A DNA stretch of 43,162 nt, from NCBI GenBank assembly GCA_021299385.1, contig JAJTGZ010000042.1, positions 1 to 43,162 on the forward strand. Direction: 5' to 3'. This document shows positions 1 through 43,162 of the stretch, one piece after another. The first letter of the stretch is position 1. The number at the start of each line of letters is the position of its first letter. A program made the position numbers and the translations under genes. Below the pieces are notes generated by a model, which made no database searches, had not been told where the DNA came from, and saw only the letters and a program-made list of their open reading frames with translations. This stretch comes from Phycisphaeraceae bacterium. GTDB lineage: Bacteria > Planctomycetota > Phycisphaerae > Phycisphaerales > UBA1924.

Positions 1-34
1 TGAGTGGAATACAACTACCGCGCCCGGGGCAACC

Positions 35-1084
35 ATGACCACACTCATCACCGGCGGCGCAGGCTTCATCGGCTCTCACGCCGCGCTGCACTATGCAAGT
101 AAGGGGCACAATGTCGTTGTGCTCGACAACCTCTTCCGCGGCCACGCTGCGGCCGTCGAGGCTATTCGCCAATCTCTGCCCGCCGGGCACCGCTCGGCCA
201 TTGTCTTCGAGCACATCGACGTCACCGACCACCATGAAACGGCCGCGGCGTTCGTGCGCCACAGGCCTGCACGCGTCCTGCACTTTGCCGCCCGTGCCTA
301 CGTCGGCGAGAGTGTTTCGCAACCGATAGAGTGCTGGCACGCCAACCTCACGGGCACCGCATCGCTCCTGGCCGCGTGCAAGGCTGCGGGGGTGCCGAAA
401 CTGGTCTTTTCAAGCACGTGCGCCACCTTCGGCGAGCCAGCACCCGAGCAGATCCCCATCCGCGAGACCACGCCCCAGCGCCCGATCAACCCCTACGGCG
501 CCAGCAAGCTCGCCGCCGAGCGGCTGATCTCTGACTTTGCCCACGCGCAGAAGATCGCGGGCGTGGACTTTGCAGCCGCGTTCTTGCGGTACTTCAACGT
601 CGCCGGGGCAGACCCGCTCGGGCGCATCGGCGAGGACCACCGCCCCGAGACGCACCTGATCCCCATCATCCTCCAGTGCATGCTTGGCCTGCGCCCGGCG
701 CACAACAACACCCTGAGCATCTTCGGCACCGACTACCCCACGCCCGACGGCACGTGCATACGCGACTACGTTCACGTAGCCGACCTGGTCGATGCGCACG
801 TGCGCGTGCTCGATGCGCTCAAGCCCGGCGAGGTGCGGGCCTACAACGTTGGCAGCGGCAAGGGGTTCTCTGTCCGCCAGGTCATCGACGCCGCCGAGCG
901 CGTTACGGGACGTACGCTCAACGTCTCACTCGCACCACGCCGAGAGGGAGACCCGGCAACGCTCTACGCCGACGCGGCCCTGATCACACGCGAGCTCGGA
1001 TGGTCGCCCCAGTTCGCCAACCTCGAAGACATGATCGCGCACGCCTGGGCCTGGTTCCAGACCCACCCCAATGGGTACGGCTAA
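35..1084 (+). CDS. galE: UDP-glucose 4-epimerase
   Basis: NAD-dependent epimerase of the extended SDR family, interconverting UDP-glucose and UDP-galactose in the cytoplasm. Seen: the N-terminal Rossmann motif TGGAGFIGSH (residues 6-15), DNL after the second strand, the catalytic SSTCATFG segment, the YGASK active-site motif near residue 155, RYFNVAGA and the late RDYVHVADL motif typical of GalE. At 349 residues the length is normal (about 330-350). The ATG at 35 gives a start immediately before the Rossmann strand, so it is well fixed. It is a single gene with no sugar-biosynthesis neighbours in the window; what lies upstream of base 1 is not visible. A related nucleotide-sugar epimerase is possible, but the motif set favours GalE. 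Confidence 0.95.
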   Translation: MTTLITGGAGFIGSHAALHYASKGHNVVVLDNLFRGHAAAVEAIRQSLPAGHRSAIVFEHIDVTDHHETAAAFVRHRPARVLHFAARAYVGESVSQPIECWHANLTGTASLLAACKAAGVPKLVFSSTCATFGEPAPEQIPIRETTPQRPINPYGASKLAAERLISDFAHAQKIAGVDFAAAFLRYFNVAGADPLGRIGEDHRPETHLIPIILQCMLGLRPAHNNTLSIFGTDYPTPDGTCIRDYVHVADLVDAHVRVLDALKPGEVRAYNVGSGKGFSVRQVIDAAERVTGRTLNVSLAPRREGDPATLYADAALITRELGWSPQFANLEDMIAHAWAWFQTHPNGYG

Positions 1085-1397
1085 GCACCCACGGCGGTAA
1101 GAAGACTGCAAAGAGCTTTACTCCAGAGGCCCTGAGGACCCAGAGGGGGACTACTCAGAGGACGGAGTGCCAGAGGGTAAGTGGCAGAGGGTAAGTGGCA
1201 AAGTGACGAAGCGGCAGAGTGGCAAAGTTACTTTGTGGGTGGCTTTGGTGGCAGCGGGCATCACCTTGGGCATTGACTCCGCGTCCCTCCGCCAACCTCC
1301 GCGAACCTCTTCTTCTTATTCTTCTTAGTCTTGTGCGTCAAGCAACCCCACCCCTGCGTCTGCCCACTGGAACGCTCTGGCGGCAGGGTTCAGCGCA
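1085..1397. repeat. Intergenic region with dispersed repeat (TTTACTCC family)
   Basis: This gene-free stretch lies between convergent galE and the hydrolase. From 1117 it carries a copy of a dispersed repeat beginning TTTACTCCAGAGGCCCTGAG and continuing to ACTCAGAGGACGGAG. It then runs into degenerate short units of the type GGCAGAGGGTAAGT and GGCAGAGTGGCAAAGT (about 1160-1240). The remainder (to 1397) shows no coding signal or clear terminator. Related copies are at 16058-16085, 35536-35588, 41709-41790 and 43075-43162. Confidence 0.7.
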
Positions 1398-2273
1398 TCA
1401 CTTCTGCCACGCACGCTCAAGAAACTCCACCATCCGCGCACGGAACTCACCCTCGTCGGCGTAGACGTCGTGCGAACCCTCCGTCAGGTAGCTCTCGCCG
1501 TGGCGGGCGGCTTTGAGCAGCACCCCGGCGTGCGAGAAGGGGATGATCTCGTCATCCTTGGCGTGCGCGATCAGCACGGGCAAGTTTAACGCCGCCAGTG
1601 CCTTGCGGTTCTCAAACCGGCTCCTGACCAAGAACCCCGGCACGGCAAACCGATAGGCCAAGTCGGGGATGCTGGTGAAGGTGCTGCGCAAGATCACCGC
1701 GCTGGGCGGGCGCGCCAGTGCTGTGCCCAGAGCCACGCCCCCGCCGAGCGATCGGCCGTAATAGACCACGCGCGATGCGTCCACGCCCTGGTGCCCCTTG
1801 ATCCAGTCGATCACCTCGACCATGTCGTCGAGGATGCCCTGCTCGCCTGGCGGCCCGGGCACGCCGTCGTACCCGCGGTACTCGGGGATGGCCACCCAGA
1901 ACCCCGATCGGCGGAAGTGCCCGGTGTCTTTGCTCCGCGTGCCATACTGGGCGAGTTCATAGTTGCCGTGGAAGTAGACGACCACTGGTGCGGGGGGTGC
2001 ATCGGGCGTCCAACCCTTGGGGGGCAGCAGGAAGACGCGGAGTTTGCCCGACTTGCCGACAAGGGCGTCGATCTCCCCTGCGCGTGGTTCGAAGGCTTCT
2101 TTGGTCGCCCGCGCCAGGCCGGTGCCCGGGTAGATCAGTTTGTTCTGGAAGAAGAACAACCCTGCGGACCAGAGCAGGTAAAGCCCGAGCACCAATACCA
2201 CCAGGCGACGCAGCCACCCCCAACGCGCACGCCTGGGCCGGGCCGACGCCACGCCTGTGGCCGGGGTATCCAC
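1398..2273 (-). CDS. Membrane-anchored alpha/beta hydrolase (YfhR/BEM46-like)
   Basis: Serine hydrolase of the alpha/beta fold, substrate unknown. Seen: one N-terminal hydrophobic segment (LRRLVVLVLGLYLLWSAGLF), the oxyanion-region motif YFHGN, the nucleophile elbow GRSLGG, an Asp in AHAKDDEIIP and a C-terminal His in EGSHDVY, which together form a complete triad. The start is uncertain. I favour the GTG at 2273, which is one base after the stop of the upstream gene and is preceded by a G-rich GGGGGGC stretch; an ATG at 2339 would add 22 residues and overlap that gene. The close spacing suggests translational coupling with the unknown gene at 2275-2793. Anchored hydrolases of this type face either side of the membrane; the orientation here is not determined. 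Confidence 0.85.
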   Translation of the reverse strand: MDTPATGVASARPRRARWGWLRRLVVLVLGLYLLWSAGLFFFQNKLIYPGTGLARATKEAFEPRAGEIDALVGKSGKLRVFLLPPKGWTPDAPPAPVVVYFHGNYELAQYGTRSKDTGHFRRSGFWVAIPEYRGYDGVPGPPGEQGILDDMVEVIDWIKGHQGVDASRVVYYGRSLGGGVALGTALARPPSAVILRSTFTSIPDLAYRFAVPGFLVRSRFENRKALAALNLPVLIAHAKDDEIIPFSHAGVLLKAARHGESYLTEGSHDVYADEGEFRARMVEFLERAWQK

Positions 2274-2274
2274 G

Positions 2275-2793
2275 CTACTGCCCCCCGCCCATGTCCCCCA
2301 GGTGCCCGAACGTCTGCGCATATGCCAGCAGGTAATCACCCGCCTTGCGGATGCTTGGGGGCAAACCCGCGTCCGCCGGCGTGATCCCGATCGGCGTGCG
2401 GAAGGTGTAGAGCCTCTCGGGCGACCGGAAGTGCTCGACTACGGGCATCGCCTCGGCACGCGAGGCAACCGCACCCAGGTCGATCAACTCATCACGCAGC
2501 AAGTCCCCCGCCTTGTCCCCGGCGTGGACAAGGTCCTGTTCAATCGACTGACTCAGATACCGCCCAGGTGTGACCAAACTCACCCACAACTGCCCGCCAT
2601 CCATGCTCAGCCGATACTCCGCATCGTCCCCGGCATCTTTCGCCTTGCACACCAACATCCCCCCATGCACCACGCACCCGGCATAGACCCCCGCCTGCTC
2701 CGCCCGCACGCGGACCTGCTCTAGCAACGCCAAGAGCGTGGCCGGGGTCTGCGCCTGCGCGGGGGTCTGGGGCGTGGGGCTTGGGGTTGGCAT
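2275..2793 (-). CDS. Hypothetical protein coupled to hydrolase
   Basis: A protein of 172 residues that I do not recognise. It begins with a Pro/Thr/Gln/Ala-rich linker (MPTPSPTPQTPAQAQTP) followed by a helix (LLALLEQVRVRAEQAG) and a mixed alpha/beta body. That body holds a possible beta-hairpin region (GCVVHGGMLVCKAKDAGDDA, YRLSMDGGQLWVSLVTPGRY). No signal peptide or membrane segment is visible. The open frame continues far upstream, but the ATG at 2793 is chosen because further extension would run into the divergent lipoprotein gene. The stop at 2275 lies one base from the GTG of the hydrolase, so the two form a probable operon with this gene first. Confidence 0.65.
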   Translation of the reverse strand: MPTPSPTPQTPAQAQTPATLLALLEQVRVRAEQAGVYAGCVVHGGMLVCKAKDAGDDAEYRLSMDGGQLWVSLVTPGRYLSQSIEQDLVHAGDKAGDLLRDELIDLGAVASRAEAMPVVEHFRSPERLYTFRTPIGITPADAGLPPSIRKAGDYLLAYAQTFGHLGDMGGGQ

Positions 2794-2907
2794 GGGGTTG
2801 CTCTCGTTGGGGGGGTATGAGCGGGGGTGTTCGGTCCGTTGCCGTCGGCGGCAAAGGATAGAAGGCCCTTCGTCGGCGCGTCCTCCTCTGGTCGTACACT
2901 CCACCAC

Positions 2908-3549
2908 ATGCCCTACGCCCGGCCCATGCTTATGCCGATTGTTTGTGCCCTGTCGATCGCGGGGATCGCCATGCTTCTGGCCGCGTGCGCGAGCACCACG
3001 TCCGGGACAACCCCGGCACAGGTCGAGCCGGTCTTTGAGGTCGAGGTCGCCGCCGAGCAGTACGTGCAGACCTTCCAAGCCGTGCGCGACACGCTCCGCG
3101 AGCAGCGCTTCGTGCTCGACCGCATCGACGCCCCGCTGGGCGTGCTCACCACGCTGCCCAAGCCCGGCGTCGGATACGCCCGCCCCTGGGAAGGCCCGAC
3201 CGACAGCCCAACGCAGGACATCGCCCAGCAGCAACGGCGCGTCGTCCGCGTAACCTTCCGCCCGCCCGGCTCGACCATCAGCCGGTCGCTGGACGACCCG
3301 TCGATCAACCTTGTGGACAAGACGACCACAACCATCATGCGTGTCGATGCCATCGTCGAACGCGTCGAGCGCCCGGGCAAGCGCCCGCAGTTTGACGCCG
3401 TGCGCATGACCAGCCAGAGCATCGCCCCCGAGTTAGAGGCCCGTGGGATGACCCCGGCGTACATTGTCCCGATCCGGCGGGACAACGTCCTGGCCTCCTA
3501 TCTGCTCGGGCAGATCACCGAGCGGGCGGGGCTGATCCCCGAGCCGTAG
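2908..3549 (+). CDS. Putative lipoprotein
   Basis: A 213-residue exported protein. Seen: a signal sequence (MPYARPMLMPIVCALSIAGI) ending in a lipobox LLAAC, so lipidation at the Cys is expected. The mature part has no recognised domain; it contains a V/F/E-rich strand (VEPVFEVEVAAEQYVQTF) and a segment predicting a beta-rich fold (RRVVRVTFRPPGS). The ATG at 2908 is selected because it gives a canonical lipoprotein signal; the frame is open further upstream. It lies 51 bases before the LptF/LptG-type permease on the same strand, so a joint role in envelope assembly is possible, but this is only inferred from position. Confidence 0.75.
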   Translation: MPYARPMLMPIVCALSIAGIAMLLAACASTTSGTTPAQVEPVFEVEVAAEQYVQTFQAVRDTLREQRFVLDRIDAPLGVLTTLPKPGVGYARPWEGPTDSPTQDIAQQQRRVVRVTFRPPGSTISRSLDDPSINLVDKTTTTIMRVDAIVERVERPGKRPQFDAVRMTSQSIAPELEARGMTPAYIVPIRRDNVLASYLLGQITERAGLIPEP

Positions 3550-3600
3550 CCTGGCCGCCGGGCGATACAACCATTCCCCCGCCGCTACGCTGTAGTCAGC

Positions 3601-5355
3601 ATGAATGCCCGCGCCCCGGTAACGATCTGGTTGTTTCTGCTCATCGAGTTGCTAAAGCTGCTGGTGATCGCGGCGTCGGTTGTTGTCGTCGTCGGGGCCT
3701 TTGCCGTGTCTATCCGCTTCCTGGCCAACGGGACGCTCGGCCCGCTCGATGCCCTGCGGCTGATGGCCCTGGCCTCGATCCCGATGCTGCAGTACGCGTT
3801 GCCCTTTGCCGGGGGGTTTGCCGCGACGCTGGCGTACCACCGCATGAGCCAAGAGAACGAGCTGACGGCGTGCTATGCCGGGGGTCTTTCGCACCGTGCG
3901 CTGCTCACGCCCGCGGCGATCCTTGGCTGCACGCTGGGCATCGGCCTTTTTCTGATGGCCGACCAGGTCATGCCCAAGTTGTTCCGCAAGATGGAGGAAC
4001 TCGTTACCGACGACGCCACGCGTTTGCTCCAGGCCGCGATCGGGCGCGGGCAGGCGATCGAGCGTGGGAACCAGTTGATCTACGCCGACAAACTCATCGA
4101 CCTGCCGGCCGACCCGGCCAGCGGTGCGTACAAGCACTTCCAGCTCCAGGGCGTCGTCGCGGTGGACCTGGACAAGGAGCGGCGCGTCGTGCGCGAGCTG
4201 GCCGCGCCGCTGGCGCTGGTCTGGCTCTTCCACGACACCACCCAGGCCGGGGAAGCACAGCCGGGCACTGGGGGCCCCCGGCAAGAAGTTACACGCGTGG
4301 TCATGCGCCTCAAAGACCCGCTGGCCACGCGTGGGCAGACGACGATCGCGCAGGCCGAGCAGACGGAGGTCCGCTTTGTGCTCCCCAGCGCGTTCAGCGA
4401 CGACCCGAAGTTTCTCACCTTTAGCCAACTCGCCCAGGCCAAGGCGCAGCCCGAGGCGCTCAACCTGGTGGCCAACCCGAAGCGCCAACTGGCCGTGCTG
4501 CTGGCCCAGCGCGTAGCCGCCGAGCAGATCGGGCAGGACCTAGCCCAGCGCGGTGCGGTGGCGCTGACGGACCCCTCGGGCCGCCCGGTGATCATCCGTG
4601 CCGCGGGGGTGGAAAAAACTCCTGGCCCGACGGGGCTGGCGCTGATCCCGGTGCCCAGTTCCATGCCGCGCTCGGCACCGGGCATCAAAGCCGGCACCAT
4701 CGAGGTCTCCATCTCCCCCGGCCCGCAGCGCACGCGCACCTACAAGGCCGAGCGCGCGTTCCTCGCACCCACCAAGGGCACCGAGGCCACGGGCACCACC
4801 TTCAACCTCGTGCTGGAGAACGTAACAACCACCACCACGCCCTCGACCAGCAGCCCCGCGACCGTCGATCCAGACGAACTGGCCGGCACACTGACCGAAC
4901 TGACCATCTCCGCGCTGCAGCCCGCGATCGACCCACTGCCCGACCTGGCCGCCCTCCGCGTCGATGCCCTGCTGGCCCAGGCCCGCGCCCGCACCACTGC
5001 GGGGCCATCGAACAAGGCCGACCCACTGCCGCAGGCGACCGCACGCCTGGCTGATGCTGTGCAGGACCTGCGGTTCGAGATCACCAGCAAGCAGCACGAG
5101 CGCGTTGCCGCGTCGCTGGCGTGCGTGGTCATGGTCCTGCTCGGGGGGGTGATGGGGATGAAGCTCGGCAACGCGACGCCGTTGATCGTCTACCTCTGGT
5201 CGTTCCTCCCCGCCGTCGGCGCGATCGTCTCGATCTCCGCCGGGCAATCGCTCACGCACACCTACGGCCCCATCGGCCTGCTGGTCATCTACGCCGGGGT
5301 GCTGCTGCTGGCCGGGTACACGCTGGCGCAGTTCAGGATCGTTGCCAGGCACTAA
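3601..5355 (+). CDS. LptF/LptG (YjgP/YjgQ) family permease, enlarged
   Basis: Inner-membrane permease of the family that, with LptB and LptC, extracts lipopolysaccharide or other lipids from the inner membrane. Seen: three N-terminal membrane segments (about residues 8-38, 55-85, 100-122), the family-like stretch RMSQENELTACYAGG after TM2, the MADQVMPK region, a long soluble domain (about 130-490) and three C-terminal membrane segments (about 500-580) including LACVVMVLLGGVMGMK. The order of 3 TM, periplasmic domain and 3 TM is diagnostic. The 584-residue length is well above the usual 350-400, and the extra residues lie in the periplasmic domain. The partner permease and LptB are not in the window. 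Its 3' end faces the ABC ATPase gene, with a 16-base gap. Confidence 0.8.
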   Translation: MNARAPVTIWLFLLIELLKLLVIAASVVVVVGAFAVSIRFLANGTLGPLDALRLMALASIPMLQYALPFAGGFAATLAYHRMSQENELTACYAGGLSHRALLTPAAILGCTLGIGLFLMADQVMPKLFRKMEELVTDDATRLLQAAIGRGQAIERGNQLIYADKLIDLPADPASGAYKHFQLQGVVAVDLDKERRVVRELAAPLALVWLFHDTTQAGEAQPGTGGPRQEVTRVVMRLKDPLATRGQTTIAQAEQTEVRFVLPSAFSDDPKFLTFSQLAQAKAQPEALNLVANPKRQLAVLLAQRVAAEQIGQDLAQRGAVALTDPSGRPVIIRAAGVEKTPGPTGLALIPVPSSMPRSAPGIKAGTIEVSISPGPQRTRTYKAERAFLAPTKGTEATGTTFNLVLENVTTTTTPSTSSPATVDPDELAGTLTELTISALQPAIDPLPDLAALRVDALLAQARARTTAGPSNKADPLPQATARLADAVQDLRFEITSKQHERVAASLACVVMVLLGGVMGMKLGNATPLIVYLWSFLPAVGAIVSISAGQSLTHTYGPIGLLVIYAGVLLLAGYTLAQFRIVARH

Positions 5356-5371
5356 CCCGTAGTGCAGGCCT

Positions 5372-6481
5372 TCACCCCCCCGGCAAGAGCACCACATCCT
5401 CGGCATCGACCTCCAAGGCCACCTGCGACCTGGCGCTCAGCCCCACCATCCCAGGGTTTAAGTGTGCAACCTTCAGCATCGACCCATCCCCCACGCGCAC
5501 GGCATACTGCGCGATCTCCCCCAGATACGTCCCCTCTACAACCTCCCCACGCACCTGGTTAACGCCCCCAGGCGTGCCACCACCAGCGCTCAGCCGAAAT
5601 GCTTCGGGCCTGATCGAGACGACCACACCACCACCTGCGATACCCGCCAGCGTGTTGCCGCTCTGGAGCGTCCCGATCGCCGTCTGCACCGAGACCCGCC
5701 CGCCTGGGCCGGGTGCCCCGGCGATCGTGCCGGGGATGAAGTTGGCTTCTCCCAAAAACTCAGCAACAAACCGCGACTTTGGCCGGCGGTACAACTCCCC
5801 CGGCGCGCCCTGCTGCACAACCTTCCCCGACTGCATGATGGCGACCGCGTCGGCCATGCTCAGCGCTTCCTTCTGATCGTGCGTTACGTAGACCGTCGTG
5901 ATCCCCGAGCCTTTGCATATCCGCCGAATCTCGCTGCGCAGGTCGGTGCGGAGCTTGGCGTCCAGGTTGCTCAGCGGCTCATCGAGCAGCAGCACATCGG
6001 GGCGCACGACGAGTGCCCGCGCAAGCGCGACGCGCTGCTGCTGCCCGCCCGAGAGTGCGTTGGGCTTGCGCTGGGCCAGGTGCCCCATCTGGACCATCTC
6101 GAGTGCTTCGCCGACACGCCGGGCGATCTCGGCCTTGCCAACCTTGCGGATCGTCAGCCCGAAGGCGACGTTGTCAAAGACGCTCATGTGTGGCCAGAGC
6201 GCGTAACTCTGAAAGACCATCCCCGTGTTCCGCTCGTTGGGGGGCAGGTTGGTAACATCGCGCACGCCCCCGGCAGCGCCCGTTGCAAACCCGATGCGCC
6301 CGCTCGTGGGGTCAATAAACCCGGCGATCATCCGCAGCAGCGTCGTCTTGCCGCAGCCCGAGGGCCCCAGGAGAAAAAACAACTCGCCAGGGTTGATACA
6401 GAGTGTTACATGATCCACCGCCGGCTGCACGCCAGGGGTGTAGGTCTTGACCAGGTCGTCGATCTGAATCGCCGTCGGCAT
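5372..6481 (-). CDS. ABC importer ATP-binding protein with TOBE-like C-terminus
   Basis: Cytoplasmic ATPase of the MalK/PotA/FbpC class, energising uptake of an unknown solute. Seen: Walker A GPSGCGKTT, Q-loop region GMVFQSYALWPHMSVFDN, signature LSGGQQQRVALARAL, Walker B VLLLDEPLSNLDAKLR and the switch His in YVTHDQKEAL. A C-terminal regulatory domain of roughly 120 residues (beginning FLGEANFIPGTI) looks like an OB/TOBE fold. The ATG at 6481 is chosen because it starts directly before the first strand (MPTAIQIDDLVKTY); the frame stays open upstream. No permease or binding protein lies nearby. The MarR gene ends 55 bases upstream on the same strand and may be co-transcribed. The metal (FbpC-like) and sugar or polyamine alternatives cannot be separated by eye. 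Confidence 0.9.
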   Translation of the reverse strand: MPTAIQIDDLVKTYTPGVQPAVDHVTLCINPGELFFLLGPSGCGKTTLLRMIAGFIDPTSGRIGFATGAAGGVRDVTNLPPNERNTGMVFQSYALWPHMSVFDNVAFGLTIRKVGKAEIARRVGEALEMVQMGHLAQRKPNALSGGQQQRVALARALVVRPDVLLLDEPLSNLDAKLRTDLRSEIRRICKGSGITTVYVTHDQKEALSMADAVAIMQSGKVVQQGAPGELYRRPKSRFVAEFLGEANFIPGTIAGAPGPGGRVSVQTAIGTLQSGNTLAGIAGGGVVVSIRPEAFRLSAGGGTPGGVNQVRGEVVEGTYLGEIAQYAVRVGDGSMLKVAHLNPGMVGLSARSQVALEVDAEDVVLLPGG

Positions 6482-6536
6482 GGGTGCAAGGGTAGAGCCA
6501 AACACCACCCTGGGCGAGATGGAGGCGATTGCCCCT

Positions 6537-7055
6537 TTAGCCCTGGCCCTGAGACTGCTCCCGGGCCCCATCCCGGCACAGCGACAGCAGCCGGAGCAAC
6601 TCGGCCGACTCCCCGGCCTTGAGCGTCCGCAACTGCTCCCGGTGCAGGTCGAGCATCGGCTCATCGAGCCAGGCCAGCAACGCCTCACCGGCCGGGGTCA
6701 GGCGAACGCAGACACCACGCCGATCTTGCTCACTGCGCACGCGCACGCACAGCCCCGCCCGCTCAAGCCGGCTGACCAGCCGGGTAACGTCGGGAACGTG
6801 CGCAACAAGGTGCTCGCCGATCTGGTTGCACAAGCACCCCTGCGCCCCGGCCCCGCGCAGGATCCGCAGCACGTTGTACCCACCCTGCGACAGCCCGTGC
6901 CCCTTGAGGAACCGGTCAAAGGCAACCCCGAGCACACTGGCCGTGCGCATCACGGCCAGATAGACCTCCTGCTGCGACGACTGAAACGGGCCACGCTTGT
7001 GCAGCTCCACCCGCATCGACACGCCGACACGCTTGGTACCTTTGGGCGAGGGCAT
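6537..7055 (-). CDS. MarR family transcriptional regulator
   Basis: Winged-helix repressor or activator of 172 residues. Seen: an N-terminal dimerisation helix (QQEVYLAVMRTASVLGVAFDRFLK), the recognition region (GLSQGGYNVLRILRGAG, then IGEHLVAHVPDVTRLVSRLERAGL), and the wing with the hallmark motif VRSEQDRRGVCVRLTPAGEALL. The dimer-forming C-terminal helix follows. It is upstream of and in line with the ABC ATPase, so it may control that transporter and itself. A Cys pair in GAQGCLCNQ could be redox- or metal-sensitive, which is only a suggestion. The ligand is unknown. Confidence 0.9.
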   Translation of the reverse strand: MPSPKGTKRVGVSMRVELHKRGPFQSSQQEVYLAVMRTASVLGVAFDRFLKGHGLSQGGYNVLRILRGAGAQGCLCNQIGEHLVAHVPDVTRLVSRLERAGLCVRVRSEQDRRGVCVRLTPAGEALLAWLDEPMLDLHREQLRTLKAGESAELLRLLSLCRDGAREQSQGQG

Positions 7056-7218
7056 TTGCCATCATACAAACCCCCCACCCAGCATGCTCTGGCGGACAGG
7101 AGCATGGATGGGGTTGGCACGGGCAATGACCATGCGAAAACCAATACGCCCGGCCCGGGGGTCCGGGGTACCCGTCCCGGCTCAGAAATCCGGGGTACCT
7201 AAACCCGCCAGCGGTAAC

Positions 7219-7252
7219 AAAAAACCCCAGGCAAGATTGCTCCGGCCCAGGG
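7219..7252 (-). terminator. Probable rho-independent terminator of the 7354-10326 gene
   Basis: On the minus strand CCCTGGGC (7252-7245) can pair with GCCTGGGG (7232-7225), eight pairs with two G-T wobbles and a 12-base loop, followed directly by six T residues (7224-7219). It lies about 100 bases past the stop of the dockerin-tailed gene. The long loop makes it weaker than the terminator at 41422-41456. Confidence 0.5.
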
Positions 7253-7353
7253 CTAGGGGGTATCTCGATTGTCTCAAAGAACCTACTTATGCCTCGGTAC
7301 CTTTGTTCGGCCTTCGGCCCTTAGGCCCAACACCTCACACCCAACCACTTCCC

Positions 7354-10326
7354 TCAGCACCCCGCAAAGAAGCGGTTGAGGAAGACGATGATGTCGTCGG
7401 CCGTGAACTGACCATCGGGGGTCGTGCTCTGGCCGGGGCCAGCAACATCGGCCCGCAGGTCGCTGGCAAAGAACCAGTTCAGGTAGACGATGATGTCGTC
7501 GGCCGTCAACTGACCGTCAGCCCCGATCGACTGCCCCGGGCCGGCGATGTCGCTTAGCCCGCAGGGCGTTGCGGTGTAGGCGAGCGTGAACGTCCCGGCA
7601 CCGAAAGTGCCCAGCGTCTTGCCCGCCACGCGGAAGAGGTACGTCGTGCCGCCGGTGACGGGGAAGTTGCTGATGACGCTCTGGGTCGACGTGCCCGTGC
7701 CGCAGACGCCCGCGGCAACATCGTCGCTGCACGCGATGTCCCCGCCCCCGCAGCCGGTGTAGATCGACAGGACGGTGTTGAACGATGTCCCCGGGCACGT
7801 CGAAGCGCGCACCGTCCCGTTGTACGCCGGCGTGTAGGAGAACCACACGTCGCGCGTGTTCAGGTTCGTCACCAGGTTGCAGCTGGCGTTGTCCCCGCTG
7901 TTGGTCGCCTCGGTCGTGTCAAAGGCGTTGGCCCCCAGCACCGCAGGTATTGGGCTTTCGCACAAATCCCCGGCCGCGGCGGCGGGGGCCTGCAGAATCC
8001 TCACCTGCCCCACGTTGCTGAAGATGCTCGAACTCTTGACAACTATCCGGATGCTCACGGGCACACCCTGCACCACGGGCAACCTCGCCACCCGGCTGCG
8101 GCTTGAGCTGCAAGAGGCCGACGGCCCGGTGAGGTAGTCGTCGTTGCAGGCGATCTCGCTGCCGTCCTGCGCATAGACGGTAACGATCGTGTCAAACGCC
8201 GCACCGCACGTCTCGATGCGGGCATCACCCGTGAACGTCGGGGTGTAGTTGTACCAGACGTCCCCGGTGGTAACAGCAAACGTGCAGGTGCTCGGGCCGA
8301 AGTTCGGGTCTTCAACAAACGCCCCGCAGGCGTTGTAGTTGAACGTCCCCTCCTCGACGGGCAACGCCGTGGCGAAGAGGTCGTTGCTCAGCGTGACCGT
8401 GGGGTCGAGCTGCACTGCCGTCGCCGTCGACTGCGCCGGCGTGCCACAGGGGCCCGTGGCAACGCAGTAGTAACTCCCCGCGTCCCCGGCCTTGGCGTTG
8501 TTCAGACGCAGCTGGCTGGCGTTGGCACCAACAACCGTCCCCCCGGCGGGGGTGGTCCCGTCGGTCAACGGGGACCCGTCCTTATACCACTGGTACGTAA
8601 TCGGCAGTGTGCCCGAGGCCGCGACGTTCAGGATCGGCGTGCTGCAACGAGAGAAGTTGAACGACGCGGCAGGGTTGGACACGATCGTCGCACCCACGCA
8701 CGCGCTAGCGCTGCTCTGCCGCAATGCCCACGGCACCGCGCCGATGATCCGCTGGTTCCCACCCTGGAACCCAACAATCACGCTCCCGTCTGGGGAGATA
8801 GCCGAGGGGAAGCCGATCTTGGGCAGCCCGCGCGTCGTGTCACCGTTGTCGCCGGTGGGGCCGTAGTCGGCCGTCACGCCGGGCACACCCAGAGTAACGA
8901 GGTAGTCGTACCAGTCCACGATCTCCCCGGCCGTGCCGCCGGCAACGCTCGGGTCGGTCCAGATCCAACCCCCGGCCATGAACGAGCCGCAGGTGCTGTA
9001 CGTCGCCGTGCCGACGACAATCCTCCCGTCATCGCTCATCCCGTTGACAGAAATGTTCGGCGGCGCGCCGCAGCTGGTAACACTGCTCGGCAGCCACGAC
9101 GCGGCGGCCATGTTGTTGACGTTGATGCTTACGGGCCCGTCCCACGATGAGGTCCCGGCGTTCCACGTCCACTTGCCGATGAAGGGTGTCCCGCCGGTAA
9201 CGATGTCATCACCCGTGCCCGATGTGCCCAGCGTCGTAGTGATCTGGTCGGTGATAGCCCGACCGACGATGATCGTCCCCGCTGCGTTCATGCGGTAAGA
9301 GCCCGGCGTCGAGCTGCTCGTCAGCGGCCCAACCAGCGCGGGGGTATCACCCACCTGCGCACGGGTATACGCCTTCCCATTGGGAAGATACGTCATCCCC
9401 CAGTTGCTCGTGGCGGTGTTGTAGTTCCAGATTACGATGCGACCGCCATCAGGATCGGCACTCACGCCGGTGCTCGCGTTGTGCTCCTGCGCGCCGACGA
9501 TCACCAGCCCGTCATCACTGATGGCGTACGGGTTGCCCGTGCGCCGGCGCGTCGAGGCCGCCGCGCTTGCGGTGCGGAAGGGCGTGGGCAGGACCGTCAT
9601 CGCCCCGGCCCCGGCGTTGGCCTGCGAATCCCACACAACCGGCCGCCAGTAGAACGAGTTAGCGCTGATATTCGTGCCTGGCCCCGTCGCGGTCCCGAGC
9701 GTCCCGTTCTGGTTATACGAACTGACATACGCCAGCGCAAGGATGTACCGCCCATTGGCCGAGATCGCGTTGGGCGTCAGGAAGTTGCCCGTGGATTGGC
9801 CGCTGGAGCTTGGCCCAAAGACACCCGAGTTGCCCAGCCCCGAAGAGTTGGGGGTATACGCGATGATCCCGGGCACACCCATGTTCAGCAGCGTGCTGGT
9901 GATCGCATCCCAACGCGCGCCCCCAAACTCCGTCGCCCCAGGCTGCGTCGGCGAGGGGACCAGCGTCGGCACGGCATATCCGGGGGCCAAGAAGGCGGGG
10001 GAGACGCCCGTCGCCGAGTTCCCGATCGCAAACCGCGTCGGCCCGTTGAGGATTGAGGTTGCCAGGTAACGACCATCGGCAGAGATGTAGCCGTTGCCGG
10101 GGGTCCCGGCATCACTAAGCGTAAGCCCGGCACCGTTGAGCGCCCAACGCGTTGCGTTCGCCGTCCCCGTCCCGCCCGAACCGCCGATGTAGACCGTCCC
10201 ACCCTGCGAGTTGCTCACAGCCTGGGGCGTGCCCGTCCCCAGCGAGGTCAGCGTCGGCTGCCCCAACGCCAAACCGGCAAGCGTGGCGACGAAAAGAGTT
10301 CCCAAGGCAAGGGTTCGAGTCTTCAT
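7354..10326 (-). CDS. Large secreted protein with Ig-like domain, repeats and dockerin-like tandem tail
   Basis: A 990-residue exported protein of unknown binding specificity. Seen: a signal peptide (MKTRTLALGTLFVATLAGLALG), a long N-terminal region of repeated strands resembling beta-propeller or HAF-type repeats (SADGRYLATSI, SANGRYILALAY, SDDGLVIVGA, SPDGSVIVGF), and an Ig-like domain near residues 545-650 (YQWYKDGSPL ... DAGSYYCVATG). Two pre-peptidase-like domains follow, near 675-800 and 805-920 (DVWYNYTP, DVWFSYTP). The tail (about 925-990) has two copies of a GPGQ...LTADDIIV(Y/F)LN(W/R)FF motif ending in GC. The start is firm: AGGAGG lies just upstream. Related tails are known on planctomycete surface proteins; anchoring or sorting is inferred. 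The same tail ends the 18781-21695 protein. Confidence 0.9.
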   Translation of the reverse strand: MKTRTLALGTLFVATLAGLALGQPTLTSLGTGTPQAVSNSQGGTVYIGGSGGTGTANATRWALNGAGLTLSDAGTPGNGYISADGRYLATSILNGPTRFAIGNSATGVSPAFLAPGYAVPTLVPSPTQPGATEFGGARWDAITSTLLNMGVPGIIAYTPNSSGLGNSGVFGPSSSGQSTGNFLTPNAISANGRYILALAYVSSYNQNGTLGTATGPGTNISANSFYWRPVVWDSQANAGAGAMTVLPTPFRTASAAASTRRRTGNPYAISDDGLVIVGAQEHNASTGVSADPDGGRIVIWNYNTATSNWGMTYLPNGKAYTRAQVGDTPALVGPLTSSSTPGSYRMNAAGTIIVGRAITDQITTTLGTSGTGDDIVTGGTPFIGKWTWNAGTSSWDGPVSINVNNMAAASWLPSSVTSCGAPPNISVNGMSDDGRIVVGTATYSTCGSFMAGGWIWTDPSVAGGTAGEIVDWYDYLVTLGVPGVTADYGPTGDNGDTTRGLPKIGFPSAISPDGSVIVGFQGGNQRIIGAVPWALRQSSASACVGATIVSNPAASFNFSRCSTPILNVAASGTLPITYQWYKDGSPLTDGTTPAGGTVVGANASQLRLNNAKAGDAGSYYCVATGPCGTPAQSTATAVQLDPTVTLSNDLFATALPVEEGTFNYNACGAFVEDPNFGPSTCTFAVTTGDVWYNYTPTFTGDARIETCGAAFDTIVTVYAQDGSEIACNDDYLTGPSASCSSSRSRVARLPVVQGVPVSIRIVVKSSSIFSNVGQVRILQAPAAAAGDLCESPIPAVLGANAFDTTEATNSGDNASCNLVTNLNTRDVWFSYTPAYNGTVRASTCPGTSFNTVLSIYTGCGGGDIACSDDVAAGVCGTGTSTQSVISNFPVTGGTTYLFRVAGKTLGTFGAGTFTLAYTATPCGLSDIAGPGQSIGADGQLTADDIIVYLNWFFASDLRADVAGPGQSTTPDGQFTADDIIVFLNRFFAGC

Positions 10327-10341
10327 GGTGGCCTCCTAATC

Positions 10342-10393
10342 AATGTAACTGGGCAATGTAACTGGGGATGTCACTGGGCATGTAACTAACTGG
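10342..10393. repeat. Four short direct repeats in the 5' leader of the secreted-protein gene
   Basis: Four imperfect tandem units of 12-14 bases (AATGTAACTGGGC, AATGTAACTGGGG, ATGTCACTGGGC, ATGTAACTAACTGG) lie 16-67 bases upstream of the minus-strand start at 10326, just beyond its strong AGGAGG site. They could be a regulator binding array or slippage products. Confidence 0.7.
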
Positions 10394-10608
10394 ACGATGC
10401 GGGCGGGCTAGGCACAAGGAACTCCGCACAAACACCCCACCAAGTCCCTCCTAAGGGACCCCCCAACGTCAGTCTACATCCAAAATCGATCTGTGCAAGT
10501 GTTTTTTGTAGATTTCTCGGCAGAATTATTTGACCGGCTTTGGTTTCCTCAGTTTGTGCGGTATCTTGTCTGGGTCTACCGTATGGTTTGCCCTTTACGA
10601 CACCCCTT

Positions 10609-11829
10609 ATGATTACCGAACTTGAAAATCAGGATGGGCAGGTGAGCGTGCACGTCCTTCGGCGTGCGCTGGCGGGGCTGGCTGCGTCGGTCGGCGGGGA
10701 CCTGCGCAAGCCGCAGGAGATTTCCAGGCGGTTTGGCGTGGACAAGACGCTCGCTTGGCGGATCAGCCGGGCTGTGCGCGAGGAGAACGCCTGGCAGGCC
10801 CTGACGCACCTGCCCAGCCGGGCGGGGATCTCCATCTTTGCCGGGGCGATGTCCCAGGCCGGGGCACCGGCCGAGAAGCTTGAGGCCCTGCGGAGCGCGC
10901 AGGAGGCCTTCGAGCGGTTCGTGCAAGAGCACGCCGGGGACAGGGAGACGCTGGACATGATCGTCAGCGTGCCGACGAGGAAGTCGTCGCACAAAAAACT
11001 CGAAACTTTCCGCAAGGGTGGGTTCCAGTGCAACGCCTCGCTGCTGGGGGTGCGGGCCAAGGCGCACCTGGTTACGCGCCTGGTCGTGCCGAGCAAGTCG
11101 CCGGGGATGCTGGACCTGGGGATCATCAGCGCGCTCATCGGCCTTTGCCGGCTGCGCCCGAGCACGCCCTGGCCTATCGCATCGATCAAGAACTGGGGGG
11201 GCCTGCCTGGGGACGTGCTGGACGCTGGCAGGGGCGTGCTGCCGATGGACCTCGGGTCAGAGAGTGCCCACGGCACGCCCACCCCGATCATGCGGCAGTT
11301 CTGCTCGCCCAGGGATATCACCTTGCGGACGACGCAGGACGCTTGCGGCGCGTTTCGGTACGTACTCGACGGCGGGAGCGTCGGCAACGCCGGGTCGGTC
11401 GACACGATGTGCGGGTGGGTGAGCATCGCCAACGCGCCGATGCACCCAGAGACCCCCGGCGAGCGCGGCGAGCACGGCGTATCGGTCAACACCCCGGCGG
11501 AGGAACTGATCGTCGATATGCTGATCCACCGGAGCCTGCCGATCGCCAGGGACATCCGTGCCGAGGTTTATAGCGCGTTCCCCGGCTCGATCGCGCACCC
11601 CTCGCCGGGGAGTGAGAACTCGATACTCCCGGTGCCGACGGAGGTGCTGGACCTGGGCCTGAACAACGCCGACGCCCCGACGCCGCTGCTGGGAAACTAT
11701 GAAGAGGTTCTGAACCTCTCGGCGACGCGGATGGGCACGCGGCTGGCGGATTTGCACCTGTTCCGCTATCGCTTGCCGTACCCGCCTGTGCCGTCGATGG
11801 TGGTGGTGAGCCACCCGCTGGTGGGGTGA
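10609..11829 (+). CDS. Conserved-looking unknown protein with N-terminal helix-turn-helix
   Basis: A 406-residue soluble protein that I cannot assign. Seen: an N-terminal segment that reads as a helix-turn-helix (KPQEISRRFGVDKTLAWRISRAVR, about residues 25-48), then an Ala/Glu-rich helical stretch (PAEKLEALRSAQEAFERFVQEH), then a long mixed region with no motif known to me. A Cys occurs in FQCNASLLG and another in GWVSIANAP context (DTMCGW). There is no signal peptide or membrane segment. The ATG at 10609 precedes MITELENQDG and is favoured over an upstream start at 10540. The intergenic region upstream is AT-richer and includes TTGACC at about 10530. A sequence-specific DNA-binding regulator with a ligand-binding C-terminal domain is plausible but unproven. 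Confidence 0.7.
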   Translation: MITELENQDGQVSVHVLRRALAGLAASVGGDLRKPQEISRRFGVDKTLAWRISRAVREENAWQALTHLPSRAGISIFAGAMSQAGAPAEKLEALRSAQEAFERFVQEHAGDRETLDMIVSVPTRKSSHKKLETFRKGGFQCNASLLGVRAKAHLVTRLVVPSKSPGMLDLGIISALIGLCRLRPSTPWPIASIKNWGGLPGDVLDAGRGVLPMDLGSESAHGTPTPIMRQFCSPRDITLRTTQDACGAFRYVLDGGSVGNAGSVDTMCGWVSIANAPMHPETPGERGEHGVSVNTPAEELIVDMLIHRSLPIARDIRAEVYSAFPGSIAHPSPGSENSILPVPTEVLDLGLNNADAPTPLLGNYEEVLNLSATRMGTRLADLHLFRYRLPYPPVPSMVVVSHPLVG

Positions 11830-11889
11830 GGGGACCTTTCTAAGGCTGTGCGGTAGAGAGGGGCTTGGGCCATGCGAGGCCCTCGGTTG

Positions 11890-12414
11890 TTATTCTCCGG
11901 GCGATTTCTCGTTGAGTGCCGATGGTTCCTGGGGCAAACGATCAAGCGTTCTCGCCGCTGTGCGAAGATTTCGTGACCACACCGAGCCACACTCCGGGCA
12001 TGTAGTCGGTTGGTCGTCGATTTTGAGCCGGGGGCCGAGGTCATAGAAACACGACGGACACCTGGAGAACAAAATAAATATCTCGGCGACATGATGGTCA
12101 TCTAAACCAACATTCGGCGAACGCCAGCATTTCCACAGACCGCGTAGCCCGATCGGAATGCTTATCAGTGCGACGAACAGACCAATCAGACTTCCGAAAT
12201 ACACAGCCACGATCAAGGAAATAAGGCCCGCAATGGTGAGGAATAGAAGAGGGATTATCTCAAACCAAAAACCACCTCGGCTTTTGCGGATAAGTTCTAT
12301 TTGTATCCGTCTGGCATCGCGACCTCGGCTTGCCGACCCAAATGGAACAACCGGGACTGCTCCCGGTCGTTCCGTCGCTTTCTGGACAATTTTTCCTGTC
12401 AGATCTTGCATCAT
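11890..12414 (-). CDS. Small membrane protein with C-terminal zinc ribbon, coupled to upstream gene
   Basis: A 174-residue protein of unknown function. Seen: a basic N-terminal part, two adjacent hydrophobic segments (IIPLLFLTIAGLISLIVAVYF and LIGLFVALISIPIGLRGLW, about residues 55-100) and a cytoplasmic-looking zinc ribbon near residues 120-155 (CPSC ... CPECGSVW). The ATG at 12414-12412 overlaps the TGA of the upstream gene (13769-12411) as ATGA on the minus strand, so translation is probably coupled. Base composition is clearly more AT-rich than the flanks. A membrane partner, chaperone or immunity protein for the upstream secreted protein is possible, by position only. Confidence 0.75.
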   Translation of the reverse strand: MMQDLTGKIVQKATERPGAVPVVPFGSASRGRDARRIQIELIRKSRGGFWFEIIPLLFLTIAGLISLIVAVYFGSLIGLFVALISIPIGLRGLWKCWRSPNVGLDDHHVAEIFILFSRCPSCFYDLGPRLKIDDQPTTCPECGSVWSRNLRTAARTLDRLPQEPSALNEKSPGE

Positions 12415-13769
12415 TTCCACTGGTTTGCGATACAGCAAGCAAAGTATGCGTTCATGGCATTAGTAACCGCGGCGGTAAGCAAAGGAAGAGTTACACAGCA
12501 AGCCAAATTCGCCTGCCACAAACAGTTCCACCAGCAACCTTCTTCGACTTGCCCAGCCAGCTGCCAAACCGCGAGGTCTCTTCTGCATGCAGCACTGCAA
12601 GGAAAATACCAGTAATACGGATTCCATTCCCGCCAGTCGCCTGATTTGTCGGTCGCAACCAAATGAGCGCCTGTAGATTCTCTTCCTTCCTTGATGACTG
12701 TGATTACATTTAACACTGCATGGGTTTTGGTTCCATCAGCCAATGTGATCGTAGTGAAGGTTAGGACGATTTTTAGTTCGTTCCTTCCGATAGCAGATGC
12801 AATTTCTGGGGCATTCACTATGATGTCTTCGGTAATCGGGAGTGGTATTATTTTATGAGCTTCCAGGGTAAATGGCGTTTCATTTGAGTTTAATATGGCA
12901 CGCCCTGAGACCACGCGACCGATCTCCGGCTGTCCGGCCAAGCGCAGAGCTGGAGTTGCAGGGTTGGCAGAGTGGTCAAAGCCGAGCGCGCTTAGGACGG
13001 GGTTTTGTTGTTCAGCTACAGAACTAAAAGGTAGGCAGGACGCAATAGATGTTCGTATCTGTTGGATCGCGGCAACATACTCACTGTTGTTAAATTTGAT
13101 CGCTGACTCATACCGCTCAACTGCGGATTTGATAGTGTTGAGCTTCGCACCGCGCGAGCAGGCGTTGGAGTTCTTGTCAATGACGATGTTCGCGGCTTTG
13201 TAGCCAACTTCATCCAGAAATGTTACGATATTCTCAACGTTGGGGTCATCGATGATATTGCGGTACAGAACATCATCGACGAGCAGGCCTTTGTTGTAGC
13301 TTTTCGTGGCCTTGGTTGTTGCCGAGGCCACAGACGGGGCATTCCGATCCCAAACCCACGGGCCTGCGTCGACCTCGGACATGCCATATGCCTGGATGAG
13401 TGTTTTGATAACCTCCGCGTTGGTCGCATCCTCAAAGGCCTTGGCTGACCATCCGTCGGGGGAGGATGAATCTACCTGATAGAGAACTGCCGAGAGGTTA
13501 TCTCCGTGGATTGTTCCGACGTGCGGCATAGCAACAACCGCCTGCACGTTCGCATTAGGGCCACTCTGCGCAACGACGCATGTGAACCTCCACCCCACGT
13601 CGTCGATTGCTACCTGCGAGACGCGGTTAACTACAACAGGGTCTGAGCCGGCTGTCGAACCCCTTGTCGGGGCGGCAAAAATCAGACCGAGCAAAAACAA
13701 GGATACGGCGGCTATCTGTTTCGTCAAACGACTTGATGACGGCCTCGAAACCGCCACAGCAGTGTGCAC
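12411..13769 (-). CDS. Secreted unknown protein with Cys- and aromatic-rich C-terminus
   Basis: About 452 residues, no family recognised. Seen: an export signal (LTKQIAAVSLFLLGLIFAAPTRG), a long hydrophilic body (for example FTCVVAQSGPNANVQAVVAMPHVG), and an unusual C-terminal 70 residues with several Trp/Tyr and about nine Cys (YYWYFPCSAACRRD, GCWWNCLWQANLACC) ending in a hydrophobic stretch that could span a membrane. The start is uncertain: GTG at 13769 is used; a TTG directly before TKQIAAV gives a cleaner signal peptide; the frame also continues to 13844 through an 11-G run. Composition is AT-richer than the surroundings, suggesting acquisition. It overlaps the zinc-ribbon gene by four bases. 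Confidence 0.7.
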   Translation of the reverse strand: MHTAVAVSRPSSSRLTKQIAAVSLFLLGLIFAAPTRGSTAGSDPVVVNRVSQVAIDDVGWRFTCVVAQSGPNANVQAVVAMPHVGTIHGDNLSAVLYQVDSSSPDGWSAKAFEDATNAEVIKTLIQAYGMSEVDAGPWVWDRNAPSVASATTKATKSYNKGLLVDDVLYRNIIDDPNVENIVTFLDEVGYKAANIVIDKNSNACSRGAKLNTIKSAVERYESAIKFNNSEYVAAIQQIRTSIASCLPFSSVAEQQNPVLSALGFDHSANPATPALRLAGQPEIGRVVSGRAILNSNETPFTLEAHKIIPLPITEDIIVNAPEIASAIGRNELKIVLTFTTITLADGTKTHAVLNVITVIKEGRESTGAHLVATDKSGDWREWNPYYWYFPCSAACRRDLAVWQLAGQVEEGCWWNCLWQANLACCVTLPLLTAAVTNAMNAYFACCIANQWK

Positions 13770-13893
13770 ATCTTCACATCGGACCGCGGCGCCGGGTCCA
13801 GCACCCCTATTAAACGCCGACGGTGCTGATGGGGGGGGGGGCAAAAAGTGCTTTCGCTTTCGACAGGTTCACGCGAGGCTCCTTATCTCGTTC

Positions 13894-13910
13894 ACTCGGC
13901 TTGGCCGAGT
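13894..13910. other. Short perfect hairpin
   Basis: ACTCGGC-TTG-GCCGAGT forms a 7-base-pair stem with a 3-base loop in the region upstream of the secreted Cys-rich gene. No T tract follows, so it is more likely an operator or leader hairpin than a terminator. Confidence 0.45.
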
Positions 13911-14018
13911 CTTTCACCCGGGCGTTCCACGGCACGCCCACTCATCCGGCCCTCGGAACACCCGACGGCATACTCAACGTACCAGAACCAAAAATGATTT
14001 GCAACTCCTATTTTCTCC

Positions 14019-14049
14019 TGTGGACAGATTGTGGATAGATGGTGGATAA
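14019..14049 (+). promoter_or_regulatory. Three DnaA-box-like 9-mers at 11-base spacing
   Basis: TGTGGACAG (14019), TGTGGATAG (14030) and GGTGGATAA (14041) are each one or two mismatches from the DnaA box TGTGGATAA and start exactly 11 bases apart, on one face of the helix. The 30 bases to the left (13985-14016) are AT-rich for this genome. The site lies in the 240-320-base gap between the secreted Cys-rich gene and the pseudouridine synthase. DnaA binding, either as part of an origin or for gene regulation, is inferred. Confidence 0.45.
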
Positions 14050-14086
14050 CTTGCTACCCCACGCTGACCCGCCCTCACCCACCACC

Positions 14087-14848
14087 TCAGATCCCCGCCG
14101 CCACCCCATCCGGCGCCACCAGTTTCAACTTTCGCAGCACCCCCCGCAGGTCCTTCGGGAACTCACTGCGGCAATCGATCGGCGTGTCGGTGATCGGGTG
14201 GGTGAAGGCCAGGCGCCAGGCGTGCAGGGCTAGGCGGGGGGAGAGTGCTGAGACTTTTTTGGGGGCGTAGAGCCCGTCGCCGACGATCGGGCAGCCGATG
14301 CTGTTGAGGTGGACGCGGACCTGGTGCAGCCGGCCGGTGAGTGGCCGGCACTCGACGACCGCGCCGTTGGGGGAGATTGCGAGCACGCGGAACGCCGTGG
14401 CCGAGGGCTTGCCGGCGGGGTTGATCTTGGCGAGTTTCTTGTCCCCCTGTTTCTTTGGCTCGATCTCCAAAATCGGCCTACTTATAACCCCCGCCGGCTG
14501 GAGGGGTGCCTTGACCGTGATGGCCCAGTAAAACTTACGAACTTCTTTGCCCTCAAACTGTTCGCGCATCCCGTCGTACGCGGCTGGCGAGAGCGCGACG
14601 CAGAGCAGGCCGGAGGTCTCGCGGTCCAGGCGGTGCAGGAGGCCGAAGTCGCGCTGCTCGCCTAGGCGTGCAAGCATCTTGCCGACTTTGCCGTCGCGGT
14701 AGGCGCAGATGCCGTTGAGGAGCGCGTCGTCCTCGTGCCCCTTGCCCGGCTGGGTAACCAGGCCGGCACGCTTGTGTACGACCATCAGGTGCTCGTCCTC
14801 GAAGAGGACGCCGAAGGTGATGGCCGGGTTGGGTGTGGGGATATTCAT
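14087..14848 (-). CDS. RluA-family pseudouridine synthase
   Basis: Isomerises uridine to pseudouridine in rRNA or tRNA. Seen over 253 residues: the start of the catalytic domain (FEDEHLMVVHKRAGLVTQPG), the catalytic motif HRLDRETSGLL with the essential Asp, KFYWAITV, the late motif LTGRLHQVRVHL and GDGLYAP. No N-terminal S4 domain is present, so it resembles the short RluA/RluC-like forms rather than RluD. The ATG at 14848 is used; it overlaps the stop of the upstream pgl gene as ATGA, so the two genes are probably co-translated. Which RNA position is modified cannot be told from sequence alone. Confidence 0.92.
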   Translation of the reverse strand: MNIPTPNPAITFGVLFEDEHLMVVHKRAGLVTQPGKGHEDDALLNGICAYRDGKVGKMLARLGEQRDFGLLHRLDRETSGLLCVALSPAAYDGMREQFEGKEVRKFYWAITVKAPLQPAGVISRPILEIEPKKQGDKKLAKINPAGKPSATAFRVLAISPNGAVVECRPLTGRLHQVRVHLNSIGCPIVGDGLYAPKKVSALSPRLALHAWRLAFTHPITDTPIDCRSEFPKDLRGVLRKLKLVAPDGVAAGI

Positions 14849-15660
14849 GTGCTTGCCCGCGGGCACGCGGCGTGGTCGAGGTACCACGTCAGCATCCCCG
14901 CCGAGGGTTGGATCGAGAGGATCGGCAGTTCATCGGCGGCCAGGGCGATGTCGTGCTGGCCGAGCCTGCTGGCGGCGGCGACCTTGGCGATGGTCTGCCG
15001 CTTCCCCTGGCCACAGACAAGCACCGCCAACTGCCTGGCCCCGTTGAGCAAATGTGGCGTCATCGTAACCCGCTCGGGTGGCGTAACTTCCGGGCCGGTG
15101 TTGATCAGCACGTCCCTGGGGGGCGACGAGGCATCGCGGAGCGCACGCGAGCGTGGGAAGAGGCTGGCGGTGTGCCCGTCGGCACCCATGCCCAGGACGA
15201 CAAAGTCCAGGCGGTCTTGGTTGCTCCGCCGCCAGTCTAGGGCTTGGCGGAGCTCGTTTTCGTAGTGTCGGTCGGCGTCGGGGCGCATCGCCTCGATTGG
15301 GTGGACCTGCGACTTGGGGATGCCGGAGTCTTCGACGAGCAGTTCGTGTATCTGCCGGTAGTTGCTCTGCGGGTCGTCAAAGGGCACGCGGCGTTCGTCG
15401 ACTATCCACAAATGCGTGCGGTCCCACGGCAGGTGGCGGTAACTCGGGTCGAGCATCAGCCTGCGGTAGAGGGGCATCGGCGTGCTGCCACCCGAGAGCG
15501 CCAGGTGAAACTCGCCGAAGGCCCGTGCACACTCGATGGCGGCGTTGGTCAGGGCCAGGGCGAGCAGGTCGATGACATCATCAACATGCGGCCGGGTCGC
15601 CACCACGCCGGGCAGCGCGGGGATCGGGGGAGGAAGCTCGACATCATAAGGATTCGACAT
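14845..15660 (-). CDS. pgl: 6-phosphogluconolactonase
   Basis: Hydrolyses 6-phosphogluconolactone in the oxidative pentose phosphate pathway (cytoplasm). Seen over 271 residues: LALSGGSTPMPLYR, DERRVPFDDPQSNYR, the catalytic-site motif GMGADGHTASLFP and the closing segment KRQTIAKV. These are the DevB/SOL-type family signatures in order. The ATG at 15660 (MSNPYDVELPPP) is preferred to an upstream start within the repeat block. It overlaps the pseudouridine synthase gene by four bases. Neither zwf nor gnd is in the window. Confidence 0.93.
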   Translation of the reverse strand: MSNPYDVELPPPIPALPGVVATRPHVDDVIDLLALALTNAAIECARAFGEFHLALSGGSTPMPLYRRLMLDPSYRHLPWDRTHLWIVDERRVPFDDPQSNYRQIHELLVEDSGIPKSQVHPIEAMRPDADRHYENELRQALDWRRSNQDRLDFVVLGMGADGHTASLFPRSRALRDASSPPRDVLINTGPEVTPPERVTMTPHLLNGARQLAVLVCGQGKRQTIAKVAAASRLGQHDIALAADELPILSIQPSAGMLTWYLDHAACPRAST

Positions 15661-15697
15661 GCGACCAGAGGGTACGCGCCGGCCAAGGTCCATCAGT

Positions 15698-15733
15698 AAC
15701 CCCTCCCCCGAGGGGAGGGGCAGGGGTGGGGTT
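15698..15733 (-). repeat. Dispersed C/G hairpin repeat, copy 1
   Basis: Reads on the minus strand as AACCCCACCCCTGCCCCTCC followed by CCTCGGGGGAGGGGTT. The second half folds as CCCCTC...GAGGGG. It lies immediately upstream of pgl and matches the copies at 25682-25716, 35970-36006 and 41580-41616. Confidence 0.85.
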
Positions 15734-15975
15734 GGCCCACATAAAGCACCCGAGAAAAGAGGTTCGTGGAGTGTGCGGAAGTTGGCGGAGGAACGCGGAG
15801 GAGATGCTGCGTGCGGCTTCCAGCGACTTCAAACCCGAAGGGGTTGCGGGTTGTAGCCACAGGTGGAGGCGAGGCTCCCCCGCCGGAACCCGTGGAGAGG
15901 AGCTTCCACGGGTTGCCCGCAAAAGCGCGGGCTTCACCCGTGGCTAGACCCCGTGGCCCCGTTGGGGCCGAAGGC

Positions 15976-16056
15976 ATGTGGGGATGGGGATTGATCCCAC
16001 GACGATTTCCTATCGCCAGTCTCAACCCTCTGAGTTATCCCGATGAGTCACCACAT
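15976..16056 (-). other. tRNA-like remnant
   Basis: On the minus strand TGTGGTG can pair with CCCCACA (one mismatch). Inside are a D-arm-like element (TAACTCAGAGGGTTGAG), a hairpin GGCGAT-AGGAA-ATCGTC and a T-arm-like element (GTGGG-ATCAATC-CCCAT). The anticodon loop lacks T33 in any fold I can draw, about ten extra bases separate the acceptor from the D arm, and position 54 is A. I do not call it a functional tRNA; a decayed or rearranged tRNA gene fits better. Confidence 0.3.
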
Positions 16057-16128
16057 CTGGGTCCTCAGGGCCTCTGGAGTAAAACTCTTCTGGTTGGAAA
16101 TTGCGCGCCCGCCGCGCATAATCCCCCG

Positions 16129-16551
16129 ATGGCATCTGACCGGGCCGAGCTTGAGCAGTCGCGTCGCTTCCTAGCGGTGCGCGCGGCACACCGGGCCGAG
16201 CGTGCCGAGGATTATGTCGAGGCCGTCGCCGCGATCATCGCCCGTGCGGGCCTGTGCCGAATCTGCGACCTTGCCCGGCACATGGGCGTTTCGCACGTAA
16301 CGGTTACGCGTGCTGCGGGGCGTCTGCGCGAGGCGGGCCTGATCGACCCTGGCCCGCGCCGGCCTCTGACGCTCACCCCTGCAGGCAGGCGGCTGGCCCG
16401 CCGAACGCAGGAGAAACACGAGGTGGTGCTGCGCTTCCTGCTGCACATCGGCGTCCCGCCGCGTGCCGCGGCGTTGGACGCCGAGGGTCTTGAGCACCAC
16501 GTCAGCGAGGGGACAATCCGCGCGATGCGCCGCGTGCTAGCCGGCAAATAA
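16129..16551 (+). CDS. mntR: Manganese-responsive regulator, MntR/DtxR family
   Basis: A metal-dependent repressor of 140 residues. Seen: the typical MntR start (EDYVEAVAAIIARAGLCRICDLARHMGVSHVTVTRA), a winged helix with GRLREAGLIDPGPRRPLTLTPAGRRLARR, then the metal-binding and dimer region with RTQEKHEVVLRFLLHIGV and AEGLEHHVSEGTI, where the His and Glu residues are expected ligands. This is the short form without an SH3 domain. The ATG at 16129 fits the family length. No manganese transporter is adjacent in the window, so its targets lie elsewhere. It faces the dus gene across a tandem hairpin array. Confidence 0.88.
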   Translation: MASDRAELEQSRRFLAVRAAHRAERAEDYVEAVAAIIARAGLCRICDLARHMGVSHVTVTRAAGRLREAGLIDPGPRRPLTLTPAGRRLARRTQEKHEVVLRFLLHIGVPPRAAALDAEGLEHHVSEGTIRAMRRVLAGK

Positions 16552-16557
16552 ACCCCA

Positions 16558-16670
16558 CGGGTAGATCCCACGGGTAGATCGGCTCTCCAAGCCGAGCATC
16601 GCCAGCGGGTAGATCGGCTCTCCGAGCCGAGCATCGCCGGGTACCCCGGCTCTCCGAGCCGGGCATCCGG
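16558..16670. repeat. Tandem array of hairpin units between convergent genes
   Basis: Three units of 35, 32 and 32 bases start at 16572, 16607 and 16639, preceded by a truncated unit. Each contains an inverted repeat of the type CGGCTCTCCGAGCCG. Stem changes are compensated between units (CGGCT.../...AGCCG and CCCGGCT.../...AGCCGGG). The array sits between the 3' ends of mntR and dus and may act as a two-way terminator or mRNA stabiliser. Confidence 0.8.
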
Positions 16671-16673
16671 TTC

Positions 16674-18107
16674 TCACCCCGCGCCATCCGGCACCCCCTC
16701 GGCGTACCACGCATCCAACACCCCACGCCACTGCTCCAGCGTGCTCACGCGGGCAAACTCCAACTTCACCTGTTCACCTTTGGGGTGGTGCTGTGCAAAC
16801 TTGATCCCAAACTTGCGCATCATGCGCCCGGCGTGCTTCTCGCCGTTGAGGGCCATCGACAGGGCGAAGTGCTCTAGCAGCACCGCACGCTGCTCGGCCA
16901 GCGTCGGTGCCGTCGGTGCCTGCCCGGCGAGCATCTGCCGGGCTTGCCGGAATATCCACGGGTTGCCGATGCACCCCCGCGCCACTGAGACCGCGCTCAC
17001 ACCCGTGTAGGCGATCATCCTAAAAATGTCGTGCACGTCCCAAACGTCCCCCGAGCCGAGGATGGGCCTGTCGGGGTAACGCTCGCACAGATCGCGCAGG
17101 AACGTCCACCGCGACGGGCCAAGGTACTTCTGCTCGACGGTCCGCGCGTGCACCGTCGCCCAGGCGTATCCCATTTCGTAACTGGCCGCGAATATCTCCT
17201 CAAAGTTGCGCGCCATCTCCGGCGTGTCGTCGTATCCACGCCGGAGCTTGACCGTGCACGGCACACCCGCCGGCACCGCCGCACGCACGGCCCGCAGAAT
17301 CTCGATCGCCCCGGCAGGGAACCGCAACCAGTGCCCGCCCCGGCTCTTGCTGTCGATCTTCTTGACCGGGCAGGCCAGGTTCACGTCGATCGTCGCGTAC
17401 GAGAGCGTTGCCGATCGCGCCCCAGGCACAGGCACCGGCCCACCACCCGCGCGGCGCACGCCGGTGGAGGCAAAGACCTCCCTCGGGTCATACGCCCCCG
17501 GCACCTGCGGGTGCTCCAGCGCCAGCAGCGCCTCGGGTGTGCAGTCCTCCTCGCACACTTGCACCGGAGCACTCGGCAGCGGCGCGACCGCGCCCACCTT
17601 TGACCCATCCCGGCAGCGCGGGTCGGTGCTGCGTGGACCCGGCGCGTCGCCATAGGCCATCAGGCGGTATGCCTTATCCCCCCGGCTGGACTGCTCGATC
17701 ATCTTCAGCGCGCCCGCGGCCATCTCATCGGGGTCGCTGCCGATGATCTGCCCGCACAACGGCTGGTCCTCGTGCGAGCACGGCAGCGCGTCGCCGAGCA
17801 ACTCCAGATCAGCCTTGTCAAACCCATGCCCGCCACCCAAGAGCATCCGGTCGAGCAGAGCCTCTGTCACGGCCAACGGCGCGCCGTGCCGGCGGGCGAT
17901 GATCCGCATCGCCGCGTCGCTGTACCCGGCTAGCCCGGCCTGAAAAAACGGCGCGTCAAAGCCCGGCACGTGCCGGGTGATGCGCACGTCCATCCCCACG
18001 CGGCCCAGTTCCCTGGCGACCTGGGCCGGGTCGATCCCCTCGCCGCCTGGGGCGATCGCCGGGGCCGGGGGCGTGGCGTTGTTCCCTCGTTCAGACATCG
18101 CCGTCAT
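16674..18107 (-). CDS. tRNA-dihydrouridine synthase with a large insertion
   Basis: FMN-dependent reductase forming dihydrouridine in tRNA. Seen over 477 residues: APFFQAGLAGYSDAAMR, LCGQIIGSDPDEMAAGA, the catalytic-Cys motif VNLACPVKK (Cys near 246), VKLRRGYDD, the HARTVEQKY motif, the flavin-phosphate region ILGSGDVWD and SVARGCIGNPWIF. The family is usually about 320-350 residues. The excess is a block of about 93 residues (near 141-234) inserted between the DPDEMA helix and the strand bearing NLACP; it contains Cys residues (DPRCRDG, VCEEDC). The ATG at 18107 is used; 18098 is an alternative. It is divergent from the lipoprotein at 18111 with only three bases between the starts. Confidence 0.88.
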   Translation of the reverse strand: MTAMSERGNNATPPAPAIAPGGEGIDPAQVARELGRVGMDVRITRHVPGFDAPFFQAGLAGYSDAAMRIIARRHGAPLAVTEALLDRMLLGGGHGFDKADLELLGDALPCSHEDQPLCGQIIGSDPDEMAAGALKMIEQSSRGDKAYRLMAYGDAPGPRSTDPRCRDGSKVGAVAPLPSAPVQVCEEDCTPEALLALEHPQVPGAYDPREVFASTGVRRAGGGPVPVPGARSATLSYATIDVNLACPVKKIDSKSRGGHWLRFPAGAIEILRAVRAAVPAGVPCTVKLRRGYDDTPEMARNFEEIFAASYEMGYAWATVHARTVEQKYLGPSRWTFLRDLCERYPDRPILGSGDVWDVHDIFRMIAYTGVSAVSVARGCIGNPWIFRQARQMLAGQAPTAPTLAEQRAVLLEHFALSMALNGEKHAGRMMRKFGIKFAQHHPKGEQVKLEFARVSTLEQWRGVLDAWYAEGVPDGAG

Positions 18108-18110
18108 AGT

Positions 18111-18572
18111 ATGGTTATGGCCACGCCACAACCCGCCCGCCTACCCACCCGCACACGCCCCGCCCGCACCCTCTGGGGCATCGCCCTGCTGGGCGCACTG
18201 GCCCTAGCCGGGTGCACCTCGGGCGAGAAGACCCTGGTCGACGGCACACCCTTGCCGGCGGACCTGAAACAGACCCGCACACTGGACATCCAGGTAACGC
18301 GCACCGGCACGGATATCACCATGACCAACACCACGGACCTGACCCTCACCGGCCGGCTGTGGGCGAATCAGTGGTGGTCGCGCACCATCGAGCCGATCGC
18401 ACCGGCCCAGCGGGTAACCCTGGACCTGCGGACGTTCTTGGACAGGCACAACACCCCCTTCAATGCCGGGGGCTTCTTCTCGACGCAACCACCCGACAAA
18501 CTCGTCCAACTGCAACTGCAGACCGACGCCGAGCTGCTCGGCCTTTTGGTCGTGACCCCGGCCAGGGATTGA
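18111..18572 (+). CDS. Small lipoprotein (YcfL/DUF1425-like)
   Basis: A 153-residue exported lipoprotein. Seen: a signal sequence (RTLWGIALLGALALAGC) with lipobox LAGC, followed by a beta-rich domain (LDIQVTRTGTDITMTNTTDL). The theme of a strand pair, a linker with PIAPAQRVTLDLRTFLD and a closing strand recalls the YcfL/DUF1425 group, which is an inference. The ATG at 18111 or 18117 serves; both yield the same lipoprotein. Its start is almost back to back with dus, so the two promoters must overlap each other's coding sequence. Confidence 0.75.
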   Translation: MVMATPQPARLPTRTRPARTLWGIALLGALALAGCTSGEKTLVDGTPLPADLKQTRTLDIQVTRTGTDITMTNTTDLTLTGRLWANQWWSRTIEPIAPAQRVTLDLRTFLDRHNTPFNAGGFFSTQPPDKLVQLQLQTDAELLGLLVVTPARD

Positions 18573-18673
18573 GTAGACGGCTGGGAGGTGCTGCAATGGG
18601 CACCGTCAACGCCGATGCCGGCTTGCTCGGGTATGTGCTGCGCGTACAGAGTGCTAACAAGGTTTCTTTCGTT

Positions 18674-18703
18674 TTGGTTGCATTTGTATGGAACCTCTAT
18701 TAT
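18674..18703 (+). promoter_or_regulatory. Possible promoter for the second dockerin-tailed gene
   Basis: TTGGTT (18674-18679) and TATTAT (18698-18703) are separated by 18 bases in a locally AT-rich stretch 78 bases before the ATG at 18781. This is a plausible but imperfect sigma-70 type promoter. Confidence 0.4.
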
Positions 18704-18780
18704 CTTGGGTGCTCCCGATGCGAGCCTTGTGGCCGGGGGTGTTCCTCCCTTGTTCACCCTGTAGTGCAGAGAGAGCAGAC

Positions 18781-21695
18781 ATGAAGAACTCAAAGAGGCT
18801 GGCTCTCATAGCCATTGCCGGCTTGGCAACGAGCCTCTCGGCTGCACCTCGTGAGAGCGTTACATTCACGACGGTCCCCTCGCAGGGTTTGATCAACGAT
18901 CCGGACACCACGACGCTGACGGCCACTTTCGCCGGCAGCGACGGTGCCGGGGCGTACAACGCGACGTACCTGACGGTTTCGGGGAGCATCACCAAGTTGA
19001 TCGATGCCACGCAGCACAGTGAGGCGGCGATCCTCATCACGCCCCCGTCCCGACGGGCGCCAACCCCGGCCCGCAGCAGAACTTCACCTTAGCGAATGTC
19101 GATGTCGATGGCCCAGCCACGGCCCCGGCGACGCGGACCTTCGCCGCCGCGGCTGGTGATACCGTCCGCCTCGTCCGCCTCTCAGCCGTGGGCACCGGTC
19201 GCACCTCCAGCCCGACGGCCAACTCGAACGTCAACCCGCTCAGCCGGGCAAGGTTCCAGCTCGTCGCCCCCGATGGCGTAACGGTCAGCGCCATCATTCA
19301 GCCGTGGGCAACCGCGACCCAGTCGTCGAGCACCGCCGAGGCTGTCGCGTTCATGAACGCGGCGGTGCCCAGCGGCGGCACCTGGACGCTGCGCGCCTGG
19401 GACACAGGCAACTTTGCGGGCATCGACAGCACCCTGCAGACCCTGACGGTCTCATTCCTGAGTCCCCCCACTGATGCCGTGCAGGTCGCCCTGACCGAGG
19501 GCGTCTGGAACTCGGCCACCAAGGCCCTCCCGGCCGGGGGGACGGCATGGTTCTTCTTTGACCTGCCCAACATGCCCACCGGCAGCGTCGTGGATATCGA
19601 CACCGAGGGGTCCGCGCTCGTGCCGGCCAACGACACGGCCATCGCGCTCTACCGCACCACAACCACGGCCGTGGAAGACCAGGACAACAACGACGGCACC
19701 GGGCTGCTCTCGGCCCTCTCCTACGGCCCCGGGGCCCTCATCGGCGCGTACAGCAGCTCCGGCGTCCGCTTCAACGGGCGCGATGGCCCCGCCAGCGGCC
19801 TGGGCGCGCCCTCACGCTACTACGTCGCCGTCGTCGGTGGCGATGCCACCACCGCCGCCCCGGCAACCTTCCAGACCGGCTACATCACCCTCCCGCCCGT
19901 GGCCAACGCGGGCACCGCCAACCTCCGCGTCCGCTACTACACCGCCGGCGCACCGAACCAGACCCCGCCGGCTACGCCCATCAACCTCGTCAACGGCGGC
20001 GCGTGGGCCACGGCCACCGAGAGCATCGGCATCAGCGACGTCAAGTGGTTCACCTTCACCACCCCCGCCTTTGACGCCACCGGCGCGCTGGACATCGATG
20101 TTGCGGGCACCAACCTCCTGCCCGTCAACGACACAGACATCGCCCTCTACAACGCCACGGGCACGCTCATCGACAGCGATGACACCGACGGCCCCGAGGA
20201 ACTCAGCCAGCTCAGCTACGGCGCGGGCCGGCGCAACAGCACGGACGATGCCGCTCGCTTTGCCGGGCAGGACGGGAATACATCAGGCACCGCCGGGAAC
20301 ATCGGGCCAAACACCACCTACTTTCTGGCCGTGGGCACCGGCAGCAGCACCACGCACGCGACCACCTTCAACACGCAGCCCGCCGCCGGCTCACTCAACG
20401 CGGGCAGCACCACGGTGCGCGTCCGCGCTTGGGCGACCGCCGCGCCGACAGAGCCCGTCCCGCCACCCGCAAGCGAGAGCCTCGGCAACATCGACGGCAA
20501 CTCCACCGCGACGGACACAGAGACCATCCCCGTCGGCTCGGTCAAGTGGTACGTCTTCTCGCTGACAACGCCGATCCATGCCCTCTCCAACTCGGCCCTG
20601 CAGATCGACACCGAAGGGTCCAGCACCTCCCCAACCTTGCTGGACACCTCCATCGGCCTCTACAACGCCACCGGCACACTTGCTGTGAGCGACTCGTCCG
20701 ACGGCAGCGGCTTGCTCGGCACGCTCACCTTCGGCGCCGACAACCGCCCCGCGCCGGGCGATGGCCTGCCCTATGCGGGCCGCGACGGCGAGCTGCTCGC
20801 AGGCACCTATTACCTAGCCGTTGCACCCGGCGGGGCCCCCACCTTCGCGGCCGACTTTGCCGTGACCGGCCTGAGCACCACCCAGAGCGGGGACGTAACG
20901 ACCACCATCCGCACCTTCAGCCCCTCGATCGCCGACGCCACGCCCCCGAGCGGGGTCGAGGCCATCGGGCTTCTCGGCACGAGCACCCCGGGTGCCGAGG
21001 CCGTCACCACACGCACACACACCGTCGTCAACGGCAACGACGCCAAGTGGTACTCGTTCGCCATCGCCGGCGAGGTCAACGCCACCAACACCTTCTATGT
21101 CGACATCGACACCGAGGGGACCGGCCCGGGCGTCGCGCCCACCATGGGCAACTTTGTTGATACTGAGATCGGCCTCTACTCCAGCATCGGTGCGCTGCTG
21201 GGCAACGATGACGACAGCGGCAGCGACCGGCGCTCGGCCCTCTCCTTCGGCAGCACCACCCCCGTCCGCCCCGCCGTGCCGACGGGGACCTCCGTTGTCG
21301 ACGTCGACCGCAATGGGCGCAACGGGAGGCTCATCGCGGGCACCTACTACCTGGCCGTCTCAACCTACAACACCACCCACAACACCTCGGACTTCAGCCT
21401 TACGCTCCCGACCACCCGTGCCACGTCCACCGGCGACCGCGTCGTCAACGTGCGCACAAACCTCCCGGGCAACGCCTGCCCGAACCCCAGCAACGTCTCC
21501 GGGCCAGGCCAGAACACCACGGCCATCGACGAAGAACTGACCGCCGACGACATCATCGTCTTCCTCAACCGCTTCTTCGCCAACGACCTGCTCTCCAACG
21601 TCTCCGGCCCGGGCCAGAACACCACGGCTCTCGACAACGAACTGACGGCAGACGACATCATCGTCTTCCTCAACCGCTTCTTCGCCGGGTGCTGA
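18781..21695 (+). CDS. Large secreted repeat protein with dockerin-like tandem tail (frameshifted)
   Basis: About 970 residues if a one-base shift is repaired. Seen: a signal peptide (MKNSKRLALIAIAGLATSLSA); an N-terminal domain (to about residue 230) with SAVGTGRTSSPTANSN; four related domains of about 140-170 residues marked by KWY(S/V)F or AWFFF, DI(D)TEGS, D(T/I)xIxLY, GRDG and GTYYLAV (pre-peptidase-like). The tail has two copies of NVSGPGQNTTA...LTADDIIVFLNRFF, ending in GC. The N-terminal part reads in one frame to a stop near 19092, and the rest continues in another frame from about 19047. A run of five C at 19042-19046 is where one base is missing; six would restore the frame. The tail DNA closely matches that of the 7354-10326 gene, and the product is probably surface-associated. 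Confidence 0.85.
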
Positions 21696-21779
21696 CAGAG
21701 GGGTGAGGGAGCAGGGCCGAGGGCCGAGGCCATGAAAAAACTTCACCCTCACCCCTAAAAACTAACACCTAAAAACCAA

Positions 21780-21806
21780 CCCTGGGCAGAAAGCCCGGGG
21801 TTTTTT
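21780..21806 (+). terminator. Rho-independent terminator
   Basis: CCCTGGGC-AGAAA-GCCCGGGG forms an 8-pair stem with one G-T wobble and is followed by six T. It is 85 bases past the stop of the dockerin-tailed gene and directly before mutM. Confidence 0.8.
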
Positions 21807-21854
21807 CATACCCGCATCGGTGGACCGGGGCGCTGGGCGGGGGCACCATTAGCC

Positions 21855-22748
21855 GTGCCCGAGTTGCCCGAGGTCGAATCAGTTCGGCGGTCGCTGGTGC
21901 CCTGGATCGTCGGCGCCCGTGTGCTGGGCGTCAACGTCCGCCGGGGTGATGTCATCACGCACGGGCAGTTACGTCGCCGCTCTGCGGGTGCTCGTGATGA
22001 TCGTGGTGCGCAAGCGATCACCCCATCTGACCTGCTCGTCGGCACGACGATCGTGCAGTTGGTCCGCCGGGGCAAGCAACTCTTGCTGGGGGCCGACTCT
22101 GGGCGTGGGATCGTCATCCACCTGGGGATGTCCGGGCAGGTGCGCATCGCGGCAGAGATGCCAACACCCCCCGGCCAGCACACGCACGTGCTCTGGTCGC
22201 TGGAAACCCGTGTAGGTGCGTGCACCATGCTCTTTGACGACCCGCGCCGGTTCGGCGGGGTGATCCTGGTCGATGACTGGGCCAGGATCGAAGCGGGCGC
22301 TTGGCGTGGGCTTGGGCCTGACGCGCTGACGGCCACGGGGGCGGCGTTGGCCGAGGGGATCAGGGGGCAACGGCGGGCGATCAAGGTGGCGCTATTGGAC
22401 CAGTCTGTGCTGGCTGGGGTGGGGAATATTTATGCTGATGAGGCTTGCTGCCGGGCGGGCGTTGATCCGCGCACGCCGTGCGTGAGGTTTACCGATGCTG
22501 GGTGCGAACTGCTGGCCAAGCACATCCGGGAGGTCTTAGCCGAGGCGATCGCTTTGGGGGGGAGCACCGTTGGCACCTACGCCGACGCCCAGGGGCGTGC
22601 GGGGAGTTTTTCAGACCGGCACGCCGTGTATGGGCGTGCAGGGCAAGAGTGCCTGACGTGCGGGCGTGTCCTCCGCTCGGCGGTCGTCGCCGGCCGGACG
22701 ACGGTCTGGTGCCAAGCGTGCCAGGGCCGGGCCAGAGCCCGTGGGTAG
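21855..22748 (+). CDS. mutM: Formamidopyrimidine-DNA glycosylase
   Basis: Removes oxidised purines such as 8-oxoguanine and nicks the abasic site. Seen over 297 residues: an N-terminal PELPEVE with the catalytic Pro and Glu, the conserved Lys in RRGKQLLL, the IHLGMSGQ strand, FDDPRRFG, the H2TH-region motif DQSVLAGVGNIYADEACCRAGVDP, and a C-terminal zinc finger (CLTCG ... CQACQG). The start is GTG at 21855, forced by the PELPEVE motif. There is an extra Arg/Asp-rich stretch after RRGDVITHGQLRRRS that is not usual and may be a local insertion. It follows a terminator, so it has its own promoter. Confidence 0.95.
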   Translation: MPELPEVESVRRSLVPWIVGARVLGVNVRRGDVITHGQLRRRSAGARDDRGAQAITPSDLLVGTTIVQLVRRGKQLLLGADSGRGIVIHLGMSGQVRIAAEMPTPPGQHTHVLWSLETRVGACTMLFDDPRRFGGVILVDDWARIEAGAWRGLGPDALTATGAALAEGIRGQRRAIKVALLDQSVLAGVGNIYADEACCRAGVDPRTPCVRFTDAGCELLAKHIREVLAEAIALGGSTVGTYADAQGRAGSFSDRHAVYGRAGQECLTCGRVLRSAVVAGRTTVWCQACQGRARARG

Positions 22749-22808
22749 ACGGGGGTCGAGACTGGGTCCCGGGCATCAACGGCGATCAAGGGCGCGAGCC
22801 CGAGCAGT

Positions 22809-22836
22809 TTGACATAGTATCGGCGTATGATACAAT
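22809..22836 (+). promoter_or_regulatory. Near-consensus promoter with embedded operator, upstream of gntR
   Basis: TTGACA (22809-22814), a 16-base spacer and an extended -10 TGATACAAT (22828-22836) form a strong sigma-70 type promoter. A 5-base inverted repeat GTATC-N7-GATAC (22817-22833) covers the spacer and the -10. The GTG start codon (22844) is only seven bases past the -10, so the transcript would begin at or next to it. Confidence 0.7.
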
Positions 22837-22843
22837 CAAACGA

Positions 22844-23242
22844 GTGCTCACTATTTCACTTTCCAGCCCGGTCCCTTTTCACGACCAGATCGTGGCCGGG
22901 CTGCGGCACCTGATCGCCGCCGGTGCGCTGGCCAAGGGGGATGAGCTGCCACCCGTTCGGCAGCTTGCCGCCGACCTGGGCATCAACCTGAACACGGTTG
23001 CGCGGGCGTACCGGGAGTTGACCGATGCCGGGCTTCTTGCGTCGGTGCGTGGGCGGGGCACGGTGGTGATCGCGACGACCGAGCGGGCGTGGGGCCCGAG
23101 GGCCCAGGAGCGCAAGCGCATCAAGGGCGTGATTGCCGCGGCGTTCAACGACGCCAAGATCGCGGGCTTGCCGCGCGAGGCCGTTGAGTCAATCGTCGCC
23201 CACCAGATCGAGCGCCTGTGGAAACAGGCGGAGCCTGCGTAG
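22844..23242 (+). CDS. GntR family regulator, YtrA type
   Basis: A 132-residue transcriptional regulator. Seen: the family opening SSPVPFHDQIVAGLRHLIAAGAL, the recognition region DELPPVRQLAADLGINLNTVARAYRELTDAGLL and the wing SVRGRGTVV. The short C-terminal helix (residues 85-132) is typical of the YtrA group, which lacks a large effector domain. The GTG start at 22844 is dictated by the family N-terminus; no Shine-Dalgarno site precedes it, and the promoter position implies a leaderless mRNA. The inverted repeat within the promoter is a good candidate for self-repression. The next gene is a membrane protein 24 bases downstream, as in YtrA-type operons. Confidence 0.9.
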   Translation: MLTISLSSPVPFHDQIVAGLRHLIAAGALAKGDELPPVRQLAADLGINLNTVARAYRELTDAGLLASVRGRGTVVIATTERAWGPRAQERKRIKGVIAAAFNDAKIAGLPREAVESIVAHQIERLWKQAEPA

Positions 23243-23266
23243 CAACAAGCCGCAAGGAGACCGACC

Positions 23267-24241
23267 ATGACAGAGGCGTTCTTCACTCCCGGCCGCGTGG
23301 TGATGATGATCTTTGTTCTGCTTTTTTTGCTGTTTCCCCTCGCCTTCGCGGCGCTCGTGCCCAGCCGGGCGAGCAGCGAACCAGCCCGGCTGGCCGTGCG
23401 TGGGCGGTTGGTGATGCTCACGCTTGCGACGCTCGTGCTGCTGGGAGTCTGGATCGGTCTGCTCGTCGCTGGGCTGCAGTCCCCAAGCGTGATGGGCATT
23501 GCAAGAGTCTGGTCGGTGTGGTTTTTTCTGTTGTGGTTCCTTCTCGCGTGGCCCACCGTTGCTCTCAAGCGACCTGACTGGGCTTCCAACGTCCATCGGC
23601 CTGCATCGCCCGGCGGTTCTGCCCAGCGCCCAGCTGATGTCCGCAGCGCATCGCTCATCAACCGCGAGCGTCGAAACCCGATCGCCCCTTGGATGTGGGC
23701 GATTCCAGCCGTTATCTTCCTGCTTGCACTCGCAGCGATCGCGGCCCGCGGGCTGCAACCCTTCCCGATGGGAACAGATTCTGGTAGCGCGGCCCCGGCC
23801 AGCCAGGCAGAGCCTTGGTCTTTGACCGAGTTCGGCAAGAACGGGCGGTCGCGCTGGGTGCTGATACTCAGTATCTACGCGGCGGTCTTTCTGCCCCTGC
23901 TGATGATGCTCCCATGGATGCTGCGCCGCGCGCTGCTTGAGCCAGAGCCGATGGACACGAGGGGTTCCGCCGAGCTTACTGCGTTGTACGATCGGCAACG
24001 CCGAACGCGGGTGCTGGGACTTTTCTGGATTTCAGGCGTGCTGGCTCCTGCTGCGGTGGGCGTGGTGCATGCCCTGCTCGTCTGGTTTCCCAACGATGGC
24101 AGGCTGTGGGGACTTATCGGCAGCATCGGAGGAGCGGCGATCGGCATCGGCGGCGGGGTCTTCGGCATATGGATGACCGTCGAGCGGGGGAAGATCGCAA
24201 AGCTAAAGGCTCGGCTGGAACAAGAACCATCAATGCCGTGA
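23267..24241 (+). CDS. Multi-spanning membrane protein in the gntR operon
   Basis: A 324-residue inner-membrane protein, family unknown. Seen: about seven hydrophobic segments, the clearest at roughly residues 13-33, 48-70, 80-97, 140-160, 195-218, 250-272 and 280-303. Loops hold a basic stretch (LKRPDWASNVHRPASPG) and RRALLEPEPMDTRGSAEL. The C-terminal tail is charged (VERGKIAKLKARLEQE) and likely cytoplasmic. An AAGGAG site at 23254-23259 sits at good spacing before the ATG at 23267. YtrA-type regulators often control membrane transport operons, so this is a likely target of the gntR gene, although no ATPase is present here. Confidence 0.75.
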   Translation: MTEAFFTPGRVVMMIFVLLFLLFPLAFAALVPSRASSEPARLAVRGRLVMLTLATLVLLGVWIGLLVAGLQSPSVMGIARVWSVWFFLLWFLLAWPTVALKRPDWASNVHRPASPGGSAQRPADVRSASLINRERRNPIAPWMWAIPAVIFLLALAAIAARGLQPFPMGTDSGSAAPASQAEPWSLTEFGKNGRSRWVLILSIYAAVFLPLLMMLPWMLRRALLEPEPMDTRGSAELTALYDRQRRTRVLGLFWISGVLAPAAVGVVHALLVWFPNDGRLWGLIGSIGGAAIGIGGGVFGIWMTVERGKIAKLKARLEQEPSMP

Positions 24242-24847
24242 TGATCTGGGCCTGGCAATGACGCATCACCAGGCCCAGCTTGACACCCCCCGAGCCCGCC
24301 ATCCTCCCGGCGTAGGGTTGCTCCGGGGGTAGATAGAGAGAACAACAAAGAGATCCTTGCTGTTGTAATACAGGTGGGTGTCGGCATGTGCACAGCCGGG
24401 GGCGGATGGGCGTTTGACTCGGTAAAGATCGTGTAAAGAGGGGGGTCGGTGGTGTTGGTAAACGTGTGGATAACCGTTGGCTCGGTGTTGTCGGCAGCGC
24501 GGCCCTGGCGGTTGAGCCGGCCCGCGCAGGGGGCTTTGCCGACGGCAGCCGAGCGGTTGTGCACAGGTTGTTTGCATACTTTCCAGGCAAGTTACGACAG
24601 GTTGGGCACAGGTGGATTGGGGAGCGGTGGGGGAGTGTGTGTCGGTTGCGGGGGTCTGCCTGGGGTGGGCTTGACTTTGGACAAACCCCTTGCTGGGCAA
24701 TTGTGGACAACCGGTGGAAAACTCCAAATCCAGGCCCGAGCGTGTAGACTTATCTGAACGCCCACCGATCGGACCGGGCGTGAGACAGGGCATAGCGTGG
24801 TATGGTTGTGCTGGTTCGGTTCACCAAGTTCTTTGCAGGAGTTCACA
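24242..24847. other. 600-base non-coding region with DnaA-box-like cluster (candidate origin)
   Basis: No gene is supported here. The region contains several 9-mers at or near DnaA-box sequences on the plus strand: TGTGCACAG (24387), TGTGGATAA, an exact match (24465), TGTGCACAG (24558), GGTGGATTG (24611), TTTGGACAA (24676), TGTGGACAA (24702; the form favoured in high-GC actinomycetes) and GGTGGAAAA (24713). The last two start 11 bases apart, as in the 14019-14049 cluster. The stretch at 24325-24375 is AT-richer. It may be a replication origin or a DnaA-controlled region; this is inference. Confidence 0.4.
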
Positions 24848-25504
24848 ATGGGTATCTTCGCGCGTCGTGGTCGTTTGCTCTCGGCCGGGCTGGTTGCTGG
24901 TGCGGGCCTGCTGGCCGGGGGGTTGATGGTGGGGTCGGGGGCCGGGACGCCGGCGACGGCTCAGAACGCCCCGGCTGCGCCGAGCGCGGGGGCGTTCACG
25001 GTTGACCCGGTGCATACGTCGGTGGTCTTCCGCGTCAAGCACATGAACGTGGCGTACTTCTGGGGCACCTTTGACAAGGCCGCGGGCTCGTTCCTGATCG
25101 ACCCGGCAAATCCGGACAAGAGCACCATCGACCTGACGATCCAGGCCGGGAGTGTTGATAGCAACAACCCCGACCGGGACAAGCACCTGCTTGGGCCGGA
25201 CTTCTTCAGCGCTAAAGAGTTCCCGACCATCACGTTCAAGAGCACCAAGCTGACCAAGGCCTCAGGTGGGGAGAATTTCTTTGACCTAGCCGGGGATTTG
25301 ACGTTCCGTGGCGTGACCAAGCCGGTGACCGCGCGCCTGGAGTTCACGGGCCAAGGCCCCGGCCGCGAGCCAGGCTCGACGCTGCAGGGCTTTGAGGCGC
25401 GGTTCACCATCAAGCGCACAGACTTTGGGAACACGTACCTCGTCGGCAAGGGGTTGTCTGATGAGATCGACCTGGTTGTGGCCGTGGAAGGGGTGCGGAA
25501 GTAA
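24848..25504 (+). CDS. YceI family periplasmic protein
   Basis: A 218-residue exported protein with the YceI lipocalin-like beta-barrel fold that binds isoprenoid-type ligands in known members. Seen: a signal sequence (residues 1-40, with GLVAGAGLLAGGLMV), then FTVDPVHTSVVFRVKHMNVAYFWGTF, the conserved DKHLLGPDFFSAKEFPTITFKST region, LTFRGVTKPV and the closing DEIDLVVAVEGVRK. AGGAG lies at a suitable distance before the ATG at 24848. The gene stands alone on the plus strand, following the DnaA-box-rich region. Confidence 0.92.
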   Translation: MGIFARRGRLLSAGLVAGAGLLAGGLMVGSGAGTPATAQNAPAAPSAGAFTVDPVHTSVVFRVKHMNVAYFWGTFDKAAGSFLIDPANPDKSTIDLTIQAGSVDSNNPDRDKHLLGPDFFSAKEFPTITFKSTKLTKASGGENFFDLAGDLTFRGVTKPVTARLEFTGQGPGREPGSTLQGFEARFTIKRTDFGNTYLVGKGLSDEIDLVVAVEGVRK

Positions 25505-25540
25505 CCCGGCGAATGGTTTGACCTTGGCAGAGTCTCTTGA

Positions 25541-25633
25541 CCACTGAGGCACAGAGGCACCGAGAACTGCAGGGTTGTTAGCGCAGCAAAGAAGCTAGCC
25601 CCTTGTCTTCTCGGTGCCTCAGTGCCTCTGTGG
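25541..25633. repeat. Long imperfect palindrome (CCACAGAGGCAC family), copy 1
   Basis: A 26-base left arm (25541-25566, beginning CCACTGAGGCACAGAGGCAC) pairs with a right arm (25608-25633) with two mismatches, around a 41-base loop. It lies between the 3' ends of the YceI gene and mfd. A larger relative is at 37477-37586. Confidence 0.85.
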
Positions 25634-25681
25634 TGGAATCTGTTAGCAGCGCAGGCTGGAAGCCTGCACTACCCAAAGCTG

Positions 25682-25716
25682 ACCCCACCCCTGCCCCTCC
25701 CCTCAGGGGAGGGGTT
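25682..25716 (+). repeat. Dispersed C/G hairpin repeat, copy 2
   Basis: ACCCCACCCCTGCCCCTCCC followed by CTCAGGGGAGGGGTT. One base in the loop differs from the other copies. It ends about ten bases before the mfd stop codon, so it may serve as part of the shared 3' end. Confidence 0.85.
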
Positions 25717-25727
25717 CTAAGATATTG

Positions 25728-28700
25728 TTATCTTCGGCGGAGGTCTTTGCGGAGGGCTTTGAGTGAGGCGCTCATCGCCGGGGGTCCGCCCTTGGGAAGC
25801 ACCGGTTTTTTGATTGATGGCGTGGGGATCGCCGTCGGCGTGGGTGCGGTGGTCCCTTGCGTGCCTAGGCGCCGGCGGAGGACGGCCAGGAGCGTTTGCG
25901 GTTCCAGGCCGGCGGGGTTGTCTGGGCGCAGATACACCTCGGCGGTCTGGCCAGGCTCTTTGGGTGGGAGTGTTGTTACTTTCCAGCCGGTCGCGCCGAT
26001 CGGCGCACCTTGCAGTGCCGCAGTTGTAGCGGCGGCGTTGGTGGTGCGGAAGAGGACGTCGCGGTCGCGCACGGCAATCCCTTTGACGCCGAGGTTTCGA
26101 CCGGCGATACGCAGCGCGGCCAGGTCGAGCAGGCGTGCGGCAGGATCGGGGATCGAGCCATAGGCACCGGCCAAGTCCTGGTGGACCTTGGCCAGCTCCT
26201 CCTCGTTGCCACAGAGGGCGAGCCGGCGGTAGGCCTCCAGGCGGCGCAGGTCGCTGGGGATGTAGGTGCGGGGGATCCACCCCGAGATGCCGATGTCGAT
26301 GGTGGTTTGGCTCGGGCTTTCGGTCTGCTCCTGGCGGAGGTCTTTGACGGCACGGTCCAGCAGCCGGCAGTACATGTCGTACCCCACCGCGGCGATGTGC
26401 CCGGACTGCTCGGGGCCGAGGATGTTCCCCGCGCCGCGGATCTCCAGGTCGCGCATCGCGATCTTGAAGCCAGCGCCGAGCATCGAGAACTCTTCGAGCG
26501 CCTTGAGGCGCGCCTTGGCGTGGTCCTTGAGCGGGCGACCCTCGGGCAGCAGCAGATAGCAGTAGCCGCGGTGCTTGGAACGCCCAACCCGGCCGCGGAG
26601 TTGGTGCAGATCGGCTAGGCCAAAGCGGTCGGCGTCCTCGATGATGATCGTGTTGGCGCGGGGGATATCGATCCCCGACTCGATGATCGTCGTGCAGACG
26701 AGGATGTCCGCCTCCCCACGCACGAACGAGAGGATCACGCGCTCAAGCTCGGCATCGCCCATCTGCCCGTGCCCCACGGCGATGCGGGCGCCGGGGGCCA
26801 GGCGTTGCACGTCGTCGGCGACGCTGAGGATGTCGTGCACGCGGTTGTGGACGTAGAAAACCTGCCCCTGGCGGGCGAGTTCGCGGGCGATGATCTGCGT
26901 CAGGCGGATCGGGTTCTTTGGGATAACCTCGGTAACCACGGCCCGGCGGTCCAGCGGTGGCGTTGTAAGGCTGCTGATGTCGCGCAGGCCCAGCATGCTC
27001 ATGTGCAAAGTGCGCGGGATGGGCGTGGCGCTGAGTGTGAGGATGTCGGCCGTCAGGCGCAGGGCCAGCAGACGCTCTTTGTGCTCGACGCCGAAGCGCT
27101 GTTCCTCGTCGATGATGACCACGCCAAGATCGGCAAAGCGCACGTCCTTGGAGAGCAACCGGTGCGTGCCGATGATGATGTCGACCTTCCCCTGGGCAAG
27201 CTCGGCAAGAATCTGTGTTTCTTCGGCGCCGGTCTTGAAACGCGAGATGCTCTGGACGCCGAAGGGATAGTCGGCCAGGCGGCCCTTGAACGTCCGCTCG
27301 TGCTGCTCGGCCAGGACGGTCGTCGGCACAAGCACGGCGACCTGCTTGCCCGCCTCCGCGGCCTTGAACGCGGCTCGGATCGCCAGCTCGGTTTTGCCAA
27401 AGCCCACGTCGCCACACAAGAGACGATCCATCGGGCGCGGGCTGGTCATGTCGCGCTTGATCTCGGCCATCGCCGCGAGCTGGTCGTCGGTCTCCTGATA
27501 GGCAAACTCGTCCTCAAACCGGCGTTGCCAGTCGGTGTCGGCTGGGTAGGTGATCCCCGGCAGCTGCGCGCGTGCGGCACGCACGCGCAGCAGCTCGGCG
27601 GCAAGCTCGCGCACCGATTGGCCGACGCGGTTTTTCTGATTCTTCCACCGTTCGCCCCCGAGTGTTGACAGCGGCGGCTTGCCACGGAAGCCGCCGATGT
27701 ACTTGTTGACCAGGTCGATCTTGGTCGCTGGCACATAAAGCTTGGCCCCACCGGCGAACTCAAGGACGAGGTGCTCGAGCGGCTCTTCTTGGCTTTGTGC
27801 GGTAGGGGTCAGGCCGGTCAGGCGGTCGTCGATGGTCCGTTTGACGTCGCGCGGCTGGAGCCAGACCAGGCCCGTGAAGCGCGCGATGCCGTGCTCCTGA
27901 TGCACGGCATAGTCGCCGACTTGCAGCTCCAGGAACGTGTCCATCGCGCGCCCGGCACGCAGCCTCGGCCCACGACCATGCCTGCGTGCAGTGAAGCGGT
28001 GCAAAAGCTCGGCGTAGGGCAAGAGCAGGTGCGTCAACGGCTGGCCGTTGACCTGGCCGGCTTCCCACGTAAAGCCCTGGTGGACGTACCGCAGCACGCC
28101 TGTGATGCGACCGGCAGCCCGCGGGGCGAACTGCGTGATGAGTTCGCCGAGGCGGTCGAGTTCACCCTGGCTTGTGCAGGTGATGATCGTCTGGCCCGCG
28201 GTGAGCAGGGCGAGCTCGCCGACTTCGCCGACGGCCTGGGCGATGTCCTGGCTGAGCGCTGGCACGGGGCGCACGGGCAGGTCGATGGCCCCGCCGGGGG
28301 CGATGCCGAGCGTGCCGGCCTCGATAGTGCACCCGGCGTTTTTGCCGAGGGCGGCCAGCACCGCCGGCGGGCCAAAGATCCCCGCGCTCTCGTGCACACG
28401 CTCAAAGTAGCCACGCCCTTGCTCGGTGATCTCCAGCAGTTCGCTCAGCAGCACGATCGACCCGGCGGGCAGCAGCGAGGCGAGCTGGACGGTGTTCTTG
28501 TCGCTCTGGATCAGGTCCGCGCGTGCACAAACGAGCTGCACAGAGTGGATTTGTCGATCCACGCCCATGCTGGCCAGGTCGATCTCATGGAGTTTGTCGA
28601 TCGTGTCGCCAAGAAAGTCGACCCGCACCGGCACGCCGCCGAGGGATGCATCCGGCGAGTCCTGCGCGCTGCTCGCGCCGGCGTCGCCCGGGGGGAAAAT

Positions 28701-29294
28701 ATCGACGATCCCGCCCCGCACGGCAAAGTGGCCCGGCTCCTCGACCGTTGGCACGCGGGTATACCCGGCACTGTCGAGCCAGCGTGCCAGGCCTGCCGGG
28801 CCGGATTTGAGCTCTTCGCCTGCACGCAGCACACGCTGCAGACTGTCGAGGCTCGTCAACGCGGGCACCGCCTGCATGAGCGCGGCGATCGGCGCGACGA
28901 GCACCCCGCCCGGCGCGTCGGGCTGACGCCAACGCTCCAGCACACGCACCGTGCCAAGCCGCTCGGCCAGGGCATCCAGCGAGATCCCCGACTCGCCGGG
29001 GAGCACTTCGAGCGCGGGGAAGCGCTGCGCGGGGATGTTCAGCGAGCGCAGTTCGTCGTACGCGCAGTCGGCGTCGTCGGTGTGCGCCAAGACCAGCACC
29101 AGCGTGCGCCCGGTGAGGGTGTGCAATGCTGCCGTCAGATACGTGCTGCTGGCGCCAACACTCCCCCGGCAAACAACACGCTTATCGCGCACGGCCAAGC
29201 CGGCCAGCTGCTGCACAAGCGGGTCTCGCAAGAAAACGTCAAGCACGCGGGAGGATAGGGGGAGCGGGAATAGGCTATAGGCGTGGTAGTCCAT
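25728..29294 (-). CDS. mfd: Transcription-repair coupling factor
   Basis: ATP-dependent translocase that removes stalled RNA polymerase and recruits UvrA. Seen over 1188 residues: an N-terminal UvrB-like module with LPGESGISLDALAERLG; a CarD-like RNA-polymerase interaction domain near 450-520 (LQVGDYAVHQEHGIARFTGL); the helicase core with Walker A GDVGFGKTEL (near 630), DEEQRFGV (near 730), SATPIPRTLHMS and the late motif QLRGRVGRSKHRGYCYLL; and a C-terminal TRCF domain. The length is normal. The ATG at 29294 is chosen; another in-frame ATG lies 12 bases upstream. The last 50 residues are Pro/Lys-rich. It is divergent from the phosphatase gene. Confidence 0.95.
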   Translation of the reverse strand: MDYHAYSLFPLPLSSRVLDVFLRDPLVQQLAGLAVRDKRVVCRGSVGASSTYLTAALHTLTGRTLVLVLAHTDDADCAYDELRSLNIPAQRFPALEVLPGESGISLDALAERLGTVRVLERWRQPDAPGGVLVAPIAALMQAVPALTSLDSLQRVLRAGEELKSGPAGLARWLDSAGYTRVPTVEEPGHFAVRGGIVDIFPPGDAGASSAQDSPDASLGGVPVRVDFLGDTIDKLHEIDLASMGVDRQIHSVQLVCARADLIQSDKNTVQLASLLPAGSIVLLSELLEITEQGRGYFERVHESAGIFGPPAVLAALGKNAGCTIEAGTLGIAPGGAIDLPVRPVPALSQDIAQAVGEVGELALLTAGQTIITCTSQGELDRLGELITQFAPRAAGRITGVLRYVHQGFTWEAGQVNGQPLTHLLLPYAELLHRFTARRHGRGPRLRAGRAMDTFLELQVGDYAVHQEHGIARFTGLVWLQPRDVKRTIDDRLTGLTPTAQSQEEPLEHLVLEFAGGAKLYVPATKIDLVNKYIGGFRGKPPLSTLGGERWKNQKNRVGQSVRELAAELLRVRAARAQLPGITYPADTDWQRRFEDEFAYQETDDQLAAMAEIKRDMTSPRPMDRLLCGDVGFGKTELAIRAAFKAAEAGKQVAVLVPTTVLAEQHERTFKGRLADYPFGVQSISRFKTGAEETQILAELAQGKVDIIIGTHRLLSKDVRFADLGVVIIDEEQRFGVEHKERLLALRLTADILTLSATPIPRTLHMSMLGLRDISSLTTPPLDRRAVVTEVIPKNPIRLTQIIARELARQGQVFYVHNRVHDILSVADDVQRLAPGARIAVGHGQMGDAELERVILSFVRGEADILVCTTIIESGIDIPRANTIIIEDADRFGLADLHQLRGRVGRSKHRGYCYLLLPEGRPLKDHAKARLKALEEFSMLGAGFKIAMRDLEIRGAGNILGPEQSGHIAAVGYDMYCRLLDRAVKDLRQEQTESPSQTTIDIGISGWIPRTYIPSDLRRLEAYRRLALCGNEEELAKVHQDLAGAYGSIPDPAARLLDLAALRIAGRNLGVKGIAVRDRDVLFRTTNAAATTAALQGAPIGATGWKVTTLPPKEPGQTAEVYLRPDNPAGLEPQTLLAVLRRRLGTQGTTAPTPTAIPTPSIKKPVLPKGGPPAMSASLKALRKDLRRR

Positions 29295-29506
29295 ACCTTG
29301 CCGCATTACACCACCCGCGCCTATTGCCCATTGCCCATTCCCTATTGCCAATCTCCACGGCCAATAACTCCTCCCCAACGCGCACCGTCGGCACAGACGG
29401 GGAGAACGCACGCCGGGGTCTGCTGGTCTTCTGCGGGCGCACGGGTGGGTGGTCGATGCTTGCACTCCTGACCTCTGATGGATCGCCGAACTGACCGGGG
29501 CCACCC

Positions 29507-30817
29507 ATGCGCTCGCCGATGCAGACCGACAACCCGCACGCACCAACGCTGGCCGGGGGTGCTCACATTGAGGGCCTGGCGGCCATGAGCGTGGTGGTTG
29601 TCAGCAAGTCGTCTGCCGCGCTGGCTAAGGCCTGGTGGGATGGGCTTCTGGCACCGACGTGGCCCTGGCAGATTAACGGTGCCGCTGGTGGGGGTGGTGC
29701 TGGCGGTGGTGCCCCGACCCCGCAGTGGGTCTCGTGGGAGGCCGCGACGGCTGATACGCAAGCCTTCGCAGCACTTGCCCGGGCCGATGTTGCGTGCGTG
29801 CTTGTTGACCCGAGTAGCCAGGAGCAGGAGATACGCCGGGTGTGCGCGAGCGTCCGCGAGCACGCCGGGGGTGGCGTGTGCGTGCTCCCAGCCAGCCACG
29901 CGCACCTGGCGCCGGCCGTCGCCTCGATGGGCCTGCTCGTGCACCACGACGGACGCCCGCCCGCGTGCCTCGGCTCGATGCTCATGGGCATGGCCGACCG
30001 CCAGGGGGTTGTCCGCGAGTTGCAGACCGAACTCAACGCACGCCAAGGGGCACAGCGGCAGGCGCAGCAGCTCGTCAGCAAGCTTGACGGCGAACTGCTG
30101 CTGGCCGCCAAACTCCAGCGCGAGGTCATGCGCAGCGATGAACTGACCATCCCCGGCATCAAGATCGGCATCCTCTACCGCCCGGCGTGGTATGTCTCCG
30201 GGGACGTCTACAAGTTCCTCCGAATCGACGAGAAGCACATCGGCGTCGTCCTCGCCGACGCCATGGGCCACGGCGTCTCGGCGGCGATGTACTCCATGCT
30301 CATCGCCAACAGCACCACCATGAAGCAGACCGACACCCACAGCTACCGGCTCATCCCACCCTTTGAGTCGATGGAAAAACTCAACCACCTACTCCTCCAG
30401 CCCGACTCTGAAACCACTCGCTTTGCCACAGCCGTCTGCGCACTGCTCAACACCAACACCGGCGAACTCCTCCTGGCCTCCGCCGGGCACCCGACCGCGC
30501 TCGTCGTCGGCCCCGCCGGCCACGCCACACGCATCGAAAGCACCGGCCCGGTGCTGGGCGTCTTTGACGACGCGACCTTCGGCCAGGAGCTCGCAAACCT
30601 CGGCAAAGGGCAGATGCTGGCCCTCTACACCGATGGCATCGAGTGCGTCGTTGGCACGCACCGCGTCGAGGACTTCCTCATCCGCGCCATCCGCCACAGC
30701 GCAGGGGACCCAGCCTCGGCCATCGCCGACATCCAGTGCCAACTGGACAAGTCCCCAGGCTCGCTGGCCCCGCAGGACGACATGACCGTCCTGCTCATCG
30801 CCAGAGAGAATAACTAG
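29507..30817 (+). CDS. SpoIIE/RsbU-type PP2C phosphatase
   Basis: Metal-dependent Ser/Thr phosphatase of the kind that acts on anti-sigma antagonists. Seen over 436 residues: an N-terminal receiver-like or sensor domain (VCVLVDPSSQEQEIRRVCAS, GLLVHHDGRPP), a coiled-coil linker (ELQTELNARQGAQRQAQQLVSKLDGEL), the linker motif LQREVM, then the catalytic domain with VSGDVYKF, GVVLADAMGHGVSAAM, LLLASAGHPTALV, LALYTDGIE and the closing metal site PQDDMTVLL. All expected metal-binding Asp residues are present. No anti-sigma or STAS gene is adjacent, so the substrate lies elsewhere. The ATG at 29507 is clear. Confidence 0.9.
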   Translation: MRSPMQTDNPHAPTLAGGAHIEGLAAMSVVVVSKSSAALAKAWWDGLLAPTWPWQINGAAGGGGAGGGAPTPQWVSWEAATADTQAFAALARADVACVLVDPSSQEQEIRRVCASVREHAGGGVCVLPASHAHLAPAVASMGLLVHHDGRPPACLGSMLMGMADRQGVVRELQTELNARQGAQRQAQQLVSKLDGELLLAAKLQREVMRSDELTIPGIKIGILYRPAWYVSGDVYKFLRIDEKHIGVVLADAMGHGVSAAMYSMLIANSTTMKQTDTHSYRLIPPFESMEKLNHLLLQPDSETTRFATAVCALLNTNTGELLLASAGHPTALVVGPAGHATRIESTGPVLGVFDDATFGQELANLGKGQMLALYTDGIECVVGTHRVEDFLIRAIRHSAGDPASAIADIQCQLDKSPGSLAPQDDMTVLLIARENN

Positions 30818-30874
30818 CCGATCCCCAAAATCGTTCTGGCTCCCAACGGTGCAGGCTGGAAGCCCCTGCCACCA

Positions 30875-31414
30875 TCACCCATCAGCACCCACACCAAACC
30901 CCCGCAAGTCCGGCGGCTTCTGACCCTGCGACTTGGCCTCCAAGACCGCCAGCCTCGCCAGGTGCTTGGCAAACTCCTCATCTTCCCCCTGCAAGAGCAT
31001 GGGCAGCGAGGAGCGGAAGTCTGCCCGCTTGCACCAGTCGCGCATGAAGTCTTCCCAGCTGTGCCACAGGCGTGCGGTTTCTTTGCTCATGCGATCGTCG
31101 TAGACAAGCAAATAGGCACGCTCGAAGAGGGCAACGAGGATGGAAAAGAACGCCGTCCGGCGTTCGAGCTGCTCTTCGGTCAGTTCTGACCCGTCGGCCC
31201 CCGGTGCCGGGGCCCGCAGCAGGCGCAGGTCGCTGTTCTCGATGACCAGGCGCATGAAGGCGGTGTATTCATCGCTGAGGCGCTGGTAGATTTCTTCCTG
31301 CTCGACCTGCCGCTGCTTGGTCCGCTCCAGGAGAAAGGCCATGACGCCAAAGGGCAGGCCAAAGATCAGGGCGATATCGGCCACTATCCCCCAGGTTTCT
31401 GCGCTCGGGAACAT
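30875..31414 (-). CDS. Unknown protein with N-terminal membrane anchor
   Basis: A 179-residue protein, family not recognised. Seen: one N-terminal hydrophobic segment (WGIVADIALIFGLPFGVMAFLLE) followed at once by a long charged helix (RTKQRQVEQEEIYQRLSDEYTAF) that could be a coiled coil, then a helical domain with several aromatic residues (FERAYLLVYDDRMSKETARL, WHSWEDFMRDWC). The tail is Gly/Lys-rich. The layout suggests a cytoplasmic helical domain held at the membrane. It stands between the 3' end of the phosphatase gene and the start of the glycosyltransferase gene, on the opposite strand to both. Confidence 0.75.
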   Translation of the reverse strand: MFPSAETWGIVADIALIFGLPFGVMAFLLERTKQRQVEQEEIYQRLSDEYTAFMRLVIENSDLRLLRAPAPGADGSELTEEQLERRTAFFSILVALFERAYLLVYDDRMSKETARLWHSWEDFMRDWCKRADFRSSLPMLLQGEDEEFAKHLARLAVLEAKSQGQKPPDLRGFGVGADG

Positions 31415-31495
31415 GCCCAGAGCATACCGCCGGCAACACGGTGCCGCGCAAGCTTCCGGGCACGCACCCCGCGGGATAACCTACCGTCAATCCTC

Positions 31496-32257
31496 ATGCA
31501 CCTGGGCGTGCTCATCCCGGTCTACAACGAGGCCGGGCTGCTTGAACGGTCTATCGAACGCCTGCGCGCAACCCCGCCACCCGTTGACCAGCTCGGCGAG
31601 CCTCTGCGGCGCACAGCCTTCCTGGTCGACGACGGCTCAACCGACGGGACGCGCAAATTGGTAGAGCAAGCCACCGGGTGGGGTGATGAATCGCTGGTCG
31701 TCCGCCCCATCCTGCACGAGAGCAACCGGGGCAAGGGTGCTGCGATCCGCACCGCGCTGGCCCAGGGCCTGCAAGCCGGGTGCGATGCGTTCATCCTCCA
31801 CGACGCCGACCTGGAGTATGACCCGGCTGACCACGCCCGGGTCCTCGCCCCGATCCTCGACGGGCGGGCCGACGCGGTGATCGGGTCCAGATTCCTCGGC
31901 GACACACACCGGGTCCTCTACTTTTGGCACGCCGTGGCCAACCGGGGGATCACCCTGGCCAGCAACGTGCTGACAAACCTAAACCTAACGGACATCGAGT
32001 GCTGCCTCAAGGCCTTTACACGCCCCGTCGCGCAACAACTGCGCTTGCAGGAGGATCGGTTTGGCATCGAGCCGGAGTTGGTCGCCAAGATTGCCCGTTC
32101 GCGTCTGCCCTCGGCGGGTGGGGTGGCCCCTGCGCGGGTGTATGAGGTAGGGGTCAGTTATGCCGGGCGCACGTACGCGGAGGGGAAGAAGATCCGGTGG
32201 ACGGACGGATTCTCGGCGTTGCGGTGCATTGTCTACTACAACCTGCTGACAAGTTAG
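31496..32257 (+). CDS. Family 2 glycosyltransferase (dolichol-phosphate mannosyltransferase-like)
   Basis: A cytoplasmic-face glycosyltransferase of 253 residues with a GT-A fold. Seen: the opening LGVLIPVYNEAGLLERSIERL, VDDGSTDGTRKLV, the lipid-phosphate-transferase-like ESNRGKGAAIRTALAQG, the metal site HDADLEYDPADH, GSRFLG and the late region RFGIEPELVAKIAR. No membrane segment follows, so it is the short DPM1-like type that transfers a sugar to a lipid phosphate or acts in envelope glycosylation; donor and acceptor are unknown. The ATG at 31496 is fixed by the fold start. PilZ-like and formyltetrahydrofolate genes follow on the same strand. Confidence 0.9.
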   Translation: MHLGVLIPVYNEAGLLERSIERLRATPPPVDQLGEPLRRTAFLVDDGSTDGTRKLVEQATGWGDESLVVRPILHESNRGKGAAIRTALAQGLQAGCDAFILHDADLEYDPADHARVLAPILDGRADAVIGSRFLGDTHRVLYFWHAVANRGITLASNVLTNLNLTDIECCLKAFTRPVAQQLRLQEDRFGIEPELVAKIARSRLPSAGGVAPARVYEVGVSYAGRTYAEGKKIRWTDGFSALRCIVYYNLLTS

Positions 32258-32341
32258 CCCTCGGGCTGGAGTTGGCGTGTTGGCGGGCCGAAGGTGGTTA
32301 TGCGGACACTCGTTGCCGCATGGCTATCGGAGGCCTTTGGT

Positions 32342-32707
32342 ATGTCCAGTCTGCATTCACACCGACCCTTGCCCACCTCCCAGATCGAGGCGCGGCCGTT
32401 GAACTTTGAGCAGCTCCAGCTCGACCGCCGGCGAAGCCCGCGCAAGGCCTGCCAAGAGCAGGCCACGGCGATGTTCACGCACGGCGACGATCGACTCGGC
32501 CTTGCGCGCCTCCTGCTGCGCGATGTCAGCCACACGGGCCTTGGCTGCCTGTGCGAAAAAGCCCTCGAACCGGGGACGAAACTGACCCTGACCACCCACG
32601 GCATCCCGATGCCCCACAAGGCCGGGACGGTGCTGCGCTGCACCATCACGCAGGAGGGGTTCCTGCTCGGGCTACGCTGGAACCGGACCCCCCAACCGAC
32701 CCGGTAA
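32342..32707 (+). CDS. PilZ-like domain protein
   Basis: A 121-residue protein resembling PilZ c-di-GMP receptors. Seen: an Arg-rich start of the domain (LDRRRSPRKACQE), the motif DVSHTGLGCLCE that corresponds to (D/N)xSxxG, and strands KLTLTTHGIP and EGFLLGLRW. The two Arg clusters and the DxSxxG motif are the usual nucleotide-binding elements, but the match was made by eye. The ATG at 32342 has a good GGAGG eight bases before it; an ATG at 32300 would add 14 residues. It may work with the glycosyltransferase upstream to control envelope or exopolysaccharide synthesis (inference). Confidence 0.7.
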   Translation: MSSLHSHRPLPTSQIEARPLNFEQLQLDRRRSPRKACQEQATAMFTHGDDRLGLARLLLRDVSHTGLGCLCEKALEPGTKLTLTTHGIPMPHKAGTVLRCTITQEGFLLGLRWNRTPQPTR

Positions 32708-32723
32708 CTCCACTGACTTGCGC

Positions 32724-33278
32724 ATGGTTGATCCCAAAGGCATCCTTCGCCCAGACGTGCAAGCACGGGTGCTTGCGCTCTCGGCTGCGGAGCGGGCCAG
32801 CGCCTCGGCAGCGATCGTTGAGCGCCTTGCCGGGCTGGAGATGGTGCACAAAGCCAAGAGCGTGCTCTGTTATTGCCCGATGGAGGGTGAGCCGGATATC
32901 TCGCCATTTGCGCAACAGTTGATCGCCTCGGGCGTGCAGGTCGCGGCACCGATGATCGACTGGGAAGCGCGGACGATGCAGGCGGGGTGCGTGCGCGACT
33001 GGCCCGGGGATTTGGTGCTCGGCAGCAAGGGCGTGCGCGTGCCCAAGCCTGGCTCAGCGGTGCTGGAGGCGGGGTCGATTGATGTCGTGCTGGTGCCGGG
33101 GGTGGCGTTTGACCGCACCGGCGGGCGCTTGGGGCGCGGGGGTGGGTTTTATGACCGCTACTTGGTGGGCGTGGAAGTGCGCAGGCGTGTGGGGGTCTGC
33201 TTTGGGTGCCAGGTGGTGGAGGCTGTGCCGACGCAGGGGCATGATGCGCGGGTGGGGGTGGTGGTGAGTGAGGGGTGA
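32724..33278 (+). CDS. 5-formyltetrahydrofolate cyclo-ligase
   Basis: Converts 5-formyltetrahydrofolate to 5,10-methenyltetrahydrofolate with ATP. Seen over 184 residues: a helical N-terminus (RPDVQARVLALSAAER), VLCYCPMEGEPDISPF, the substrate region VLVPGVAFDRTGGRLGRGGGFYDRYL, which is the family signature, and GVCFGCQVVEAVPTQGHDARV near the end. The length is close to normal. The ATG at 32724 (MVDPKG) is preferred over a TTG six bases upstream. It lies 16 bases after the PilZ-like gene. Confidence 0.92.
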   Translation: MVDPKGILRPDVQARVLALSAAERASASAAIVERLAGLEMVHKAKSVLCYCPMEGEPDISPFAQQLIASGVQVAAPMIDWEARTMQAGCVRDWPGDLVLGSKGVRVPKPGSAVLEAGSIDVVLVPGVAFDRTGGRLGRGGGFYDRYLVGVEVRRRVGVCFGCQVVEAVPTQGHDARVGVVVSEG

Positions 33279-33653
33279 GGGGTGGGGTGATAGAGGAGGG
33301 GCGACGGGGGTTTGGGGATTTACATTCGGGGACTTGCAGAGGAGTTGTTACTTCAACCCCGAAGGGGTTGTGGGATGTAGCCACGGGTGGAGGCGGGGCC
33401 TCCCCGCCGGAACCCGTGGAGAGGGGGCGATCGGAATCATCCACCCCGGCGGGGTGGAGGGGTTAGATCCTCGTGGAGTTGTATTGATGTTTCGGGTGCG
33501 GGAGGATTCCGCCGCCCCTGCCGGGGCGGGACGACATGATTCATGCCATCCACGGGTTGCGCCCGCGAAGCGCGGGCTTTACCCTTGGCTACAACCCTTG
33601 GCCCCGTTGGGGCCAGGAGGCACTCGGCGGGAGGTGGGTAGGGAGTGGGGCAC
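33279..33653. repeat. Compound palindromic repeat block, copy 2
   Basis: No gene is supported. From about 33354 to 33612 the block holds the same set of palindromes as the blocks at 15829-15975 and 35637-35848: CAACCCCGAAGGGGTTG, GTAGCCACGGGTGGAGGC ... GAACCCGTGG, CACCCCGGCGGGGTG, CCGCCCCTGCCGGGGCGG, CCCGCGAAGCGCGGG and CCCCGTTGGGG. The order of parts differs between blocks, as if they had been assembled from modules. Confidence 0.8.
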
Positions 33654-34359
33654 TTATTTGGGTGGGGTTGGGGGGGTGCCACCTGTGGGTGGTGCGGGTG
33701 GGGTTGTTGGGGGAGCTAGGAGTGTTGGCGTGCCTGTTGGGGGGATGAGGTAGATGGTGGTGCCGTCTTCGGTTGTGATGATCATGTTTTTGACGGAGCC
33801 TGCTAGGGGGGTGTTCCCGAGCATGATGCTCAAGAACTGTTTTTCATCGACGAGTAGCAACATGAGGGCGTTGCCGTTGGCGAAGTTGACGGGTAGCGGG
33901 ATGGGCGCCAGGCCAGGCACGACGAGGTTCGCGCCCGGACCTCCTTGGGACTGGAACTGGAAGCCCTGATCGGGGAAGCCCTTGAATGCGCCGAGCTTGC
34001 CGGTGGCCTCGGCGAGGAAGCGGTCCATCCGCGACTTGTCCCCAGCCGGGAGGACGGTTGGATCGACCAGTGCTGAAAGCCCGGTGTGGTCCCCCTGGGT
34101 GAGTTGCACGAAGGCGGTGTTCATGGGGTTGATGATGTTTGAGGTAAACTTTCTAGCCACCTGCACAGCCCCGATGAACAGCCCGACTTGCACGGCCGTG
34201 ACCAGCAGGCCCAGGGTGATCCCCGCCAGGGCGAGGAAGCGCCCACTCTTGGCAGATCAGCGAGAGGACCAGCGAGGCGATGGCCGAGATGCTTGTGCGT
34301 GGGGCCTCGACGACGAGTTGGGATTCGTAGTTTTGCGGGCCGAAGGGGTTTTGTGTCAT
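33654..34359 (-). pseudogene. Broken membrane protein gene (DUF4190-like)
   Basis: The 5' part (34359 down to about 34250) reads MTQNPFGPQNYESQLVVEAP and then the first hydrophobic stretch TSISAIASLVLSLIC, after which the frame runs into unrelated sequence. The 3' part continues in another frame as SGRFLALAGITLGLLVTAVQVG, the expected second membrane helix, and goes on through a 180-residue domain to a Pro/Thr-rich tail (PPTGGTPPTPPK). Two-helix proteins of this class normally have about 25-30 residues between the two parts, which are missing here. The damage near 34250-34262 is therefore a frameshift plus an apparent deletion of roughly 70-80 bases; a TGA blocks the upstream extension of the second frame. 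Confidence 0.65.
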
Positions 34360-34398
34360 GGGTGATGATACACGGCCTGGGTTTTCTGGGGGCAGGGC

Positions 34399-35043
34399 TT
34401 AGTTGGTGCCGTACATTCGGTCCCCGGCGTCGCCGAGGCCTGGGACGATGAAGCCGTGGTCGTTGAGGGTGCGGTCGAGGGCGGCGCAGTAGACGTGCAC
34501 GGCGGGGTGCTCGCGTTCGAGCCTGCGGACGCCCTCGGGGGAGGCGACCAGGCAGATCATCCGCAGGTCTTTGGCCCCGTGGGCGAGGAGGGTGGTGAGG
34601 CTCTCGCACGCCGAGCCGCCGGTGGCGAGCATCGGGTCAACGAGGATGACAGGCCCGGCGTCGAGGTTGGCCGGGAGTCGCTTGAGGTAGGCGACGGGCC
34701 TGAGCGTGCGCTCATCGCGCGCAAAGCCGAGGTGCCCGAGGCGGGCCTCGGGCATCATCTCCATCACCCCCTCGGCCATGCCCAGGCCCGAGCGCAGCAC
34801 GGGGACGACGGTAACGACCCCGGCCAGACGACGGCCCGTGGTCGTTTCGATAGGCGTCTGAACGTCGACGGCAACGGTTGGGAGTTGTCGGGTTGCCTCA
34901 TAGACCATAAGCCCGGCGATCTGGTAAACGAGCGCACGAAAGGGACGGTGCGTGGTGCTCACGTCGCGCAGGTAGGTCATCTTGTGCTGGATCAGGGGGT
35001 GGTCAAAGACCGTGAGGTTGGGGTGGGCCGGGTGTGGTGGCAT
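34399..35043 (-). CDS. upp: Uracil phosphoribosyltransferase
   Basis: Salvages uracil to UMP using PRPP. Seen over 214 residues: an N-terminus with DHPLIQHKMTYLRDVSTTHRPF, the conserved VPVLRSGLGMAEGVMEMMPEA loop, RDERTLRPVAYLKRLP, the PRPP-binding motif VILVDPMLATGGSA and the closing GLGDAGDRMYGTN. These are the full set of family motifs, in order, at normal length. The ATG at 35043 is used; the frame stays open upstream but would run into the tadA region. It is divergent from tadA. Confidence 0.95.
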   Translation of the reverse strand: MPPHPAHPNLTVFDHPLIQHKMTYLRDVSTTHRPFRALVYQIAGLMVYEATRQLPTVAVDVQTPIETTTGRRLAGVVTVVPVLRSGLGMAEGVMEMMPEARLGHLGFARDERTLRPVAYLKRLPANLDAGPVILVDPMLATGGSACESLTTLLAHGAKDLRMICLVASPEGVRRLEREHPAVHVYCAALDRTLNDHGFIVPGLGDAGDRMYGTN

Positions 35044-35182
35044 GGGGGAGGGTAGGAAATCGGGGGGTGGTTCTTTTGCTATCCTCGACGATGCGGGTGC
35101 TGTTGCACATAGCCCTTGGTGGTGCCCAGGGGTGTGTGGTGTTGCCGAGTTAGAACCACTGTGGACGAATACCTTCCTATTG

Positions 35183-35521
35183 ATGTTGCACAACCGGCGC
35201 GAGGTGGACAACGACCCGCTGGCGCACGCGGAGGTGCTGGCGATCCGTGCCGCGGCACGGGTGCTCGGGGATTGGCGGCTGGAGGGGCTGACGCTGGCGG
35301 TAACGCTCGAGCCGTGCCCGATGTGCGCGGGTGCGGCGGTCAACGCGAGGTTGGCGCGGCTGGTGTACGCCGCGAGCGACCCGAAGGCGGGCGCGTGCGG
35401 GACGTTGATGCGGCTGACAGAGGACGCGCGGCTGAACCACCGGATCACGCCGATCGGGGGGTTGATGGCCGAGGAATCGGCGGGGCTTTTGCGTGGGTTC
35501 TTTGCCCGGCTGCGGGGGTGA
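35183..35521 (+). CDS. tadA: tRNA adenosine deaminase, N-terminus missing or eroded
   Basis: TadA converts A34 of tRNA-Arg(ACG) to inosine. Seen: LHNRREVDNDPLAHAEVLAIRAAARVL with the catalytic HAE, the zinc motif TLEPCPMCAGAAVNARL and the C-terminal stretch LVYAASDPKAGACGTLMRLTED. What should come first, about 45-50 residues including a GEVPVGAV-like strand, is not recognisable in any frame upstream. A short ORF there (MRVLLHIALGGAQGCVVLPS) ends in a stop at 35151, and the stretch near 35150-35185 is AT-richer than the flanks. I list from the first in-frame ATG. It is either a pseudogene with another copy elsewhere, or a damaged consensus. The zinc site itself is intact. Confidence 0.65.
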   Translation: MLHNRREVDNDPLAHAEVLAIRAAARVLGDWRLEGLTLAVTLEPCPMCAGAAVNARLARLVYAASDPKAGACGTLMRLTEDARLNHRITPIGGLMAEESAGLLRGFFARLRG

Positions 35522-36004
35522 GTGAAATGACGAGCTTTACTCCAGAGGCCCTGAGGACCCAGAGGGGATCTACTCGGAGGACTGAGGGGTGGAGGTTTTC
35601 AGAGTGGTTCTTTGGGGTTGGAGTTGGGGATGACTTCGGCCCCAGCGGGGCCAAGGGCTGTAGCCACGGGTGGAGCCCGCGCTTTCGCGGGCGCAACCCG
35701 TTGCGCCCCGCCCCGGCAGGGGTGGAGGAGTCCGCCGCCCCTGCCGGGGCGGTTCAATCAGGTCGCGCACCCCTCCACGGGTTCCGGCGGGGATGCCCCG
35801 CCTCCACCCGTGGCTACAGCCCGCAACCCCTTCGGGGTTGAAGGCCATGCAACACGCAACCCCTCTGAGGTTGGAGGCGCTGGAAGCTACACCATGTCAT
35901 TCCTCCGCGTTTCTCTCTCTGCCTCCGCACCCTCCGCGAACCTCTTTTTGGAGGTGCTTAGCGTGTGCTAACCCCACCCCTGCCCCTCCCCTCGGGGGAG
36001 GGGT
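35522..36004. repeat. Intergenic region with three repeat families
   Basis: No gene is supported. In order: a copy of the TTTACTCC repeat (35536-35588, closely matching the copy at 1117); a compound palindromic block (35637-35848) with CCGCCCCGGCAGGGG-type cores, CCCGCGCTTTCGCGGG and GCAACCCCTTCGGGGTTG; a CT-rich stretch (35890-35960, CTCCGCGTTTCTCTCTCTGC) that resembles 1270-1330 and 15760-15800; and a C/G hairpin repeat (35970-36006) that overlaps the stop codon of the next gene. Confidence 0.75.
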
Positions 36005-36006
36005 TC
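35970..36006 (+). repeat. Dispersed C/G hairpin repeat, copy 3
   Basis: AACCCCACCCCTGCCCCTCC followed by CCTCGGGGGAGGGGTTC. It reaches into the stop codon (36005-36007) of the minus-strand DUF1444 gene, so the repeat contributes to the end of a coding sequence. Confidence 0.85.
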
Positions 36007-36814
36007 AAGCGGCTTCGCTCTCGGACTCTGGGAGGGTGCCGGCGACGCCGTCGCGGGTTACCACAAACAGGTGTGGCGTGATCGCGTACGGGAGTCGGCG
36101 GTAGTCTTCGTGCACGCGGGCGAGCAGCCGGCTGACGAACGGCTCGGGCCCGATGGACATCGCGACGAACATGTCGCGCGCGGGTGTGGCGACGTAGAAG
36201 TCGCCGCCCAGGCGGGTGCGCAGTCGGCTGTAGAGGTTGCCCAGCAGCAGGCGGGCGGCGTCGTAGCCGTCTTGCTCGGCTATGACGATGGCGCGTCCAC
36301 CCTCTCGGCTGGTAACGACCTGGAGTTCCAGTTCGGTGCTGATGTTGGCGATGTTCTCGCGGGCGAGGGCGTCGAGCTCTTCGGGGTTGGTCTGCCAGCG
36401 GAGCATCTGTTCGGTGGTGATGCTGACGGTCATCTGTGGCATGTCAATGACGAAGACGATGACGGTGCCGTTGACGAACGGGACGTGGGCGACCTGCTCG
36501 CGGTTGAGGTGGTTGAAGATCGACTCGGGCTGGATGCGTGGCATGACCTTGGTGCGGAGGAGGTCGAAACTCATGGAGCCGACGGTGTTGGCCTCGCCGC
36601 AGAAGAGTTGTTCGAGGTAGTGTTCGACGATCTCGCGTCCGCGTGAGGGGTCGTGCTTGACGAGTCGGACGAGGTTTTCGAGGTCGAGTCTGCGGCCGTT
36701 GATGATGAGCTCGCGTGGGCCGGTCAGTTCGATCTGGGAATCGGGCTGGATTTGGCGGAGCATCTCGGCGACCTGCTCGGCAAAGGCATCTGGTTCTCGC
36801 GGCATCTGGGCCAT
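36005..36814 (-). CDS. DUF1444 (YtpQ-like) family protein
   Basis: A 269-residue cytoplasmic protein of unknown function. Seen: an N-terminal helix (PDAFAEQVAEMLRQIQPDS), a short strand pair with IELTGPRELIINGRRLDLENLVRLV, then MPRIQPESIFNHLNREQVAHVPF, a beta-rich domain (GTVIVFVIDMPQMTVSIT) and a helical end with DMFVAMSIGPEPFVSRLLARVHEDYRRLPYAI. The order matches the DUF1444/YtpQ family as far as I recall it. The ATG at 36814 is favoured; the frame extends far upstream with no family sequence. No neighbour suggests a pathway. Confidence 0.75.
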   Translation of the reverse strand: MAQMPREPDAFAEQVAEMLRQIQPDSQIELTGPRELIINGRRLDLENLVRLVKHDPSRGREIVEHYLEQLFCGEANTVGSMSFDLLRTKVMPRIQPESIFNHLNREQVAHVPFVNGTVIVFVIDMPQMTVSITTEQMLRWQTNPEELDALARENIANISTELELQVVTSREGGRAIVIAEQDGYDAARLLLGNLYSRLRTRLGGDFYVATPARDMFVAMSIGPEPFVSRLLARVHEDYRRLPYAITPHLFVVTRDGVAGTLPESESEAA

Positions 36815-37189
36815 GCTGGTGCACCTTGGGGGAATGAGGAAAGCAGCACACATACGCCGGGGGCGGGCCTTGGGGTCAGGCCGGGGTGGCCGGGCAGAGT
36901 GGGGGACAGTGAGCAGATCGACAGCGTGGGGTGCCCCCTTGGCTGTGTGCAAGGAAAGGGGGCGTGCAGGCGATCCACCTGTGCCGGGTCGGTGGAGGTT
37001 GCGGGGCGGGCGGGTCCGGTTTGTCGTGGAGTAAGGCCCGGTAGCCTTGCGTTTGGAACCCCCTTGGACTTTTATTGCCGGGTCGCTATGCTCCACCCTG
37101 GCCGAGCCTTCTGTGGGGGGTAGGCAGGCCCTGGGGTTGGCCCGGGGCGCAGGCATGCAAACCCGCATCAGCACATGACGGAGGACAAC
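36815..37189. other. Intergenic region upstream of acpP
   Basis: A gene-free divergent interval between the DUF1444 gene and acpP. The only features I can support are the acpP promoter (37064-37092) and the GGAGG site at 37180-37184. The rest is G-rich low-complexity sequence without an obvious repeat copy. Confidence 0.6.
37064..37092 (+). promoter_or_regulatory. Probable acpP promoter
   Basis: TTGGAC (37064-37069) and TATGCT (37087-37092) with a 17-base spacer, about 98 bases before the acpP start. The predicted leader of about 90 bases is G/C-rich. Confidence 0.5.
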
Positions 37190-37438
37190 GTGAACAAGAG
37201 CGAAATCGAAACAAAGGTCATCGAGATCGTCGCCAAGCAGCTCGGCGCCGAGAAGGGGACGATCAAGCCGGCGACACACTTTCAGACGGACCTGAACGCC
37301 GACAGTCTTGATACGGTCGAGTTGGTGATGGAGTTCGAGGACGCCTTTGAGACGTCGATCCCCGACGAGCAGGCCGAGAAGATCACAACGGTGGGTCAGG
37401 CGATTGATTTTATCTGCCAGGCCAAGGGCGTCAGCTGA
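37190..37438 (+). CDS. acpP: Acyl carrier protein
   Basis: Carries growing acyl chains as thioesters on 4'-phosphopantetheine in fatty acid synthesis. Seen over 82 residues: helix 1 ([15 protein letters not shown]), the DSL motif with Ser39 that takes the prosthetic group ([21 protein letters not shown]), a highly acidic helix 2 and helix 4 ending in KGVS. I choose GTG at 37190 because GGAGG lies five bases before it; the ATG at 37175 would add MTEDN. It is followed on the same strand by fabF, the usual partner. Confidence 0.93.
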
Positions 37439-37446
37439 GGGCCTTG

Positions 37447-37466
37447 GTGCGGGTTTCAACCCGCAC
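37447..37466. other. Perfect hairpin just after acpP
   Basis: GTGCGGGTT-TC-AACCCGCAC is a 9-pair stem with a 2-base loop, nine bases past the acpP stop. There is no T tract. It may attenuate or process the acpP-fabF message so that more acyl carrier protein than synthase is made. Confidence 0.5.
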
Positions 37467-37476
37467 GGCCAGAGGA

Positions 37477-37586
37477 GTTCACCACAGAGGCACAGAGGCA
37501 CAGAGGCACAGAGAAAACAGGGGGCAGTTTTTTTGTCTTCCTACTTAGCCCTGTTTTCTCAGTGCCTCTGTGCCTCTGTGGTGAAC
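37477..37586. repeat. Long palindrome (CCACAGAGGCAC family), copy 2
   Basis: The left arm (37477-37522) and right arm (37549-37586) are complementary over about 38 bases, apart from one mismatch and one extra CAGAGGCA unit in the left arm. It lies between acpP and fabF and would form a large RNA hairpin in any joint transcript. The arms are built from 8-base CAGAGGCA units. Confidence 0.85.
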
Positions 37587-37704
37587 TGATTCTTTGAACA
37601 CCCTGCTAGCCGAGCATGCCTGGGCGTCGTGGCCGGTCTCTCCCTAGACTTCCCTTTGCCCCACCCCGTGCGGCAGCCTGTGCGACCGGCTTCGGAGTCT
37701 ACCC

Positions 37705-39006
37705 ATGCCCAACCCAAACGGACCGCGGATCGTCATCACCGGGATGGGGGCTATCACCAATATTGGGCATAACGCACGCGACACTTGGGCGGCGATGCGG
37801 GATGGGCGGTCGGGGATCACCACCATCGAGAGCAGCGACTTCACCCCCTGGGCGGGCAAGTGGGATACGACCATCGGGGGGCAGGTCAAGAACTGGGACC
37901 CGAGCAGTGTCATCGAGTTCCGCGAGGCCAAGAGGCTTGACCGGTTTACGCTCTTTGGCGTGGCCGCGGCGGTCGAGGCCGTGGGGCACTCGGGGATCGA
38001 CTTTAGCAAACTCGACGCTGAGCGGTGCGGGGTGATCTTCGGCTCTGGGATCGGGGGGATCACCACGATCGAGGAGGGGAAGGACACGCTGCTGGCCAAG
38101 GGGCCATCTCGGCTGTCGCCGTTTACGGTCCCCAGGCTGATGCCCAACGCCGCGGCGGGGAACGTCTCGATCCGCTTTGGGCTTAAAGGCCCTGCCAGCA
38201 CGCACGCGACGGCGTGCGCGTCGTCCGGGCACTCGATGGGCGACGCGGTGCACACGATGCGCCGTGGGGAGGCGGACGTGATGGTCGTCGGCGGCACAGA
38301 GGCGGCGATCTCGCCGATCTGCGTTGCCAGTTTCAGCGTCATGCGGGCGCTGAGCACGCGGAACGACGACCCGACGCGGGCCTCGCGACCGTTTGATGTT
38401 GACCGGGACGGGTTTGTGCTGGCCGAAGGCGCCGCGGCGTTTGTGCTTGAGACCGAGGCGCACGCGCGGGCGCGTGGGGCGGTGATCCTGGCCGAGGTCG
38501 TTGGGGTGGCGAACTCGTCGGACGCCTATCACATCACCGCGCCGGACCCCAACGGGAGTGGTGCGGCACGCTCGATGCGATGGGCCTTGCGCGATGCGCA
38601 CCTGAACACGACGGACATCGGCTATATCAACGCCCACGGCACCAGCACGCCTCTGGGGGACAAGGCGGAGGTCGAGGCCGTGCTGACGCTCTTTGGGGAC
38701 CACGCACGCAAGAGCCGGGGTGGAACGTGCCTGATGAGCAGCACCAAGAGCGTGCACGGGCACTGCCTGGGTGCCAGCGGGGCGGTCGAGACGATCGCCT
38801 GCGTACACGCCGTGCGCGAGGGGATTATCGCGCCGACGATGAACCTGCAAACGCCTGGGACAAGGGATGAGCAGGGTCAGATCAACCTGTTCGATGTGGA
38901 CCTGGTGCCCAACTCGGCTAGGAACAAGGGCGTGCGGTATGTGATGAACAACACGTTCGGGTTCGGGGGGCACAACTGCTCGATCATCATCGGGCGGTAT
39001 GAGTAG
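37705..39006 (+). CDS. fabF: 3-oxoacyl-[acyl-carrier-protein] synthase II
   Basis: Condenses malonyl-ACP with acyl-ACP in fatty acid elongation. Seen over 433 residues: the opening RIVITGMGAITNIGHN, the active-site motif THATACASSGHSMGDAV with Cys171, VGGTEAAISPI, the first catalytic His in NAHGTSTPLGDKAE, the second in STKSVHGHCLGASGAVE, and NNTFGFGGHNCSI near the end. It is full length. The ATG at 37705 precedes MPNPNGPRIV. The acpP-fabF order supports the assignment. Confidence 0.95.
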   Translation: MPNPNGPRIVITGMGAITNIGHNARDTWAAMRDGRSGITTIESSDFTPWAGKWDTTIGGQVKNWDPSSVIEFREAKRLDRFTLFGVAAAVEAVGHSGIDFSKLDAERCGVIFGSGIGGITTIEEGKDTLLAKGPSRLSPFTVPRLMPNAAAGNVSIRFGLKGPASTHATACASSGHSMGDAVHTMRRGEADVMVVGGTEAAISPICVASFSVMRALSTRNDDPTRASRPFDVDRDGFVLAEGAAAFVLETEAHARARGAVILAEVVGVANSSDAYHITAPDPNGSGAARSMRWALRDAHLNTTDIGYINAHGTSTPLGDKAEVEAVLTLFGDHARKSRGGTCLMSSTKSVHGHCLGASGAVETIACVHAVREGIIAPTMNLQTPGTRDEQGQINLFDVDLVPNSARNKGVRYVMNNTFGFGGHNCSIIIGRYE

Positions 39007-39158
39007 TGGGGCAATGGACACAAAGGACGCAGGGGCAGAGGTTTTCAGAGCGAGGGGTGGTTTATAAATGGTGGAGGTTGGGTGGGTAAGTCTGCTGGTC
39101 TGCTGCGGGCTGTCGGCAACTCTCTTGCTTGCTGGCCTGGGTTGCCGATATCTGTGGC

Positions 39159-39500
39159 ATGGCCATTGATATCCAGGCCCTGCTGAAGCTTGAGGTGCCG
39201 ATTATCGTCGTGCTGGGCCGGCGGGACATGCCTGTGCGTGAGGTTACGGCGTTGATCCCCGGGGCGATCATCGAGCTGCCGCAGAGTGCCGAGTCAGACC
39301 TTGAGCTGCTGGCAAACAACAAACTCGTCGGGGTGGGGCGTGCGGTGAAGGTTGGGGAGAACTACGGGCTGCGGATCAGTTTCATCGGGAACCTCCGCGA
39401 CCGGCTGCAAGCCCTGGCCAGCAAGCCGGAGTCCTCCCCAAACCCCCCAGCCCAGGATGCCGAGGCCCTCGCGTCGGCAATGATGGCAGGCCAAACATAA
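39159..39500 (+). CDS. FliN/YscQ-like SpoA-domain protein
   Basis: A 113-residue protein matching the C-terminal domain of flagellar switch protein FliN and type III secretion YscQ. Seen: LLKLEVPIIVVLGRRDMPVREV, LIPGAIIELPQSAESDLELLANN and LVGVGRAVKVGENYGLRISFIG, the usual SpoA strand order. The last 35 residues are Ala/Pro-rich and not part of the domain. No other flagellar or secretion gene is in the window, so it is either an isolated part of a dispersed flagellar set or a stand-alone protein. The ATG at 39159 is used. Confidence 0.85.
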   Translation: MAIDIQALLKLEVPIIVVLGRRDMPVREVTALIPGAIIELPQSAESDLELLANNKLVGVGRAVKVGENYGLRISFIGNLRDRLQALASKPESSPNPPAQDAEALASAMMAGQT

Positions 39501-39737
39501 TCCGAGTGGTGGGTAGGCGCAAAAACCGCTTGTGGGTGAGTGTACCAAGGGCAATCCGATGCCGGGGTGCTCGTGGGCGTGTGTGTTGAGTGAATACCTC
39601 GTCTTTGGGCCTTGATACCAGCCTTAGGGGGGCTAGCATCTAGCCGTGGATGCGCCCGGCGCACGAATCTGGGTTTTTGAGCATCTATTACTGTCTGGAC
39701 CTGGCTCAAGGCCGCTCACTGTTTTATGGAGATAGTT

Positions 39738-41381
39738 ATGCAGAATGTCCGTCCCTATGCGTCAGCCATTGCTGTTCCTCTCGCCTTGGCACTTCTGGCT
39801 GGCTGTACGATCGACGGCTCCAAGGGTGGCACGTCGATGACGCCGACGAACGCCGCGCCTGCCGCGCCGGTCAACGTGTCAGTCAAGACGGTTACGGTCA
39901 GCAACAACCCGGTCCCGGCCGCGCCGGCCCCGGTGCCTGCCCCGGCCCCGGCACCGGTGGGCACGTCGACGACGACGGTCTTCTACCCGACGGGCAGCGA
40001 GTCGGGTGCCGCACTCCGCTTTGACCGCACGGCCCCGGGCGAGGTCAACGCCGGCGGCGAGTTCACCTATGAACTGCGTGTTACCAACGTAACGCGTGTG
40101 GCCCTCGAGAACGTGATGGTTACCGAGACGATCCCGAGCAACTTCACGCTCGTCCGCACCGACCCGGCCGCGACGGTCGCAGGCTCGGCGGGCACCTTCA
40201 ACATCGGCTCGCTCGCCCCCGGCGCGAGCAAGACGATCAAGGTTACCGGCAAGGCCGGCACGTCCGGCTCGATCAGCAGCTGCGCGACGGTTACATACTC
40301 GCTGCCGATCTGCAGCACGATCAACGTCGTCGCCCCCGCCCTGAAGATCGAGAAGACCGCCTTTGGCTCGGCCCAGGGTGGGAGCACCGAGACGATCTGC
40401 GACATCGTCCCCGTCCGCCTCATCGTCAGCAACCCGGGCACGGGCGTTGCCCGCAACGTAACGGTTACCAGCAACCTTCCCGCGGGCCTGACAACGACCG
40501 ACGGCAAGCAGACGGTCGATTTCTCTGCCGGGGACCTGGTTGCCGGCCAGAGCAAAACCTTTGAGTTCAACACCAAGGCGGCTCGTCCGGGCAGCTTCAC
40601 AAGCACGGCGTCGGCCAAGGGCGACAACGGCCTGACTGCTCAGAGCAACAACGTTTCGATCGCCTTCCGGGGCAGCAGGTTTGCGATCACCCAGGTTGCC
40701 GAGAGCGCAACGCTCTACCCCGGTCGCCCGGCGAACTTCACCGTCGAGGTCCGCAACACGGGTGATGGCCCGGCTAAGAACGCCGTGGTCCAGGCCACGC
40801 TCCCGGCTGGCGCGTCGCTGATCTCGGCGACCGAGAACGGCCAGGCCGCTGGCGGGAACGTCAGCTGGACGCTGGGGACCTTTGCCGCGGGCGCGAGCAA
40901 GACGCTCAAGTTCACGGTCAACCCGGGCAGCAACACGACGATCAACAGCGTTTCGACCATCCGTGGCGAGTGCTCCGAGGCGGCCTCGGCGAACGCGACG
41001 GTTACGTTCCAGGGCGTGCCCGCGCTGCTCACCGAGCTGATCGATGGTCCTGACCCGATCGGCCCCGGCGAGGAGACCACCTTCAAGTTCACCGTCCGCA
41101 ACCAGTCCGGGACCACCGGCGATAGCAACCTCAAGGCCGTCATCACGCTGGGCAACGGGCTGACCTTCGTCAGCGGCACGGGCCCCTCGGCTGTGTCGGC
41201 CGCGGGCAACGTTGTTACGCTCGCCGGCATCCCGACCCTGGCCGCAGGCCAGGAACTGGTCTGGACCGTCAAGGCCAAGAACACCAACCCCGTCGGCGAC
41301 ACGCGCACGAGCTTCAGTGTTACGACCGACTACTTCAAGAACCCGATCGTCGGCACCGAGTCGACCAACCTCGTCCGCTGA
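39738..41381 (+). CDS. DUF11-repeat lipoprotein (OmcB-like)
   Basis: A 547-residue envelope lipoprotein. Seen: a signal sequence (YASAIAVPLALALLAGC) with lipobox LAGC; a Pro/Ala linker (VPAAPAPVPAPAPAPVG, about residues 58-80); then four consecutive DUF11/conserved-repeat domains of about 110-120 residues. The domain motifs are ELRVTNVTRVALENVMVTETIP, RLIVSNPGTGVARNVTVTSNLP, EVRNTGDGPAKNAVVQATLP and KFTVRNQSGTTGDSNLKAVI. The pattern resembles the chlamydial Cys-rich outer membrane protein OmcB, but Cys residues are few. The ATG at 39738 is preferred because GGAGA lies five bases before it. A strong terminator follows. Confidence 0.88.
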   Translation: MQNVRPYASAIAVPLALALLAGCTIDGSKGGTSMTPTNAAPAAPVNVSVKTVTVSNNPVPAAPAPVPAPAPAPVGTSTTTVFYPTGSESGAALRFDRTAPGEVNAGGEFTYELRVTNVTRVALENVMVTETIPSNFTLVRTDPAATVAGSAGTFNIGSLAPGASKTIKVTGKAGTSGSISSCATVTYSLPICSTINVVAPALKIEKTAFGSAQGGSTETICDIVPVRLIVSNPGTGVARNVTVTSNLPAGLTTTDGKQTVDFSAGDLVAGQSKTFEFNTKAARPGSFTSTASAKGDNGLTAQSNNVSIAFRGSRFAITQVAESATLYPGRPANFTVEVRNTGDGPAKNAVVQATLPAGASLISATENGQAAGGNVSWTLGTFAAGASKTLKFTVNPGSNTTINSVSTIRGECSEAASANATVTFQGVPALLTELIDGPDPIGPGEETTFKFTVRNQSGTTGDSNLKAVITLGNGLTFVSGTGPSAVSAAGNVVTLAGIPTLAAGQELVWTVKAKNTNPVGDTRTSFSVTTDYFKNPIVGTESTNLVR

Positions 41382-41421
41382 GAGCAGTGGCGGGCCTAAG
41401 AGAGTGAATTGAAACCAGACC

Positions 41422-41456
41422 GCCGGCGGGCCACAGGGCCCGCCGGCTTTGTTTTT
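41422..41456 (+). terminator. Strong rho-independent terminator
   Basis: GCCGGCGGGCC-ACAG-GGCCCGCCGGC is a perfect 11-pair stem (41422-41432 with 41437-41447), followed by TTTGTTTTT. It terminates the DUF11 lipoprotein gene 40 bases after its stop. Confidence 0.92.
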
Positions 41457-41579
41457 GGATTTCACTCAGAGGACGGAGATGCAGAGTAGAAGAGGCAGAG
41501 TGGCAGAGTTGCAAAGCGACAGAGTGTGGGCTGGTTGATTGGATCAGTCGCGGTTCCATTGGGCGTGTTGGTTGGAAGG

Positions 41580-41616
41580 AACCCCACCCCTGCCCCTCCC
41601 CTCGGGGGAGGGGTTC
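41580..41616 (+). repeat. Dispersed C/G hairpin repeat, copy 4
   Basis: AACCCCACCCCTGCCCCTCC followed by CCTCGGGGGAGGGGTTC, the same over 37 bases as copy 3 at 35970-36006. Confidence 0.85.
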
Positions 41617-41650
41617 TGATGCGCAAGAGGTGATACGCACTCAGCCGCCT

Positions 41651-41690
41651 TGCCACTCTGCCACTCTGCCACTCTGCCACTCTGCCACTT
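41651..41690. repeat. Microsatellite of 8-base units
   Basis: About five tandem TGCCACTC units, partly complementary to GGCAGAGTGGCAGAG at 41490-41515, so the two sides can pair across the C/G hairpin repeat between them. Confidence 0.8.
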
Positions 41691-41708
41691 TGCAACTTTG
41701 CATCTATC

Positions 41709-41790
41709 CCACTTCCCCACTCTGCATTTCTATCTCTGCCCCTCCGTCCTCTGAGTGATTCCCCTCTGGGTTCTCTGGGCCTGGGGAGTG
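41709..41790 (-). repeat. TTTACTCC-family repeat, inverted left copy
   Basis: The first 48 bases (41709-41756) are an exact reverse complement of 43115-43162, and the similarity continues, diverged, to about 41790. With the copy at 43075-43162 it brackets the prenyltransferase-repeat gene. Confidence 0.85.
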
Positions 41791-41820
41791 CAGTTCTGTC
41801 TGCCGGCCATAGAGTTGGGG

Positions 41821-43068
41821 ATGATCTTCACACCTGTTGTCTTGTCGATGTTCTTTGCCTTGGGCCAGCCAGGTTCCGCAGCGTCCTGGACACCTTCGGC
41901 GGCAGCCGTTGCCGTGCCCGATGCAGGTGTTATCGCCGCGGCCTCGGCGGAGCGTGCCGTTGCGTTTTTGCGGTCGTCGCAGGACAAGGCGACGGGTGGT
42001 TGGAGCGTGCCCAAGAAGCCCGGGCAGCCACACTTGCCGGCGATCACGGCGCTGGTGATCAACGGCCTGTTGATGCAGCCTGGGATCACGGCGGAGGACC
42101 CCGCAGTGGCGCGCGGGATCGACTACATTCTTTCGCATCAGAAGCCCGACGGGGGGATTTATGATTCGATCCTGCCCTCGTACAACACGGCTATCAGCAT
42201 CTCGGCGCTTGCGCGGGTCGATTCGGACCGCGCCCGGCAGGCGGTGGCCAAGGGCGTGGCCTTCCTGAAGAACAGTCAGTGGGGGACGGCGACGCCCGCG
42301 GGCGTCGGCGGGCCGGGCGGGGCCGAGGCTCCGCAGAGCGTGCCCGAGACGCACCCGTTCTTCGGCGGGTGGGGGTATGGCAACCGCGGCCGGCCGGATA
42401 TCTCAAACACGGCGTTTGCGCTGCAGGCGCTGCACGACGCGGAGATACCCCCCGATGACCCGGCGTTCCAGCGGGCGGTGATCTTTCTGCAGCGCATGCA
42501 GATGCTCGAGAAGGACCCGGCGGGGAAGGTTGTCAACGAGATGCCCTATGCCAAGGGGTCTCGGCAGGGTGGGTTTATCTATGCCACGGCGGAGGATGCC
42601 AAGAGCGTTGGCGCGGGGCAATCGTTCGCCGGGATGATCGAGGAGACGCTCGACGATGGGAGCAAGGTCTCGAAGTTGCGCGCGTACGGCTCGGCGACGT
42701 ACCTTGGATTTAAGAGTTACCTCTATGCGGGGCTGAAGATGGACGACCCGCGTGTGCGTGCCGTGGTGGAGTTTCTGGGCAAGCACTATGCGGTGTCGCA
42801 GAACCCGGGGTTGGGCACCGACGGGCAGTACTACTACTACGTGATGATGGCCCGCGCGCTGGATGCCAGCGGGCTGCGGACGATCGAAACGACAGACGTA
42901 GCGGGTCGGGTGGTGTCGCGCAACTGGCGCACGGACCTGGCGTTGCAACTGGCCGCACTGCAGAACCCCGACGGGTCGTTCATGAGCCTGGACGACCGGT
43001 GGATGGAAAACAACCCCGACCTCATCACGGCGTACGCCCTGCTGGCGCTGCAGCACGCCCGGCGGTAG
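41821..43068 (+). CDS. Secreted prenyltransferase/squalene-oxidase-repeat protein
   Basis: A 415-residue alpha/alpha-toroid protein. Seen: a signal-like start (MIFTPVVLSMFFALGQPGSA), then repeats of the terpenoid-cyclase/prenyltransferase type: AERAVAFLRSSQDKATGGWS, GIDYILSHQKPDGGIYD, GVAFLKNSQWG, SNTAFALQALHDA, LQLAALQNPDGSFM and DLITAYALLALQ. No catalytic DxDD motif is visible, so it is unlikely to be a squalene-hopene cyclase; planctomycetes carry many secreted non-enzymatic members. The ATG at 41821 is chosen; an upstream GTG at 41755 lies inside the inverted repeat. It is flanked on both sides by inverted repeat copies. Confidence 0.85.
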   Translation: MIFTPVVLSMFFALGQPGSAASWTPSAAAVAVPDAGVIAAASAERAVAFLRSSQDKATGGWSVPKKPGQPHLPAITALVINGLLMQPGITAEDPAVARGIDYILSHQKPDGGIYDSILPSYNTAISISALARVDSDRARQAVAKGVAFLKNSQWGTATPAGVGGPGGAEAPQSVPETHPFFGGWGYGNRGRPDISNTAFALQALHDAEIPPDDPAFQRAVIFLQRMQMLEKDPAGKVVNEMPYAKGSRQGGFIYATAEDAKSVGAGQSFAGMIEETLDDGSKVSKLRAYGSATYLGFKSYLYAGLKMDDPRVRAVVEFLGKHYAVSQNPGLGTDGQYYYYVMMARALDASGLRTIETTDVAGRVVSRNWRTDLALQLAALQNPDGSFMSLDDRWMENNPDLITAYALLALQHARR

Positions 43069-43074
43069 GGGGTA

Positions 43075-43162
43075 GTTTTACTCCAGAGGCCTCGAGGACC
43101 CAGAGAAGACAATTACTCAGAGGACGGAGGGGCAGAGATAGAAATGCAGAGTGGGGAAGTGG
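43075..43162 (+). repeat. TTTACTCC-family repeat, right copy, running off the window
   Basis: It begins AGTTTTACTCCAGAGGCCTC. From 43115 to the window end it is the exact complement of the left copy, so the full length of the match cannot be seen. Confidence 0.85.

What the first reader, a model, noticed from the sequence alone, without database searches (positions are those of the whole stretch)
7354..7560. Near-identical tandem dockerin-like tails on two unrelated secreted proteins
The last 65 or so codons of the 7354-10326 and 18781-21695 genes encode the same doubled motif (GPGQ...LTADDIIVFLNRFF, ending GC) and their DNA is strikingly alike, while the rest of the proteins differ. The motif resembles a dockerin EF-hand pair, but the first loop has GPGQ where calcium-binding Asp residues are expected. 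A final GC invites the idea of a Cys-dependent anchor or sorting signal. DNA-level likeness suggests recent copying or gene conversion of the tail as a module.
Basis: partly seen in the sequence, partly recalled or inferred. Interest (0 to 1): 0.55.

Follow-up and report, generated by a model that had tools for sequence, protein, structure and literature searches.

The report
Cysteine-clasped dockerin tails, homogenised genome-wide
The matching ends of these two proteins are copies of a C-terminal docking module that sits on dozens of proteins in this planctomycete; the module probably closes on itself with a disulfide bond, its copies evolve together within a species, and what it docks to is unknown.

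Summary
The tails are real. They belong to a domain NCBI has already named, dockerin_GC (NF041540; 71.8 and 49.6 bits, cut-off 29), with 48 matches in this genome. The window tails are alike (67-68% protein, 73% DNA), not near-identical; their DNA likeness alone is weak (z = 1.6). The second gene is not one open frame. GPGQ lies in an insertion within an EF-hand-like loop that keeps Asp at positions 5 and 12 and Asp (sometimes Asn) at 1; a homologue of gene 1 in another genus has the canonical loop there. The terminal Cys goes with a Cys before the first repeat (150 both, 14 neither, 12 one of 176 tails, p = 1e-12), which suggests a disulfide clasp rather than an anchor. Tails evolve in concert: of 25 ortholog pairs, 23 (G000) and 16 (G003) tails resemble unrelated tails of their own genome, on average, more than the ortholog's. 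Long exact DNA sharing among unrelated carriers supports recombination. No cohesin was found in this genome, and no sortase in 14. Best reading: a calcium-dependent, disulfide-clasped docking tag read by a shared, unidentified partner.

The parts
7354..10326 (-). Gene 1: protein of 990 aa (hydrophobic signal-peptide-like start, Ig-like domain, galactose-binding-like domain) ending in the tail
   Evidence: translation; Pfam
7357..7563 (-). Tail of gene 1: 69-residue GC-type dockerin, from the head Cys (codon 7561-7563) to the terminal Cys (codon 7357-7359); stop codon 7354-7356
   Evidence: NF041540 71.8 bits; AlphaFold2 mean pLDDT 96.8, pTM 0.84
7495..7551 (-). Repeat 1 expanded EF-hand-like loop DIAGPGQSIGADGQLTADD (Asp at loop positions 1, 5 and 12; PGQSIGA inserted between positions 4 and 5, aligned by eye)
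   Evidence: comparison with canonical tails of relatives; residue counts
7393..7449 (-). Repeat 2 expanded EF-hand-like loop DVAGPGQSTTPDGQFTADD
   Evidence: as repeat 1
7468..7503 (-). Helix 1 of the predicted tail (residues 21-32)
   Evidence: AlphaFold2 model
7363..7401 (-). Helix 2 of the predicted tail (residues 55-67)
   Evidence: AlphaFold2 model
18781..19047 (+). Start of gene 2 (signal-peptide-like MKNSKRLALIAIAGLATSLSA), frame 1; 90% identical over 90 residues to its paralogue on contig C20
19050..21695 (+). Remainder of gene 2 in a different frame (the paralogue's match changes frame between 19047 and 19050; real or an assembly error)
   Evidence: open frame 19023-21692
21477..21692 (+). 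Tail of gene 2: 72-residue GC-type dockerin, Cys codons 21477-21479 and 21690-21692, stop codon 21693-21695; Asn at loop position 1 in both repeats
   Evidence: NF041540 49.6 bits; sequence
21699..21756 (+). Inverted G-rich repeat and CCGAGGG units right after the stop codon of gene 2 (3' flank that resembles the flank of other tail genes)
7330..7344 (-). G-rich TTGGGTGTGAGGTGT stretch after the stop codon of gene 1, resembling a degenerate unit of the period-7 repeat behind other tail genes

Best explanation
The tail is a GC-type dockerin: two EF-hand-like loop-helix repeats that should fold around calcium into one small C-terminal docking module. In this genus the loops are expanded by a GPGQ-type insertion. 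A Cys just before repeat 1 and the Cys at or near the C-terminus most likely form a disulfide that ties head and tail of the module together, doing covalently what ring-stacking (the intramolecular clasp) does in a cellulosomal type I dockerin. Dozens of proteins carry the tag in this genome and in many relatives; copies in one genome tend to share one helix face, and that face differs between species in both repeats at once. So the tags most likely dock their proteins to one shared surface or extracellular partner that is not a recognisable cohesin, and the copies are kept alike by recombination plus selection to fit that partner. Shown: domain identity, genome-wide spread, retained acidic positions, Cys-Cys covariation, concerted evolution. 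Inferred: the disulfide itself, calcium binding, docking, and the existence of a shared partner.
For: NF041540 over cut-off in both window genes; 48 matches in the genome, 45 over cut-off; matches at E 0.001 in all 37 family-f1 genomes searched (3 to 87 each, many lists capped at 81 scored candidates) and in 9 of 24 others. Three of eight tails tested, all with DxNxDG-type or DxTxDG-type loops, score as Pfam Dockerin_1 and EF-hand over cut-off (proteins 1-3), and the homologue of gene 1 in genome G006 carries the canonical loop at the same place. Cys covariation: 150 tails with both, 14 with neither, 10 with only the terminal and 2 with only the head Cys, of 176 in three genomes, Fisher p = 1.1e-12; head Cys 3-5 residues before loop position 1 in 147 of the 152 tails that have it. 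With one member per ortholog pair in G000 + G003: 69/1/6/7, p = 3e-6; the 4 Cys-less G000 tails are Cys-less in their G003 orthologs too. Head-to-tail clasp in a cellulosomal dockerin: PMC4728124, passages seen. Concerted evolution. Confident model with two loop-helix units.
Against: Cys-less tails may form an inherited class, so the covariation counts are not independent events; 10 tails have the terminal Cys without the head Cys. Foldseek and VIA-align found no solved structure matching the model, the tail profile matched no PDB sequence, and Pfam Dockerin_1 is not among the families matched by the 50 loop-expanded tails. No partner was identified: no cohesin in the genome by Pfam model or by a profile of relatives' domains. 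Concerted evolution is weaker in G003 (16 of 25 pairs), ortholog tails still exceed the mean of unrelated cross-species tails in 18 of 25, and the tail of gene 1 is as close to its Prado162 homologue (78%) as to other G000 tails (mean 77%). Concerted evolution could also arise without any shared partner.
Confidence: 0.58

Rival explanations
1. Cys-dependent anchor or sorting signal: the terminal Cys is lipidated, linked to the surface or read by a processing enzyme, as in C-terminal sorting systems such as MYXO-CTERM.
For: The tail is C-terminal and ends in Cys in most copies: of 40 two-repeat G000 tails, 36 have a C-terminal Cys and 34 of these end at it (listing). Exosortase is present in 14 of 14 genomes searched.
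Against: The terminal Cys covaries with a head Cys. No transmembrane stretch or basic tail follows it. Exosortase is present in both tail-rich and tail-poor genomes; sortase PF04203 was found in 0 of 14. Fourteen of 176 tails lack both Cys, and the four shared by G000 and G003 do so in both species.
Confidence: 0.1
2. Cohesin-based scaffold ('planctosome'): a cohesin too divergent for the models binds the tails, as proposed for the planctomycete family Nemodlikiaceae in PMC6461901.
For: PMC6461901 (passages seen) reports cohesin/dockerin modules in Nemodlikiaceae with no evidence for a role in cellulose degradation. One of 37 G000 carriers has a lamin-tail domain and one a peptidase M10 domain, echoing that model loosely.
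Against: PF00963 gives 0 matches in this genome and matches in 5 of 61 genomes, not following tail number. A profile of six cohesin-like domains from relatives gives none in G000; in the other 9 genomes it finds only one of its own rows (G036) and one partial match at E 0.56 in G002.
Confidence: 0.22
3. The tails look alike only because selection for a common partner and codon preference drive parallel change; there is no DNA copying.
For: The window pair itself shows only z = 1.6, and about two thirds of the codon-identity excess is also seen between species (0.061 of 0.092). The likeness just past the stop codon is largely shared G-richness (9.4 of 24 positions against 8.2 when each flank is shuffled).
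Against: Exact DNA matches of 36 nt or more: 111 of 780 tail pairs in G000 against a mean of 5.7 (at most 16 in 40 runs) when codons are permuted among the tails, and 36 of 2278 against 1.7 in G003; 0 of 2720 cross-species pairs. Among carriers without related bodies the counts are 103 of 641 and 29 of 2030.
Confidence: 0.17
4. The tail is a calcium- and disulfide-stabilised cap that protects the C-terminus of secreted proteins, with no partner; homogeneity is neutral gene conversion.
For: No partner found; a small clasped domain could act as a stabiliser.
Against: The helix face tends to be uniform within a species and differs between species in both repeats at once; a mere cap would not obviously need that.
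Confidence: 0.15

Closest known systems
NCBIfam NF041540, dockerin_GC ('GC-type dockerin domain-anchored protein')
   Same: Both window tails and 43 further places in the genome score over its cut-off; C-terminal position, two repeats, terminal GC in most.
   Different: The loops of this genus carry a GPGQ/GPNQ/GPGP-type insertion.
Type I dockerin (Pfam PF00404) of cellulosomes
   Same: Two loop-helix EF-hand-like repeats; three canonical GC-type tails of relatives score over the Pfam cut-off; head and tail of a type I dockerin are also held together, by Tyr-Pro stacking (PMC4728124, passages).
   Different: The loop-expanded tails do not match PF00404, a covariant Cys pair stands at head and tail, and no cohesin is found in the genome.
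Cohesin/dockerin 'planctosome' proposed in PMC6461901
   Same: Planctomycete dockerins without an evident role in cellulose degradation.
   Different: That model needs a cohesin; none was detected here. It is a hypothesis in that paper (passages seen).
C-terminal sorting signals (LPXTG, PEP-CTERM, MYXO-CTERM, T9SS tails)
   Same: One C-terminal domain shared by many unrelated proteins.
   Different: No membrane segment or basic tail; a folded module; sortase found in 0 of 14; exosortase does not follow tail number. Features of these systems are recalled.

Membership tests
NCBIfam NF041540 dockerin_GC | Score over the curated cut-off (29 bits) | tested here: met
   71.8 and 49.6 bits
NCBIfam NF041540 dockerin_GC | C-terminal position with terminal GC | tested here: met
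Type I dockerin (PF00404) | Match to the Pfam model over its cut-off | tested here: not met
   no PF00404 match for the gene 1 tail (protein 8), PF00404 absent from the table of 18 families for 50 aligned tails; canonical tails of relatives do match (proteins 1-3). One of 37 full carriers matches PF00404 (where in that protein was not shown)
Type I dockerin (PF00404) | Two EF-hand-like loops with acidic ligands, each followed by a helix | tested here: met
   Asp at loop positions 5 and 12 and Asp or Asn at 1; two loop-helix units in the model. The loop is longer than canonical and position 3 lacks its usual ligand
Type I dockerin (PF00404) | Calcium-dependent folding | not testable with these tools
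   needs biochemistry
Type I dockerin (PF00404) | Structural match to solved dockerins | tested here: inconclusive
   no match by Foldseek or VIA-align for a 69-residue model
Cellulosome or cohesin-dockerin system | Cohesin partner encoded in the genome | tested here: not met
   0 by PF00963, 0 by relatives' profile; genome about 95% complete, so a missing contig or a divergent cohesin is possible
Sortase or exosortase type C-terminal sorting signal | Short motif, membrane segment, basic tail | tested here: not met
   of 36 G000 tails with a C-terminal Cys, 34 end at it, inside a compact predicted module
Sortase or exosortase type C-terminal sorting signal | Dedicated transpeptidase that follows the tag | tested here: not met
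   sortase 0 of 14; exosortase 14 of 14 irrespective of tag number
Type IX secretion tails | T9SS core protein SprA present | tested here: inconclusive
   0 of 14, but no control genome rang either
Disulfide-clasped module | The two Cys are bonded | not testable with these tools
   only covariation was tested

The most novel reading that the evidence does not exclude
A loop-expanded, disulfide-clasped dockerin serves as a uniform, species-specific address label on several dozen proteins per genome, read by one unidentified non-cohesin receptor; recombination between unrelated genes keeps the labels in step as that receptor drifts, so each species has its own lock-and-key code.
Probability: 0.28. 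Interest if true: 0.78.

Novelty: new variant of a known kind. Interest (0 to 1): 0.5.

Why it matters
Planctomycetes of this group put one C-terminal module on dozens of proteins, and I found nothing in print on what this named family binds. The work replaces a 'Cys anchor' idea with a testable disulfide clasp, shows that the module is a loop-expanded version of a known dockerin family, and shows that copies in a genome tend to change together, which points to a shared partner and gives species-specific baits for finding it. If a non-cohesin receptor exists, it would be a new docking system and a possible source of orthogonal protein-assembly tags.

Tried and rejected
Cohesin as partner: PF00963 in own genome 0, 5 of 61 genomes without following tail number; six cohesin-like domains of relatives aligned and searched in 10 genomes gave only one of the profile's own rows (G036) and one partial match at E 0.56 in G002. 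The G011 match sits in a Thr-Pro-rich protein that may be contamination (my impression, not tested).

Sorting enzymes: exosortase does not follow the tag, sortase 0 of 14, SprA uninformative because no control rang.

Structure comparison: AlphaFold2 gave a confident model but neither Foldseek nor VIA-align found a solved relative, and the sequence profile matched no PDB chain. With so small a domain I do not read this as a new fold. A canonical tail of a relative compared with PDB sequences matched mostly calmodulins and troponins in the 60 rows shown of 312, weakly (best E 2e-4), and says only that its loops are EF-hand-like. Weak Pfam matches of some loop-expanded tails to TrkA_C (13 of 50), DUF7237 (8 of 50), PDZ (4 of 50) and others were taken as chance and dropped.

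Replaced analyses: the first Cys count mis-parsed two tails with chance extra motifs; one search is the corrected count. A first codon comparison aligned tails without gaps and misaligned the window pair; one search replaces it. A null drawn from body codon usage was replaced by one that permutes codons among tails, which is stricter but does not control position-specific codon preference. Likeness past the stop codon looked like evidence for copying, but most of it is shared G-richness (9.4 of 24 positions against 8.2 after shuffling in G000, 7.9 against 7.0 in G003), and the same repeat also follows unrelated genes, so I give it little weight. The second Cys pair in G017 was noticed first and tested afterwards, so its p-value (1e-6) is post hoc.

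Rows dropped before the Cys count: 13 excluded (8 G000, 2 G003, 3 G017: single-repeat, truncated or frame-broken tails). In addition 2 of 72 G003 matches (below cut-off) and 6 of 77 G017 matches (3 below cut-off, 3 not covered by the stretches fetched) were not read. Ortholog test: 37 of 40 G000 carriers had a body of 60 residues or more; 25 reciprocal best pairs, some weak (for example 34% over 97 residues). The Prado162 signature set (37 tails) is pattern-selected at loop positions 9-16, so only its loop insert and later helix positions are informative.

Literature: 'GC-type dockerin' 0 papers; 'NF041540' or 'dockerin_GC' 0; dockerin with 'concerted evolution' 0; a looser search of the same kind listed no dockerin paper among its first 10 of 876. 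Searches for dockerin with planctomycete, Planctomycetota or Phycisphaer/cysteine listed 25, 8 and 15 papers; from titles and abstract starts only PMC6461901 bears on the subject. Apart from passages of PMC6461901 and PMC4728124, papers were seen only as listings.
Full report
WHAT IS THERE. Gene 1 (7354-10326, minus strand, 990 aa) ends in a 69-residue tail from a Cys at codon 7561-7563 to the terminal Cys at 7357-7359. Gene 2 ends at 21695 in a 72-residue tail of the same kind. Both match NCBIfam NF041540, dockerin_GC, at 71.8 and 49.6 bits against a cut-off of 29. The tails are 67-68% identical in protein and 72.8% in DNA. Codons for shared residues are identical in 30 of 48 cases against 24.7 expected (z = 1.6), so this pair on its own does not prove copying. 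Gene 2 is broken: residues 2-91 of its paralogue on contig C20 match frame 1 up to 19047 (90% identity), and residues 105-1002 match frame 3 from 19050. This may be a real frameshift or an assembly error.

HOW WIDESPREAD. The genome (2.63 Mb, 111 contigs) holds 48 matches, 45 over the cut-off. Of 61 genomes (own plus 60 relatives) 46 have matches at E 0.001 and 42 over the cut-off: all 37 of the same family have at least 3 matches (3 to 87, many lists capped at 81 scored candidates) and 9 of 24 others have some. Two relatives can be named: G003 has the contig lengths of Phycisphaerales bacterium PN19_bin_20, and G001 holds letter for letter a tail of Phycisphaerales bacterium Prado162 (L086). 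A scan of one genome for each of 84,980 species with the most conserved stretch (TADDII[VA]F) returned 60 loci, all from these two genomes, so the exact TADDII form looks confined to this genus; the scan may leave out the window's own genome and is limited to that pattern. Carriers are varied: among 37 scanned, Ig-like domains in up to 6, beta-propellers and Kelch in 3, and single cases of esterase, peptidase M10, glucose/sorbosone dehydrogenase, peptidyl-arginine deiminase and lamin-tail domain. A crude signal-peptide rule fired in 20 of 40 carriers; 15 of the 40 were cut at the 5' end of the stretch held, and among the 25 uncut it fired in 17.

THE LOOP. Tails of other genera in the same family have the canonical form, for example CPADLTGDGVVDFNDLLAFLNLFNAGDPRADFNGDGTIDFNDFLAYMNLFNGGC, and three such tails score as Pfam Dockerin_1 and EF-hand over cut-off; five others of the eight tested, with changed or expanded loops, do not, nor do 50 tails of this genus. 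Aligned by eye, the window loop reads D1-I-A-G-[PGQSIGA]-D5-G-Q-L-T9-A-D-D12; G031 and G016 show other insertions at the same place. In 50 aligned tails position 1 is Asp in 47 and 44 (repeats 1 and 2; the rest Asn), position 5 Asp in 50 and 49, position 12 Asp in 50 and 50. Position 3 has lost its usual side-chain ligand. The homologue of gene 1 in G006 (44% over query residues 248-899; 55% in the stretch before the tail) carries a canonical CDADMNGDGTVDFNDFLEFLNLYN...AGC tail at the same place, while the homologue in G001 (64%) carries a GPNQ tail. This ties the GPGQ tail to the canonical dockerin independently of any profile score.

THE CYSTEINES. In three genomes (usable tails: 40 of 48 G000, 68 of 72 G003 and 68 of 77 G017 matches), 150 tails have a Cys within eight residues before loop position 1 and a Cys after helix 2; 14 have neither; 10 have only the terminal one and 2 only the head one (Fisher p = 1.1e-12; each genome alone p of 8e-4 or less). 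The head Cys lies 3-5 residues before position 1 in 147 of 152 cases; the background in the bodies is 0.7% Cys. Keeping one member of each G000-G003 ortholog pair leaves 69/1/6/7 and p = 3e-6, and the four Cys-less G000 tails are Cys-less in their G003 orthologs. These counts treat paralogous tails as independent, which they are only in part. In G017 a second pair, loop position 2 and helix position 15 of repeat 2, is present together in 4 tails, singly in none and absent in 66 (noticed first, tested afterwards). A free terminal Cys used as an anchor does not predict the covariation; a head-to-tail disulfide does. In a cellulosomal dockerin the head and tail are likewise held together, by Tyr-5/Pro-66 ring stacking, called an intramolecular clasp (PMC4728124, passages seen; the 2013 paper it cites is not held).

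CONCERTED EVOLUTION. Of 25 reciprocal-best pairs between G000 and G003, the tail is on average 58% identical to the ortholog's tail, 70% to other tails of G000 and 60% to other tails of G003. The ortholog lies below the within-G000 mean in 23 of 25 pairs and below the within-G003 mean in 16 of 25; it exceeds the within-genome maximum in none, in either genome. So the effect is strong in G000 and weaker in G003. Some ortholog signal remains: ortholog tails exceed the mean of unrelated cross-species tails in 18 of 25, and the tail of gene 1 is as close to its Prado162 homologue (78%) as to other G000 tails (mean 77%). One protein with a 79%-identical body has a 57%-identical tail. The two pairs above the G000 mean are Cys-less tails. 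The helix face is species-specific in both repeats at once: position 18 is Asn in 98% and 95% of G000 repeats, Gly in 76% and 70% of Prado162; position 20 is Phe (98%, 98%) against Tyr (84%, 95%); position 17 is Leu in G000 (98%, 95%) against Ile in G003 (79%, 71%); the loop insert starts PGQ in G000, PNQ or ANQ in Prado162 and most often PGP in G003. An asymmetry is shared by all three: Trp is the commonest residue at position 19 of repeat 1 and Arg in repeat 2. At the DNA level 111 of 780 G000 tail pairs share an exact match of 36 nt or more, against a mean of 5.7 and at most 16 in 40 codon permutations, and 36 of 2278 in G003 against a mean of 1.7; among carriers without related bodies 103 of 641 and 29 of 2030; no cross-species pair of 2720 does. 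Against this: two thirds of the codon excess is also seen between species, so part of it is position-specific codon preference or common descent.

PARTNER. Cohesin PF00963: none in this genome, 5 of 61 genomes, unrelated to tail number; a profile of relatives' cohesin-like domains finds none in G000. Sortase: 0 of 14. Exosortase: 14 of 14, tail-rich or not. PMC6461901 (passages seen) proposed a cohesin-based 'planctosome' in Nemodlikiaceae; the present genome does not show its cohesin.

STRUCTURE. AlphaFold2 on 50 aligned tails gives mean pLDDT 96.8 and pTM 0.84, with helices at residues 21-32 and 55-67, each following a loop. No solved structure matched. The Cys-Cys distance could not be measured.

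VERDICT. A named but apparently unstudied domain family (no paper found), here in a loop-expanded variant. The evidence favours a disulfide-clasped docking tag read by a shared unknown partner over a Cys anchor. Calcium binding, the disulfide, docking and the partner are inferred.

Noticed in passing
G000 contigs, e.g. L289, L293, L294, L298; window 7330-7344 and 21699-21775: A period-7 G-rich repeat (TTAGGTG units, also CCGAGGG) begins a few bases after some stop codons. TTAGGNNTTAGG occurs 62 times in the genome against 3 for the pattern read backwards, in about 29 clusters by my count; 11 of 48 tail matches have it within 120 nt downstream, others follow unrelated open frames. Function unknown; terminator or recombination site are guesses.
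   Followed up: partly
window 19047-19050: Gene 2 changes frame between its signal-peptide part and the rest; a paralogue on contig C20 is open over 1002 codons.
   Followed up: partly
G000 C44:64, C74:14, C40:47, C60:154, C38:328, C41:439: Six of 48 tail matches lie within 450 nt of a contig start (places), as if shared tail DNA broke the assembly; not tested statistically.
   Followed up: no
G017 tails, e.g. on C38, C34, C31, C14, C17: Some canonical tails carry an extra Cys pair within repeat 2 (ADC...CFLN), present together or not at all at the tested positions (4, 0, 66).
   Followed up: partly
L045, L027, L032, L033 (G000) and their G003 orthologs: Four carriers lack both Cys in both species; two of them are the only pairs whose tails resemble the ortholog more than the G000 average, as if outside the homogenised pool.
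   Followed up: partly
window 39726-41381: Open frame with DUF11 repeats and a weak match to a chlamydial cysteine-rich outer membrane protein family (9.4e-5, below cut-off).
   Followed up: no
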